Positions 1 to 64,000 of a stretch of DNA of 64,000 nucleotides are shown here, piece by piece (positions within the stretch are counted from its first letter, which is position 1; every line of letters starts with the position of its first letter). The stretch covers positions 870,501-934,500 of the forward strand of contig CP136495.1 in assembly GCA_032768795.1 (NCBI GenBank), in the 5' to 3' direction. The position numbers and the translations under genes are program-made. Under the pieces are notes generated by a model, which did not search any database, had not been told where the DNA came from, and worked only from the letters and a program-made list of their open reading frames with translations. Source of the stretch: Tremella fuciformis (Eukaryota > Basidiomycota > Tremellomycetes > Tremellales > Tremellaceae).

Positions 1-1651
1 TTCCATCTCCTCTGGCCCCGGCAAGCTGAAGCTGAGCCGCAAGAACATGCGCTCGGCCTCCTCCTCCTTGGTCCACTCCTTGATGCTGGGCGCCTTGAAG
101 TAGACCGACGGGGCGACGATGACCCCGTGCGAGATGCACGTCTGGAACACCTGCTCGGCGAGCTCGTCGAGCGACCGTTGCGCGAAAGCGGGGTGCGAGC
201 CGAACTTGAGACGGACCCAAAGGAACATGCCGCCAGAGCCGGCGGGCCATTCGGCCGCTGCGGTCGGGAGGTACTTTTCAAACAGCGAGGTCATCATGAG
301 GCACCGCTTCTTGTACACGTCTACAGTATCAGCCGGCTTGGATGCAGCTGGGTGAGAAATTGACTTACCGGAGATGTGCGGGAGGTAGTTCTGCTCAAAG
401 CCTTCATGGCCGCCCCATGCGCGCAAGATGGCGCCGATGGCGGCGATACTGAAGCCGGATGGGCACTGCGTCGACCCCTCGCGCGAGTTCATGATCTTCT
501 CAACGAGAAACTTGGGTCCGGTGATGAACCCCAGACGGGAGCCGGGGGCGACAATCTTGGAGAACGAGTCGATACGGATGACACGGCCGTCCGTGTCCAT
601 GGACAAGAATGACGGAACGATGGGCGAGGCGGCGCCGTTCGGTCGGATCTGCAGGAAGCAGTCTTGGAGTCAGCGCTGACTGCTGATGCAACGGAGGAGA
701 GACATACATGGGTCGTCCTCGACGATAATGATGCCCCACTTGCGGCATACGGCGTACAGGTCGCGCTTGCGCCTTTCGGGGATGGTCACGCCTGAGGGGT
801 TGGAGCAGGTCCTACCTGTCAGCCAGGTTCAAAGAGAGGGCGAGTGGGTGGGCTCACGGAACCACGAAGAGGAGCTTGGGCCGGGGTCCGCCGCGAACCT
901 CCTCGTCCCACTCGGCCATGATCTCGTCGAGTGCAGAGTCCTGCATGCCTTCACCGTCCATCGGTACCCCGATGCTCTTGACGCCTTGCGAGCCGAGGCC
1001 CGTGAGAAGACCAGGGTAGGCTGGAGTCAGTTTCACCGCCACGCATCCCTCTTGCCCATGTGCTCACCAAACTCCTCCACCAATACGTGGTCTCCCCTGT
1101 CAAGCATGGTCCGGAAAACAGCGTCGGTGCCGTCCGTGTTGCCCGACGACAGGTGAACGGCCCAGCCGTCATAAGGCGGACTGTGGACGCGCTTGATGTG
1201 CTCAGTGCACCACGCGACCATATGCGCCGGGCCGTAGGTCGTGCTGTACTGCAGCTCGTGGCTCAAGTTGGGCGAGGGGTCGTTCTTGCCCGGCGCGGTG
1301 TACTCGGCAAGAGGGGAGAGCGACTCGGGACCAGGGGCTAGTCTCAGCTTGTTTTCAGTAGGGCACTCCGCGGACTCACCGTCGTATCCCGGGACATAGA
1401 CTGACTTTCCTGCGAACGGGACCGAGAGGGTCATACCGTTCACCGGCCATGTCGAGGGGTGAGGGTATCCACCGCCAAACTACTGTATCAGCTGCGCCGT
1501 GCCATCCCAGGGCAAGGCTCACGCTGATCATGTTTGGCCTGTCAAAGTACGGCCTGAGGGCCTTGAGCTGACTCCGCACGCGACCCTTGCTCTCCACCGA
1601 GAGGTACTGCGAGTAGTCGATTTCCGCCGGGGACTCTAGAATGGCCGGCAT
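1..1651 (-). CDS. Aromatic amino acid aminotransferase, ARO8-like (3' end outside window)
   Basis: Fold-type I PLP-dependent aminotransferase of the fungal ARO8/kynurenine-aminotransferase group, expected to transaminate aromatic amino acids with a 2-oxo acid. The N-terminal exon starts MPAILESPAEIDYSQYLS. Introns 1480-1522, 1338-1379 and 1021-1067 (GT-AG, 42-47 nt) join exons reading FGGGYPHPSTWPVNG, LQYSTTYGP, SSGNTDGTDAVF and AYPGLLTGLG; more small introns lie near 800-850, 670-700 and 320-365. The PLP-binding lysine is in the SFSKIVAPGSRLGF segment near 556-567. The C-terminal part (residues MFLWVRLKF, then LRLSFSLP) reaches base 1, so the stop is outside. Family assignment is firm; substrate is inferred from family. 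Confidence 0.9.
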
Positions 1652-2839
1652 GGTGTCTGGTGTCGGGTGTCAGCTCTTGCTCCTGGATAGTCAAGAGATG
1701 TTTATTGAAAGATACTCAGGCAGTTGGGGGCCTAGCCAGCCTATATGAGTAAAAGTCAGTGGGAGGCTCCCGGAAGATAGCAGATATGCACTCCTGGCCA
1801 AGGTGTTGCCTCCCGAGGCTCGAGTCGGTCACGACAGTTCGAGTTATCGACTAATCGCACTCGATGCTCCAATCAACTCAGGGTCCATCACACACACCAT
1901 CCTTTCGGTCAAAGCCGAGGTCCGAAAGGCTGATCGGCCATCACCGCCGCCCTGCAACCACGTGTTTTGGACTGCGCCGATGACGCCCGAGAATGCTGGC
2001 CAAGAAAAGCTGGGCATAATCAGCGTAGCTCTTACGGGGCGAATTTCTGCGGGTGTCCCTGGAACGAAAACGGTAAATGGGGGAATTAAATAAGAAAATT
2101 CCGGCCATTCTGATTTCATCAGCACAATCCTAATATGCATTGTGTCCTTGCCAAATTGCCTTTCATCAGAGAATAAAGATCTATGCATGAGGCTGATGCA
2201 TGGAATGATCTCTGTAGCAGAACCAATCGCCTACATAGCTACTGCCATACCCTGCCCTATCATTGCACCAAAATGGTTACAATAGCGCAAGTCTGACAAG
2301 ACTGCAATAGGCTTGCCAGGTGGCAGCTGTGACATAGCCCCTGTGACCAGCTTGGCATGCCTATGATCATCTGATCAGCCTAGCATGCCCAACAAGCACT
2401 TGCGCATCTCTTGATGAAGTGCTTTAGCTTGCAACTAATCAATGTTCTACAGTACATCCGGCTTTGCCGGATGCTTGACCCGTAAGGGCTGCGATGGCTG
2501 CGCCGCTAGGCGCAAGGGGGGGTCTTGGGGGGGTGTCCCACCCCCCCATGTCTAACGGAACCAAAGAACAAGGAATTGCATTAGGTTTTCCAAATTGCCT
2601 GAGAACCAATAACTTGAATACCTGATTAGAAATTCAGAGCTAAAAAAGAATTGAAATAACGAGCTACGCCCTATCGCGCACTTTCCTGCACGATCTACCT
2701 AGTCGACACTTCAGAGCACAGCACAGAGCCTCTCACTCGCCTCGAGTTCATGTTGACACTCCCTCGCCTTACCGAGTCGACCGCTCCTGCCTCTTTCAGC
2801 ATGATTCCTGCGTCGAGATGACATCGGCCCAGCACCCAG
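1652..2839. other. Intergenic region, AT-richer toward 2100-2700
   Basis: Divergent spacer between the aminotransferase and the glucanase. No reading frame here has recognisable protein features. Composition changes to AT-rich at about 2050-2700, in marked contrast to flanking DNA, and this part carries the GC-hairpin cluster listed separately. Confidence 0.6.
2455..2547. repeat. Cluster of three perfect GC-rich hairpins
   Basis: Three adjacent perfect inverted repeats: CATCCGG/CCGGATG (2455-2461 with 2467-2473, 5-nt loop), TGCGCC/GGCGCA (2499-2504 with 2509-2514, 4-nt loop) and a 9-bp G-run/C-run stem (2527-2535 with 2539-2547, 3-nt loop). They sit in an AT-rich segment. The arrangement resembles mobile hairpin elements of fungal organelle genomes or termini of a transposon remnant; neither can be proven here. 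Confidence 0.6.
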
Positions 2840-4483
2840 ATGAGGGTTTCACTATGGCCAGCAGTGCTGGTCGGGCTGCTTCTTGGCTTGGGTGGCGGGG
2901 CCAGTATACAGCGCCGAGCGTCGACTGGGGATGTCATAAGGGGTGTGAATATCGGAGGATGGCTCTTGACAGAGGAATGGTCAGTCACCCGGCTTGGCGT
3001 GGTGAGCGAGGATGCTGATCTTGGAGGATCACGCCGGGGTTGTACGACGACATGGCCGATGACGAGTGGCACCTGTGCAGTGTCCTTGGCAAGAAGGACT
3101 GCCTCTCTGCCCTACAGGACCACTGGAGGTGTGTCCATGGTAGCTCGCAAGCATGTCGAGGCTGAATTGTAGCTCGTTCTACACCCGAGACGATTTTGAG
3201 GACATCAAGTCAGCCGGCCTCAACTCGGTCCGGATACCGATCGGATACTGGGCCGTCGACGTCAATGATCAGGAGCCCTACGTCTCTGGACAGGTCAGCC
3301 ATCAGCAAATCTGAGTCTCAAGCCGAGTAGTGCTCATGGGCAGTATCCCTATCTGATTCAAGCGGTCAACTGGTGCAACGAGATCGGACTCACGGTTCTT
3401 GTCGACCTGCACGGCGCCCCCGGCAGCCAGAACGGGCAAGACAACTCGGGTCTTATTGGGCCGGTACTCTTCCCGAGCAACTCGTCAAATGAGGACAGGA
3501 GCATGCGCGTACTGCAGAACCTGACGATCGAGTTCTCCAATGCGATCTACGGCGGTGTGGTCGTTGGCGTCGAACTGCTTAACGAGCCCAGGATATCTAG
3601 CTCGGTCTTTACGATGTCATACCTCAAGTCGTTCTACACGAGGGGTTTCGCAACAGTGCGCGTTGCGAGTCCCGTGATGAATGTGACCATGCACGGTGAG
3701 TGTATCAAAACGATATGGCCACTCCACGCGCTAATGCTCAGACGCCTTCTATGGTCCCGAATACTGGGTGGACTATAATCCCACCAACTCGTCTTCATCC
3801 GCGCCGGCATCCCTCATGACCATCGACACGCACCAATATTACGCCTTTTCACCGTTAAATAATCTGCCACACGAGACGATCCTCGAGGCCATCTGCAACA
3901 TCTCTCAGTTGCTCAAGAGCAGCTCAATCGGCTTGCCTCCTGTCGTTGTCGGCGAGTGGAGCTTGGAAACCGGTCAGCAATTTGCAAAGTCAGGCCGCTT
4001 AAGCTGACATTGTGAAGGCAGCGCACCGAACGCTTCGAGTTCGGCGCAGAACAAGGGCGACACACAGGAGAAGCGCACATGGCTCAGGCTGCTATTCGAA
4101 GCACAGCTCGCCGCGTACTCGCCCAACGACCGGGACCAGCCATCCATTGGCTGGTATTTCTGGACCTGTGCGCTATTTCTTTGAGGGGACAGAGGGGTTT
4201 CGCTGATGAAGTAGGGAAGACAGAGTACGACATTGACACATGGTCGTATAGGAAGGGCCTCGATGAGGGATACATACCTGCCGACGTGAGCAACGCGTCT
4301 ACCCTGGCGTTCCCGGTCTTGGCGAACGGCTGTGTCGACTCGTCGTTCAACTACACGGCGCCCAAGAATCCTACGCCTTCCCAGGCGTTCCACACCGCTT
4401 CATTGGAGCGAATTTTCTTACTAGGGATCTCGGCAGCCGTTGCTCTCACATTCTCATACTCGATGATACTGACATTGTCATAG
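2840..4483 (+). CDS. Exo-beta-1,3-glucanase (GH5), secreted, possibly GPI-anchored
   Basis: Glucan 1,3-beta-glucosidase of the Exg1/GH5_9 type, releasing glucose from cell-wall beta-1,3-glucan. Exons: 2840-2979, 3027-3128, 3173-3293, 3344-3695, 3742-3972, 4018-4167, 4215-4483 (454 codons), all introns GT-AG of 44-50 nt and in phase. A signal peptide (residues 1 to about 22) precedes the family N-terminus RGVNIGGWLL. The acid/base Glu is in ELLNEP (about residue 202) and the nucleophile Glu in GEWSLETG (about 310). Splicing at 4167/4215 restores the family block GWYFWTWKTE followed by WSYRKGL. The C-terminus ends in a hydrophobic stretch after several Ser/Asn, suggesting a membrane or GPI anchor (inference). 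Confidence 0.93.
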
Positions 4484-7400
4484 ACACATACATGCGTGAA
4501 AAGTTCATATACTGTTGTAGCATACCATGGGATCCTTGACGACATCTGCCTCTTTGTGCGGCTCCAATGGATGTTGTTGTGCGAAACACGTCGCGTGCTC
4601 TCAAGCGAAGCTTTACGACACATGGGACCTTCTGTCAGATCTGCCCTGACACCACGCACCTGACATTTGACACCGCTGGTCGCCTGACGACGACTTCTTT
4701 CCCAAGCCCCACTCTGTCCAGCCCCTAATTGCTTTTCATTGCTGCTTGTTGCGGGCGCGCGAGTCTAGCGCAAGCGCACATCGCGTGGGACAGTTCACAC
4801 GACCGGAGTCGGAGTACAGAGCGGCGGCGGCGGCGGCGGCGCATCATTGTCACCGCCGTCGCCGCGAAGTCCAGCCGGGATCAATCCGATCCGCTCCAGT
4901 CCTTGGCTTGAACTAGCGCATGTGCCTCATAGCCATGTGGACCGGCTATGAGTCATGTGGGCACTACAGCTCGTACCGGGGCTGGAGTGAGAGAGGCGCT
5001 GGGAACTGGCCTAAGCATCGTTCAGCAACCGAGCCAGAACACTCGTCGTGCAAGCTCAGCTGCGCCCCCGAGAGGTTGTATGGGGCCCGAATTGGGCATT
5101 TCAGCCGTCCGGCAGGGGTATGACGCGATGCCGCTCTCACATGTCTGCCTCCTGCCCTGCTAAGAGGACACCAGAACCGTATATTGACGTGCGTAGCGGG
5201 TCCCGACTGTGGTCCACGATACATACATGAGCGACGCCTACGCACTTGCTTTGCGAGCCGCGGGCCAACTTCGGGGAGACGGGACAGGCGCACTTGAATG
5301 GACGCCTGACGCTTTTGACGTATCGTGTCCGGCGCATGGCGCGGGCGGACCTTGTTCTGTGGCCCCTTTTGAGTATAGATGAGCAGAAGAGCAGATGACG
5401 ACGACGACAACGAGCACAGCGACCGGCGCTCGGCAAGGTGCCGGCAAGGTGTCTGTGAGCCCCGGTCTCGCGTAGATCTCGAGTGGATCTGGCCGATATC
5501 TCCGACGCTGCTCGCAGCGACGTTACGTTGGTATGACCCGAGACCGTAGCCAGATGAATGGAAACGGCCCCGGCCACCCCGCCCAGTCCACAGATTAGTG
5601 TGTGGCGTCCTTCGACCTGGATTCCCACTCGTCCCGTATTGATAGACAGACGCACGTCCTCGCCGGTCGGTATTCGGACCGGGCCTCGATCGTGCAAAAG
5701 AAGAGCGAGACATGTCGTAAGACAAGGGAAGGGGTGGACCCCCACGTACGCTGACGGGGCTTTCTCGGAGGCATTGTCCATGCCATGACTTGTCATGGTG
5801 GAGGGAGGTTTGCGTCAGCTAGATCTTCCCTCGGACGCTTCGTGGGTTTCTGCTCTGTTTTTGCGAGATGGAGAGGCGTGAGTTATTCCCCGTACTCCGT
5901 TGGGATCCGATGGGGTCGGACGAGTGAGCGACGAGCTGCAGAAATCAGATAACCGAGCGGTGCGAGGTGTAGCAGTGTGTCAGAGTTGCAGTCTAGCGCG
6001 AGTACCCATGAGCATGTCAGCGGAGAGGCACACACAACACAGCACAGGCTCGGCCGTCCCCTCGCCTGCCCAAGAACCCAATGTCCAAGTCGTCCCGGCT
6101 CTGAACGGACTTACGGCACATTTTAACCTTCGAGTCAAATGTAACTCTTGCGATCAGGTGACGGCACGGACAGGGCAGGCCCGACTGTGCGAACAACCGA
6201 AACCCTGATACTGATACTGCTCTGGGCAGCAACTGTTTGGCCCCTGCCTCTTTGTCAGATCTCGAGATCTGTCCTGACGCCCAAAACGTACGCACGTGAT
6301 AGCACGGGGGCCAGGGGTATAGGGGTGTGGGCGTGGGCGTTGGGCAAGGAGGCGTATGTTGGGTCGTATCGACTCAAGGTTGCGCCAATCAGACAGCGAC
6401 ATGTCTTCTCGCTCCCCTGCGCCCTGCTCCTCCCCCTGCCTTGCCCATGAACCGAATTGGCAGCCTGGTTTGCGAGGCCCGGTCTGTCGATTGCACTGGC
6501 AGATTGCACCTTGCAGATCTCAGCCCCTGCAGAGTCTGGCTTGAAGAGAGTGGTGCGGGACAGAGAGCCGGGATCGGCTTGACGACGACATACATTTGCC
6601 GCGGGTCTGCAGATCATGTTCGAGTCCGGGTTTGCCCCTGCGGCTCGTGAAGCCACTAAACCACTAGGAGAGTCCCACCCGTTCCTCTCCGCATCGTTTC
6701 GTATGCCCTGAGTGTCAGATGGGCCGATGGGAGATGGGATGCGCAGTTACGTACGACAGACGGCATTTCTCACAACGTTCAGGACCCCGAGAGAGAGAGA
6801 GATAGGCCACGGCAAGGACCGAGGACCCGGAGGCGTTTCCGGCTAAGAAACGGTTCCCAGCTGTCAAGTGAAGAGCTCGAGAGGTGAGATTGCGTTGCGA
6901 GAGCGAGAGAGCGCAGAGGGAGAGGAGGGGTGTGCTCCCCTTCTTGGCGAGAGTGCATCAGCGAATGCTCTGTGTACAAGGTGGATCATTCGCCAACCTT
7001 GGTCTATATCAGTCACACCCTCACCCTTGACACTCCCCTCCCCCCTCTCGCTGTACTATCACCTCATCTTTGCGTTCTTCCTGTTCCACTTGGTTGTTGG
7101 CCAACTTGCTGGGGGATCTACTTTCGGTTTTCATCATCTCACCTGCGCTTGCGTTTCCGCACTTTTTCTCTCGTCACGCCGCCTCGCCTCCTCGTCTCTT
7201 TCTCTCGCTCGCTTGGGTTTGTTCGGACTCGACGCAGCAAGAGACGCGCCGATCTCGAGGGCCATCCGGTGCGCCACGTTCCCACCTCGCCATCGTAACA
7301 AGCTTGTCTCCGTCCACCCGTCCCTCCCACGACCCGTCCTAGCTCGTTTCGCTGGTCCACCATCGGCAATAGGCGGCGGCGGCGTAGCCTGAACCGCTGG

Positions 7401-7736
7401 CGCTGGTCGAATTGGTGATCGAGGTCTCTGATCTCCAAGGTTGAGTTTGCCGATTCATCAAGTCCCAGCCAGCCCCTGTCAGAGTTTGACCCGTCGTCGC
7501 TGCTTGTGGTGGTCCAAAGGGCAGGGAACAATCTCGACTCAAGGCCAGGGCAGACACGTCCGAAGGGAGACGAGGCGAGACCCCTCTTGCGCGACACGGT
7601 GCAACACCGTACGATACGACACGGACGAGGAAGCAGAGTCTATATTGCGCGCGCTATTCAAAGCTCGACCCGGACGTGGTGTTAAGAAGCAACAAGGATT
7701 CAGACTAAGACTAGCGATACGGAAACGCCGTTTGGC
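4484..7736. other. 3.2 kb region without a supported gene; upstream region of the Zn2Cys6 gene
   Basis: Open frames here (up to about 250 codons, both strands) have no domain, no codon-use pattern of the neighbours and arginine/serine-rich translations typical of GC-rich noncoding DNA. It contains a (GCG)7 tract at 4821-4841, purine-rich GA tracts around 6790-6930 and, from about 7000, a TATATC motif followed by a long pyrimidine-rich stretch that looks like a fungal transcription start region with a long 5' leader for the gene at 7737. Confidence 0.5.
4821..4841. repeat. (GCG)7 trinucleotide microsatellite
   Basis: Seven perfect GCG units in noncoding DNA. Confidence 0.85.
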
Positions 7737-9982
7737 ATGTCCTCGACAGAGTCCGAGCTCCATCCTTCTTCTCGTCCTCCTTTGGCAGATTCATCGCTGT
7801 CGCTCTTCAACTCTTCCCATCACGCCATCGCCTCGATCGCAGCCAACGCGGCGGCAACAGCAGCGGCCGCAGCGGCCGTCGTCGCTTCTTCTTCCCCCTG
7901 TCCGGCTCCGACCAACGCCCACGCCCAAGAGGTCCAGCTGTGGCCACCATCGCCCATCTCCCTCTTCTCTGCTTCTTCCGACCTGTCGCCTTCCCTGTCG
8001 GCGGGCGCCCCTTGTCTCGACATGTCGCAGTACCCTACGTTGACCATGGGCTCAGGCATCGACATCGAAACATCTAGCACGGACCCTCGCCCCCTCGCGC
8101 CCGGCGCGCTCCCTTACTCGTACCCCTACTCGACGTTCGACATGTCTTCGTACTATGCTTCCCAGCAGGCCCTCTCGGTCGACCCCTCGTCATCGTCTTC
8201 GCCCATACACCCCACGCATCACCTCAACGGGGCGACTTCGTCTTTGGGCCTTGCCGGCGTCGCACCGTCGCCCAATACCCTTTCTCAGGGCGGCATCTTT
8301 GGCTGGAGCAACCAGCCCTACACGGGGTACACCAAGCCTCGCTATGCCTCTGGCACCGCCATTCCCCAGCTTGGCGCGTCGGCCGCTTACCCGATCGACC
8401 ATCAACAGCAGCAGATGGCCATGTCGTGGTACGGCCCCGCCACTCCCGCTCAGCCCACCTCGGCGCTCATGTCCTACTCGCAGTCGTACACGGACGCCTC
8501 GTCCCCTGCATCCAACGACCCGCTCAAGCATCCGCCAAATCTGCTCAAAGTCCCCGACCACACGCGACCAGCACATCTGCACGCCCGGGCACATACAACG
8601 CCAAACATGTCCTACGGGACTGGCATGAAGCCCCACGCCGGCCCGTCGGTGCTGGCGATGCACACGCACGCGCATGCGCACGCGGCCCCCATCGTCCCGC
8701 ACGGCTTTGAGGGCTACGAGTCACGTCGACCGATGACCCAGCACGGCCACGGCGACAAGAGAGTCAAGGACGGCAAGAAGCGGACACGAGTCGCGGAAGC
8801 GTGCGTCGGGTGCAGGAAGCGCAAGTGCAAGGTGAGCATTTTTATTTTCCCCGTCTCCGCCGCCGTCGCCGCGGCACGGACCATCTTCATCATCATCACC
8901 CCCCGAGACTGCAACGTAATATACCATTTTCTCCGGCCGTTTTCTCTCCGATTCTCTCCATTGTACCGACTCGCCATGGTCAGCGCTGATCATCACAGTG
9001 CGTCGGAGGAAACCCGTGCAACCGATGCCGCCACAAGGGCATTGCGTGCACTTTTGACCGGACGGACAAGCGAGGTGACAGGTCGCCTCTCTCGCCCACC
9101 ATCCCGCTCAAGAAGCCCCGCACAATGTCCTCCTCGCTCTCCGTCTCGCCTGCCATACCCCGGCCGGGCACCCTATCGGTCTCGCCCAATCCGGCGACCA
9201 TCATCGGTCCCGGTTCGGGCTCGAGCCTTGGCTTGCAGCTGGAACTCTCGCCCGGCTCGACGACGCACGAGATGGACGAGGACCAGGCCGAGGACGAGGA
9301 TGAAGAGATGTCTTCTCCCGAGGACACTAAACCCGAGCATTGTCACGTTTCTCGCAGCCAAGCCGCATACATCACGCCTACCTCGTCGATCCAGGGTGCT
9401 TCGCGCAGTCGCTCGAACGAATCCGCCCCGCCACCTCACCTGCGCATGCAGAGCCACAGCGGTCGCGCGACGCCGTACGACAATGTCCCGCTCAACCCGC
9501 TCTCTGGGCCCTTCAGCGACTCGCCCGCCCCGTCTATTCCTTCATTGCCGTCGCTAGCGTCGCGCAATCCGTCCCCAGCCCCGTGGACTTCGGTGGCGGG
9601 TACCACGACTCAGGCGTACCAGTTCACGCCCGGTCTGGGGCTCGGGCTTCCCATCGGACACCAGCAGCAAATGCAGCGCCAACAGCAGCAGCAACAGACG
9701 CCCCTGACTCCCTACTCGCCCCATTCGAGCCTTACCAGCCAGACGAGCTTCGGAGCACTCATGACTCCTCTCGGCGGCGAGACGATGGGCACCATCACGC
9801 CCATCACCGGCGACAGCGCCATGGGCCCCGGTACCAAAGGCCTCGACATGGCCTGGGAGGCAGGCGGCCAGGGCGCCGCGTACACAAGTATGACCGACGA
9901 CGAGCAGTGGGACGGCGCGGTCCACGTCGCTGCTGCCGGCGCCGGCGACTATGGCTGGATGACAGCTGCCTGGAGCGACTGA
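7737..9982 (+). CDS. Zn(2)-Cys(6) fungal transcription factor
   Basis: Nuclear DNA-binding regulator. Exons 7737-8831 and 8999-9982 (692 codons) flank a 167-nt GT-AG intron, long for this window, that splits the zinc cluster. Joined, the cluster reads C356-x2-C359-x6-C366-x5-C372-x2-C375-x6-C382 (ACVGCRKRKCK then CVGGNPCNRCRHKG), the exact C6 spacing, preceded by a basic KKRTR stretch. The DNA-binding domain is central rather than N-terminal. The first 350 residues are low-complexity, with an Ala run near residues 35-50; the C-terminal 300 residues are Ser/Pro-rich with a Gln run. No fungal-specific TF middle-homology domain is visible. Targets cannot be inferred. The start is the first ATG in this open frame after a pyrimidine-rich leader. 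Confidence 0.88.
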
Positions 9983-10756
9983 CGAGAAACACGTTTGAAC
10001 ATCTTGGGCATTGGGCTCAGAGGAGACGCGACGCATGGATGTGCATAGGAGAAGAAAGTGTGCGTCTATCGACGTAGGATTGTACTGTATTGTTTGTTGC
10101 TGGGCAAAGGAGCACGAGAGACAGGAGATCTTGTACATTACATCCCACCATACCGCTGTGCGCAATTCCATGCCAGTCGGTCTTGTTCGTTCTCCATCAG
10201 ACGACGAATGCACAGGTGCATCTTGCGTTTGCCGACCAGACTCAGCAGACGCCGCGACGCGCCACCTGAGATCCAGCACATGTTGCGAGATCAAGAGAAG
10301 CATGCCCCCGGAAAAAAGAGTTTCGATCGTCGATCTGCCGCGAGTCTGTAACTCTGTATGCAAGCAACTCTGTCTTAGGTTGCCGAATCGCAGTCTTGCT
10401 CGTGCTATGTTGCGATCGGCCCCTGTTCAATTCAGTGATCAGCTGTCGACCCGGATACAGAACAGAGTTGTTCGGTTCCTCTTTGTCTCGCACAGTCATC
10501 ACAGGTGATCGCCCAACTCTGTTAGCGGTCGTTACGATACCACCACTCCAGATTCACCAGTGCCGTGCCGACCCGTTTGTTGGTCAACTATTCATGCGTG
10601 TACGATTATCTACAAGACGCAGGTAGAGAGGAAAGGGGATCAAGAGAGATTATAGACTCGCTAGATTCTTTGTAATGGGTATATTCTGTTCTGACAAAAA
10701 GGATCACCTTGCACTTCTGTGTTTTATGCTCAACCTTCCCCATACACTTCTCCAGG
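9983..10756. other. Intergenic, convergent 3' regions
   Basis: Spacer between the stop of the Zn2Cys6 gene and the stop of the opposing coiled-coil gene. Presumably both 3' UTRs; nothing else is visible. Confidence 0.6.
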
Positions 10757-12458
10757 CTAGCTGTGGGCCGGGTTCTTGAGGGCAAGCAACTTGACTTCCC
10801 GCTCACGCTACATGTCAGCATTGATCTCAATCACACGGATCCCACTCACGTCATCGGCGGCCTTTTGCGCGCGCAGGTCGTCCAGGTCCTGAGTCTTCTC
10901 AGCGACTTGAGACGTCAGACCAGCAGCGTGGTCTCTCCTCTCCTCGTAGTCGTTCTCGGCGTTCCTCAGCTCGCCTTCGATTCGCTCGTACCTCTCCTTC
11001 TCCTTCAAGAACCTCAGGCGGGCCTTGTGCTCCTTGGACGTCCACTTGGACAGACGAAGCTGAGATTTGCGCTCGGCCGAAGCAGCCTCACGTTGAAGTT
11101 TGACGATGCGCTCGAGCTCCTTGATGCTCCCCTTGACGGCCTTGGCCTCCGAGCTGCCTTCGGCCTTGATGACCTTGGCCAATCGCTTGGCATCCTTCTT
11201 CTCCATGGTCGACAGGCGACGAAGGGTAGCATCATCAAGAATGCGCTCGCTGAGTTCGGCTCGGGCGTGAATATCGTCGCGACCCAGCACCTCTTCCGGC
11301 TGAGTGCCTACGCTCGTGCCAGCTCCGCGACCGAATGCTCCACGTCGGCTGCCGACAATCCCGCCGTTTTGGCTGCGGCTCAGAGTGCCATTGCGACCAA
11401 GCGTGTTGGCGCGAGAGACAACGGTGCCCGAACGGTCAAGCATTCCGGCGGATCGGCTTTGGCGCCCACCATACTGGCCCTCTCGCGAGTCCTCGGTGAC
11501 TGACATGAGGTTAGGCAAAGGGCGGTGGCCGAACGACGAGTGCGGGCGGGGAGAGGTAGATCGAGCATGGTCGTCGAAATGCGGAACGGGTCCGTTGTCC
11601 TGAAGAGAATGGCCAGCCTGATAGGAGTTCCTCTGTGAGCCCTGCTGCTGAAGCTGGTGCTGCCTCTCGTGGGAGATGACATCGCCAACTCCAACACCGG
11701 CTATTCCGCCAGCAACGGCACCCTCGGCATACGAGCCCGCACGGGACGGCGCGCGGGACCCGGTTCGGGAAGGTGACCGCACAGTAGGAGCACGTTCCTC
11801 GGCGGGGATAGTCCCAGCTTTCAGCGACGGAGATCGAATGACAGATTCGGGTCGGTTGGCAGCTCGAGATTGCGGGCGGACGGATTCTGGTCGGTTCGTC
11901 GCCGCCCGGGAGGCAGGCCGAATCTCCTCGTTGCGCACAGACCCGGCCTTCGTAGAAGGGGCTCGATTGACGGTCGGGGCTTTGGTCGACCCGGCCACCG
12001 ACTTGCGCTTGGCCGCAGCCGACGGGGCGATGGAGGCACGTTCAGGCTCGGGCTGATCCTCGTCTACATCGTCGTAGGTGGTGACGATGGGGATCTGCTT
12101 GCCGATGTAGGAACGGGAGGGGTTTTCGCCAAGCCTGCTGTCAGGAATGATAGATATCAGAAGAGAGAGGATCTCACATGGGACGGCTGGGTGTCACCTC
12201 TTCCTCGTGAACAGGTCCTTGTTGAGGACCATCTGCAAGGGCTTGCTCCATCTCCAGCTTCTCCCCTGCAGTGTACGATCCGACTTCCTCGTGGTCTCCG
12301 TCGATGACGTGATGCCCGCCGGCGTTGCCGTTGGGCAGCTCGACGGGCTCTGCGAGACCCTGCTTGCCGCTCTTCACGCTCAACCTGTCAAACTTGTTCG
12401 CCAGAGCGGCATCGTGGTTCTCGAGGGTGCCGGGGGCGTCGGCAGTGGTGGTGGCCAT
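10757..12458 (-). CDS. Coiled-coil protein, possibly the basidiomycete 'DNA-binding protein Ncp1' family
   Basis: 539-codon protein from exons 12178-12458, 10850-12137 and 10757-10807. The N-terminus starts MATTTADAPGTLENHD; the middle (about residues 110-370) is Ser/Pro/Arg-rich and disordered; residues about 390-525 form a charged helical coiled coil (MEKKDAKRLAKVIK through KSQLRLSKWTSKEHKARL). Intron 10808-10849 has a clear branch site and gives the final exon RREREVKLLALKNPAHS (first R replaced by the junction Asp-Arg), instead of reading into intron. I recall such coiled-coil proteins annotated as Ncp1 in basidiomycetes, but this is memory rather than a motif; function is unassigned. The first intron has a tandem NAG acceptor at 12134-12140. 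Confidence 0.75.
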
Positions 12459-13108
12459 CTTGAGGTCGTGTACCTTGCCGTCTGTCGTGTAGAGCTGCGG
12501 AATGTAGTGATTCTCGATGACTGGCTGACCGCGTGGGACGGATGGGACTGTGTAAGGGGCCTGTCCGATAGATAGCGGGTGTGCGAGTACGGGCGCTCCC
12601 GCCGCTGTGGGGGAGGACAGGGTGGACTTGTGCGAGGTTGGCGAGCCGATAGCTGTTGTCGAAGCGCTGCGTACGCTGTCGTCTGGTAGAGGTGTATCTG
12701 CAAAGACGGTCTGGATGACGGGTTTGGACAGCAGGCCAGTGAGGCCGAGGGTGAGTGCTTCGGCTGCCGTCTTGGGGGTCGAGGATGGGGAGATGCGAGA
12801 TCCCCCTTGATATATGTAGGTGGAGCTGAAGAGACAAGAGACAACTAGAAAGAGCGGGGAGAGTGGACCATCGGCAAATGACAGAACCAGGGAGAGACGG
12901 ACACAGGCAACCCTCGTTTCTCCCCGCTGATGCCGCTAATCCAATCAACGACGTCATCGATCATCCCAATCCGGAAACTGATCATCCCCGCGTGGCTCCC
13001 CTCGACCGGTTACCACTTTTCCGGTAATGCCGGAATGTGGCACTTCCACCACCTATCTATGTACCAAGTCGCGTCTACCTTGTTCCTTTGCTTCTCTTCT
13101 CTGACAAC
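12459..13108. other. Divergent promoter region
   Basis: Lies between the coiled-coil gene (-) and the SPC1 gene (+). It is pyrimidine/purine-biased near both starts and has no supported coding sequence. Confidence 0.5.
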
Positions 13109-13470
13109 ATGGGCTACCTACCCGCATCTGTGGAGAGGTGGCTAGAGGGTCGAATAGTGAGCCATAACCCTCGAGCTCCCTGTGCTTGCTTACTCTCAGG
13201 ACCCTCATGGCCAACACCTTGTCGAACTCGTGTCCCAGGTCTACTTTGTCCTCTTGACCGTACGCCCTCCTTTCCTTGCCTCTTGAACTCTTCTCACACG
13301 CATAGGCCGTATCCTTCCTCGTATCATGGAGACAGAGCTCGGTCGCCATCGCTGTCGAGATCTTCGGTGCCGGCCTCACACTCCTCCTATTGCTCTTCGG
13401 GCCGCCGTGGCCGTACCTCCAACGCAAGCCGATACAGTTCTTGCCAGTGCGCAAGGGCAAGGCGGAATAG
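13109..13470 (+). CDS. SPC1: Signal peptidase complex subunit SPC1 (SPCS1-like)
   Basis: A 90-residue ER membrane protein hidden in three short exons: 13109-13156, 13200-13259, 13306-13470, separated by GT-AG introns of 43 and 46 nt, all phase 0. It begins MGYLPASVERWLEGRI, continues DPHGQHLVELVSQVYFVLL, has two hydrophobic segments (about residues 25-42 and 50-68), and carries the family hallmark after the second, PPWPYLQRKPIQFLPV, which matches the PPWP-x-hydrophobic-LP tail of SPC1/SPCS1. The family is a non-catalytic subunit of the ER signal peptidase complex, binding the catalytic subunit and shaping substrate choice. No other frame in this interval is convincing. Confidence 0.87.
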
Positions 13471-13787
13471 GGGCATGATAACGACATACGAATCACGATC
13501 TAGAGTACGACATGACGCCATGCAACGAGTTCACGAACTACACAAAGGGACCCCCGTTCCAGCAGCGGACACTGCCTGCCCCGCACCGCATCGCCATGGC
13601 CCACTGCAAGCCCATCTCTACGTTGATCACTGACCTAAGACACTAATCACACGTGCAGAGTGTAAAGGCTCGGGCACATCCTTTTTTCCCTCATCCTTTC
13701 GCCCTCCCCCAGCCAACCCCTCATACATGCGGGCGATGGCAACTGATTCCAGCTGCGTTGTTTCTCTGTCTGCACATCCTGTCTGGC
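13471..13787. other. Intergenic, promoter of F-box-like gene A
   Basis: About 317 bases of SPC1 3' region and pyrimidine-rich leader of gene A. The frame of gene A is open further upstream to 13653, but that part is leader-like (FPHPFALPQPTPH) and lacks counterpart in the paralog. Confidence 0.5.
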
Positions 13788-15008
13788 ATGCCTCGGCTTC
13801 CCATCGAGATCCTCCCAGTGATCGCTACATTTCTGCCAGCAGACGAGTCTCTCGGTACCGTCGCAGCGCTAGCGGCCGTCTCGCAGGCTGTCAATCGCGC
13901 TATCACACCCATGCTGTACTCCCACGTCCGCCTATCTAACGGCAGTGCTCTGTTGACGCATCTGCATCAGTTGATCCTCGATGAGGCTGGCGCAAAAGGC
14001 GATCAAGCCTATCTCGAACGCCCAACAAACCTACCGAATGCGCCAGCTATAGACCTCGGCTACCCAGCGTCACCATTCGAGGAATACTCCCCGACCCGAG
14101 CAGAAGATCAAGGACAAGCCCATGCAATCAACGATATAGCCCGGATCAAGAAGCTGTTCAGCCACGTCAAGACGCTCGAGATCCGCACGCTCAACCTCCT
14201 CCCTCATCCGTCCGCTTACACCCGACTCCCTCACTCATTCCGCCCGTTCCCATCTTTGGAGACGCTCGTCATCTCACAACACCTGCTCGAAGCTCTGGGG
14301 CAACGCAGAGCAGAGCTGGAGCTTACACGCCTGCCGTGCGATCCCCAGCGGCCAAGCGACAGCCCCCTCAGCCTGCCGATGATGATGGAAGAAGCCGGCT
14401 TCTTTGCGTTCCTCGCCCCTCGCAGAGTCATCATCGACGGCCCAGTCGAGCCCTCGGAGACCGTCCATGTACTCGGACACGGAACGCGCGACCGCCCTCA
14501 TCCCCTCATCTGTCTTGCCCTCGGTCGCGCACTCCGCTCGCTCGCCTCTCTGCGAGAAGCTGGACAAAGAGTCGAGCTCGAAATCCACGGTTGGCGCAAT
14601 GCAGACCTCCTGTTTGGTCTGTGGGAGTCTACGGCCAAGTACGTTGCCAACTTCGACGCGGCGCCAGAGACATGGTGGAGGTGGAAGGCGCGGCTCGTCA
14701 TGCTGCCTCCTATCGCAGCGGACGACGGGGAGAAATGGGCGCGCGCCATGTCGACCATCGCGAACACGCTCTGTCGGATTGGCCACACTAGGCTTCCCCC
14801 GAACCGGCTGTTGGAGGTGCAGCATGTCTTCCTGCCACAGGAGAGACTGAGCTCGAGGGAACAATTCGAGTTGATGCATGGGTGGATGGAGAAGGCGTTG
14901 GTGGCTGGGACGCTGTTTGATTATTACCCAGAGGTGGCAACGATGATCAAGGACGTCGGGGGAAAGCCGAGGATGCCCTCCCTGGACATGCGACCGGCGG
15001 AAGGTTAA
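13788..15008 (+). CDS. F-box-like protein A (paralog of A' at 18283)
   Basis: 406-codon intronless gene. The start MPRLPIEILPVIATFL is chosen because the paralog A' begins at the same position (MPSLPLELFPLVAAVL). The first 50 residues resemble a degenerate F-box: LP-x-E-hydrophobic core, then LAAVSQAVNRAITPMLYSHV. Conserved with A' are SFRPFPSLETLVISQ, FLAPRRVIIDGPVEPSE, ELEIHGWRNADLLFGLWE and WWRWKARLVMLPPI. No leucine-rich or kelch repeats are visible. By family analogy it would be an adaptor of an SCF ubiquitin ligase, but this is inference and the partner domain is unknown. It lies tail-to-tail with gene B, stops 79 bases apart. Confidence 0.8.
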   Translation: MPRLPIEILPVIATFLPADESLGTVAALAAVSQAVNRAITPMLYSHVRLSNGSALLTHLHQLILDEAGAKGDQAYLERPTNLPNAPAIDLGYPASPFEEYSPTRAEDQGQAHAINDIARIKKLFSHVKTLEIRTLNLLPHPSAYTRLPHSFRPFPSLETLVISQHLLEALGQRRAELELTRLPCDPQRPSDSPLSLPMMMEEAGFFAFLAPRRVIIDGPVEPSETVHVLGHGTRDRPHPLICLALGRALRSLASLREAGQRVELEIHGWRNADLLFGLWESTAKYVANFDAAPETWWRWKARLVMLPPIAADDGEKWARAMSTIANTLCRIGHTRLPPNRLLEVQHVFLPQERLSSREQFELMHGWMEKALVAGTLFDYYPEVATMIKDVGGKPRMPSLDMRPAEG

Positions 15009-15086
15009 GACCACATAGGAGACGTATACGTGAAGAAGGTATGTACAGTACAACATTGTGACTATGCTCGTTTCCGGCCGGTCCCC

Positions 15087-16438
15087 TCACTTGCTGCCGC
15101 AGCAGCAGCACGCTCTTCCTTCCTCTCTCCTCACCACCGCAAACCGCCTCAGCACGTCCTTGCGTATCGCCTCTTTCGATTGATCGGACAAATCGTCTGG
15201 CTTGCGACCAGCAATATCCTCTTGGATCCTGCGAGAGAGCTTCTCGTTCCACGCCACACCTGGCCTGTCCTCCCCTTTCGTGCCCTCGACCACGGGAAAA
15301 TGAGCGCTCAGCATGGATACATGTCTTGAGGTTTCGGTTTCTTCCGCACGACTGCCGCTTGATCCCGATGGAGGTGGATCTCCGAGCATCGTTGCAAGCA
15401 TCCGGACCACAAGGGGATTCCCGTATGCGGGGTAGGAGAAGTGGACGTCGACCCTCGGGGCAGCATAATACCGAATGATTGGGAACTCGACGTGGTGGAA
15501 CGTCGCGCTGTACAGCGAGTCCCAATGCGGCAAGTCGTCGGACGTGGGGTCGGCCCGTGCGCGTTGCCACCCGTCGTACCACTCCACCGTGCTCTTGTAT
15601 AGCCTCTCAATACCTTCCCAGCGCGCAATCTCGCTTGCCGGGGAATCTTCTTGGACTTCACCTCAGTCTCGGTCTCCCGGCAGTCGACGCACATGGTGTG
15701 CGGCCGCATCATGAGTTGGAGACCGGCCAAGAGCGGGTGTCGCATGCCAGAGTTGGCCCTCCCCCATAATCTCAACGTGTCGATCGCGCCCGGGCCGAGC
15801 TGGACACCAGAGGCGATTGGGAGGAGCAAGGCTGGCTCGAGGGCGCGGCATGCATTGCACAGGTCGGCACAGTCGAACCAGTAGGGTACGTCGTCGATGA
15901 TGACGAGCCGCGTGAGGGAGAAGAGGAGAAGCTTGCGCCGGGATGCGCGGTCCGGTCTGGCGAGTGCACGCAGACGTTCTGCTATGCTATTGATCTCCTC
16001 GGTGTCGGGTACTGAGAGGGGAGCTTGGGCGTCGTCGTCGACGGGGCAAGGCGAGGGGGAGCCCAAGTCGCTGAAGTCGTGCAGCGAGCGATCTGGGCGC
16101 TGCACGAGTCGGCTCTCGTCAGCCGCCCACCTCGGCAGCCCAACAAGCAGTCTGGCGAACGTTCGAGCGGTGATGCGTAAGGTGCCGTAGAGCTTTTGCG
16201 CGGCTACTTCACGCAGATGCTTGACGCACAGCAGATTGACCAGCGTTCCCAGTGCTCCGATATCATGCAGGATATTGACGATGATCTGGAAGACGTCGGT
16301 CGGGAGACGTGGTGATAGCTCTGGCTCAGGCCCCTGGCAGCCACTCGTAGTCGTGCCGATGAAGTCCCGGACCCAGCTGGGCGAACATGCAGGAGCGTTT
16401 GCCTGGCGCATCCCCTGCTCAACGGTCCCACTCGGCAT
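15087..16438 (-). CDS. F-box-like protein B (paralog of B' at 19533); frame break or intron near 15606-15661
   Basis: Starts MPSGTVEQGMRQ; the F-box-like block is SPRLPTDVFQIIVNIL followed by LLCVKHLREVAAQKLYGTL. Shared with B' are LLVGLP, GMRHPLLAGLQLMM (B' GARHPLVRALEIML), the block around DLPHWDSLYSATFHHVEF, and the very C-terminus CCCCGSK (B' CLCCGKK). The two halves are in different frames. A GT-AG intron 15606-15661 (56 nt, weak branch site) would join 15662-16438 to 15087-15605 and give 431 codons, close to 429 in B'. Alternatively a one-base shift near 15650 keeps a helical segment ASEIARWEGIERLYK that looks coding, which would make this a fresh pseudogene. Convergent with gene A. Confidence 0.7.
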
Positions 16439-18282
16439 CGTGAGAGGGAAAACTGATGCGGTGAGGTGAATATGAAAGCACGCGTAAATGAAAGTCGTGG
16501 TGGCTGACGAGAGAGCTTGTGCACCGTGAAGTGGCACGACGCAATGCCACAGTTCCTCCATGTGAAACTCCATTGGCCATTGGCGATGCTGCGCGTGCCC
16601 TCAGGTTGAAGAACAGCTTCCACGCTGGTCAGTGTAGCCGCACCTCCTCGACGGGTGCCCTACAGTGCCTGACCAAACTGTAGGCTTATTCCCTGCATTT
16701 CGAAGCTCGGGCTCCAAGTGCTTAGACCATGATCTCCCTGGTATGTATCCGGTCCGTTGCACTGCGCAGCTCAAAGTGCGTCTGAGGAAGAAAGACGCAA
16801 ACAGATATGCCGCTGGCAGCCCTGCGCCTTTTTCTGTGCTTTTCGCACGGACCTTTGAATACAGGTGCTCAGTGGATGAGGTGGCTCTTGGCAGCACTTC
16901 ACGCGGGAAGCTGATCAGAGGACCAATGTCATCAGCAAAACACCTTGCACCCCTAAGATTACTCGAAGCGTGACATTCCGCCGAAGAATGAGATGCATGG
17001 GAGCGAGACAGTCTACACGTTGGAATTTCATCACTGAGAGATATCTTGCTCCCACGCCTCCAAGGATCTCCCCGTAGTGGTGCTCAGAGTGAGGTACAAA
17101 GATTCAGCTCTGCTACGATAGATTGTTCTGCCCTCGCCGGTAATTTGCACTGAGCTGCTGAGCTGTTGATCACTCTGCCACTTGGTACACGCAACATTCC
17201 CAGTGAAGGCTTCGCCGCAAAGGACCTGAAATGCCTGTTACAGACCGTTGGGCCTATCACCACGGAGCTCAAATTGGATAGGTGGATCGAAGTGCGCCGT
17301 GAGCACGCCCCGCTCTGACGAGGAGTCCTTCACTAGGAGCCCGCCTCCTGCTGCGGCGGCTTCAACTTCGACGGGACGATGTCCCGGAGCCATAAAACTC
17401 TCAGACCTGAAGAGCGCGGCCAGGACATCACTGTTTAACCGACTTTGCCCATTATTCCAGGTGACGGTGGCATTTCCGGGTCGCTGAGAGGAATGAAAAC
17501 GGTACTGCGGGGAGGGGTAGGTAGGGTCTCCCTGCCTCACCTGTGTGAGGGAAAAGCGAGAACGAAAAGGAACGCTGAGACTTGGAGAGAAGCAGCGATG
17601 ACCAGAAGAGAGTGAGCATCCGAAGCGACCACCGCAGTAGCTTGGCGTAAAAACGAGTGACCTTATGCTTGAGCCATCGTGGGGGTCATTGACCATCTCC
17701 ACGTCCACTAGAGACCTTCCGTCTTGATCAAAACGTGGGATGGTCAGACTGTGAGGGTCGAGAGGCATGGTCAGGTGCTTGTCACGGAGTGGTACAGTAG
17801 TTGGACGAGCTTTGTTGAGTTCGGAAGTGAACCAAAGTTTGCCACTGCACAGCATGTGCGACGAGTTCGGTGCTCGCAAACACCTACAGCGAGATCGTTC
17901 CTTTGAACCCCGAAAGGAAATGCCTCCTCTCGTCCTTGTCGCGCACTCGATCTCACTCATGATGCAAGCGCGCAGGACCAGAAAAGAAGCTCTCTCTCCC
18001 TCTCGCATGCAGCCACGGTATTTCCCGAAGACCGAGTCTTGAGTGCATGGTCTGAGGGGTGATAGGTTCAAAGCAGAATGGCGACTGACGCATGTTCAGG
18101 CCACAAGCGAAGGCTCTGATGCTCCCTTTTAGCATATGGAAGTCCTGGGCATCCCCTTTCACCTGACCTCCATTCGACATTCGAGACACTCCCCTGCGCT
18201 CGTCAGGGAGCGCATCCTGGCTGTTTGCCGAGCATTCACCCATAAACAACCTCTCTGCGTGCATCTCGCCAACTGCAAACTC
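16439..18282. other. Spacer between the two F-box-like gene pairs
   Basis: Separates the divergent starts of B (-) and A' (+). A minus-strand frame at 17238-18071 has two stretches that look coding (SLTIPRFDQDGRSLVDVEM; NSDVLAALFRSESFM) separated by a possible intron ending at about 17485; no homologous domain was recognised, so it is not called as a gene. Confidence 0.45.
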
Positions 18283-19437
18283 ATGCCTTCTCTTCCCCTG
18301 GAGCTCTTCCCGCTCGTCGCCGCGGTCTTGGCCGGCGACGGTGACTTGAACACTGTGGCCATGTTGGCGCGGGTGTCCAAGGAGGCACACCGCCTCGTCA
18401 CGCCGGTTCTGTACGCCAGCATCAAGCTGCAAGATGATAGCCCACTTTTGGAATGGCTGCATTGCATGACCAGAGCCGCTGCCAACGACCCCAAGGACTC
18501 GGCCTCCTCCAAGACCCTCGACCACCTGCATGAACTTGAAGCGGAGAGAGTCCAGCGCATCATCTCCCTTTTCCACCAAGTCAAGACTGTTGAGATCCGC
18601 ACACTTCGCCTCTTCCCAGACACGAAAGTCGGTTCTCAGCTCCCCGACTCTTTCAGGCCCTTCCCCAATCTCAAAAACCTGACCATCTCCCAAGACTTCA
18701 TCGAAGCTCTCGGCAGACGCAAAGATGTTCTCGCAGACGCCTTGATTCAGTCCGGCCCGCCTCCGGCACGACCTCCGGCCTCCTTCAGACGCCTCATCGA
18801 GCACTCACGCTTCTTCTCTTTCCTCGCCCCGAGCAGAGTCACGATCGAGGGACCAGTCGAGCCGTCTGACCTCGTGCACATACCGAAGAAGCATGATCGG
18901 CTCGAACCGTGGATCTCCCTGTCTCTCGGTCTGGCGCTCTGGTCGCTCCCCTCACTCGACCCAAATCTTCCGCCAGTGCAGCTCGAGATCCGTGGTTGGC
19001 GCAATGCGGACTTCGTCTATGGGATATGGGAGGCAACTTCCAAACTCAAGAGCGACAGGGACCCCAATCAGCCAGACGACCAGTGGTGGCGGTGGAAGAC
19101 CCGACTCACGATGCTCCCCCACATTCCGCTCGATGACGGTGGCACGTGGCAGCTGGCGATGCGCACGGTCGTGAATGTCCTTGCGCGTATGGGGTCCATC
19201 AGGATCCCGCCACCTGGGGTGTTGGAGGTGCGCCATGCTCGCTCCGAGGGTGAGGGTGCGGCTGAGAGCAGCGAGAGGCAGGCGGTTCAGATGATGCAAC
19301 TACACATGGAGAGGGCGATTCACAAGGGGACCATGTTCATGTTTTATCCCCGAGTGGCAAGGAAGATGGTCAAGCTGTACGAAGGTGACGGCGGGGTCAT
19401 TCCGAGACTTCCAGCTCTGTCCTTCAGAGCGGCCTAA
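18283..19437 (+). CDS. F-box-like protein A' (paralog of A)
   Basis: 384-codon intronless gene beginning MPSLPLELFPLVAAVL, with the F-box-like continuation MLARVSKEAHRLVTPVLYAS. It follows gene A in the same block order: SFRPFPNLKNLTISQ, FLAPSRVTIEGPVEPSD, LEIRGWRNADFVYGIWE, WWRWKTRLTMLPHI, then PPPGVLEVRHA. Similarity is spread over the full length, indicating an old duplication rather than a recent copy. The frame remains open to 18136, but the upstream part has no counterpart in A. It is tail-to-tail with B' (stops 96 bases apart), repeating the A/B arrangement. SCF-adaptor role is inferred from the N-terminal domain only. Confidence 0.8.
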   Translation: MPSLPLELFPLVAAVLAGDGDLNTVAMLARVSKEAHRLVTPVLYASIKLQDDSPLLEWLHCMTRAAANDPKDSASSKTLDHLHELEAERVQRIISLFHQVKTVEIRTLRLFPDTKVGSQLPDSFRPFPNLKNLTISQDFIEALGRRKDVLADALIQSGPPPARPPASFRRLIEHSRFFSFLAPSRVTIEGPVEPSDLVHIPKKHDRLEPWISLSLGLALWSLPSLDPNLPPVQLEIRGWRNADFVYGIWEATSKLKSDRDPNQPDDQWWRWKTRLTMLPHIPLDDGGTWQLAMRTVVNVLARMGSIRIPPPGVLEVRHARSEGEGAAESSERQAVQMMQLHMERAIHKGTMFMFYPRVARKMVKLYEGDGGVIPRLPALSFRAA

Positions 19438-19532
19438 GGTACATGTGTGCATGCTATCAGGACATGTATATGTAGACTGTGGCCATGAAGAGACTTGCTT
19501 TGCATAAGAGACCTTACCATCTCGAACACCCC

Positions 19533-20822
19533 TTATTTCTTGCCGCAACAGAGGCAAGCCTCTGTTTCGTCCGTGCGCTGTACTAGGACCCGTCGACACA
19601 TGTCCAACCAAATTTCTTCTGACAGTCGTTCCTGCTCAGAGGCATCTAGCTCGTCGTGGCCCTCCTCCTCCTCTGTCTCCTCCACGACCAAAGCAACCAC
19701 TTGCTCATGCCATGCCACACTTGGGTTGGATGGAGACATGGTGTCTTTGGGGACGGTGAAAGAGGCATAGAGGTCGGCGACGAGGCCGGGATAGTCGGGC
19801 GCATCGAGCCACTCATCTATGGGGAGCATAGGCGGTCGCCTACCCAACATCGTTCTGATCGTTGTGGTCACGCCGCTCGATTCATAATCGGTGGTCCCGA
19901 AGAAAAGATATATTCTGGTCGCAGGATAGTGGCCAAGTTCGGAGGAGTCGAGGTTGTGATGGGTAGCATGTCCGAGCCCTGGCCAGCGCGGCAGATCGTC
20001 AAGGATGTGGTCCTTTCGACTGTTGACGAAGGTGCTCCATTTGCGGTCCAAGTACAAGTCGACCACGGACGGACAGGACCCCAACCAGAATGGCACACCG
20101 CTTCGTGATGCCTGCTCCATTCGGCTCTCGTGAAACATGTCTCCGCCAATGGTCTTGGTGTGGTCGATGCAAATCTCGCCAGGTGCTAACATGATCTCGA
20201 GAGCACGGACGAGTGGGTGCCGAGCGCCGCCGTTCCGATCTCTCCAGTCACTGAATCGGTCATATATGCCGACACCAAGCTGGAGGCAGTACACGTGCGG
20301 GAACAGCAGCGAGTCGCGTTCGAGATGCGAGCATGCGTGAAGCAGATCCGCGCAGAAGCGCGCTGGGGGAACGTCGACAATGACCAGATCGCGCGTCAGT
20401 TGGAAGAGGGCTCTCTTTGGGCCCGAAAGTCGATCCTTGGACTTCGTGGCGTCCGCCTGGCAAGGATCTTCGCATACGGATCCGCCGTGCGCGGGAGGCT
20501 CCGAGGCTTCATCCGCTTCGCCTTCGTCTTCAGAAGGGCAAGGGCAATCGGGCCAGTCCATGTGAGCTCCAGGCTTCCGAGCGGGTCGCTTGATCAGTCG
20601 CCGACGCTCTTGGGCCGAGGCTGACGGTAACCCGACAAGGAGTTTGGCGATAGTGCGGTTTCGTATGTGCAGGGTGTGGTAGAGGAGTGGCGCCGCCAGC
20701 TCACGGAGTTGCTGAACGCAGAGCAAAGCCGCCAAAGTCGCTTGTGCCTGATCTTCTGCAAGTATTTGCACAACCATAGTGAGGACCTCCATCGGGAGGC
20801 GAGGGGACGAGCTCGAACTCAT
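19533..20822 (-). CDS. F-box-like protein B' (paralog of B)
   Basis: 429-codon intronless gene. Start MSSSSSPRLPMEVL aligns the F-box-like core with gene B; the frame is open further upstream to 21038 but that part is not shared. F-box-like: LPMEVLTMVVQIL then LLCVQQLRELAAPLLYHTL. There is an acidic linker (SEDEGEADEASEP) and the shared blocks GARHPLVRALEIML and ILDDLPRWPGLGHATHH. The C-terminal tail is Glu-rich (VVEETEEEEGHDEL) and ends in CLCCGKK, the same cysteine cluster as in B. Intact, unlike B, so it is the better reference for this subfamily. Function beyond a possible SCF adaptor is unknown. Confidence 0.8.
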   Translation of the reverse strand: MSSSSSPRLPMEVLTMVVQILAEDQAQATLAALLCVQQLRELAAPLLYHTLHIRNRTIAKLLVGLPSASAQERRRLIKRPARKPGAHMDWPDCPCPSEDEGEADEASEPPAHGGSVCEDPCQADATKSKDRLSGPKRALFQLTRDLVIVDVPPARFCADLLHACSHLERDSLLFPHVYCLQLGVGIYDRFSDWRDRNGGARHPLVRALEIMLAPGEICIDHTKTIGGDMFHESRMEQASRSGVPFWLGSCPSVVDLYLDRKWSTFVNSRKDHILDDLPRWPGLGHATHHNLDSSELGHYPATRIYLFFGTTDYESSGVTTTIRTMLGRRPPMLPIDEWLDAPDYPGLVADLYASFTVPKDTMSPSNPSVAWHEQVVALVVEETEEEEGHDELDASEQERLSEEIWLDMCRRVLVQRTDETEACLCCGKK

Positions 20823-22439
20823 GGTCGTTGGTCGTGATTGATTGGAGATCGATGAGCGACCAACGAAAAGGTCCAGCCATCCCGAGGGCAGGTCAGTCGC
20901 GACGCTGAAAGCTGCTACTGTCAGCTTTTGCCCGTGGCTTTGGCAATCAAATTGCTCACGCTCACTTGACATGACCACAAGTGGCGAATGGATGGTATGA
21001 CGGTCAATGAAGTATGGAGCAAAGTTCGAGAACTCCAATGTCGACTGCTCTCGTCAGATCGCTCTCGTACATCCTCAAGGTGGCAGGTGGCGATTTCTCC
21101 TGCTGAAATGTCTCATCCACTTTTCTGCTCGAAATGCTTTGCAGCTCCAAGAACATGTGATTCCCGCGACTCCATGATGTGACTGTTTGCATGCTCCCAT
21201 TCCAAGCGTGCTCGATACGCCATCTCACATGTGATCTTGCAGAGATCGTTAGAGCCGTGCGGCGTAGCGAGCGAGGCACGGGGAAAGGTAGGCTCTTTTG
21301 ACAACATTTGATGAGTTCAATGGTGACCCCCTTACTCTGCAAATGCAAGGTGACGAGTCATCGTGAGCATTGCGACAATATAGAGGGAATTGCTGCAAGC
21401 TCGGAAAGCGGAAGGACTTTGACTCCAACAGCCACCCGTCACCAACTCAAGCCCTGAATGTGTTTGAGCCAATGAACAACGTTGTTGAGCCAAGGTTTCT
21501 CCACGTGAACGTGTAGACATCCTGCATGTACTCCCCACGGTATCTGTAATATCGTGACTGATTGCGCCCATCTTTATCGCAACAAGGGCGACCTCCTCTT
21601 CTCCCGTACTCGGCTCCACAGTTCTACAACGCAAACGGCGCCCCGAAGATCCTCAAAGATGTCCCTTTGGACTGACTCAGATCCCAAAAATCGAGATTCT
21701 CGGCATTGCCCAAAGATATTCATTCTGCGCAACCGATCAAAGCAAGCGAGATTCGCATGTGGTCATCCGCGCCATCGAGATCGTGTGCCGCGTCCCATCC
21801 GAAGTCTGCGTGCCGCGTCCCATCCGAAGTCTGCGTGCCGCGAACATAGGGCATAGGTCTTCAACGATGTGTGGCACTTCCACCTGTGGCACCCGACCCA
21901 GACTCAGACGCAGCCGTATGACGCACTCAACGACAACCGCCTTCTCACAAACGTCAAGCTCAAACATCTCCCAGTCGAGCCTTCCTCTCTGCCTTCCGAC
22001 GATCACACTAGCACCTTCCTCAGTCGCAAAACTCCTTTCATCCATCTCCCTCTTCCCGACGGCCTGCTCCTCCTTTGTAGATCCCCGACGCGCAGTGTAT
22101 CCAGCACCTTTGTATCGCCGACCCCACAAAACTCGGGCAACGTCGCTAAGGAATGACCCGTGTCAGCGCCATCTCATGCGCGTCGCAGCTCTACAAGCTC
22201 CCGTCTCGCCTGCAGCGCCCCGCGGCTTTTTAGGCGGAGTTGTCAGAGGTCACGGCCTGGTACATTCTCTCGTACCCCTCCAACATCATCCCATTCAACA
22301 GTAACCAGCAGTTCGCTCAACACTGCTCTGTTGCTCACTCCACCGCTCCCGCGCGATTCTGATAACTGTAACCAGTGAGATCCCGCTTCTTTCTCGGATA
22401 GAGCGCCCACTGTGTAATGTGGACTGAGAACAGCACACC
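20823..22439. other. Intergenic region, 1.6 kb
   Basis: Divergent spacer between B' and the Lys/Asp-rich gene. Short frames on both strands have no recognisable features. It contains a 25-bp tandem repeat (listed) and pyrimidine-rich DNA from about 21960, probably promoter. Confidence 0.5.
21785..21842. repeat. Tandem repeat, 25-bp unit, about 2.3 copies
   Basis: Unit beginning GTGCCGCGTCCCATCC repeats at 21785, 21810 and (partial, 8 bases) 21835, the first two copies identical. Confidence 0.85.
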
Positions 22440-25094
22440 ATGTCGTATCACCGCTACATCGTCCCTCCCCCGCTTATTCTCGCTGTACATCCCGCCCCCC
22501 CTCCGAAACCAGAGCCAGAGGTGAAGAAAGACAAGGACGGGAAGCCTATTGTCGAGCCGAAGAAGGACAAGGACGGCAAGCCCATCCCGCCGCCCAAAGA
22601 TGGGGAGAAGGCCAAGCCAGCCGACGACAAGGACGTCGCCAAAGACAAGGATGACAAGGACGCCCCGGTCTCTCCTGCTTCCAATGCGGCCGAGCCGCCT
22701 ACTCCGGTACCGGGCCAAGAGCCCAAAGAGGATGACAAAGCTGAGAAAGCAGCCAAGGGGAAGAAGGCTGGTCCCGCCAAGGGTAAGGGCGAGGCTGATG
22801 AAGCCGAGAAGCCCAAAGAAGCTCCTAGCGTAGAAGGCAAGCCAGATGAGAAAGAAGGAAAAGAGAAAGACAAAGCCAAGGCCGAGTCCGACGAGAAAGA
22901 CAAGGACAAGGACGAGAAGGACAAGGGTAAAGATGAGAAAGAGAAGGAACCGGAGATCCCTCCTCCGCCTCTGAACCTCGCAGGGCCGGCCCCCGCACGG
23001 CCCCTCCGCGCGCGACTTGACCTGGACCCGTCGCAGCCCTACCCACCCGTGCTCGTTGACCCCCGCGGTGCTTATCACAAGTACGCCAAGGCCGTGCAGG
23101 GCGAAGTCATGTACCTCGACGTGACCAAAGACGGCTGGCTCGCCGAACAGTGGAAAGAGAAGCCAGAACGCGAGGCCATGGCTGAGCTGACGGGCGTGGC
23201 TGAGCGCGAGAGGCAGCGCGAGATGGCTCAAGTCGTCGAGGCGGAGATTGCCGGGACGAGGAAGGTGCCCGATACCGCCGAGGAGATTCTCAAGGAACTG
23301 TGGAACGATCTTGCCAAGGCACCGAGCAATGAGGTGAGTCTGCATTGGGTTAGGCGATCACGCTCGCTCATTGTAGATGCCCGTGGGTGATTTCTGGGCC
23401 AAGTATGATTGGTCCACTGCCGAGGCACAAGTTCACCTTGCTCCTGCTCCGAAGCGTCCCAAGCCCGTGGAAGAGGAACCGCCCAAAGATGCCAAGGACG
23501 CAGATGCCAAGAAAGACGACAAATCAACAGACTCGGGAATCCAAGACAAAGCCAAGGATACACCGGCTGCCGAGCCTGCGCCGAAAGAAGACAACAAAGA
23601 TGTCAAGGTGGCCGAGGGCGCTACGGCTAATGAGGCCGAGAAGAAAGACGAGAAGAAAGACGAGCCCGTCGTTGTGCCGCCGTGGACCCGAGAAGGCTTC
23701 GAAGAAGTCCTTGCGACAGTCGGTATCCAATGCAACTACAACCGCGAGGTAGCTATCCCTTCGTATTCCCGTCCCGCGTGTGAGCCAGACTGACGAGCAG
23801 AAATCCTCGTCACGCAACTATTACGAAGCCTCCGGCTCGTATCTCCTCCTCGCGCACAGCTACTTCCTTCTCAGGCGGGAAGACTGGCTGCAGTGGAAGC
23901 CCGAGATCAACGCCGACAAATTCGAAGTGCTCGTCACGTCCGCGCATGACCGCGTGTTCGGCGAGATGGTCCGTGCGCAGCAGGCGGAGGAGCGCAAGAA
24001 GAAGGAAGAGGAGTACAAGCGGCGCAAGATGAAGGAGTACAAGGAGAAGAAAGAGCGCGAGGCGAAAGAGAAGGCCGAGGGAAAGGGCGACGGCAAGAAA
24101 GAGGATGATAAGGGTAAAGGCGATGATGGCAAGAAGGACGACGACAAGGCCAAAGAGAAGGCTGACAAGGGTAAAGACGCGGATAAAGACAAGCCGGTCG
24201 AGAAGAAAGTCCGCGAGATTCGAGCCGATAGTCCCGACACGGACATCAGCAACGCCAAAGTGCGAGATGGCGAGCCCGTCAAGCCCGCTCAAGACAGCGA
24301 AGAGCCTGTTGCCGGTGTGATGAAGGACGGCAAGGCCATGGTGGCTGTCCCGGCCAAAGAGCAGGGCAAGGCTGCCAACCTCGACGAGAAGCACGAGCAA
24401 GAGCCAGAGATTGTCGCGCCTGCGAAAGACCTCGAAGAGCCCAACAAAGCCAAAGAGGTCAAAGAGGGCAAGGAGGGCAAGGAAGTCAAGGAAGTCAAGG
24501 AAGCGAAGGAAGTCAAGGACAAAGGCGAAGACGACGGCCATAAAGGGGAGAAAGAGAAAGCAAAGGAGAAAGACGGCAAGAAACCGCCCGCGATCCCGCT
24601 CCCCCCTGCGCTCCGGGGCGGTGGGCCACCTGATCCCGAGAGGGACGCCGCGCTGCTCGCCAAGATGCTGGCCGACCCGGCGTCCGCAAAGCTGGGCATG
24701 GACGAGCTGAAAGCGGCGTTCCAGGCGCTCGAGCTGGCTGCCAAGGCGGGTATGGTACCGATGCCTCCCATGCCGGGCATGCCTCTGGGCAGTGGCAGTG
24801 AGTGCTCAAGGTTATATGACAGCAACATGGCAGGGCTGACGTACAGGTGACATGCCGCCCATTCCCCATAGCGCAAAGAAAGATCCGAACCAGCCCCTGA
24901 TTTGGGTCTGGCATGAGCGCTGTGAGAAATGGCGCTGGACGAACTACGTTGCGGGCGTCCACGATGTCGGTCCGGGCGGATGGGAAGAGCGCGACTGGCG
25001 CATGTTTGCAGATGATAGGGGCTGTGAGGAGTACGAGGACGAGGAAATCGAAGCAGAGATTGAAGAGGTCGACTTGCACGACTGGAGTTGTTGA
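22440..25094 (+). CDS. Highly charged Lys/Asp/Glu-repeat protein of unknown function
   Basis: 836-codon protein; exons 22440-23333, 23377-23748, 23801-24797, 24847-25094 with in-phase GT-AG introns of 43, 52 and 49 nt. Long tracts of KDKD, KEKD, KEVKEVKEA and KKEDDK type alternate with three more ordered islands: about residues 185-300 (LDLDPSQPYPPVLVDPRG, then AEEILKELWNDL and FWAKYDW), about 390-470 (NYYEASGSYLLLAHSYFLL, DWLQWKPEINADKFEVLV) and the C-terminal 80 residues (LIWVWHERCEKWRWTNYV, ending in an acidic tail). KKDKDGKPI is directly repeated near residues 28-50. No signal peptide or membrane segment. The ordered islands suggest a real protein, not a simple repeat. No family recognised. 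Confidence 0.8.
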
Positions 25095-25186
25095 ATCTGA
25101 GCTTGTTTGAATACGTCCACAACCGCATTCTGCCCATAGCACTTTCGGAAACCCATCATCATGCATACTTATACCCATACCTGCGC

Positions 25187-28100
25187 TCAGCGATTCTTGC
25201 CGACCTCGCCTTGATTCCACCGAGCGATAAGAGAGTTTACACTCTGCTGCTTCTCTGGAGAACCGCTCCGACTGGACTTTTCAGCCAGCCGGTCATTCTG
25301 CACTTCCGTCGGTTTCGCAGGTACAGAGACCGTGGGCGAAACCAGTGCGGAGGGCTTGGGCTTGGTAATGGGGAAAGATCTGCCGGACGAGGACTTCGAG
25401 TACCCCTCGACTGTCGGACCCGGACCGTGGCGTTTCGCTTGGGTGAAATGCGTGGGTTTATCTGCCGGTTTTGGTGCCGTTTTGACGGAGGATGCGGACT
25501 GTGAAGAGGTAGACGTTGGACCTGTCGGTTTCACAAGGCCGTCGTTCGTGGGTTTGCGCAATGCTGGAGGTTTTGAGGCCACACTTGGTCTGCGGCCCAG
25601 GCCATTGGAGGCAGATTGAGAGTCTGGTTTCGTGTGAAGCAACTCGTATTTGGAGACGATATCGGTGATGGATCCTTTTCGGACATGAGAAGGACGTCCA
25701 ATCGATACATCCGCAGGAGATGTTGACATCGACTTGGCCGATAGTCCATTACCCGACGAGGAGGGTATATACATCGACTGGGGCCTGCTTTTTTCGACCG
25801 ATCCGGTCTTCTTGGGAGCAGGTGTGGGCTGAATGATCGCCATTGATGGTAAGTTGGCCGACTTTGTTGGCGAGGTCTGCCGCGAAAGTGCTTTGGAAGG
25901 CGCTTTGACAGGCGACCGTTGTCTTTCGTCGTTATTTCGGAAAAGTCCAGCGGATGAAGCCTGCCGGGCGCCTCGTGATGTGGGTTCTTCTGGACCAGCC
26001 TCATCATCGCTTGAATCGACTGGAGTAGGTATCCTGGATGGCTTCTGCGAGGGACCTCTGGTCATTTGCTCGAGAGGTGACCATTGTGCATCATTGAAGT
26101 TGGTGGTTGGTCGAGGGGAGTCAATCTGAGGCAGCAGCGGCCTGGAGTGACCTGTCAAAGGGGGTGATCTAGCTTGTCCAGGTGGAGAGGGCAGTGGGCG
26201 AGAAGTAGAAGCTGAGCTCATTGATGACCGGGACATAGTGGGTCGTAATGATGGCACCTGCAAGCCAGACGATTCGTCACCCATCAGATCGGGTGGTCCG
26301 GGAGACATTACAGGCTCGTTAGCAGATACGGGCGAGGCGCGTCGGTCATTTGGAGCAGGTGCTCTCGACTCGAAATAATCGGCGCGCGATCGCACAGGGG
26401 AGGACACAATCGTCGATTGCTTTCGCTCGTCATTGAAGGCTGTCCCTGTGACGTGAGTAGACCGGGGTTGAGGAACGCCTTGCGGTATGACGGCCATGTG
26501 ACTTTGAGGCGACTTCAGATCCCCTCCAGTGAGGTTGCCCATGAGCGAAGGCTTAGACAAGATCGGCGGTCGGGGAAGAGAAGGGGATGCGATTTTAGGT
26601 TGTTCCGGCGGAGATGAGAGATTGTTCGCCATTGAGAGCTGCTCGATAGAGGGAAATCGGCTCTCAAAGCTAAGTTCCCCATCAGGAATGCTAGACGTGG
26701 CGTCTGCTGACTTTGGTTGCGAGGGGGCTTGACCAGGTTCTCGCCGTCGCCAGCTATCGCTCTGCGTGCGTACGCCCGACATGTGTTGAGCGGTGCCGAT
26801 TGATTCGGACGAGCGAGCTGAGGGTCCTATGACACCGGCGGAGCCAAATGAGTCACCAAATCCTGATGATGGACTCTTGACGGTACTTGCAGGTGGCTGA
26901 CCGTTGCTGGTCGAGAATGCGGCTCCGAAAGAATCTCCAAAGCCGCCGCCACTGGAGGATTTTCGTGGTCCGAGAGTGGGCATACCGAAGGCGTCCAGGT
27001 TCGATGGCGATTTTGCCGGCGCTGAAGCGCGCTCACCCGTGACGTCTAACTTTGGCGCCGTGGACTGAGTAGCAATGGGAGCTGAAGAAGGTGTCTGCGA
27101 CAATGGTGGCGGTTTTGGTTTGGGTATCTGATGAGGAACGATGTGACCCTGACTGAGTTCGCGTTCTTTGTTTGGTCTACCTCTGCGCTGAGGCTGTATC
27201 GTCGACGCTAAGGTCGGTTGCATAACCGGCGATTGATCCACTGGGGACGTCGGGGACGTGAAATCGAGCAGGTTGGAGGAAGATGGGGGTCGTTGCGGTG
27301 CTGAGCTAACGGTCTGGTCCCGTTGGGCAGGTAGGCGTGTTGTGGGAGAGGGCTGAAAGATAAGCTGTGCTTGAACCAGTCTTCAAGAACACTGACGTAG
27401 TCGATTTCTGGACGAGTGCCACTCATTTCGTGGGCCGTTTTGAGTATCTCAAATACGGTTGGGCGGCGGGTGGGTTGCTCAACGAGCATGGATGCTGCGG
27501 TTCTTAGCTGAATGTGTCGACGGCAGACGCGGACCACTTACCGATCAGGTGTTGCAAACGCGGGGAGTATATGGGATATTGGGGGAACGTGTATTTTGCG
27601 TTGACTATTGCGAGTGTGCCGTGTTCTTCAAAAGGTGTGGTGTAGTAACACAGCTTGTACAGGAGGACACCCAACGCCCAGACATCTGTCTCGTCAGCAC
27701 GATTCGGGAAGCACATACCTACGTACCACTCGGTAGTCCAACAGCCAAGCCAAGCATGGGCTCGACCATCTCTGGACTGCGATACGGCAGAGTTGTATGC
27801 CGATTGAGGTCCATTGCTAAGGCATCTGCCTCTATTTTAGAGTTTGGAGGGTGGGAAGCGGGAAAGGTCGTAGAGCCAAAGTCGCAAAGCTTGAAGATGA
27901 GGGAGGTTGGTCGTTGCGATGTCGGAGGTGAGCCAGAAGGAGAGGACAGGACGTTCTCGATCTGTTTGTCAGCGCTGATAGAAGGCTGTCGGATCTTACA
28001 GACCTTGAGATCCCTATGGAGCAGCGGTCGGGGAAGAGAGTGCATGGCGGCAACGGCCTATGTCTCAGCAATCCGTCCTCTAAGTGATCATCAGCTCTCA

Positions 28101-28978
28101 CCTCGCATACATCGGTGAAGATGTTCAGAATCTCGATCTCCTTTAGCCGATCTCGCAGGCGCTTGTTGAGCAGGTCGATGATACCCCCGCCTGGTCAAGT
28201 CAGCATGACACCAGAGAGCAGATGAAGATGTACCAGATGCGAATTCCATGAGGATGAAGACCTCATGACCTCCGTTTGGCGCTCGATTGTGCGACGAAGC
28301 CAGATATTGCGTGAGGTGAGGATTTGGAGGGAGAGATTTCTGATCTACTCAGCTGTGCGTCTCCGAAACATAGGAGAAGCCAACCATGACTTCTATCTCT
28401 TTCTTGACATCGACCCAAACCTTGTCGTCGTCAAATGCAATGCGCTTCAAGCAGTGCTGTGTGTATCCCTTCTCGCCCCACCTTCCCCTCCTCTCTTCTC
28501 CCTTGAGAGGCGGATATATGGGCCTCTCTGACGTGGTGAGGTACACGTGAGCATACCCTCCCTCTGAGAGGTATTTCTCTATCCGCACTTGATGCTCGCC
28601 AATCTGGACCATCTGACCCGGTGCCAATGTCCCCTTGTGCCGGGGTTGCGGATGTGTGGCCTGATTGGGCACATATCCGTTCGAGTATCCGTTTGAAGCC
28701 CCAGCATACCTGCTACTGCCCGATGGCCTCGAGTACTGGTGCGTCTGCTGCGGATATTGCTGGGCATATTGGTGACGGTGTCCCGATGCTCCAGAAGGCA
28801 TGGGAGAAAATCCGTTGGACGCAGGAGGCATGGGCGGTGGTGAGAATGCGCTGTTGTACGGCTGCCTCGGCTGGATGGGGATTGCGTGGGACCGATAGGG
28901 ATCTAGAGGCGGCTGCGGTGGCGGCGAGGAGTAGGGCGATGCCGAAGACGAAGGTGAAGGGTAAGTAGGTTGATACAT
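25187..28978 (-). CDS. Ser/Thr protein kinase, Ark1/Prk1/AAK1 (NAK) family
   Basis: Actin-regulating/endocytosis kinase family. Exons: 28385-28978, 28234-28339, 28102-28190, 28004-28057, 27727-27961, 27542-27685, 27397-27494, 25187-27352 (1161 codons); seven introns of 41-47 nt, all in phase. After a Pro/Gln/Ser-rich N-terminus, the kinase domain (about residues 125-440) shows [17 protein letters not shown], catalytic K178 in [26 protein letters not shown] (277-284), DFG (308-310), [10 protein letters not shown] and [19 protein letters not shown], then [19 protein letters not shown], all typical of the NAK group. An insert of about 15 residues follows the glycine loop. The 720-residue tail is Ser/Pro-rich, ending [13 protein letters not shown]. 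Expected role: phosphorylation of endocytic coat proteins at cortical actin sites (family knowledge). Confidence 0.92.
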
Positions 28979-29454
28979 CGTGTCGCTCGGTGGATTTCAG
29001 AGGAACGGTGGTGATCCGAGCGGGTCGTGCCGTGTCGTGTCGGTGAGCTAGCGCGCCCCGGTTTTATCGCTAGGTCTGATGTCGTCTCATCACCTGCCCC
29101 TGTGGACCAGACCAATGATAGTGATTGAGGGAAGAAGAGCTGCCTCTTCTATTGAGAGTTGCAATAGCAGTCTGTAGGAGTTCTCTCGGCACGACGTCAC
29201 GTCGAGGTCGGTATTTCCTGAATGAGGAGGAGATTTGATCCCGTCTTTGTGTGTGGGGAAAGATGGTAACTCGTCTTTGACACAACTCGCTTGTCTTATC
29301 ATCGCTACTCTATCTCAGACCTCTGCTATTCACTTGCTTCTGCTCATCGTGCTTCTCTCGAGGTCATCACCACCGACCAACATGTCGAGCGCGTACAGAT
29401 AATCCACCGCATAGCTCGCACGACCGTCCCCTCGAGAAGGCTCACCCGAGAGCC
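28979..29454. other. Divergent promoter between kinase and PQ-loop transporter
   Basis: Short divergent intergenic region without coding features; pyrimidine-rich on both sides. Confidence 0.6.
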
Positions 29455-31353
29455 ATGTCCGCCTGGACGGCGCTGACACCTGGTCGCGTGGCCCTGTCAA
29501 ATGTGCTTGGGTACGCGAGTATAATCAGCTGGCTCTGCGCACAGCTGCCCCAGGTGGTCAAGAACGCAAGGCTACAGTCATGCGAGGGGTTGGCGCTGCC
29601 ATTCCTGGTCAACTGGCTGTTCGGTGAGGCGGCAACACCGGCGTCCAGCACAGCGCTTACTCGCAGGGGATATGACCAACCTCGTCGGATGTCTGCTCAC
29701 CGATCAACTGCCTTTTCAGGTCAGCTTCTGAGCGTTCCCTCGTCTACGCCGAGCTGATTGTTAGACATGGCTCGCCGGCTACTTCTGCATCATCGACTTC
29801 ACCCTCCTCATCCAGTTCTTCCACTATCAATCCCTCAACCGGAAAAAGGCCGTGTCCTTTGAGTCTCACCCCGAGCAGCTCGTCTACTCCTCCCCTCACC
29901 AGTCTCTCCTCATTGCAGCCCAGCCTTCGCGCCAATCGTTGGCCGAGACGCGCAGAAGGTCTGCTTCCAATACACAGCTCGTCCAATCTCCAATTCACAA
30001 ACGCCCGCGAACCATTCGGAGCAACTTTCCTTCGACTGCGTCTGGACCGCTTTTCCCGCCAGATGTCTCGATCACATCTCCCCCAACAGACTCGTACCAG
30101 GCGATCTATGAGGCCGCACTAGATGTGGCTAGGGCTGCCGAGCGTGTCGAAACACGAAGATCCGAGTCGATGACCCGGCTCATGGGTCATTCACACCAGG
30201 ACGGAGACAGGATGATCGAGAGCTTCCATTCCGAGATGTCAGCGGCGACATCCAGCTCGACGGCAAGTGCCAGTGAGCATCATCGACGCGCAATGAGCCA
30301 GTCGACGGGCGCCTTGCCAATCTCAGGTGGTCGTGGAAGGAGTCTGCGCAGGGATAAGGTTGTCGTACCGACTCCACCGCCAGAGGAAGCCGAGGGAATC
30401 GATGGGCTGCCAAATGAGGGTGGACAAGGCGTCCAGATGCACGAGAGGAGCAAGAGCCGGAGCTTGAGCCTCGTGCGAGCCCAGAGCCATCGCGGTCCGG
30501 GCCGCCGGGCCGCCGGTGTGGCTTTCATGAGTGTGGGCTTGCTGGCGGGAATCTCGCGTTTGGCACAGCCTTCTCCTCACGGCGTGTCGGGAATGGTCCT
30601 TTCGCCGTCGCCAACCTTCTCTGGGGTCGTCAACCCTTGGCCCACTCGGCATCCTCCCAGCGTTCCCCCTCCCATTCCGTCCTTCTTGGCCTTTGCTGAG
30701 ACTGGGCACGACCATCCCTCCTTCCCCCATTCCGACGACCCGCCACCGTTTCACGTTATAGTGGGCAGAATCTCCGCGTGGACATGTACCACGCTGTATC
30801 TCACCTCTCGGCTGCCGCAGATCTGGAAAAATGTGCGTGACTTCTGTTGTGTCTTTGCCTAGCTGAAAGACAGTTCCAGCGCCGATCTGTCGAGGGCCTC
30901 TCCATCCTCCTCTTCATCTTCGCCTTCTGCGGCAATGTCACCTACGTCATATCCATCCTTCTCAATCCTGCGGGATCAGGAGACCCCGCTTATGGCGGCC
31001 AGTACCTCCTCGAGGCCCTTCCCTACCTACTTGGATCGGGCGGGACCTTGATGTTCGATCTGACGATCATGATCCAGTCGTGGGTGTACGGGTCAGCACC
31101 ACCCATCGCCACGCCTTCCGCCCCTCCCTCCCGTCGCTCTCGTCTGCGTCGTCGCCTGCTGGGCAGCAAGCATCTGGAAGAGGGGCGCAACGTGTCGATC
31201 TCCACCGAGCGGCAGCCCCTTCTATCGGGAACAGGCCAGCCGTCCGCGCCAGCAACGGCGACGAGGCCGAGGAGTATCAGCCCGGACGTGGTGATGCGGC
31301 GGTCATCAGTCAGCAGGGGTCTGAGAGGCGGCAGCCAGACCGGGCCCGGGTAG
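29455..31353 (+). CDS. PQ-loop vacuolar amino-acid transporter (Ypq/PQLC2-like)
   Basis: 589-codon membrane protein; exons 29455-29623, 29667-29719, 29765-30832, 30874-31353, introns 41-45 nt. Two PQ-loop repeats: the first in LCAQLPQVVKNARLQSCEGL (Pro-Gln at residues 32-33), the second in LTSRLPQIWKN spliced to FQRRSVEGLSILLF (Pro-Gln about 425-426). Between them is a very long hydrophilic loop (about residues 105-390) rich in Ser and Arg. Hydrophobic segments flank both motifs, and the C-terminal tail is cytosolic-like with an Arg-rich patch and RQPLL, resembling a dileucine sorting signal. The family exports cationic amino acids from the vacuole/lysosome; substrate here is inferred. Confidence 0.9.
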
Positions 31354-31569
31354 AAGTAGAGTCTAGACATGCATGTCGTACTGTCTGTCGCTATAACAAG
31401 AGGGAAGACGAAGCGCGGGTATCGGGTACATCAGCTACAAGGTGTGTGCAGCGAGGCTACTTCTCAGCCCGGCAGTCACCGGTCGGGGTGTCTACGCCAA
31501 TGCTATGTGGCTCTGAAAGATAGTCGATCGTTGAATCTACGACGCTTGCCGGTCAGCGGCGAGCGAGGG

Positions 31570-32845
31570 TCATACCGTCCTCGGCAGCTCCTTTGCCTCG
31601 AGGAGACAGCGCTGGATCGTCTGGCCAAGATTGACGAGACAGTCGCCGCAGTGCCCGCCGCGCAGGTCGACCTCCAACAGCTCCAGCAGCTCGCCGGCGG
31701 GATCCAGGCCGTCTCGCACGCGCTCGCGGTGCTTCTCCCAGAGCATCTCCACCATGCCGCGCCGCACACACTCGGCCGAGTGCCCATCCGTCTCCACGCC
31801 CCGGGAGAGGATGCGCTGCAGGGCGTCGAGCCTCGCCTGGCGCAGCTCGAGGAGGCGCCGCGCGCCCTCGCGGCCCATGAGCGCCTTGCTATCGTGGCCC
31901 CAGTCTTCGGGGCGACGCGCGACGGCCGGCCACGCCGCGAGCTTGGCGAGGTCGGTGAATTTGAAAAAGCACCCGAGGGCATAGACGTCCACCGGGCTCG
32001 CGGGGATGAAGTCGCCCAGGCGGTCGCGCGCGATCGCCAGCGCCTTGGAGGACTGGTAGCCCAGCGCGGCGCGGACGACCTTGCTCGTCATTTCCAGCGT
32101 GGGCAGCGCGGCCGCGACAAGCGGCGACGTGCCGCCGGCCCCGGGGATCTGGGCCGGAGCGGGGAAGGCGAACGTCCCGGCGGGATAGATGAGCGCGAGG
32201 AACGCGGCGAGGACAGACGAGTGCTCCGGCACGACCCACGTGTAGGGCGACGTGGTGGGTGTGGGCGCGGTGATGTCTTTTGGCGGCACCGGTGGGCCGG
32301 TCGGGCTCGGGGACAGGTCCTCGAACGCGGGCGGCGGGGTCGAGGAGGCTGACGCGAGATTCGGCAAGAGGGGCGCGGCTGCTGCCGGCGCGGGAGGGGA
32401 GGACCGGAGGCCCGAGAGGATCTTGGGGAGGCACAGGAGGCTGTTGAGCGGACTTGACGAGGCGACCGGGGCGGGAGCGGGTGGTGGCGTCTGCTGCGAC
32501 TGGTGGTACGGCTCGATCATGTGCGGGTTGGCCTGCACGCGCCAGATGGGGATGAAGCCGTAGCTGAGAGTCAACGAGGGGCGTGCGACTCCGAGAGCGG
32601 AGGACGCACTAGATGTGGAAGAAGACCGTCTCGCTCTCGAGCACCTTCTTGTGCACGAGAAAGCGCTTGCCGTCGACCGTCTCGAGCTCGACCTCGCCCA
32701 GCTTGTTATGCAGCAGGGGGGCGAGGTGAAACTCTGTATCGCGGTACGGGAGCGCCGTGTACGCGGGGGCGGGCGAGGATGGGACGGGCGGCGAGAGGGG
32801 GTCGAAGATGTTGGAGAGGGATTTGTCGGGGTGCATCTTGGTCAA
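31570..32845 (-). CDS. BTB/POZ-like domain protein
   Basis: 409-codon protein from exons 32610-32845 and 31570-32563 (intron 46 nt, splits a Tyr codon: VFFHIY then YGFIPIWRV). The N-terminal part contains a BTB-like core: VELETVDGKRFLVHKKVL then SETVFFHI, later VLAAFLALIYPAGTF and DRLGDFIPASPVDVYALGCFF, where the last resembles the BTB/BACK continuation of small basidiomycete BTB proteins. The middle (about 95-190) is Pro/Ala-rich. C-terminal helices contain CVNLGQTIQRCLL. The 3' end is uncertain: a short intron starting at GTATGA (31571 region) with a good branch site would give a different last dozen residues. Function is unknown. Confidence 0.72.
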
Positions 32846-33812
32846 GAGTGAGTGGGGAAGAGAGAAGTCGACGACCGAGACCGAGGTTAAGTGCGTTTGA
32901 AGGCCGTCGACGAATCAAGCTGGAGCTGAGGCGAGAGCTGGAGCGAGCGAGCGGGCAGGCGGGCGGGCTGCCAATCCGATGCGAGGCGCAAGAGCAATGA
33001 CGCAGACGCGCTGGCACTGTAAGAAAGTATCGAGTCGGGGAACGTCAGAATCCGACTTGACGCACTACCCCGTCAGCCCTCCCGCTGCAAAAGCTCTTTG
33101 AGCGCTGGCGCTCGCTCGTCTCTGCACGAAGCCCAAGATCACCTTTGACCCGACGTCCATTCACAACCGTCGTCCCTTTCACCAGCGCCTCCCTCGCGCG
33201 GGCATGGTCGTGGAGTGCAGAAGACGAGACGTCTCGCGTGGTGCTTCCCTTTCGCTGGGACTCCTGGCCAGGATTTTTTTTCTTTCTCTTTGAGATCCGG
33301 CCGTAAAGCCTGGGAGAGCCTTGTTCTTTGTCGCAACCTCGACGCCCATCCCATCGCACGACAAGACCGAAGACGACAATGGCACGCCGCATTTGGGAAA
33401 AAGCGATGGCGGCGGGACAAAGGAGCTGTCTCGGGGGAGGCCGATGCTGTCGGGGCCGCATACACAAAGGATGCGGCTTCAACATGCTCGTGTCGTTGTC
33501 TTCTGGAGCCAAGCAAAATAATGCATTAGCTGAAGGGCATCGTCGATCCTGCACATCATTGACGCCGTCGCGGAGAACCCCTGTCTCATCAATGAATTTG
33601 GCTTGCCGCCGGTCGGGATTTGCGCTAGGGGCGAGCGTAGACCTTGTCCAGAGTTGATCGGCCGCTCCACAACACGGTCAGCAGGTTAGTCGGGGATGAT
33701 GGGTCGCCACAGGCGATAGATGACATGATTAATACAGTCTGTATGTAGGAGTGGCAAAAACACATGCGCGGACTGCCTGTATGGGTACAGTGAGCGACAC
33801 CTCTAGACTGCT
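32846..33812. other. Intergenic, about 970 bases
   Basis: BTB-gene promoter and 3' region of the hydroxylase. Frames on both strands (for example minus 33045-33554) have no domain and no neighbour-like codon use. A run of T/C at about 33270-33285 is the only visible feature. Confidence 0.5.
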
Positions 33813-34921
33813 CTACTCGACTTTCTTTGGCCGGACCTTGGAATCGGCCTCTTCGCGGGTCATCCGAGTGCCGAGGACCACGTCCCATTGAATGCTGAGA
33901 ATCAGCTCAGGCCACACTGCCGGCTGTCAAGATCAACTCACAAGTAAGGCTGGCTGAAGTTGGCCTTGATGCCATAAGCCTGGTGATGGATGTCGTGGTA
34001 ATCTGCGTTGTTCTGGAAGAACATCTGAAGCGGGTCCCACCAGAGTCTGTAGCCCGAGTGGTCGTCAACCGTCTTCATGGTGCTGAAGGTGAAGAGCAGG
34101 ATGTCTTGCCGAGCAGTGAGGCCGCAGACCCAGTGGGCGATCGCGCCGGAGAGCGTATCGAAGAGGATACCCTCCAGAGGATGGTTGTACAGCGCGCCAA
34201 ATGCGTATGGCACGTACAGCCGGTGGTGGACCGAGTGGATCTGGCGATAGAGGAAATGAGAGGTGTGGAAGAGACGGTGCATGAAGTACTGGTAGGTGTC
34301 GATCGTGACGCTGCTGGTCAGCAACCATTCTGCTCTATTAGGCTAGGAGGAGAGGTAGACATACAATCCTGCCAAGATCTGTGCCGTGGGAATGCCCCAC
34401 CAGTAGACCCATCTCACGAGCGCCTCTCCATGGCTCTTGAGCACGTCCTCGCCGGTCCGCCGGCCGAGCAAGAGCAGAGTGCCCGAAGCGACCTTCGGCG
34501 CCAACTCGGCCATCGACCCCAGGTGATCCCGGTAGACCTCCTTGCGAAGGATGGTCGCCTCATCGTCCAACCACAAGAGGCCAAGAATGGTTTGGAGCGT
34601 GTGCTGGACGAATACAGCTCGGATCACTTCGGGCACGGTGGCCTTGTTGCGCGCCAGTACCTCGGGCGACTCGTGTATCCGTCGTTTCTCAAAATACGGC
34701 AGCTGGGCATTGTCGAGCCACATGAAGAGGAAAGAGAGAAGCCAGTAGGCTAGGACGGGGAGGACGAGCGAGGTGATGCGGTCGGACATGAAGGAAAGCA
34801 GGGACGGACGGGTCGTGTGGTAGATTGGCGGCTGTAGGCTCGTGGGTGTCATGGCGCTGAGGAGTGTGCTGTTGTAGGTGGGCATGAGGGGCGAGATGAA
34901 CGAGGACACGAGGGACTGCAT
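33813..34921 (-). CDS. SUR2: Sphinganine C4-hydroxylase, SUR2-like
   Basis: Di-iron fatty-acid-hydroxylase-superfamily enzyme of the ER membrane that converts dihydrosphingosine to phytosphingosine. Exons 34365-34921, 33942-34334, 33813-33894 (343 codons). Histidine boxes: HRLFH (205-209), HSVHH (219-223) and HDIHH (299-303), with the family context TSSVTIDTYQYFMHRLFH and HHQAYGIKANFSQPY spliced to FIQWDVVLGTRM. Several hydrophobic segments occur at residues 45-70 and 150-190. The first intron, 34335-34364, is only 30 nt (GTATGT...TAATAG) and is required to join LAG to LAEWLLTSS in frame. The start is the Met of MQSLVSSFISPLMPTYN; upstream frame is leader-like. Confidence 0.93.
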
Positions 34922-36004
34922 GGTGGAGGATGTAGTCGGATGGTGAGGCAAGTGGCGAGAGGGGTACGGTGAGGTGATGACGCTGATCGTGGGGGTAGAC
35001 GATGAGCTGTCGAGGAGTGGGCAAGGTTTGGAGGGTCGGGATGTCAAATGAGCGTGATGGATCGAAGGGCGAGTGTCGAGAGAGTTATACGTTGCGAGAA
35101 GAGAGATAGAGATGATGAGCAAAGTCAGAAAAAAGAGTCACAACATGTTGCCGTGCCGGGCTCGGTCAAAGCGCGCGCGATCGCCGCCGGCCGGGAGAAA
35201 ATCCACGAAAAAGCCAATCGATCAAATCCACGTGGGGCCCATTCAAACCCACTTGCCACCGTCGTCCATCCACCACCCACGCCTCCTCACGTCCAACGTC
35301 TAACCTTACTCTGTGGTGGCCGCGACCAACCCCTCGGCGAGAGACCACAGGTGAGTCCGCAATGATGTGTTTCCTAGTAAAAGGTGTGAACCCCTCCATG
35401 GCCGCCCGCGTACCCCGTCAAGGGACCGATCACCCTCCATCGAAAGAGCAAAGATGGCAGGGCGTACCCAGGCGAAATCACGACGGACATACCTACCACC
35501 ATCGTCTGCCTTATCCGCTCTTCTCGCAGAAGGGCAGGGTCCGGCCTTGGCGATGGTGGTGAAGCCCGGAAATGGCCTCTCCTCACAGAGAACCAGTGGG
35601 CGAGGGGCAAAGGTCCGGGCGCATATTCGCGATCACGGGTTTCAAGGCCTGCCTCGTCTCTGCGAGCTCCAAGGAGATGAGGGGAACCCAGATCCACAAT
35701 CATATCACTCCAATTTGTGGAGGCGCCGTAACAGCTGTCCCTCGTGCGTTCTGTGGAGGGGCAGCGAGGATTGGCGCATATAGCCAGGTCGCGGGAATGA
35801 GCCGGGAGGGGTTGGGATCACAAATTATTACAAGAGGCTTCGGCCCACTGAGCGGACGCACGAATGGACGCGAGCTGATCGCAGATTGTGTTGATCGCTT
35901 CCGAATCAACCATGAGACATGATGCAATGCCATGCTATGTGTGTCGCGTATGACAAACCTGATGAGGGTGTAACAAAGAAAACCTAAAACGCGCAGACTC
36001 GTCA
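34922..36004. other. Intergenic, about 1.1 kb
   Basis: Promoter side of SUR2 and 3' side of the SPT7-like gene. A plus-strand frame starting MAGRTQAKSRRTYLPPSS (35454) was considered but has no family match and breaks after about 110 residues. No gene is supported. Confidence 0.45.
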
Positions 36005-39000
36005 CTACTCGTCTTCCCCAGCCGCATCCTCCTCTTCGCCCTCGGCATCTAGCTCGCTGCCCACAGCACCATTTGCCAGCCCATCAAGCAGTTGATTCTC
36101 TCCGTTCTTTCGATGTTCCGCAGCGACCTTTTCAGCCAGTATACGGGCTTTTTCCTCCTTGGACGGTCGGACTAGCAGTCAGGGGCACTGCCAGAACGAG
36201 AGGGACGGAACTCACTCCAATTGCCTTTTCCCACGCCCTGTATGGGCTTTTTGACCACCACTTTCTTCTGCTCCTCAACGGGAGGCTTCTTCTTCAGTGG
36301 CGGTGACTGCTTGACGACAATTTGGCCGAGCATGCCGATCTGCGTATGTGGGGCATCGAATCCCTCGTCATCGGCCAGTCCGAGACCGGATTCCATTCGC
36401 GCAGCAAAGAAGGAATGGAGCAAAGCTGGGACGTGTGATTGAAGGGTGGCAGGATTGAGCGGAACAAATGGCGGAGGGGGTGGAAAGTCGGGTAGGGCTG
36501 CCTTGCCACTATGGGCCTCAGCAAAGGTCTGAAAGGTGAAGGATATCGAAACTCACCCAAATGCAGAGGCATCCGCATCCCTCTTTCTGCGGCCGTAGAA
36601 GACAGACGTCGGGACGGTGAGAGAATGTAGTCCTTCCTCCTTGTCGATGCCCATATCCCGGAACCCAAGGAAGTCTTCCCCCAACTCGTCGGCAAAGTTG
36701 CCACTGCTGGTCAGCCTTGTTGGAGATAAGTCACAAGTTGGGGAAGCCCACTCGAGGAACATCTCGCCATTCTCCGCAAACATCATGTCGTCCTCGATCA
36801 CTGGGGCTGTTGTGACCTCTTTGTAGGCCTGCTTGAGCTTGCGCGTCATGTCCGACACCTTGCCCTTCTCGCGCTCAATCTCATCTTTGATGTGGGCCTC
36901 CAGGTCCTGCGGTCCAACTGGGCCATTCTGCTGCAGAGCATGAAGGATGATCTCCTGCAAGCGTCAGCTCGGCACAAATACCGCGGCTTGGTATGCCCAC
37001 TTCTGACGACATCTTCTGAGAGAACGTGTCAACAAGCAAGCGAAAGGTCCTCCCCATACTCTGGATCTGGTCGATGGCAGCTCTTGTAAAGAGGTCGAGA
37101 GCCATCTCGTTCGCCCCTTCTGCTCAGCACTAACGGTTTTGAGTCGCTCAGACACTCACCGTCGAAGCCGCTATGTGCCAACATGTTCGCCGTTGCCTTC
37201 CGCATGCACAACACAGCTTCGTCCTTGCCAACTTCGCCGCCCAGCTTCCGTCTTTTCCGAGACTCCAGTCCTTCCTCGTGCTCCCGCTGCTTCCGTTCCA
37301 ACCGCTCCTGTCTTCTTCCTTCTCTTTCCACCGGATCATTTGGGTCCCATCTCGGTGGTATTCCACCCTCAACCTCGAGCCGCTGCCACTCGTGTATATG
37401 CCCCATGACCTTCTTCGCCTCGAATAGCTTGTCCACTGAACTGCGGATCGTACTTTCCAGCTTGACCTGCTTGCTTGGAACCAGACTGGGAGTCTTGCTT
37501 GGCGACCGTCCGTCCTGGTCCATAGGCACAACCGATGCTTTACGTTTGGAGCGACTCTGAACGCGCTTCCGCTTCCCAGCTTGTGGTGGGACCATGAACG
37601 GCACAGCGGGCAGCGCGGAAACATAGGAGTCATCTTTTGTGGCAAGTCCCCACCAGGCAGCCTGCAGCTTGACATCTTCATCGTCGACGTTGTCCGCGGG
37701 GAACCAAGCGGGCGCGGCGGTATTGAGCAGCAGCTCTCTGGCCTTACCCTTCTCGTACGATGATGGTGCACTCGACGAGGAGGCGAGCGATATGGGCAGA
37801 TATTGGGTCATCAGCTGCGGCGTGCGGACGAGCGCGGGCGTAAAGTCGACTTCAGTCGGGAGTTTGATCCGGAACGGCGGCGGCTGCAGTGTAAGTAGCA
37901 GGAGGTACGGCAGCAGGAATACTCACACTGGGCTGCTTCGACGATCCGGCGACGGCTGTCGAAGCAGTTCCGTTGACTCGTTGATCTCCGTTAATTGACG
38001 AAAGACTTGCTGCTCGTCCCTCTCGGCTTCCACTTCGTCCTCGAACTAATCTGTCAGCTCTGTCGGACCACCTGACTGCATACTGGCCTCCATGAGATTG
38101 AGATGCGCTCTTCGACGGGGCCGCCCCCTCGGATCGAAACGACTCGTCGCCCGCTCCGGCCCCACCGCCGTCGCTTTCCCCTGCAGCGTCTTCGTCACCA
38201 CCGCCATTGACTTCGGGTAGCGGCGATGGGCGAGCACCCCCGGTATGAGCCTGTGAGCCACCGAATGAGCGCGAAGGCGTGCCGGAGCTGGATCCAGCTC
38301 TTGGCAGGGGTAGTAACGTTGACGCAGTGCGATCATTCCTGTCGGCGACGAATTGCAAAAGATGGTCTGTCTTTTGCTTCATGAACCGTGCAGATGCTCG
38401 AAGCGGATGAGACTGGATGTTAGCTCCACGAGGAATGATCGGTCCAGGCGAACCTCGGTGGTGTTGTATAGAAGACAGTTCTCCCAGATCAGATCGAGAT
38501 CAGCCGCAAAGTCAGCCTTGGACTTGTACTTGTGGTTCTTGATATTGCGCAAGACCGTCGACAGATCCATCGGCTTCTTGATGACTGGAAATTCAGCCTG
38601 TGTACTTCGACTTGTTGCGTTGCTCACTCTCATAATAGTCTGGAGCTTCACGCTTCGATACGGGCTTGTGAAAGGCGAAAGATTGTTGCTTCGAGATGAG
38701 TAACAGGTTCCGACAACGAGGTAGACTTACAGCGCTTTTTAACTCGTTGACTGCCTTTTCGAGGCCTTCCCAGAACGAGTCTGCGCTCTTCGTTTGGGTC
38801 TGCGATGGTATGCATGGCGATCGAGATCAGAGAGGTTCGAAATGAGGGCGTTTGAAGTCGAGAAAACGAAAGAAAGAGCAAAGTCAGCAGCCATACGCGC
38901 AAGGCGAAATCGCCAACTGCCTCGCCTGCCTTTGCCGGAATCTTGGCTGGCAGCTGGGCGAAAAAGAGAGGCTCACCTTGCCCGCCTGGACATCGACGAG

Positions 39001-39146
39001 GAGACGCTGGAATTCGGGATCTTGGAGATTGGGAGCATCGGGGATGGTACCAAGGTAGTCGAGGAGGTACTGTGAGGGCGGATGCGCCCCGTTTAAGCCC
39101 CATACGATGGTCGACAAGAAGGGGGTCACCCGGCACTCACCTTCAT
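36005..39146 (-). CDS. SPT7: SAGA complex bromodomain subunit, SPT7-like
   Basis: Scaffold subunit of the SAGA histone acetyltransferase coactivator. Thirteen exons proposed: 39141-39146, 38977-39069, 38731-38799, 38628-38688, 38454-38584, 38077-38412, 37929-38045, 37160-37883, 37001-37116, 36752-36954, 36557-36703, 36216-36508, 36005-36171 (820 codons). The bromodomain lies at about residues 35-140: KREAPDYYEIIKKPMDLSTV, IWENCLLYN, SHPLRASARFMKQKT. A C-terminal histone-fold region carries GFDGGANEMALDLF, FRLLVDTFSQKMSSE and EIILHALQQNG, as in SPT7. It ends in an acidic tail. Weak points: the first exon (only Met-Lys; start could be upstream) and the 31-nt intron 38046-38076 with the donor at 37928, where an alternative frame is also open. 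Confidence 0.85.
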
Positions 39147-39514
39147 CCTCGGACGGCCTACCGCGAGTGCTTTTGGGTGTCACAAGAGCGTTCTATGCAA
39201 ACATGTATGGTATCATCCGAAAGCCCTGGGTGCTGGCTATCGATTGGTGCTGTTTCCGGGAGTGGATGGTTCGATTTGAGGGAGAAAGAGGGGCTCTAAA
39301 GGGAATGGGTTTTGAATATTCGAGCCTGGGGAGGAAGGGTGGACGACAAGACGCGAAGATGCAGGTGGAGGGGAGACAGCCAACAACCTTGTACGATATC
39401 ATATGCCCACATCTACGCTGCACTTGCTTTCATTCCGAAGCTGCATCCTGCAGCTCTTGGCCGCCCTCAGGCTCGGTATCGGCGAGGATTACTCTGTCGA
39501 GGGGCTTCCGAGCC
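39147..39514. other. Divergent promoter between SPT7-like and TFIIIC genes
   Basis: Short divergent region; no coding features apart from a possible leader exon of the SPT7-like gene (39141-39183). Confidence 0.5.
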
Positions 39515-41396
39515 ATGAGCGATCGCTCGTACTCGCCGGATCCCTCCCGGGAGGGTCAAGAGGACGAGGGTCAGCCTGAAGCTTCGTCCTCTTTCGCCCC
39601 GTATCGTCACCTCCCTCAGCATGCCTACGGCGCCATCGAATATCCCGGGACAGTCAGCTATCCCTCGGCCATCACTACCCTCTGCACGCAAGAAGACATC
39701 AATGATTGTTTCAATGCCCCGGCAGCAGAGAATAGATTACTGGAGATGAGCTACCACTTGGGCGAACGGACATGTGTGCCCGTCCGAGGTCACCGGGTGC
39801 CGAGTCAGAAACTTCTGCTCAAGGTCACCAAACGAAGAAGAAAGCATAGTGGAGACTCCCAGCACAACGAGAAGGACCAAGGAGTGTTCACGTCCGAGGT
39901 CATGGGTCCCATCACGCAGACTGTGCGCTTCAGGGGTGGGCGCCGTTCGTCTCAGATATGTTGTCCAAGCTGAGCCTGGAGGAATGGCAGATTATCACTA
40001 CACGCCAGATCCCAATGGACGCATCTCACAGCTTGTAAACACATTGTCAGACCTTAATTGTGAGCGCACCCGTTCCGCTTTAGGTCGGTTCGCTTAGTCT
40101 CAGATGAGAGCATCTTGGAATATTCGGTCCCTGACCTGGACGAGAAATACGACGAGGTCGTCGAACCAGAGGAAGGGGAAGACTCCTCGAAACCCCGATT
40201 CCGCTCCTTGCTCGACTTGCAGGGTACTCCTGTGTACAATGACCGGCAACTGCCCCGGAACTACAAGTGGGTGCCTGCCTCTTGGATGGGCTTCGCTGAC
40301 GAGGTCAAGCTTCAAGCAACTGCCGCAGACCGTCATTGAACCGTGGGAGGACGAATATACTGGCCAAATTCGCAAGCGATTCGTCAACCAGGCTCGCTAC
40401 GTTGCGCTTGGCGCAGTGTCGATCGGGCACGAGCACAAGCCGGAGGACGTCCCGCAAGAGCCGCCGCCCAAAGTGGTGCGAAGATCTGCAAAGCTGAACA
40501 GAGATCTCTTGAACAGGCTCAAAGAGGTGACTACTCGCAGACATGGCTCTTTCTCAATCTGACCTGTAGCTGTTTGCCAAGCGACCGGTGTGGATGCGAC
40601 ATTCCGTATTGGCCCAGTTCTCAGAGGCAGATGCTCGTCTCATCAATCTGTCAGTCCTGACTACTAGAGTCAAGAGACGCTGACTGATTTTCAGAGACAA
40701 GGCATACATCCCCGCTGTTTCGTACACGATTGACACAGGTCCGTTCTGGAAGTGCTTGATCCGATATGGATATGATCCTACGCGCGAAAAGGACGCTTAC
40801 ATGTGTGTTGAATGCTCCGAGTGACGGTGAGGGCTGACAGACAAACAGATATCAGCGAGTCTGGTTCTATTACATGCCCGCCAGGCCAAAGGGCAACCCG
40901 ACGATCGTCGATCCAGACGAGGTCGAGGTTCGCGAAAGCGCAGCGCAGACAGCTATACAATGGAGAGCTGAGCAAGAGGAGCTCGTCGAACAGGGAAAAC
41001 GGCCTCCGTTTGATCGAACGTGGGTGCCTACAATTGCGGACGAGATATTGGCTGACACATAGACGAGTGCACATCTTTGACGGGAAGGTGCTGCATCGAC
41101 ATCGCCCCGACTATCAACTGTGCGATGTGGAAGACACGTTGATCAAGAGGTACATTTACGACCCTTGGGCCTTGAAAGACGAATGTGACGCGCGGGACGG
41201 CTGGTTCAAGCCGGCAAATATGGAACTCATCAAGACGCTCGTCAAGTACAAGTTTGGCACGCTGCGCCGTGATGACCGCGCGGCAGATGACTCTGAATGC
41301 GCGGATATCATAGAGAGGTTCGAGAAGGGGGGCGAGGTGGAGCGGAATGCGGATGAGGAAGAGCCACAAGAAGAGGGCATGGATGTGGACGACTAG
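39515..41396 (+). CDS. TFIIIC subunit, Tfc1/Sfc1 (GTF3C5-like)
   Basis: Subunit of RNA polymerase III initiation factor TFIIIC, tau-A module binding the A-box. Exons 39515-39935, 39982-40059, 40104-40266, 40304-40526, 40570-40649, 40695-40802, 40849-41019, 41063-41396 (525 codons); introns 37-46 nt, all in phase. Family signatures: IEYPGTVSYPSAITTLC at the N-terminus, KLLLKVTKRRRKH, FRGMADYHYTPD across the first junction, LPRNYKSSFKQ across the third, WMRHSVLAQF, VSYTIDTGPFWKCLIRYGYD, RVHIFDG and YQLCDVEDTLIKRYI followed by DARDGWF. The acidic C-terminus ends EEGMDVDD. Neighbouring SPT7-like gene is divergent, so they could share a promoter; no functional link is implied. Confidence 0.93.
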
Positions 41397-41801
41397 GTAT
41401 ATGCTATAACGATCACGAGCTGAATGATCTTACGTTCTGGTTGGTGAAGTATGCAAGGCTTGCAAAGTGTTGTTTCGACAGTCGACCAAGTCGCGCAGGA
41501 CGATTCGCTCATCGCTCAAAGTCGTTCTAGATCCTCAACGTCACTTTTCGCGATCCTTGGTCAAGAAGACAAATCTCGAAGAGATGGCCATGCGGCACGT
41601 CGACCTTTTATCAGCTGCGCGAGCGAGTGGTGACTGATGAGGGCGCGCAGGGTGTGATTGTGGCCTTCATCTGGACAAAATTGAGGCAGAGCCACTGCCT
41701 GACGATGCATGTGATGAGCGGTCACAAAATTCATATCGGAACTCAGAGCGAGGTTGAGTTACAGCCACGCCAGCTCTCGCGGCGCACACCATGTGCTTGC
41801 C
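41397..41801. other. Intergenic, convergent 3' regions
   Basis: About 400 bases between the stop of the TFIIIC subunit and the stop of F-box-like gene D. Nothing recognised. Confidence 0.6.
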
Positions 41802-42890
41802 TCAGGGGTCGAGCGCTGACAAGAGGGAGACAGGGCCCAGCAAGTCCTCGTCCCGGATATTGTCCACATCTGTGCCCGTCCGCGCCAGCGCCTCTCGCGC
41901 CACGATCAATACGTGCTTCTTCACGCTCTCCTTGCGGCTGGTGGCTTGCTCTGAAGTCTCTTCGCGGAGAGTGTCGCGAATCTCTACTATGCCCGAGATG
42001 CCCATCCGTTCACCTGGAGTGTCGTGGAACGATCTTGCGGCAGTGACGAGCGCGGTCGAGAATCCTTCTCGCGCCTGTCGCGCGGGCTCAGAATCTCCGT
42101 CGTCAGGGAAAGGAGTTACGATCCGATAGTCTTGGCCTTCGGGGTCGCCCTCCCAGTCGTACAAGGCGATCAGCTGGAAGTAGGCATAGAGGGTCGGAGT
42201 CTCGATTATGATGGTCTTCAACTCGAATGAGCCGCCCAGCACGTACCGCATCAGTCCGCGGTAGACCTCGATAGCATGTCGATTCGCCTCGCGGTGTTGT
42301 TCAGCGATCGATCCTGTCCGTGCTTGGGGGATCCATTCGATGCAGACCTCCTTGGGCACGAAGTGGGCGATGACAAGTGAGAGATTCAGGTCTGTTTCGG
42401 CGGACTGATGCTCCTCGCGGACATGTGAGATTCGAAGGGTTTTGAGGAGTTTGAAGAGCGCATTTCCCGGGATGGGCGGCTCATTACATCTTTCCGAGTT
42501 AGACAGAAGCGTCGGGTGGTAGAGCTCGACCGAAAGGACCTGCGAGCAAGCGGCGCGAATACGGCGGTGTCGGTCGTTCTCCCAAGCGACCAACGCCGGT
42601 GGGTGTAGGATGGAGTGCTCGTCTTGCCCTTCAAGACCTTCAAGACCTTCAAGACCTTGAGAAGCTTCAGTGAGAGGCTCCGAGAAGAACCTGGCAAGCT
42701 GTCGTGGCGAGTCGAAACGCAAGTGTCGATAGAGGGGCGGTGTTGCTAAGGCGTAGGAAGCCTTGTCGAGTCGTTGAATCCTGGCGAGAGTCTGGGTATC
42801 CCTTAGACCCGCCAACGCTCGAACGACGACGACTAGGAGCTCGACTGGGAGCGAAAGTGGTGGGCGTGCCGCCTCATCCATCGTCGGCAT
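41802..42890 (-). CDS. F-box-like protein D
   Basis: 362-codon intronless gene. The start MPTMDEAARPPLSLPVEL is chosen because the F-box-like core LSLPVELLVVVVRAL follows at once; the frame is open upstream to 43094 without conserved features. The second half of the domain, ARIQRLDKASYALATPPLYRHL followed by SPRQLARFF, parallels gene E (VSKEGYRVVTPHVYRY, ERLERLF) and genes A/A' (VSKEAHRLVTPVLY). The rest has segments LFKLLKTLRISHV and TIIIETPTLYAYFQLIALYDW, suggestive of leucine-rich-repeat-like strands. It sits head-to-tail downstream of gene E. Role as an SCF adaptor is inference. Confidence 0.72.
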   Translation of the reverse strand: MPTMDEAARPPLSLPVELLVVVVRALAGLRDTQTLARIQRLDKASYALATPPLYRHLRFDSPRQLARFFSEPLTEASQGLEGLEGLEGQDEHSILHPPALVAWENDRHRRIRAACSQVLSVELYHPTLLSNSERCNEPPIPGNALFKLLKTLRISHVREEHQSAETDLNLSLVIAHFVPKEVCIEWIPQARTGSIAEQHREANRHAIEVYRGLMRYVLGGSFELKTIIIETPTLYAYFQLIALYDWEGDPEGQDYRIVTPFPDDGDSEPARQAREGFSTALVTAARSFHDTPGERMGISGIVEIRDTLREETSEQATSRKESVKKHVLIVAREALARTGTDVDNIRDEDLLGPVSLLSALDP

Positions 42891-43148
42891 AGCCAGCTGT
42901 GCAGCGAGGAATGTGAAGAGGAAAGGAAACAAAGAGACAAAGAGACGTTGGCTGATTGGGCCAAAATGACTTGAACCCTGAAAGGAAGCATAGTGCACGG
43001 GAGTTCGTTCATTCAAAGTCATATCGTAAACGCGGCTGTACATACACACTTTCACAATGTTATGGCAGTTCATCTCAAGAACGCCTAGATGCACACACTG
43101 CCTGACCCCATTTCATTGAAGACGAGAGCGACAGTCTGGCAAAGATTG

Positions 43149-44579
43149 TCAGATGCACGAGTGGCCGGTTCGCCGAGAGACCTCGGTTGAACATGAAGGG
43201 CACTGCGGTATCTCCCCGTCATCCCCGAAACGCACATGCTTGACGGCCATTCGACCATCCTCTGCAGTGACAAACTGGGGAGCCTGGCGCAGGACTGCCT
43301 GGGAGACACCCTGACTGTAAGTTTCCATGAGTCGTAGGTCGTATAGTCGATCACCGCTCGTCGTGGTGTTGTAGATGTGGACGTCCGTATCGTGCTTTTG
43401 GCCGTGAGGGTGGCCCCGATCCAGCATTGCATTGACGGCAATACTGAGCTGAAGGAAAGGGCGGAGAAGCGCTACCAGATCTTCGTTTGCGGTGGGGAGG
43501 GCGAGGGAGACATGCACTTTGGGAACTCTTCCTACTACGCAGCAGATGTGCGAGATGAGTCTGTAGCTCATCTCTTGAGCGTGAATCCGCACAGTCTGGA
43601 GTCGGATATGCGGTTGGACTGGATATACGCGCAATAGGACGATGGGGTGTAGTGATAAGGAGGATGGTTCAAGGTCTCCAGGGGTGGCCGGGGAGTCTTC
43701 GAAACAGCAGTATCTGGGATCCAGACGACACAGAAGCGCTTGGAGACACGCGAATTCGGTGATCTGTGGGACCGACGCAGCCTCGCGATAGGCCGTCCCG
43801 GTCAGAGACTGTGCAACGGCCGATTGGGTGATAGTGATACTGTCGAGCCGAGGGAATGGACGTTCGGTACACAGCAGCCACGACGCGAGGAATGTGGCCA
43901 ACATGGGCCGCGTCGCAGTCGTGGCGATGGTGGAGAATCGTAAGGTGATCTTTTCGACCAGCCGGAAGGCGTTACGGACACGCTGCAAATCGTCCGGGGT
44001 CCACCGTGAGGTACGCAGTGACTCGTCCTCCGACGAAGTCGTGCCCTGTTGAGCGAGCGGCCTCTCTTCCACCTCGTCGCCGCCTGAGGGGGCACCTGTC
44101 AAACCAAGCCCGATGGCAAGATTTTGGAGTGTCGAGACTAAACGATCTACGGGTAAACCGGAGACGGAAGACGTTGATTCTAACGCCCGAATACGACTTG
44201 CCTCTCGCTTGACCTCGTAGTGAGCCTGAGTGCGATCCATCTGCACCCTGCAGAAACCGTTGGATTTGATAAAGTCCAACCCGTGATCTGTCAGTGCGTG
44301 CCGGTTCTCGGACTTTGCAAAGGCGAATTTGACAGTGAGAGGGCGAAACAACCGCTCTAGTCGTTCAGGCGTGTCGAGGTCGATGTATCGGTAGACGTGG
44401 GGTGTGACCACTCTGTAGCCCTCCTTGCTGACTCTCTGCAGAGCAAGGAGAGTCTTCACATCGTCGTCGGCGCAAAGGTATTCTGCAATGCAGCCAACGA
44501 GCTCTTCCGGAAAAGAGGGTGCGCCTGAGGGTGACCAGGCGGATTGCGCTATCGTGAGCGGCCCCGAATCGGGCGACAT
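43149..44579 (-). CDS. F-box-like protein E
   Basis: 476-codon intronless gene starting MSPDSGPLTIAQSAWSPSG. F-box-like region: SFPEELVGCIAEYLC, LLALQRVSKEGYRVVTPHVY, then TPERLERLFRPL. The middle contains helices and strand-like segments (VEKITLRFSTIA, RLDSITITQSAVAQSL, LQTVRIHAQEM) that could form an irregular leucine-rich repeat. The extreme C-terminus has CPSCSTEV and a final Cys, a cysteine pair reminiscent of the C-terminal clusters in B and B'. Same strand as D with 258 bases between D's start and E's stop. Family membership comes from the N-terminal domain; substrate unknown. Confidence 0.75.
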   Translation of the reverse strand: MSPDSGPLTIAQSAWSPSGAPSFPEELVGCIAEYLCADDDVKTLLALQRVSKEGYRVVTPHVYRYIDLDTPERLERLFRPLTVKFAFAKSENRHALTDHGLDFIKSNGFCRVQMDRTQAHYEVKREASRIRALESTSSVSGLPVDRLVSTLQNLAIGLGLTGAPSGGDEVEERPLAQQGTTSSEDESLRTSRWTPDDLQRVRNAFRLVEKITLRFSTIATTATRPMLATFLASWLLCTERPFPRLDSITITQSAVAQSLTGTAYREAASVPQITEFACLQALLCRLDPRYCCFEDSPATPGDLEPSSLSLHPIVLLRVYPVQPHIRLQTVRIHAQEMSYRLISHICCVVGRVPKVHVSLALPTANEDLVALLRPFLQLSIAVNAMLDRGHPHGQKHDTDVHIYNTTTSGDRLYDLRLMETYSQGVSQAVLRQAPQFVTAEDGRMAVKHVRFGDDGEIPQCPSCSTEVSRRTGHSCI

Positions 44580-45006
44580 AGCGCGTCGTAATCGAAGCGA
44601 CCGACCCAGTTACGCCTCTCTCGTCAATGAGCAGATTATGAGCAGATGAACGAGTGTTGCAAGAAGTGCGGTGTGATGGTCGAGAGGCCGATCAGACGGA
44701 CTCGAGCATGGCCCTCGAGCACAGCCTTTAGTATTCCTGTGATCTAAGTCTGGCCCTCATCCGAAGTCCCGCACAGCTTGGCGAACAGAGTTTGACTCGA
44801 CGTGATCGTTCGATGACGCCCAGCTGCAAGCAATTGTTCTGTTAGTCATGCATGACTGGGCAACGTTGACAAACACGTCGCTTCCATCGCAAATGATGAT
44901 TCGGCCTAACCCGGTTGTCTGTCGGTGAATCAGTTTACCGGCCGAGTCGGACCAAATATGGTTGCTTGCTGGATGAGGTTCTATTGCTGCACTAACTCAG
45001 TACAAC
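44580..45006. other. Divergent promoter region
   Basis: Between F-box-like gene E and the CoA-transferase. No coding features seen. Confidence 0.6.
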
Positions 45007-46773
45007 ATGTCTGCAAGACCTGTATGGCGGGCGGGCGGGCCGCTCTTGAGGCAGACTCGCGCTCTAGCACGATGCAGGATAGCTGTACGAGCATACTCGA
45101 CGCCGGTTGACGACCGGCCGTTGGCCGGTGTCAAAGTCCTCGATCTGACCCGCGTACTGGCCGGACCGCACGCGACGATGATGCTGGTGCGTCTGCGATT
45201 CTCTTGGTGTCTACAGCGCTGACAGCAGGCGGACCTGGGAGGTGCGCTACTGTTGTGTGGCCCTTGAAGTGCTGACACTCTCAGCGGACGTGATCAAAGT
45301 GAATAAGCCGAGAGCCATATTGGGTCCTCCTGACCACACCACAGGTCGAGTCGCCCAAAGGCGGCGATGATACACGATCATGGCTACCGCCCTTCGCTTC
45401 GCCGCCGCAAGATAGAGCGATACCCCGACCTGATCTGCCTCCCGAGTCGGCGTACTTCCTCCAGGCAAATAGAGGGAAACGATCGTACATCTAGCGCAAT
45501 CTGACGGGTTGCAGCTGACGCAGAGATTGACGCTCAACCTCAAATCAGCAAGAGGCCAAGAGATCGTCAAGAAGCTGGTGCAGGAGTCGGACGTGCTTGT
45601 GGAGAACTAGTGTGCTGGATCTTACCGACTCCCGATGAGGCTGAGGCCAGTGTACCGGGCAAGCTAGCGACATTTGGGCTAGACTATGTCTCGTGTTCTG
45701 CACTCAACTCAAAGCTGGTCTACTGCTCCATCACAGGTCAGCTACATGAGAGTCCAATCAGTAGCAGCTGACAGAGAGGATATGGCTCGTCTGGCCCATA
45801 CGCCAAGTTTCCCGGCTACGATGTCGTGATCGAAGCCGAGGCGGGGCTCATGCACATCACCGGCGAGAAGGGCGGTCGGCCAGTCAAGGTGAGCCGTCCA
45901 CTGCTGTGGACGATGTCTCGCCGACAGCGTAGGTAGGGGTAGCAGTGACGGACATCCTCACTGGCCACTACGCCCAATCTGGTATCCTCGCGGCTCTGCT
46001 CAAGCGCAGCAGGACGGGCAAGGGGAGCCGGGTAGAATGTTCGCTGTTCGAGTCGCAGATCGCCTCGCTGGCCAATATCGCCTCCAACTACCTCGTCTCG
46101 GGCGTCGAGGCCACACGGTGGGGCACGGCGCACCCCTCTATCGTGCCGTACCAGGTCTTCCCCACTGCAGACTCGTACATCATGCTGGCGGCGGGATCGG
46201 ACGGGCAGTTCTCGACCCTCTGCAGGATATTCGAGGTGGACTGGGACAAGGATGATCGGTACTCGACCAACGAGATGCGCGTAGGGAACCGCGAGCAGCT
46301 CGTTGGTCTCATTGAGGCGCTCTTAGCCAGCGCAGGGACGGACGTGTGGTGCGAGCGGCTGAAGGGGAAAGGGTGATCTCGTTTGCTATCCCATGCCGGA
46401 GATGCTGACGGACAGGATACCTTTTGCGTGAGTGATAGCAGCAGCACCACGCTCGTGATGTGGATGACGGCTGATACTCAGCCCTATCAACAATATCGCC
46501 CAGACGTTCGCCCATCCACAAGCTGTCGCTCGTCAGGTGGTCTCAGAAATAGAGGCGAGTATGGTTGAGATATCGTCAATTTCTCGAGCTCACTTCCAGC
46601 ACCCTCGAGCAGGCAAGATCAAGCTCGCCTCCCCTGCAGTCAGTTTCGACGGCGCCAAGCCGTCTGTCACGCGCCCGCCACCGTACCTTGGTCAGCATAC
46701 CGACGAGGTCTTGTCAGAGCTGGGATACCCTGCCCAGGACATCCAGCAAATGCGGTCCGAAGGTACTGTCTGA
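45007..46773 (+). CDS. Family III CoA-transferase, mitochondrial (SUGCT-like)
   Basis: CaiB/BaiF-type enzyme that moves CoA between carboxylic acids; length (441 codons) and residues fit succinate-hydroxymethylglutarate CoA-transferase. Exons 45007-45186, 45229-45241, 45285-45298, 45345-45484, 45526-45609, 45651-45736, 45779-45888, 45933-46372, 46416-46427, 46482-46554, 46600-46773. An Arg-rich, acidic-poor presequence (about 30 residues) suggests mitochondria. Motifs: VKVLDLTRVLAGPHATMML, ADLGADVIKVESPKGGDDTR built from two micro-exons, ENYVPGKLATFGLDY, SITGYGSSGPYAK, catalytic Asp216 in VAVTDILTG, and PINNIAQTFAHPQ. Intron 46555-46599 has a GC donor. Every junction is needed to keep conserved blocks in frame. 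Confidence 0.92.
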
Positions 46774-47077
46774 TCCCCTGACACGCGCGAGTAGCACATC
46801 GTTAGATCATGCATTATTGACAGATCTCCGTTCCTGTATCTCGCGAAGGTGTTGGCTACATCATTGCGTCTAGGTGCTAGTTGCTTATAGACTCGCTCGC
46901 ATCGTCAGTCTTCTCCTCGGCCCATAAAGCGTCCAGCCGTCGATACTTTTCCACCTCCATCGCTTCAGTCATTACCCCTACCGGCCGGCGCTTCTTGCGC
47001 AGTTTACGCCTCTCCCTCACCACCACCTCTGGTGGACTGTCCCTCCTCCGTCAGCCACCACGCACTACCGCCGCCGC
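46774..47077. other. Intergenic, convergent 3' regions
   Basis: About 300 bases; nothing recognised. Confidence 0.6.
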
Positions 47078-49461
47078 TCACTTCGCCATGCGATCTTTGA
47101 GCTTTTTGACCATACTCGTCTTGCGCTTGACTGTCGCGCCGCCCGATTGCTGCGGCTGCATATCGGGTGCGAATGACGGCGAGTTCGCCCCGGACCGGCG
47201 CAGACTACCACTGCGGCTGATGACCAGGTCGCCAAAGTCCGGCATGACCGGGCCCACAGGGGGTGTAGGGAGACCCTTGACGCGGTTGACGGGCACGTCA
47301 GCCCGGTTGGGTCTGGCTTTGGCGCCTGTGTCGGAGCGAGAAGCGGTTCCGTCGTCCAGCACTTCTTGCGATTGGTCGTCGAAGGGCGCATCCGCAAACG
47401 AGGTCATGTTGGGTGAAGGAGAAGATGTTCGTTTGCCGCCCGGAGGAGGCGGAGGAGGTCGAGAGCCCTTCTTGCCGGCTGCAGCTCGTGCTTTAGAGCT
47501 TGGCGATTCGACAAGGATGAAGCCTTCGCTGGGAGCTGGCGAAATGTCGTCGGGTGACGAGTCAGGGCGGACGATACCCGACTCCTCGACACCTTCGTTG
47601 GAAAGACCAGCAGGTTGGGCTGGGAGTTTAGAGGGCGAAACACGACCGTTTGTCGTCTGCGCAGCGGATCGGAAAAGGCGTCGGCCATTGGGGGAGATAT
47701 CACTGGGGATCGTTGGGACGGGCGGGGCAGTCTCAATGCCAGGAGAATTACGAGGCGACGGCGCGTTCCGAGCCGCTTTGTTGCCATTCGCATTGTCGCG
47801 CTGACCGTGTCAGCATGTGATCGTCGAACGTCCCATCTCTTCGAGCAAGGCCGCGTTGGGAAGGGGCATGCATCGGTCCGACCGGTCGCCCCACGTCCCC
47901 TTGGGCATGAACAGACATCAGTTCATCCTCTCATCCTCTCCTACCCGTATACCTCCTGCCCTCCGTCATCACCTTCCTCTCTCCTCCACCGCCTTCCCAC
48001 TGGCCCAACTCGGATGCTGTATAGCCACCCTGGCCGCCCCGACCGCCTGTGGTGCCAAAGACATCATCACGCGCATCGGCATATTGGTCCGCATTCTCCT
48101 GATCGTCCAGCTCTTCCTCTTCCACCACTTCCGCCTCCACCCATCCGGGACTGACCGCAGGTCGAGCCCCTCCGCCTATATGAGATGCGTTCATGGACTG
48201 CGATCTCTGGCCGGGTTGCACAAGTCCGCCGTGGTTGGGGTAGGGATAGTGCGAACTCTCCACCGATGAAGAGCGTTGACGCACCATGGTTTTGATTTTT
48301 TGCATGAGCGATTTCGTTCGCTTGACGCCGGGCTGAGCTCCAGGGGCAGAGTTTGAGTTGGATCGGTGATATGCGCCGGGGCCGTACTCGGCTGTTGGAG
48401 ACGTGGGCTCGCCGCCAGGCGATCTCTGACCGGTCACGCCGAGCCGGAAACCTGGTGATCGGAGTGGCGGACTTTGCGCATCCAGGTACTCGTCGGGCGC
48501 TGCGGTGTCAGCTGGAAGCAACGATAGAACTCATATGACTCACATTCTCCCGTCTCGCCAGGCGACTGTCCAAAGTCTTCGAACGGCTCGGCTGATCGTC
48601 AGCAAGTGATGTCAACCATGCCATTGCAGACGCACGAGTATCGATGCCCCAAGCCGCTTTCAGAGCGCGCCGCTTCGACTCGCGCTCCCTCTGCCGCTCC
48701 TTTCTCGCCATGGCGGCCTCATCCTCCATAGCGTCCATGTCAGGGAAATAGCCCCCGCTAGCAGGCATGCTAGTCGAGTATTGCCCGGTGAGACCGCCGC
48801 CGCTGATCCTGCGAGACTGAGTGTGCTTCTCGCGCATGGCAGCTTGACCCTTCTTGATGGGCCGGGCGCCAGTCTCGGGGTGCTCGCCTGCTGGCGACTT
48901 GCCTGGGACGGGAGGAGGGGATGAGAGTGAGATAGTCGTAGGGCCTGTCCTCGGTGGCGAGGTGATTGGCGGGGCGCGGAAGGCCTGCATTGGCGCTTTA
49001 CTGTTGGGTAGGTTGTTGTTGCGGGAAGGGGCAGCGGCATCGTATGGTCCCGAGTGATGCCACACTACTGCGTCAGCGATACTGAGTACGGGACAGGGCA
49101 ACTGAGACTCACTGGCACTGCCCAGACCGGTCGGATCCCATGCGTCGACCACATCTGCGTGGCGACTGCCCTTCTTGTCTTCTGCGGCTTTCTTCTGTCC
49201 GGATGTTATGGCTGACGTGTCGAGCCCGTACGAGTCTGAAGACATGGAGCGCCTCGGTCGCGTCTTGGTCGGTGAGGTGGTGGCGGTGGTACTGTTGAGA
49301 CGAACATAGACAGGTTTGGTCATGAGCGTATCGTGTCGGCGGCGAGGAACGTGCGACGGGAGCGGTGGCAACGTTTGCGATTTGCGAGGCGGGACGGGAG
49401 GCAGCGTCAGCGCTGTCATTGTCTTTGTCTCTGTCATGCTCTTTCGAATTCCAAAACACAT
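47078..49461 (-). CDS. Pal1-like cell morphology protein
   Basis: Likely Pal1 family (cortical protein controlling cell shape and endocytic sites). Exons proposed: 49113-49461, 48636-49067, 48544-48591, 47973-48499, 47078-47800 (692 codons, all phases consistent). The diagnostic block is VDAWDPTGLGSA spliced to IVWHHSGPYDAAAPSRNN, then SKAPMQAF. Later exons read EPFEDFGQSPGETGE and PDEYLDAQSPPLRSPG; basic helical patches KRTKSLMQKIKTMVRQR and KRKTSMVKKLKDRM occur near residue 470 and at the C-terminus. The rest is Ser/Pro-rich. The start MCFGIRKSMTETK is the first Met of the open exon; the exon at 49961-50535 may be its true N-terminus. The 172-nt last intron might hide a small exon. Confidence 0.68.
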
Positions 49462-49960
49462 GCGCCTTGTCGAGGGTGGTGATAAGAGATGGGAGGAAAA
49501 GGAAGGAAAAGTCTGGCACCAAGGTAGCGAAGATTGAATGGACGATGAAGGTGTGACGGGTCTGGACTTTGTCCTCCTTTCATACCATCGCCCGTCTGAC
49601 CCCCAAGTACCTCCAATTCCCAACAGCGCCACTTGGGGGGCATGCAGCCTGCCTTTGAGGGCGAGGCGAGGTGCTTGGTTCGCAGTTGAGGTGGCAGACG
49701 CCGGCCACGCCATGTCCGCAAACACTCCACGCTTCTAGTTTGGCGATGTGTGGAGCTCGCAGCAGTGCCGCGTCCATCAGGTCGCGCTCGCACCACCTGC
49801 AGACGCGCACACGTCCCTGCTAGCTCCGTTTCCAGGTGTCCCAAGTATCCGGAGCCATCTCGTTGGATCCTTTCCCTCTATTCCAGAAGAGAGAAGGGCG
49901 GGCGAAGAAGAAGGTGAAGGACGACGAAGAGCCAGAACAAACACTCACCCTGTCTGAGCT

Positions 49961-50535
49961 CTCACAAACTTCTGCCTGGCAGGCTGAACTGGGACCGCGG
50001 CGGCGGCCTCGGCAGCCGTGAGGCCGGTGACCCTGCTGCTGCCTGGCGGCCTGAGCTTGCCCGTCCCGGCAGGTTCTATCTCGTCCATCTCAAAGGGGTT
50101 CTGCACGTTGCGCGCCGCCATGGCCTGGCTCGGGAGCTGGGGCTGGAAAGCCATCTCCGGCGTCGAGCTCGAGTACGCGTGCGAGGGGTGAAAGTGGATC
50201 GACTCCCTGCTGCCCTTGGGATTGACGGCGGCGTGCGAGTGCAGAGGGGGCAGCGGTGGCGTTCGACGGGGCTGGCTAAAGTCGAACAAAGGGGAATGCG
50301 AGTCTTCTTCTTCGCGGATGGCGGTATTGCGCAATGAAGGGTTCGAGGGAGAGATGCGCACCGAGTCGCGCACGGCTTCTGCGAGGCTGTCGGGCGTGAG
50401 GCGGGACGAGGATGAGGGGGCGCCGTGGATGGTCGCGCGGTTGTTGAGTGACGAGCGAGCAGAGGTGGAAGAGGACGAGATGGATGCGTCCTTTGGTGGT
50501 GGGAGGGGAGGCGCTGGCGAAGGACCGCGCGACAT
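49961..50535 (-). CDS. Pro/Ser-rich first exon of an unresolved gene (possible 5' part of the Pal1-like gene)
   Basis: Open exon beginning MSRGPSPAPPLPPPKDAS and ending in a good donor (CAG then GTGAGT at about 49960). It contains NPFEMDEIEP, an NPF motif as in endocytic adaptors, which would suit a Pal1 partner or the Pal1 N-terminus, and a final segment RVTGLTAAEAAAAVPVQPA. No acceptor between 49960 and 49461 joins it in phase to the MCFG frame; a splice to 49491 would continue in a different, less convincing frame. Reported as a partial gene. Confidence 0.5.
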
Positions 50536-51249
50536 GTCGAGTCTGAGGCTGACTTGGCTGGTGATAGCGATCTAGCGTCTAGCGGGCGTTTGAATACACG
50601 TCGGGGTCCTTTCAAACCCTCTCTCCTGTCTTCTCTATCGCGTGTTCTCGGAGGGCGTGATCGCCGATGATGGGAATGAGACGCTAGACCACGCCGACGA
50701 TACAGTTGTACAGTCGGTGTCCAGAGCACTGGTACTGTATCGGTCGAAGATTGGCGCGTCGTATTCACCCGTGCACAAACAATACGCAGGCAAGAGCACT
50801 GCTCCGCACACGCAAGCACTGCTTTCGCGATCAGGCGTCGGTCCGTGAGTCGGCGTGTCGTGTATGTACCGTGTCGGTGTTGTCGACGGAGCGAGAGAGG
50901 AAGATGGATGGATGCGTTGGATGGATGGATTCAGGGGCAAACTCGGCAGGTCAGGCCCATCAGTCTATTCGGGAATCAAAGCCAAGCGGTCTAGACGAGC
51001 GGGGTAGGTATCGGGGCTTGGGGAACGGAGGCTGGGGGCTGAGGGGCTTGCCCTATGTTGCGTCCTCCGAAGCGACACAGCTTGAAGAAGGAGAGGCGAG
51101 AGGAGAACAGCCTGGAGAGAAGGAGGAAGGGATGCATCATGTCTCGGCGCGAGACGTCATTCTCTCCGCACCATACCGTTGTACCCACCACGGTCGATCA
51201 CCCGCAAAGAACGCGTCTGCCTACAAAGATGCATCTATCATTCTATAGT
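50536..51249. other. Intergenic, about 700 bases
   Basis: Upstream of the 50535 exon and 3' of the MFS gene. It holds a GATG-type microsatellite at about 50903-50930. No gene supported. Confidence 0.55.
50903..50930. repeat. Imperfect (GGAT)n microsatellite
   Basis: Two runs of GATGGATG separated by GCGTTG in noncoding DNA. Confidence 0.75.
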
Positions 51250-53114
51250 CTATGCTTCCACCACATCGTCTCCCTGCTTGGGTTTCTGCTCCGGCATCTC
51301 CTCTTCATGTATCACCATCAGCCCCAAGACGGTCACGATGGCAAAGACCAGGTTGACCACAAAGACGACGTGCAACGCGTGCTGATACGCATGTACCGCG
51401 GCCCGGCGGTCTGAGTGCTGCAGATCCCGAATCGCCGAGATGGAATGCCTGATTGTATAGATGGTCTTGGCATCCGGTCAGCGCGGTGGTCAAGAGGAGC
51501 GCAGACTTACCGCTTTGGCATGCTTGCCACGGATGAGCTGGATTAGATCGTGCTGCAGGATGGCCTGGACGATGGCGCCGGACAGAGACACGCCGAGCAC
51601 CTGGCCGGTCATGCGGAACATGTAGCTCACTGCGCGTCAGCCGAGATCCATACGCCCGACTCGTGGGACTCACTGCTAGTCGCAACAGCCCTACGCCGTC
51701 AGCTTGCCTTGGTTTGACACCATGCGACTCACGTTTCGCCCTTGCCTTGGCGGGTGACTTCGGTCATCAGCGCGACGAGCGAGCTGGTCAGCACGGCGGC
51801 ATAGCCAAATCCGGCTGGGGCGACAGTGACCCAGCTGAGCCAAGCTGGACTGTGCGCGTCCCACAGACACATCAGGACCGCGCTGATCACCATGATGAGA
51901 CCGCCACTAACGGCGCACCACCAGTAGGCTCCCGTCCGCTTCATGACCCAGCCAATAGCGACGGATCCAACAGCAATGAGGACCGAGTACGGCAGGAGAT
52001 GGGCGCCGGCGACAGAGGACGACTGGAGGCGGACGGCGGAAAAGTAAAGTGGGACGTTGTAAAGCAGGGAGAACTGATTGAAGACCATGGTAAAGGAGGT
52101 GAAGGCGACTGCGAGTGGGGTGCGGCGGGTGAGGAAGCGCAAGGGCAAGATGGGCTCTGGCGCGTAGTACCCCTCGACAAGGACGAAGAGGCATGCAAAG
52201 ATCATGGCGGTGCAGAGCAAGGCGATGATTTGGGGATGAGTCCACGGGTAGTCGGTACCGTCCGAGCGGGCCTCGGACGTCTTGAGTGAGACGCCCAGGA
52301 GGAGTGTGCCGATGGCAACGACGAGTGTGAGCGAACCAAGATAGTCGATACGCCTGATCTTTGCTCGCCAGCCTGTGCTCTGCGGATCGACAGCGCTGGG
52401 AGGCGGAGTCGACGTGCCAGTCGAGGCCGGGGTCGGTGGTTTGACGGGCAGTTGGACGCCGCGGAGGGTATGGAAGATGCCTGTACCGCACACAATCATC
52501 ATGGGCAGCTGGAGCCAGAACGCCGGGCGCCAGCCGAGACTATCCGCGACCAAGCCACCCAGAGGCCCTCCAAGCGCCCCGCCGAGACCGAAAGCGATAT
52601 TCGCATATCCCTGGAAGAGCCCGCGATAGCGCAGGCTGACGAGATCAGTCATGATGACCGATCCGAGGCTCTGGACACCGCCGCCGCCCATCCCAGCTAC
52701 GCACCGGGCGACAATGAGGAATCGCATGCTCGGTGCGACGGCGCACAGGAGGGTGCCGAACGTGAACAGGGACAGGCCGATGAGATAGGCGTTGCGCCGC
52801 CCGAGCAGGTCGGAGAGGCGGCCGTATATGGGCGTAAAGCAGCATAGCGAGAGCAGGTAGGCCGTGCCAAGCCAAGAGGCCTGGTTGGAGGCGTGGAAGG
52901 AAGAGCCGATGTCGGACAGCAGGGTGGCCACGATCGTACCGTCCAATGCGCCGAGCAGCGTCCCTAGCCAGACGAAGATGCATACCGACCGAAAGCGCCA
53001 TGCTGCGAGATGCGCGAGGTTGTGATGTTCTGTAGGGCCGCTTGACGAGGGAAGCAGGCGGGTCGTCTCGCTTGCTCCCACAAGTTGCGACTGTTGTCCA
53101 GGTGTGCTTGCCAT
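51250..53114 (-). CDS. Major facilitator superfamily transporter, DHA2 type
   Basis: 577-codon integral membrane protein with about 14 predicted helices. Exons 51733-53114, 51674-51690 (17-nt micro-exon), 51511-51629, 51250-51465; introns 42, 44 and 45 nt, all in phase. Family motifs: WLGTLLGALDGTIVATLL in TM1, YGRLSDLLGRRNAYLIG (MFS motif A), ARCVAGMGGGGVQSLGSVI and FGLGGALGGPLGG (motif C-like), and after the micro-exon SYMFRMTGQVLGVSLSGA. The N-terminal tail has RLLPSSS, a possible dileucine-type signal, consistent with vacuolar basic-amino-acid permeases (Vba) or drug exporters; substrate cannot be decided. The cytosolic C-terminus is acidic. Confidence 0.9.
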
Positions 53115-53667
53115 CTTGCCTGACGACGAGTGTCTTTATGATCTTGACAAATGCTGGCCTTTGCTACATGCCTCTCGCTATATGGTCATCGTTGTGGGCG
53201 AAATCCGACTCGTCTGTCACCAGTAATCTCGTTCGCCCGGAGATCATCGGCACGTGATATCATCAAATGCATGCTTCTCGTGATGAGAATACGGGCGATA
53301 TGCACAAGAAGAGGTCATCAGAGGCAATGCAGATGCAGCTGTAGCATCAGCTTACTCGTACCGCTCACCTTTGGCTGATTCCCGAAAGACCAGCGAGTTG
53401 TACCACGAGGCAAATCCCTGCTAGGCGGTCGTCAGTGATCTTTCGGTCGAGCTCGATGGCAGTTGCCTCAGCCAGAAAAACAGTCGAGGCAGGAGCCAGA
53501 GAAACTGTAAGAGATCTACAACAGAAAAAGTTGATGGAAAAGAGGGGGATGAAGGATGTCGACAACGAGCATCGTGCGGGGGCTGGAAGGCCATGGGCAA
53601 AGCCGAGGTGGACGCTGAGATGTCCGTGCAGAACAGAGGATTCGGCGATGGAACGGTCGTTTACAAT
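53115..53667. other. Intergenic, about 550 bases
   Basis: Between the MFS start and the stop of the acidic protein. No coding features recognised. Confidence 0.55.
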
Positions 53668-56410
53668 CTAGACTTGTTTCGCGGTAGCGTCCGTATCATC
53701 TGGGAGTTCAGCGCGCCTCACGATACGTCATGGACAAGTCAACTCACTGGTGACCTCGGTCTTCGCCTTCTTAGTTTCCAACGTGATGTTATCATCCAGT
53801 TCATCAGATGGGAATGATCTCTTGACGGGCGAGAGGATAGAATCCGACGACAGGCTGATGCTGGACGGTAACCCGGAGACCGGGTCTTCGGATGACGAGA
53901 TTAGATCGCCCGTCACGGGTTGCGCTGTCTCGGGTTGAGCGAACTCCAGTGAATTGTCAACAGAGGAAGCCGTTTCGGGAGCGAACGGCTCTTCACGGCC
54001 AACGGTAGGTGATCGATCACCACCGTCACTTTGCCCGGAGCTCGCGGCTTCTTCCACCGCAACTTCCTCGTCTTCGTACTCTTCGTCATCTTCTTCGTAG
54101 TATTCTGCAAGGTCAATTGCCGCTGCAATGAAGATTGATTGCCCACCTTCTTCCTGACTCTCGCTCCCTTCCGGAACGTCATCCGGCTGCTTTGCGACTG
54201 AAACAGGATCTGTGTTGCCAGAGTTGTCGTCTTCATGTTCCCTCTCATGACTGCTCGCCGCTGCGGGCAAACCGTTCACTGGACGAGCGGGCAATCCACT
54301 TGCGAGTTGTACCGCCTCCTGCGCATTGTTTGGCAGAGAGTCGAGCGTCTCCGCTCCGTCGTCGTCGTATTCTTCGCCGTCACCAACTTGCTCAACAAAA
54401 CTGTCAATCCCATATTCGTCTCCCTCGCGTTCATGTTCATCAGCTGCATCGTCGGCTCTAGTCTCGATGTTGTCCCGATGGTGGTCATTGGCAGATACCG
54501 GATCCGCCTTCTCCACAGGTTTGGGAGAGGGTAGAGCGCCGGAGTGAGGCGCTTCCGACCGAGAGGGAGCCACGACATCAACGCTGACAGTGTCAATGGT
54601 GCTGAAATCCGTGGACAGCAGAGTTGAGGCCGTGTCTTTTTCAGGCTGCGACGAAGCTTTCGTGAGGTTCTCATCTGCGAGATTGTCTTCGTCGACCTCC
54701 TCGATGATTGAAGGAGGAGCAGGTGTTCCGGTGGCAGCAGGAATCTGGTCTTCGGACGGTATCATTCCTGGGCGAAGTGGCGGAGGCACTGAAACAGAGA
54801 CTGGTAGTCAGACTGGAAAGAACGGAGAGAACGCAGCTCACCATCGTCAACGCTGGGGACAGACAGGGGCTCAGGTCCCCTGCGCAAGAATTCGGTCATA
54901 GTTGTAGAAGCTGTTTGTTAGCGGGTGTTTGACGATTGGGTCACCTCCACTCACGTGTTCGAGGGGCTGAATCTGGGGTGGGCAGGGATCGCATTCGAGA
55001 TGCGCCCTCTCCAATGGAATCGCCATATCGTGCGCCTACTATAGAGTCAGCCCGGTTCGGAATGAAGACGAGTGACATACCGTCTTCGCGTGTTGGGCGC
55101 TCTGCTCGTCGACTGCGCTCTATTGTCGGCTCCTGGACCACTGTTTCGTCGACGTCCTCCTCGAACGCCTCTTCAACGTCTTCGCCGCCCTCCCCCTCCT
55201 CATCTTGTGTTGCATTCCCGGCATGATCCTCATATTCAGGTTCAGCCGCTCCTGCATCATCTTCTGTGCCATCCTGATTTTCCTGAGTTTCCGTTTGCTC
55301 CGACGACTCTTTCTCCGCTCGCACATCCAGCTCGTGCATTATCGCTTCGAATCTTGCGATAAATCTGCTATTATCGAAAGACGCGAACAGTTGTACGGGG
55401 ACGGGCAGCTCGCAATCTTGATGGAGCTGTAACAGATCGAGGAGAGTGATGGTTTGCAAGTTCTTGTCGTCCTGCAAGTCATTAGTGAAGCAACATATAT
55501 CGAGCTTGGTATATCTCACCTCACACATGATCAGACCCATTTGTTTCTCGGTCAACACCAACTGACCGGGCGTCACCAAGTCCTCCTTGTGCAGAACATG
55601 CTTCAAGGCTTCCAGCAAGTCAGAGAGATTGGCTTCACCAAATTCTTCCTGTTTGCCGAGCAGCCACACGGGAAGCTTGAGTCCAGCATCTTCGGGTAAC
55701 GGCTCGAATAGGCATCTGGCTCCCAATTTGGGCAGGTTGACGATGATGGGGGGCATGGAGTGTAAATCAAGACCGTACTCTGCTTCGTCCTCTTCATCCG
55801 CATCCTGGTCGTCTGTTGCGGGATCAGCGGACTCGGCGTGAGCCTGCTGCCCATCGTAATCTGCCTGCTCAGGAGAAAGAGCTGTGACGCCATTCTCGGG
55901 TTCTCGGTCCATCTCCTGCTTCTGACCTACTTCTGCCTGTGAGGTCGGAGCAGCTGGTGTTGTCACAGGAGCGGTCGTCGCGGGACCAGCATCGAAGTCC
56001 TCTTGAAGCGCTGGCAAGTGGGATTCAGACGTATCCAAAGGAGAGTCATCTCCTATGTTTTCCCCTGCTGCTGCAGGTTTCGAATCAGAGACTGCATCGA
56101 TGACGTCTGAGCCGAGGGCTGCTTCGACCTGAGGGAAAGGAGAGGGTGGAGCCACCGGTGTGACTTCGACTGCTTCTGGCGAGATTCCCATCTCGCTCGC
56201 GGTTGGGATGGGTTCTGCTTCGATCGGTTGCGCAGTGTCGTCGACGGTCAAAGCGTGGACGGGTTCGGCTTCCATCGTCTCCTCTCCCTCCTCTTCGTAC
56301 CCCTCATCCTCCATCATTTCGTCGTCTCCGTGCTCGTGCTCTGCTTCCATGGACTCGTCATAGTCCATCACGTCGTCTTCGGCCGTTGGCCGCTCGTTGT
56401 CGACATCCAT
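53668..56410 (-). CDS. Conserved acidic fungal protein, function unknown
   Basis: 835-codon protein; exons 55520-56410, 55081-55471, 54955-55038, 54842-54910, 53748-54788, 53668-53699, introns 42-53 nt with good branch sites. It starts MDVDNERPTAEDDVMDYD, and the N-terminal 220 residues are acidic. A structured core (about 225-370) reads PPIIVNLPKLGARCLF, LKLPVWLLGKQEEFG, LSDLLEALKHVLHKED, VLTEKQMGLIMCEDDKNLQ, LLDLLQLHQDCELPVPVQLF and RFIARFEAIMHEL; I believe similar cores occur in other basidiomycetes, but know no function. Then come acidic low-complexity regions, TTMTEFLRRGPEPLSV, and a C-terminal basic patch ETKKAKTE that could be a nuclear signal. Probably nuclear, by inference only. Confidence 0.82.
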
Positions 56411-57262
56411 CTCCGGGGTGTAAAAGGTGGGGTCAAAGAAAAAGAAAACTATGCAATGCTACAAGAAAGGATAAGAAATCTATAGAAAAAAGGATTGTGC
56501 CCAGACTCACGTACGCTGAGAGCAGTCTGGTGTGCTTTTGGAGTGCATACGGGTCGACTGGCTCGAGCAATGGGAAGATGATGAGGAGGGGAGAACATTA
56601 TGGTGGAAGGGCACAGACCGGGGAGGAGAAGCACAGCTCGGCGAGTGTGGCACTTTCGAGTGGCAAATTCCTCTGATCGAACAGCTATTGTTCTCTGCTC
56701 ATGCAGTCGAGCACGGTGAACATAACAGTTGACGATCCGGCGACGGCAAGCCAAATGTCTTGAAAGGCCCAGGTCGCCTCATAGATGTATGCAAACCGAC
56801 CCATACAGGTCTCGTACACCCTCCCGTTTGCAGTCGACCATTTGCCACCTTTCCGTCTGGTGCTTTGCCACCCGCCGGCTCTCGCCGCCGTGATACCCCT
56901 CCTCCAGTACTTTCCATGTTCTGCTCGTGCACTGATTCCTTCTTCCTCACGACCACTCATTTCGAACTTACATTAAGTAAGACCCAAGCGCTCTTCCGGG
57001 CGGCCATCCCCCAGCTCGGCTCTCACAAGTTGTCGCATCACCGTTCTTGACGCACGTCCACCCGACCGAGCCGCGTCGATCGCGATCAGGACAGACGATC
57101 TTGGTAAGCTGAGAGGTCTCGCGGTTAAACAAGGGATTCTAATCTGACAGTCAGGGAGTATGCAGCGACAAGAAGGGAACATGCAGCGACAAGAAGCCCA
57201 GAGACAGCTTCTCACTGCTAATGTGAGGCGTCCGGCCGCTATCGTCTGGCGTCAATGATTAG
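56411..57262. other. Divergent upstream region of acidic protein and RRM gene
   Basis: Mostly noncoding. Near 57105-57250 there are intron-like signals (GTAAGC...CTGACAG; GTGAGG...TTAG) and a duplicated 15-mer ATGCAGCGACAAGAA at 57160 and 57180, so the RRM gene may have 5' exons here. Confidence 0.5.
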
Positions 57263-58242
57263 ATGTGTGCTTCAGAGCGAAGACGTACTCATCATCAGCC
57301 TCAACTCACCGCATCACCTTCTTCCCCGATCGCCGACGAGATACTCAAGACCCCCAGGCAGCCCCTCTCTGCTGATGTTGCGGAATTCCGACCAACGCGA
57401 CCAAACAACAGTGCCCCGGGACCAAGATTGGTGCGCGTCTTGCCATTCTCCGCCTCTAGCTTTGCCTGACTTGCAGAAGTTTGGAGACTTGCTCGTCCCC
57501 GAAGTCGGTGGCGCTCATGCTGCTAGCTTCTCCACAGCCCCTGCGAGGACGAAGAGCGCTCCTGTTGACTCTGCCCTCGCCACGGATACCATCTCCCTGA
57601 CCGACTTGCATTGGGTAAGTGAGCAAAGGAGCCGGGAATGAGCGGCTCAAGCCCAGTATACAACGCATGTACACCTGCTCACTGCCGCTCATGCCGCTGG
57701 CGTCATGCTCCGGCGGGAAGATATCACGTCGACCGAGCACAAGGTTAATGGGAAGACTAAAGGGTTTGTGTCAGTTCTCTCCGTGGAGGCTCATCCGCAG
57801 GACTGTCTTCATCCATTGTCATTCCATCGTCAAGGCTACCAGGCTTTACGAGTGGTTTCGAGCCAAGTTCGTAATCTCATCTCGCTGCTGGCCATGGTGC
57901 TGATGAAAGCAACTTCCAAGGCAAGACCATAAACCCTCAGTATGTAGCAAGCAACGCCGCCCAAACCCACAAGATACCTTCTGGTCAGACGGTTGGCTTC
58001 TCTTTGTCGATAGCTGACCTACAGGCAACGGGCATCGTCCCTTGATCTCGACTGTGCTCGCGAATCATCCTCCTACCAACTCTCACGGTGGGATCAACTT
58101 TAACCGTCTTCGGCCCCAGAATCGCATGCAAATTCAGCAAGCCATCGGTCTGGGCATATCCCGTCCCAGCAGCGGACCAGGCCGGCAGGCGCCCTTCGAC
58201 AGAGGATTCATAGCCCGTGAGCTGCGTGCGGAGAGGCTGTGA
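57263..58242 (+). CDS. RRM-domain RNA-binding protein (CFIm68/CPSF6-like RRM)
   Basis: 256 codons in exons 57263-57430, 57477-57614, 57657-57763, 57801-57866, 57910-57983, 58025-58242; introns 37-46 nt. A single RRM: RNP2 is ISLTDLHW (about 95-102), then THVHLLTAAHAAGVML, REDITSTEHKVNGKTKG and RNP1 as KGTVFIHC (about 137-144), then SIVKATRLYEWFRAK and NFQGKTINPQYV. The LHW, EHKVNGKTKG and TINPQY features match the RRM found in mRNA cleavage factor I large-subunit relatives. The C-terminus is short and Arg-containing, without an RS domain. The start is uncertain: an upstream in-phase exon beginning at 57162 is possible. Role in RNA 3'-end processing is inferred. Confidence 0.75.
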
Positions 58243-58912
58243 CCAGCCTGATTCGTAGGCGGTGAAGGGAATTGGGGCGATCGTCAAGCAGAACACGGTA
58301 AATCCACTCCACTTGTGAGCAGATGGTCTGACCTTAGTCTATTGAGATCGTTTCGACTACGATCGACCACTGCATGACGTTCAAACGGGTGGGGGTGAGT
58401 CCTTCGATTCAGTGCACAGCAGACATAGCATGACCCCAGACACCGTTTTAGTCTACTAGCAGCCTTGAACTTGTTTCAGTGCTCCAGTCTGGTCGCACTT
58501 TCTATGTTTTGGTGACCTGTTCTATGTCCTCGTCTCTCCTCAAACGCCTTCCCGAAACAGCACGTCCCGTCTTTAGCAGGATTCCCACGTCGGTCAGTCG
58601 GGCTCGACGCCGTATTCACATGCATTGATACCTGGTCTCGGTCCTTTGTCAATTTACCTCCAGCGATCTGCGCGTGGAGCGATGTCATCCTTTGCACTGC
58701 GATCCCCCGCAGACCCCGTCTATCAAACGAGCGTCCTTTGCACTGCTGCGCCGCGGCAGCTGCCGCATCCTTTGATCTAAGCTCCACATCGCCCAGCCGA
58801 CCTGGTGTCTGCGGGAGACATAAGCGCCCCCCACTGAATTGCGGCACCTTCTTCTGACCCGCTGTATTCCAAAAAGCGTCCACCAGAAGAACGATCAACG
58901 CATCCAAGTCAG
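58243..58912. other. Intergenic, about 670 bases
   Basis: 3' region of the RRM gene and promoter of the secreted protein. No coding features. Confidence 0.55.
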
Positions 58913-59449
58913 ATGTTGCCGTGCAGATCGATCGCCCTCCCGGCCCTTCTGGGCGTTGTAGCCCTCCTCGCGCACGCCCAGACGTCCGAGTGAGTCCCCA
59001 CCCTCACACGACAGGCAAGAGCCAGAGCTGACCCCAGCTCGAGCGGCGGGGGCGATACGTCCGCCTCGCTCGACACGTCCGCCACTGACGACGGGGGCGA
59101 CTGGTCTTCCACCGCCGCGGAGACGGCGACCGACGGCGGCGACGCGTCTGCCACGGCGACAGCCTCAGCCTCGGCCACCTCAGGCGCGTCCGTCGCGTCA
59201 GACGGATCTGCCGCCGCTGTGCAGACACAGGCGAGCGGCAGCGCGAGCGACGGCTCGATCAGCGCGCAGACGAGTGCGGTCAGTGGCGGGGCTTCGGCCG
59301 CAAGTGGGAGTGGAACGGCGGACGCGTCCCAGTCTTCGGGCGCGGTGTCGGGCGGCGCAGACTTGACCATGGGCGGCAAGCAACATTGGTTGGTCGGCCC
59401 AGCGGTGGCGCTTGGAGTGCTGGGCGCTGGGTTCGGCATGGTTGTGTAA
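58913..59449 (+). CDS. Secreted Ser/Ala/Thr-rich protein, putative GPI or C-terminal membrane anchor
   Basis: 162 codons, exons 58913-58989 and 59038-59449, one 48-nt intron. Signal peptide at residues 1 to about 24 (LPALLGVVALLAHAQ, cleavage after AHA or AQ). The mature protein is almost entirely Ser, Ala, Thr, Gly and Asp (for example ASATATASASATSGASV), an expected substrate for O-mannosylation. The C-terminus, after a short polar stretch, is hydrophobic: HWLVGPAVALGVLGAGFGM and two Val, as for a GPI-attachment signal. No catalytic domain; probably a wall or surface mannoprotein (inference). Its neighbour on the other strand is a GT15 mannosyltransferase, which could act on such proteins, though adjacency alone proves nothing. 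Confidence 0.8.
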
Positions 59450-59701
59450 ATGAATCGTTGATGGATTTGTGAATATTGTAAGAAGGCGCTGAGATTAAGT
59501 ACTTTGAGTGTCAGATGTCGGAGGAGAAAAGGCCCGATGTACAGTCGGCCACGCTGTGCAGTAGTCCCGAAGATGCTATGCGATACATGCTACACCGACC
59601 TGCCGAGGCGCCCGCGTTGCCTCAGAACATGGCCGTGAACCGTTTTGTGCACGAGTACCTAATAAAGTCAGTAGGGCGCAATCCCATCTCGTTAGAGCAA
59701 C

Positions 59702-61349
59702 TCACCACTCCCAGTCAAAGTTGTTGTTGATGTCGCACCAACACTTCCCTCGTGTGTGCGCCTCTCCCTGAGGGCAGTGCTGCTGGTAAGCCGAGGACCG
59801 CGACGACGGCGGGCTAGACCTGCCTGGAACGGCTCATGCCGGTACCCGATGTCGTCGAAGAAGTGAATCTGATCCTTCCGAGCAAACAATGCAGCTCCTA
59901 TCGAGTGTACGGGTGCGTCTCCCCATCGCTCGTAGTAGAAGCCGCCAGCTTTGTCGAGGTGCTCGAAAAATTCCATGTAAGGTTTGGATCGCCAAAACTT
60001 GAGCGAGCCAATCTCGAAATTAGACCAGACTGACATGTCAGCTTCTGGAGATTCGATCTCAAGACCAGCTCACAGTGACACTTGTTGTACGTGTCGCCTC
60101 CATCATCGGAGAGGAATGCCATGGCATTGTCCTCCACGAGATAATCGGGATGTTGATCTGTGAAGTCTGACCATCAGCGCCTGCCATCGATCGATCTCGA
60201 CCGCTCACTCTTGACCTCTGCCCATAGTGTCGGAATAGTCTCGATGTACTCGTAGAGAGAAAGCGTGAAGCCATACACCTTGTCCTGGTCTTGCATGACA
60301 AGGAAGGGGTCGTATGTGATGTCACAGAAGAACTTGACGGATGGTCTGCAAGATCAGTCAGATCCCGTACGCGGGAATCGTCCTCACTCTATCCGCCAGT
60401 AATAGTCGTAATCCTGCAGCAATGGATGTTGGAAGAAGTACTGATTGTCAGCAGAGTTGTCAAACACCGGATGATCAGACTTACACCGGAGTTGAAGCGG
60501 CACATGTTTCGGTATGGAACGGAATGACCGTAGATGACTTTCTTCTTGATCATCTCCTCGCGGGCTTTGCGAGCACGGTCCTCGTCGATCCTGATGATCA
60601 GCTTCGATGATGGACAAGAGGGTGGCTGACCAGTCCGGCTGGTACCAATGGTCATGCTCGATCTTGCCGTAGAAACAGTTTGATTTCGTCAAAGCTTGCG
60701 TATATCTGCCAGTCAGCCATGCCTAGCTGTGCGAAAGCGAGTGAAGCACTTCTTAAATTCGTCGCTGAAGTCCTGACATGTCAGCCGCGAATTGGGTACC
60801 AGACTGAAAAGTCACATCTTCGTTGAGAAAGACATAATCGTAATTCGCCCAATGGTTGAACCGGTCTTCCATCTGCTTCATCGACTCCAAGAACGGCCAT
60901 AGGTCAGAATTGCGTGCTGGATGTTCAGCTTAAGGCCCGAAGACGTCCACTGTATGCCGCACCTAGGACAACGAACACGGCATTGGCCTTTCTTCTCTCT
61001 GACAAGTCCGCATCCCTCAAGTCGTCGAGATCAGGAGCGCCTTCTCCAACGACAGAGGGAATTGAGCCGTCGGGTGGCCGCCTGCCTGCTGCCCAGCCCT
61101 CCTCAGCTCCTGTCCACGAAGATGGCAAAAGCAAGGACGGCGCTGTTTTCGTCCGGTATGTCGGATGTATGGAAAGGAGGAGGTGCATGGTGATCTACGC
61201 GACGTCAGCTGTGGCCCTTGGAGTGGAGACGGGCAGCAGCCAAAGGATGGGCAAAGCCATGGCTGCGGTCGCAGTAGGGGCTTGCAAGAGAGGAGACTGA
61301 CAAGGGCGGCGGCGGCAGCACCGATGTATCTCCATCGTGGAATCAACAT
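59702..61349 (-). CDS. Alpha-1,2-mannosyltransferase, GT15 (Kre2/Mnt1/Ktr family)
   Basis: Golgi type II enzyme extending O- and N-linked mannans from GDP-mannose. Well-supported exons: 60963 upward, 60816-60916, 60750-60772 (23 nt), 60631-60705, 60485-60590, 60388-60440, 60209-60346, 60074-60166, 59824-60029, 59702-59779. Family blocks: [111 protein letters not shown] (conserved acidic site), [20 protein letters not shown] and [12 protein letters not shown]. The last intron, 59780-59823, uses a GC donor (CAG then GCAGGT). The N-terminus is uncertain: [16 protein letters not shown] (61349) is a plausible membrane anchor, but its splicing to the catalytic part was not resolved. Confidence 0.88.
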
Positions 61350-62905
61350 GATGGTCTTGATGGTCTGACGCTCGCTCGATGCCCTGCGGGCACGAGGTCT
61401 TGAGGTAGTGGCAGGTTAACGAAAGACCGCCCGACTTGTGACTCAGCCGTGAAAACTTGCTTCGGCCGATAGATGCGATGCGTCTCGATGCAGAAGGCGT
61501 ATGGTCGTAACAAAAGATGAAGAGACGGATGAAGAATGCGTCAGAGTGGGTCGATGGAGTGTGTCTTTGCTTGCGTCAAATGAACTGTGTAGGCGGATGA
61601 AGAGGACGACGCCCCGACCTCGATTCGAGGAGGCGAGGGCGACTAGATGCCTGTCGTATGCTGTTTCTTCCTGTCTGAAGGTTATCGCAGTGCTCGATAT
61701 GCTGCTCGCTGCCTTTCCTGTGCTGCTTGTGATGATCGTGTGAGGGGGTATATGCAATGTCAAAGCTGCATTTGGTGACTGCGATGCTTCACTGGACTGC
61801 GGACTGGATAGCATTGCGCGCGCGTGGACGCTAGTCTCCCACGGTGGTCAAGTAAGCAGCTCAAGGGGGAGGCATATATAAGCTGTGACGGTGTTCGCCG
61901 CTCTAAATTCTCCCACAGTCAATTCTGGACGCGTCTCAGTGAACCCCGCTTGCGTGCGCCCGGCAAAGCACAAGCATATATTATTGCAGTCATACGGTGA
62001 TCGGGTAGCGCTGCAGCCCATGGCCCCGTCTGTGCACGAAGCAGAGCCGCTGTCAGAGGACGTGCGATGCGGGGGAGCCTAAGCCACAATTTAAATGAGC
62101 AGGGCGAGACGCGTCGAGCTGGGTTCTCCAAGAGATGTCATTCACCCGGGAGGGTTTCCGTAGAAGCTTATTTCACCTGGGGTCATGCCCCAGGTCTTTC
62201 ACTTTTACACTCTCCCTGACCCGACCAGTCGCATCTTCTTTCACGTTGGGCAATCCCTCCGGTGACGCCAGGTCGCCTGCGGTCCAGGATACAGGGACGC
62301 CTCTGACGCTGACTGACCCCGGACGACCCGGGCAATCGGCCCGTCAAAGACGCGACTGACTTCTGAACTAGCCCGCAACCCAGGGCCAAAAGTCACTCTC
62401 GCTCGACGGAACATGTCACCACCGATGCCGCGTGTCCAAGGGTAGTCGCCAGGGTGGTCAGCGTGCGATGCGCCATGGAGATGAGAGCGTCAACAACGCC
62501 CAGGTGCAGGTGTTGACGGTCGCGCGCGCTCTCTCTCTCTCGCGCACCCCCAAGGCAGGAAGGAAAGGGGAGAAAAAGCGCGGCAACAAGGGGGTGGTGC
62601 GTGACCCGCATATATCCTGGAAGGCCAGGTTGGTGATATGTCCCATCCGCATCTCATCTCATCGCAACCCGTCCTGCACCGTCTCATCCATTCGCAGCTA
62701 TCTATAGGATCCCGACTGCTAGACAGTATCGTACCAACTCGCAGCTACGCTCGTTACACACCCGCACCTACACACCACATCGGTTGCCCACGCAAAGGTC
62801 TGAGACCCCGTAGCCGCACCTGTCCATCACCCAGAGGACGCGTCAGTAAGTGCAGCTCATATCGCGACGTCTACATGGGCACTGGTGCTGACCGCTTGAG
62901 CAGTC
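61350..62905. other. Intergenic, about 1.55 kb
   Basis: Divergent promoters of the mannosyltransferase (-) and the YDR124W-like gene (+). It contains a TATATAA at 61875-61881 and a hairpin at 62175-62195. Frames here are short and not convincing. Confidence 0.5.
62175..62195. other. Perfect 8-bp inverted repeat
   Basis: ACCTGGGG (62175-62182) and CCCCAGGT (62188-62195) around a 5-base loop, in noncoding DNA. Could be a palindromic protein-binding site or a hairpin; no known motif is claimed. Confidence 0.6.
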
Positions 62906-64000
62906 ATGCCGCGCATCCCAGTCCGTACGACCCCGTACCACACCCTGCCACGCTGCACACGACACTACAAGTCCAAGCGCGACCTCATCCTGCGCGCGCT
63001 CGGCAAAGCATCTTTCATCAACGGCTCGCAGTTTGTCATCTCGTGGATCTCACCTAAGGGCGAGGTCGATGTCTACGCGTCAGAGCTTCTGCAGTCGGCC
63101 GTCTCGAGCAAAGATGGTGGCGTGCTCAACCGCAAAGAGCTGGAACGCGAGGCGACTCGCGTCAAGGGCGAGATGAGCAAGCGATGGGACGACATCCGTC
63201 GTCTCGAGGAGGAGAAGGGCGAGATCCCGACATATGAAGAAGCCGAGGAAGCAGAAGAAGCAGATGAGAACGACGAGGAAGACCCAGATCGCACAATGGT
63301 CGAGGACGAGCAGCCTTTCCCCATGACCGTTGCCAAGAAGCAGTCCCCTTCGCAGATGATGTCGTCTTTCCCTGCAGCCCGGTCATCGACACCCACACCG
63401 CCCATGCACACGATCACCCTTCAGCCCTCAGCCGTCGAGGAGTACTACACCGCCCGTTTCAACGCGCTGCAACAGGCGACCTGCAAACTTGTCGTCAAAG
63501 CGTGGATCAAAGTCATCGAGCCGAAGAAACAGATGAAGTTCCCGTACAACAAGGGAGAGGAGTTCAAGCCGGCTTGGTGGCCCGAGGGCGTCAAGCATCG
63601 CGAGCCGGACCATCTCTCGAAGCAGGGTGAGCTACACGGCGGTAATTGGGTCCCACGTCTGACTTGCAGAACGTCTTGTACTGCTCACCAGCATCATCCG
63701 GTCTCCTCTCATCACCGTTGCCCGCCTGGAGCTGTCCACCGCCGAAGCTGCTGCATTCATCTCGCGACCCCGACAGTCGATTCTCCGTGAGGTCTACCTC
63801 GTTGCCAAGGAAGAGGAGAAGCGCCGGAAAGAAGGCGACGTCACTTCAGAGCTCGTCGTTGCGCTGCCGCACATGCCCGTGTCCCCCTCGGCCGTGTCCC
63901 CGGAGCACGAGAAGCGCACTCATTCGTCCGTCGAGCCGGCCGACAAGGAGAACTACTCGGCGTACTCGGCACACGCGTCCAAGCGCGTCAAGCATGCCCG
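62906..64000 (+). CDS. YDR124W-like helical-bundle protein (3' end outside window)
   Basis: Exons 62906-63626 and 63670 onward; the 43-nt intron splits Gln-Glu (LSKQ then ERLVLLTSIIRSPL). It starts MPRIPVRTTPYHTLPRC. An acidic stretch (AEEAEEADENDEED) precedes the conserved region, about residues 175-290: YYTARFNALQQATCKLVVKA, WIKVIEPKKQMKFPYNKG, WWPEGVKHREPDHL. These match the fungal domain typified by yeast YDR124W and an Aspergillus hrmA-cluster protein. It is followed by LREVYLVAKEEEKRRKEG and a Ser/Pro/Lys-rich tail containing SKRVKH, possibly nuclear. The function of this domain is unknown. The reading frame is still open at base 64000. Confidence 0.85.

What the first reader, a model, noticed from the sequence alone, without database searches (positions are those of the whole stretch)
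13788..20822. Duplicated tail-to-tail pair of F-box-like genes
Genes A(+)/B(-) and A'(+)/B'(-) have the same order, orientation and tight convergent spacing (stops 79 and 96 bases apart). A resembles A' and B resembles B', but A does not obviously resemble B beyond the F-box-like start. The pair was therefore duplicated as a unit and both partners retained through substantial divergence. That suggests the two proteins, or the convergent arrangement itself (overlapping 3' UTRs, antisense control), matter together. A linked functional pair, such as adaptor plus regulator, is speculation.
Basis: partly seen in the sequence, partly recalled or inferred. Interest (0 to 1): 0.75.

Follow-up and report, generated by a model that had tools for sequence, protein, structure and literature searches.

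The report
Duplicated F-box-like gene pair, cysteine-tailed family
Two neighbouring pairs of F-box-like genes really are copies of one another, but they belong to a larger family that keeps duplicating side by side, in which most members, including one partner of each pair, end in a shared cysteine motif of unknown use.

Summary
A/A' (41% identical end to end) and B/B' (36%) are two paralogous pairs in the same tail-to-tail order; A and B share mainly a ~53-residue F-box-like start. One correction: B is not an intact frame. It shifts between about 15,690 and 15,600, and none of 54 candidate GT-AG introns has a usual branch-point motif.

Block duplication is the best reading. But A and B belong to one family of 13 clear members in this 28.1-Mb genome, two more of them in the window (C 41802-42890, D 43149-44579). 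Four other adjacent sets lie on one strand and two members stand alone, so convergence is not the rule.

Unreported feature: 9 of 13 members, B and B' included, carry CxxC in the last 25 residues, 8 of these 9 within the last 10. In a blind alignment only three columns are cysteine-rich: this pair and one mid-protein cysteine. A and A' lack all three.

Best explanation: fast-evolving SCF substrate adaptors born by local duplication. Most novel open reading: a metal- or redox-dependent adaptor family, analogous to FBXL5. The window genes stay below Pfam's F-box cut-offs, and structure models were too poor to use.

The parts
13788..15008 (+). gene A, F-box-like protein, 406 aa, no cysteine tail
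   Evidence: single open frame; 41% to A', 68% to P0001
13788..13946 (+). F-box-like start of A (53 residues shared with the B kind)
   Evidence: PF12937 at E 0.023, below cut-off
15663..16438 (-). gene B, 5' frame piece (F-box-like start and middle)
   Evidence: 43% to B'
15087..15662 (-). gene B, 3' frame piece in another frame
   Evidence: 31% to B'; frame changes between about 15690 and 15600 with no usual intron
15099..15110 (-). cysteine tail of B (CCCC, then GSK and stop)
15689..15691 (-). mid-protein cysteine of B
   Evidence: alignment column 483
18283..19437 (+). gene A', F-box-like protein, 384 aa, no cysteine tail
19533..20822 (-). gene B', F-box-like protein, 429 aa
19545..19556 (-). 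cysteine tail of B' (CLCC, then GKK and stop)
20169..20171 (-). mid-protein cysteine of B' (C218)
41802..42890 (-). gene C, further family member, 362 aa, mid cysteine but no tail
43149..44579 (-). gene D, further family member, 476 aa, upstream of C on the same strand
43191..43202 (-). cysteine tail of D (CPSC, 13 residues before the end)
15009..15086 (.). 78 bases between the convergent stops of A and B
   Evidence: no match to the A'/B' gap better than E 9.6
19438..19532 (.). 95 bases between the convergent stops of A' and B'

Best explanation
A, A', B and B' are members of one fast-evolving family of F-box-like proteins. Each would bind Skp1 through its N-terminal ~53 residues and recruit its own substrate to an SCF ubiquitin ligase through the diverged rest (inferred). 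The family grows by duplication of neighbours: an old event, probably an inverted one, left an A-B pair, and that pair was later copied as a block (inferred from order, orientation and similarity). The B kind keeps the usual family build: F-box-like start, middle segment with one conserved cysteine, and a CxxC tail near the very end. The A kind has lost or never had the cysteines. Copies also decay: B has a frame break and a relic lies beside F. The tail-to-tail layout is most likely the frozen orientation of one duplication, not a control device.
For: Whole-length A-A' and B-B' similarity. Shared start of A and B. PF12937 (F-box-like): member F at C1:6738581 is over the cut-off in the six-frame scan (28.9 against 24.3 bits) but just under it as a full protein (23.8). 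6 of 13 isolated starts match PF12937 at E <= 10, best 4.4e-7; 2 of 13 match PF00646, best 0.016. A family HMM built without H finds H at 7e-10. The next hits after family members and M include L026 (0.0012) and L020 (0.0029), both PF12937-positive; but the DNA searched was enriched for such loci, and only these two of them were found. Adjacent copies: D/C, J/K, H/G, F relic/F. CxxC in the last 25 residues in 9 of 13 members; among 68 distinct open frames of 300 aa or more in the DNA held, 10 end so, and 8 of those 10 are family members.
Against: Full-length A, A', both B pieces and B' match no F-box model in Pfam even at E 10. The profile of the 13 starts finds no F-box chain in the PDB. The PF12937 scan also rang, below the cut-off, in 3 of 14 control genomes, all three bacteria. 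Models of A and B' are poor (mean pLDDT 52.8 and 41.1), and the fold search with A gave nothing at E 0.001 or better. No Skp1 binding, expression or substrate was tested. The deep branches of the tree are unresolved.
Confidence: 0.68

Rival explanations
1. The A-B pair is a functional unit: two adaptors, or an adaptor and its regulator, kept linked and perhaps co-regulated through overlapping 3' ends.
For: The pair was copied as a block and three of four frames are intact, with codon positions 1 and 2 more conserved than 3 (0.58/0.66/0.41 for A-A'). Close convergent stops, 78 and 95 bases. In four adjacent sets one partner has the cysteine tail and one lacks it (A/B, A'/B', C/D, J/K); in H/G both have it.
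Against: B's frame is broken. The other four adjacent sets are not convergent. E and I have no second family match beside them in 11 whole-genome protein searches. No B relative was found for the data set that holds A's relative, though those searches are weak.
Confidence: 0.15
2. B (and perhaps others) are decaying copies; the layout only reflects birth and death of duplicates and only A, A' and B' still work.
For: Frame shift in B; degraded relic with several stops next to F; B has the longer branch of the B/B' pair (1.19 against 0.53).
Against: Both frame pieces of B keep protein-level similarity to B' and the cysteine tail; codon positions 1 and 2 still exceed 3 in both pieces (0.54/0.62/0.40 and 0.46/0.55/0.37). 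One shift could be an assembly error.
Confidence: 0.12
3. The pairs are selfish toxin-antidote-like elements, as F-box antidotes are in Caenorhabditis tropicalis.
For: In PMC12680543 (passages read) fast-evolving, clustered F-box proteins whose N-termini have diverged beyond easy recognition act as antidotes, and a two-gene module was duplicated.
Against: Here both genes of the pair are F-box-like; no toxin-like partner is seen. No data on presence or absence between strains.
Confidence: 0.03

Closest known systems
F-box / F-box-like proteins (Pfam PF00646, PF12937), SCF substrate adaptors
   Same: N-terminal ~50-residue segment that aligns with PF12937; member F reaches the cut-off in the six-frame scan; 6 of 13 starts match.
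   Different: The window's own members stay below the cut-off; the rest of the protein matches no model convincingly.
DUF3760 (PF12586)
   Same: 5 of 13 starts match weakly, best 9.7e-5; member E 0.0017 and F 0.022.
   Different: E and F are below the curated cut-off, and their matches cover only about half of the 44-position model or less.
FBXL5, the iron-responsive F-box/LRR adaptor
   Same: An F-box protein whose LRR domain binds a [2Fe-2S] cluster and that takes its substrate at its C-terminal end (passages in PMC12475580 and PMC7729025). That its ligand cysteines lie close to the C-terminus is recalled, not read.
   Different: No hemerythrin domain in the family; no sequence similarity shown; no metal binding shown here; LRR fold not shown.
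Clustered, fast-evolving F-box genes of nematodes (ksl/kss)
   Same: Clustered duplicates, weak F-box signal (PMC12680543, passages).
   Different: 560 ksl genes in the passage seen; 13 clear members here, most with a cysteine tail.

Membership tests
F-box proteins | N-terminal F-box recognised by a curated model | tested here: inconclusive
   Window genes: none over cut-off; no match at E 10 full-length, A 0.023 as an isolated start. Relative F over the PF12937 cut-off (28.9 bits), just under (23.8 against 24.3). 6 of 13 starts match at E <= 10, best 4.4e-7. PDB profile search found no F-box chain.
F-box proteins | binding to Skp1 and assembly into an SCF ligase | not testable with these tools
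   needs binding assay or complex prediction
F-box/LRR (FBXL) proteins | leucine-rich-repeat domain after the F-box | tested here: inconclusive
   No LRR model in Pfam. The A model alternates helix and strand but mean pLDDT is 52.8 and no PDB match reaches E 0.001.
FBXL5 | N-terminal hemerythrin-like domain | tested here: not met
   no such Pfam match in A, A', the B pieces, B' or the 10 proteins
FBXL5 | iron-sulphur cluster held by cysteines | not testable with these tools
   three cysteine-rich columns exist; metal binding untested
   Within this genome 2 of 6 adjacent sets are convergent and these two are copies of each other; E and I have no second family match beside them in 11 whole-genome protein searches. 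Other genomes could not be examined.

The most novel reading that the evidence does not exclude
A family of F-box-like adaptors, so far seen in this genome only apart from A's one relative, whose C-terminal CxxC tail folds back onto a cysteine in the middle of the protein and holds a metal ion, an iron-sulphur cluster or a redox switch, so that ubiquitin ligase activity depends on metal or oxidation state. This would be a second, independent origin of the FBXL5 principle. The A-kind members, without the cysteines, would be the insensitive partners of sensitive neighbours.
Probability: 0.18. Interest if true: 0.65.

Novelty: new variant of a known kind. Interest (0 to 1): 0.36.

Why it matters
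F-box genes duplicate and diverge in many lineages, so the duplicated pair itself is ordinary. What deserves a second look is that a family whose sequence changes almost everywhere keeps three cysteines in most members, two of them near the very end of the protein. Such conservation points to one shared chemical job, metal binding or redox sensing being the obvious candidates, and it is directly testable with purified B'. The absence of all three cysteines in A and A' offers a natural comparison.

Tried and rejected
Convergent 3' overlap as the selected feature: not favoured, because the other adjacent sets are on one strand. An intron in B: 54 GT-AG candidates of 30-139 bases, none with CTRAY; candidates placed far downstream also clash with the frame that matches B'. 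Fold search with the A model: no match at E 0.001 or better among 656 at E <= 10 (50 rows shown), treated as no information; the B' model (pLDDT 41) was not searched. Protein database: A found one relative (P0001), B' only the window's own protein, the B 5' piece nothing at E 10; 7997 and 7996 candidates were scored, 4808 shared words, so absence is weak evidence. Papers: the listings of nine searches showed no account of this family or of an F-box family with a C-terminal CxxC; the library lacks most subscription journals. The co-occurrence of mid cysteine and tail is suggestive only: Fisher p 0.018 for 12 members, 0.052 when H is added as lacking the mid cysteine; columns were chosen after seeing the alignment and the rows are related. 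M (C6:665k, partial HMM match) and N (C3:1505963, found only at E 0.0885) were left out of the counts of 13; neither has the tail in the frame read. H is read as one gene from two frames that overlap on C3; its 3' piece was noticed by its tail, so without H the tail count is 8 of 12.
Full report
What was checked. The window is C6:870501-934500 of a 28,140,229-base genome in 11 contigs. A, A' and B' are single open frames. A and A' are 41% identical over their whole length (E 9e-93); B and B' 36% (E 6e-62) when B is read as two frame pieces. A searched against the whole genome finds only itself, A' and, weakly, the B' start. B' finds itself, both pieces of B, the start of A and weak relatives.

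B is broken. The 5' piece of B (15663-16438) and the 3' piece (15087-15662) lie in different frames, and each matches B' (43% and 31%). The change must fall between about 15,690 and 15,600. A script listed 54 GT-AG stretches of 30-139 bases whose removal opens the frame; none contains CTRAY. Both pieces still show more conservation at codon positions 1 and 2 than at 3, so any lesion would be recent in evolutionary terms.

One family, not two. Profile comparison of A, A' and P0001 against B' and three relatives aligns 53 columns at the start only. BLASTP reaches a little further, residues 2-111 of A, and A' matches D over residues 2-148 at 30%, E 2.3e-6. Searching the genome with 11 proteins in all kept returning the same set, apart from single weak hits. 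Thirteen clear members: A, A', B, B', C, D, E (C6:782k), F (C1:6738k), G and H (C3:2269k, 2268k), I (C3:2372k), J and K (C1:3178k, 3179k). An HMM of the start, built from twelve of them and P0001, finds H, which was not used in building, at 7e-10. H is taken as one gene from two overlapping frames, an inference. M (1.3e-5, partial match) and N are doubtful and are left out of counts. A decayed relic of F lies just upstream of F, with the reading split over frames and several stops.

Is it an F-box? The full-length window proteins A, A', B' and the B pieces match no F-box model in Pfam at E 10. Member F is over the PF12937 cut-off in the six-frame scan and just under it as a full protein. Of 13 isolated starts, 6 match PF12937 at E <= 10, best 4.4e-7, and A itself at 0.023. 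The same 13 starts as a profile find no F-box chain in the PDB. Homology is therefore likely through the family, not shown for each gene.

Arrangement. Six adjacent sets: A/B and A'/B' convergent; D/C, J/K, H/G and F relic/F on one strand. E and I have no second family match beside them in the 11 whole-genome protein searches. In the DNA held, about 6 kb upstream and 12 kb downstream of E hold no clear member; for I only about 1.5 kb upstream and under 100 bases downstream are held, so its surroundings rest on the genome searches alone. As A/B and A'/B' are copies of each other, convergence need have arisen only once. The tree groups B with B' (100/99) and A with P0001 (100/99) but leaves A' in an unresolved fork; the B-B' path is 1.72 changes per column, with the longer arm on B, and the drawn A-A' path about 1.18 or more. 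On DNA, the two matches between the units with E under 0.001 both lie inside A/A'; no match between the two stop-to-stop gaps was better than E 9.6 (same-strand comparison).

The cysteine signature. Nine of 13 members (B, B', D, E, F, G, H, I, K) carry CxxC within the last 25 residues, eight of them within the last 10; A, A', C and J do not. Per-protein shuffles give chances of 0.4% to 2.3% for those with the tail. H's 3' piece was noticed by its tail, so the count without it is 8 of 12. Among 68 distinct open frames of at least 300 aa in the DNA held, 10 end so, 8 of them family members. In a blind alignment of 15 rows, only 3 of 847 columns hold four or more cysteines: 9, 10 and 9. With 12 rows the three richest columns hold 8, 8 and 8, the fourth 3; in 100 shuffles of everything after the start, the third-richest column never passed 5, although the richest alone reached 8 or more in 3 of 100. 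P0001, A's relative, has a single cysteine in one tail column, a possible vestige. Most members were collected by matches outside the tail, so the tail is a largely independent trait; however, rows are related, the columns were noticed before they were tested, and the Fisher test for tail and mid cysteine together is weak (0.018, or 0.052 with H added).

Mechanism. Most likely these are SCF substrate adaptors (inferred from the start). Duplicated neighbours diverge in their substrate-binding part. The cysteines suggest a bound metal or a redox switch in the usual members and its absence in the A kind (inference). FBXL5 shows that an F-box/LRR protein can use a [2Fe-2S] cluster in its LRR domain and take its substrate at its C-terminal end (passages in PMC12475580 and PMC7729025; also PMC11126956, passages). 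FBXL5's hemerythrin domain is absent here, so this is at most a working analogy. Structure prediction gave no help: pLDDT 52.8 for A and 41.1 for B', and no PDB match at E 0.001 or better for A.

Verdict. The duplicated pair is real and ordinary for a birth-and-death gene family. The convergent layout is probably incidental. The conserved cysteine tail is the part that deserves follow-up.

Noticed in passing
window 41802-44579 (-): Two more F-box-like family members, D then C, head-to-tail with 258 bases between them; D carries a CPSC tail, C lacks it.
   Followed up: yes
L015 4203-4861 (C1:6737202-6737860): Decayed relic of gene F just upstream of F, with matches spread over frames and several stops.
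   Followed up: partly
C1:6824553-6903922 and C5:1149454-1161649: Clusters of places with PF12937 (F-box-like) matches: seven on C1, five of them on the minus strand within 15 kb, and three on C5. Those with loci showed no match to A, A', B or B'.
   Followed up: no
L078 706-2001 (C3:1505105-1506400): Open frame, cut at the locus end, with an F-box-like stretch in its first third and no cysteine tail; found only at E 0.0885 with A'.
   Followed up: partly
window 51729-53135 (-): MFS transporter frame (PF07690, E 2.9e-47).
   Followed up: no
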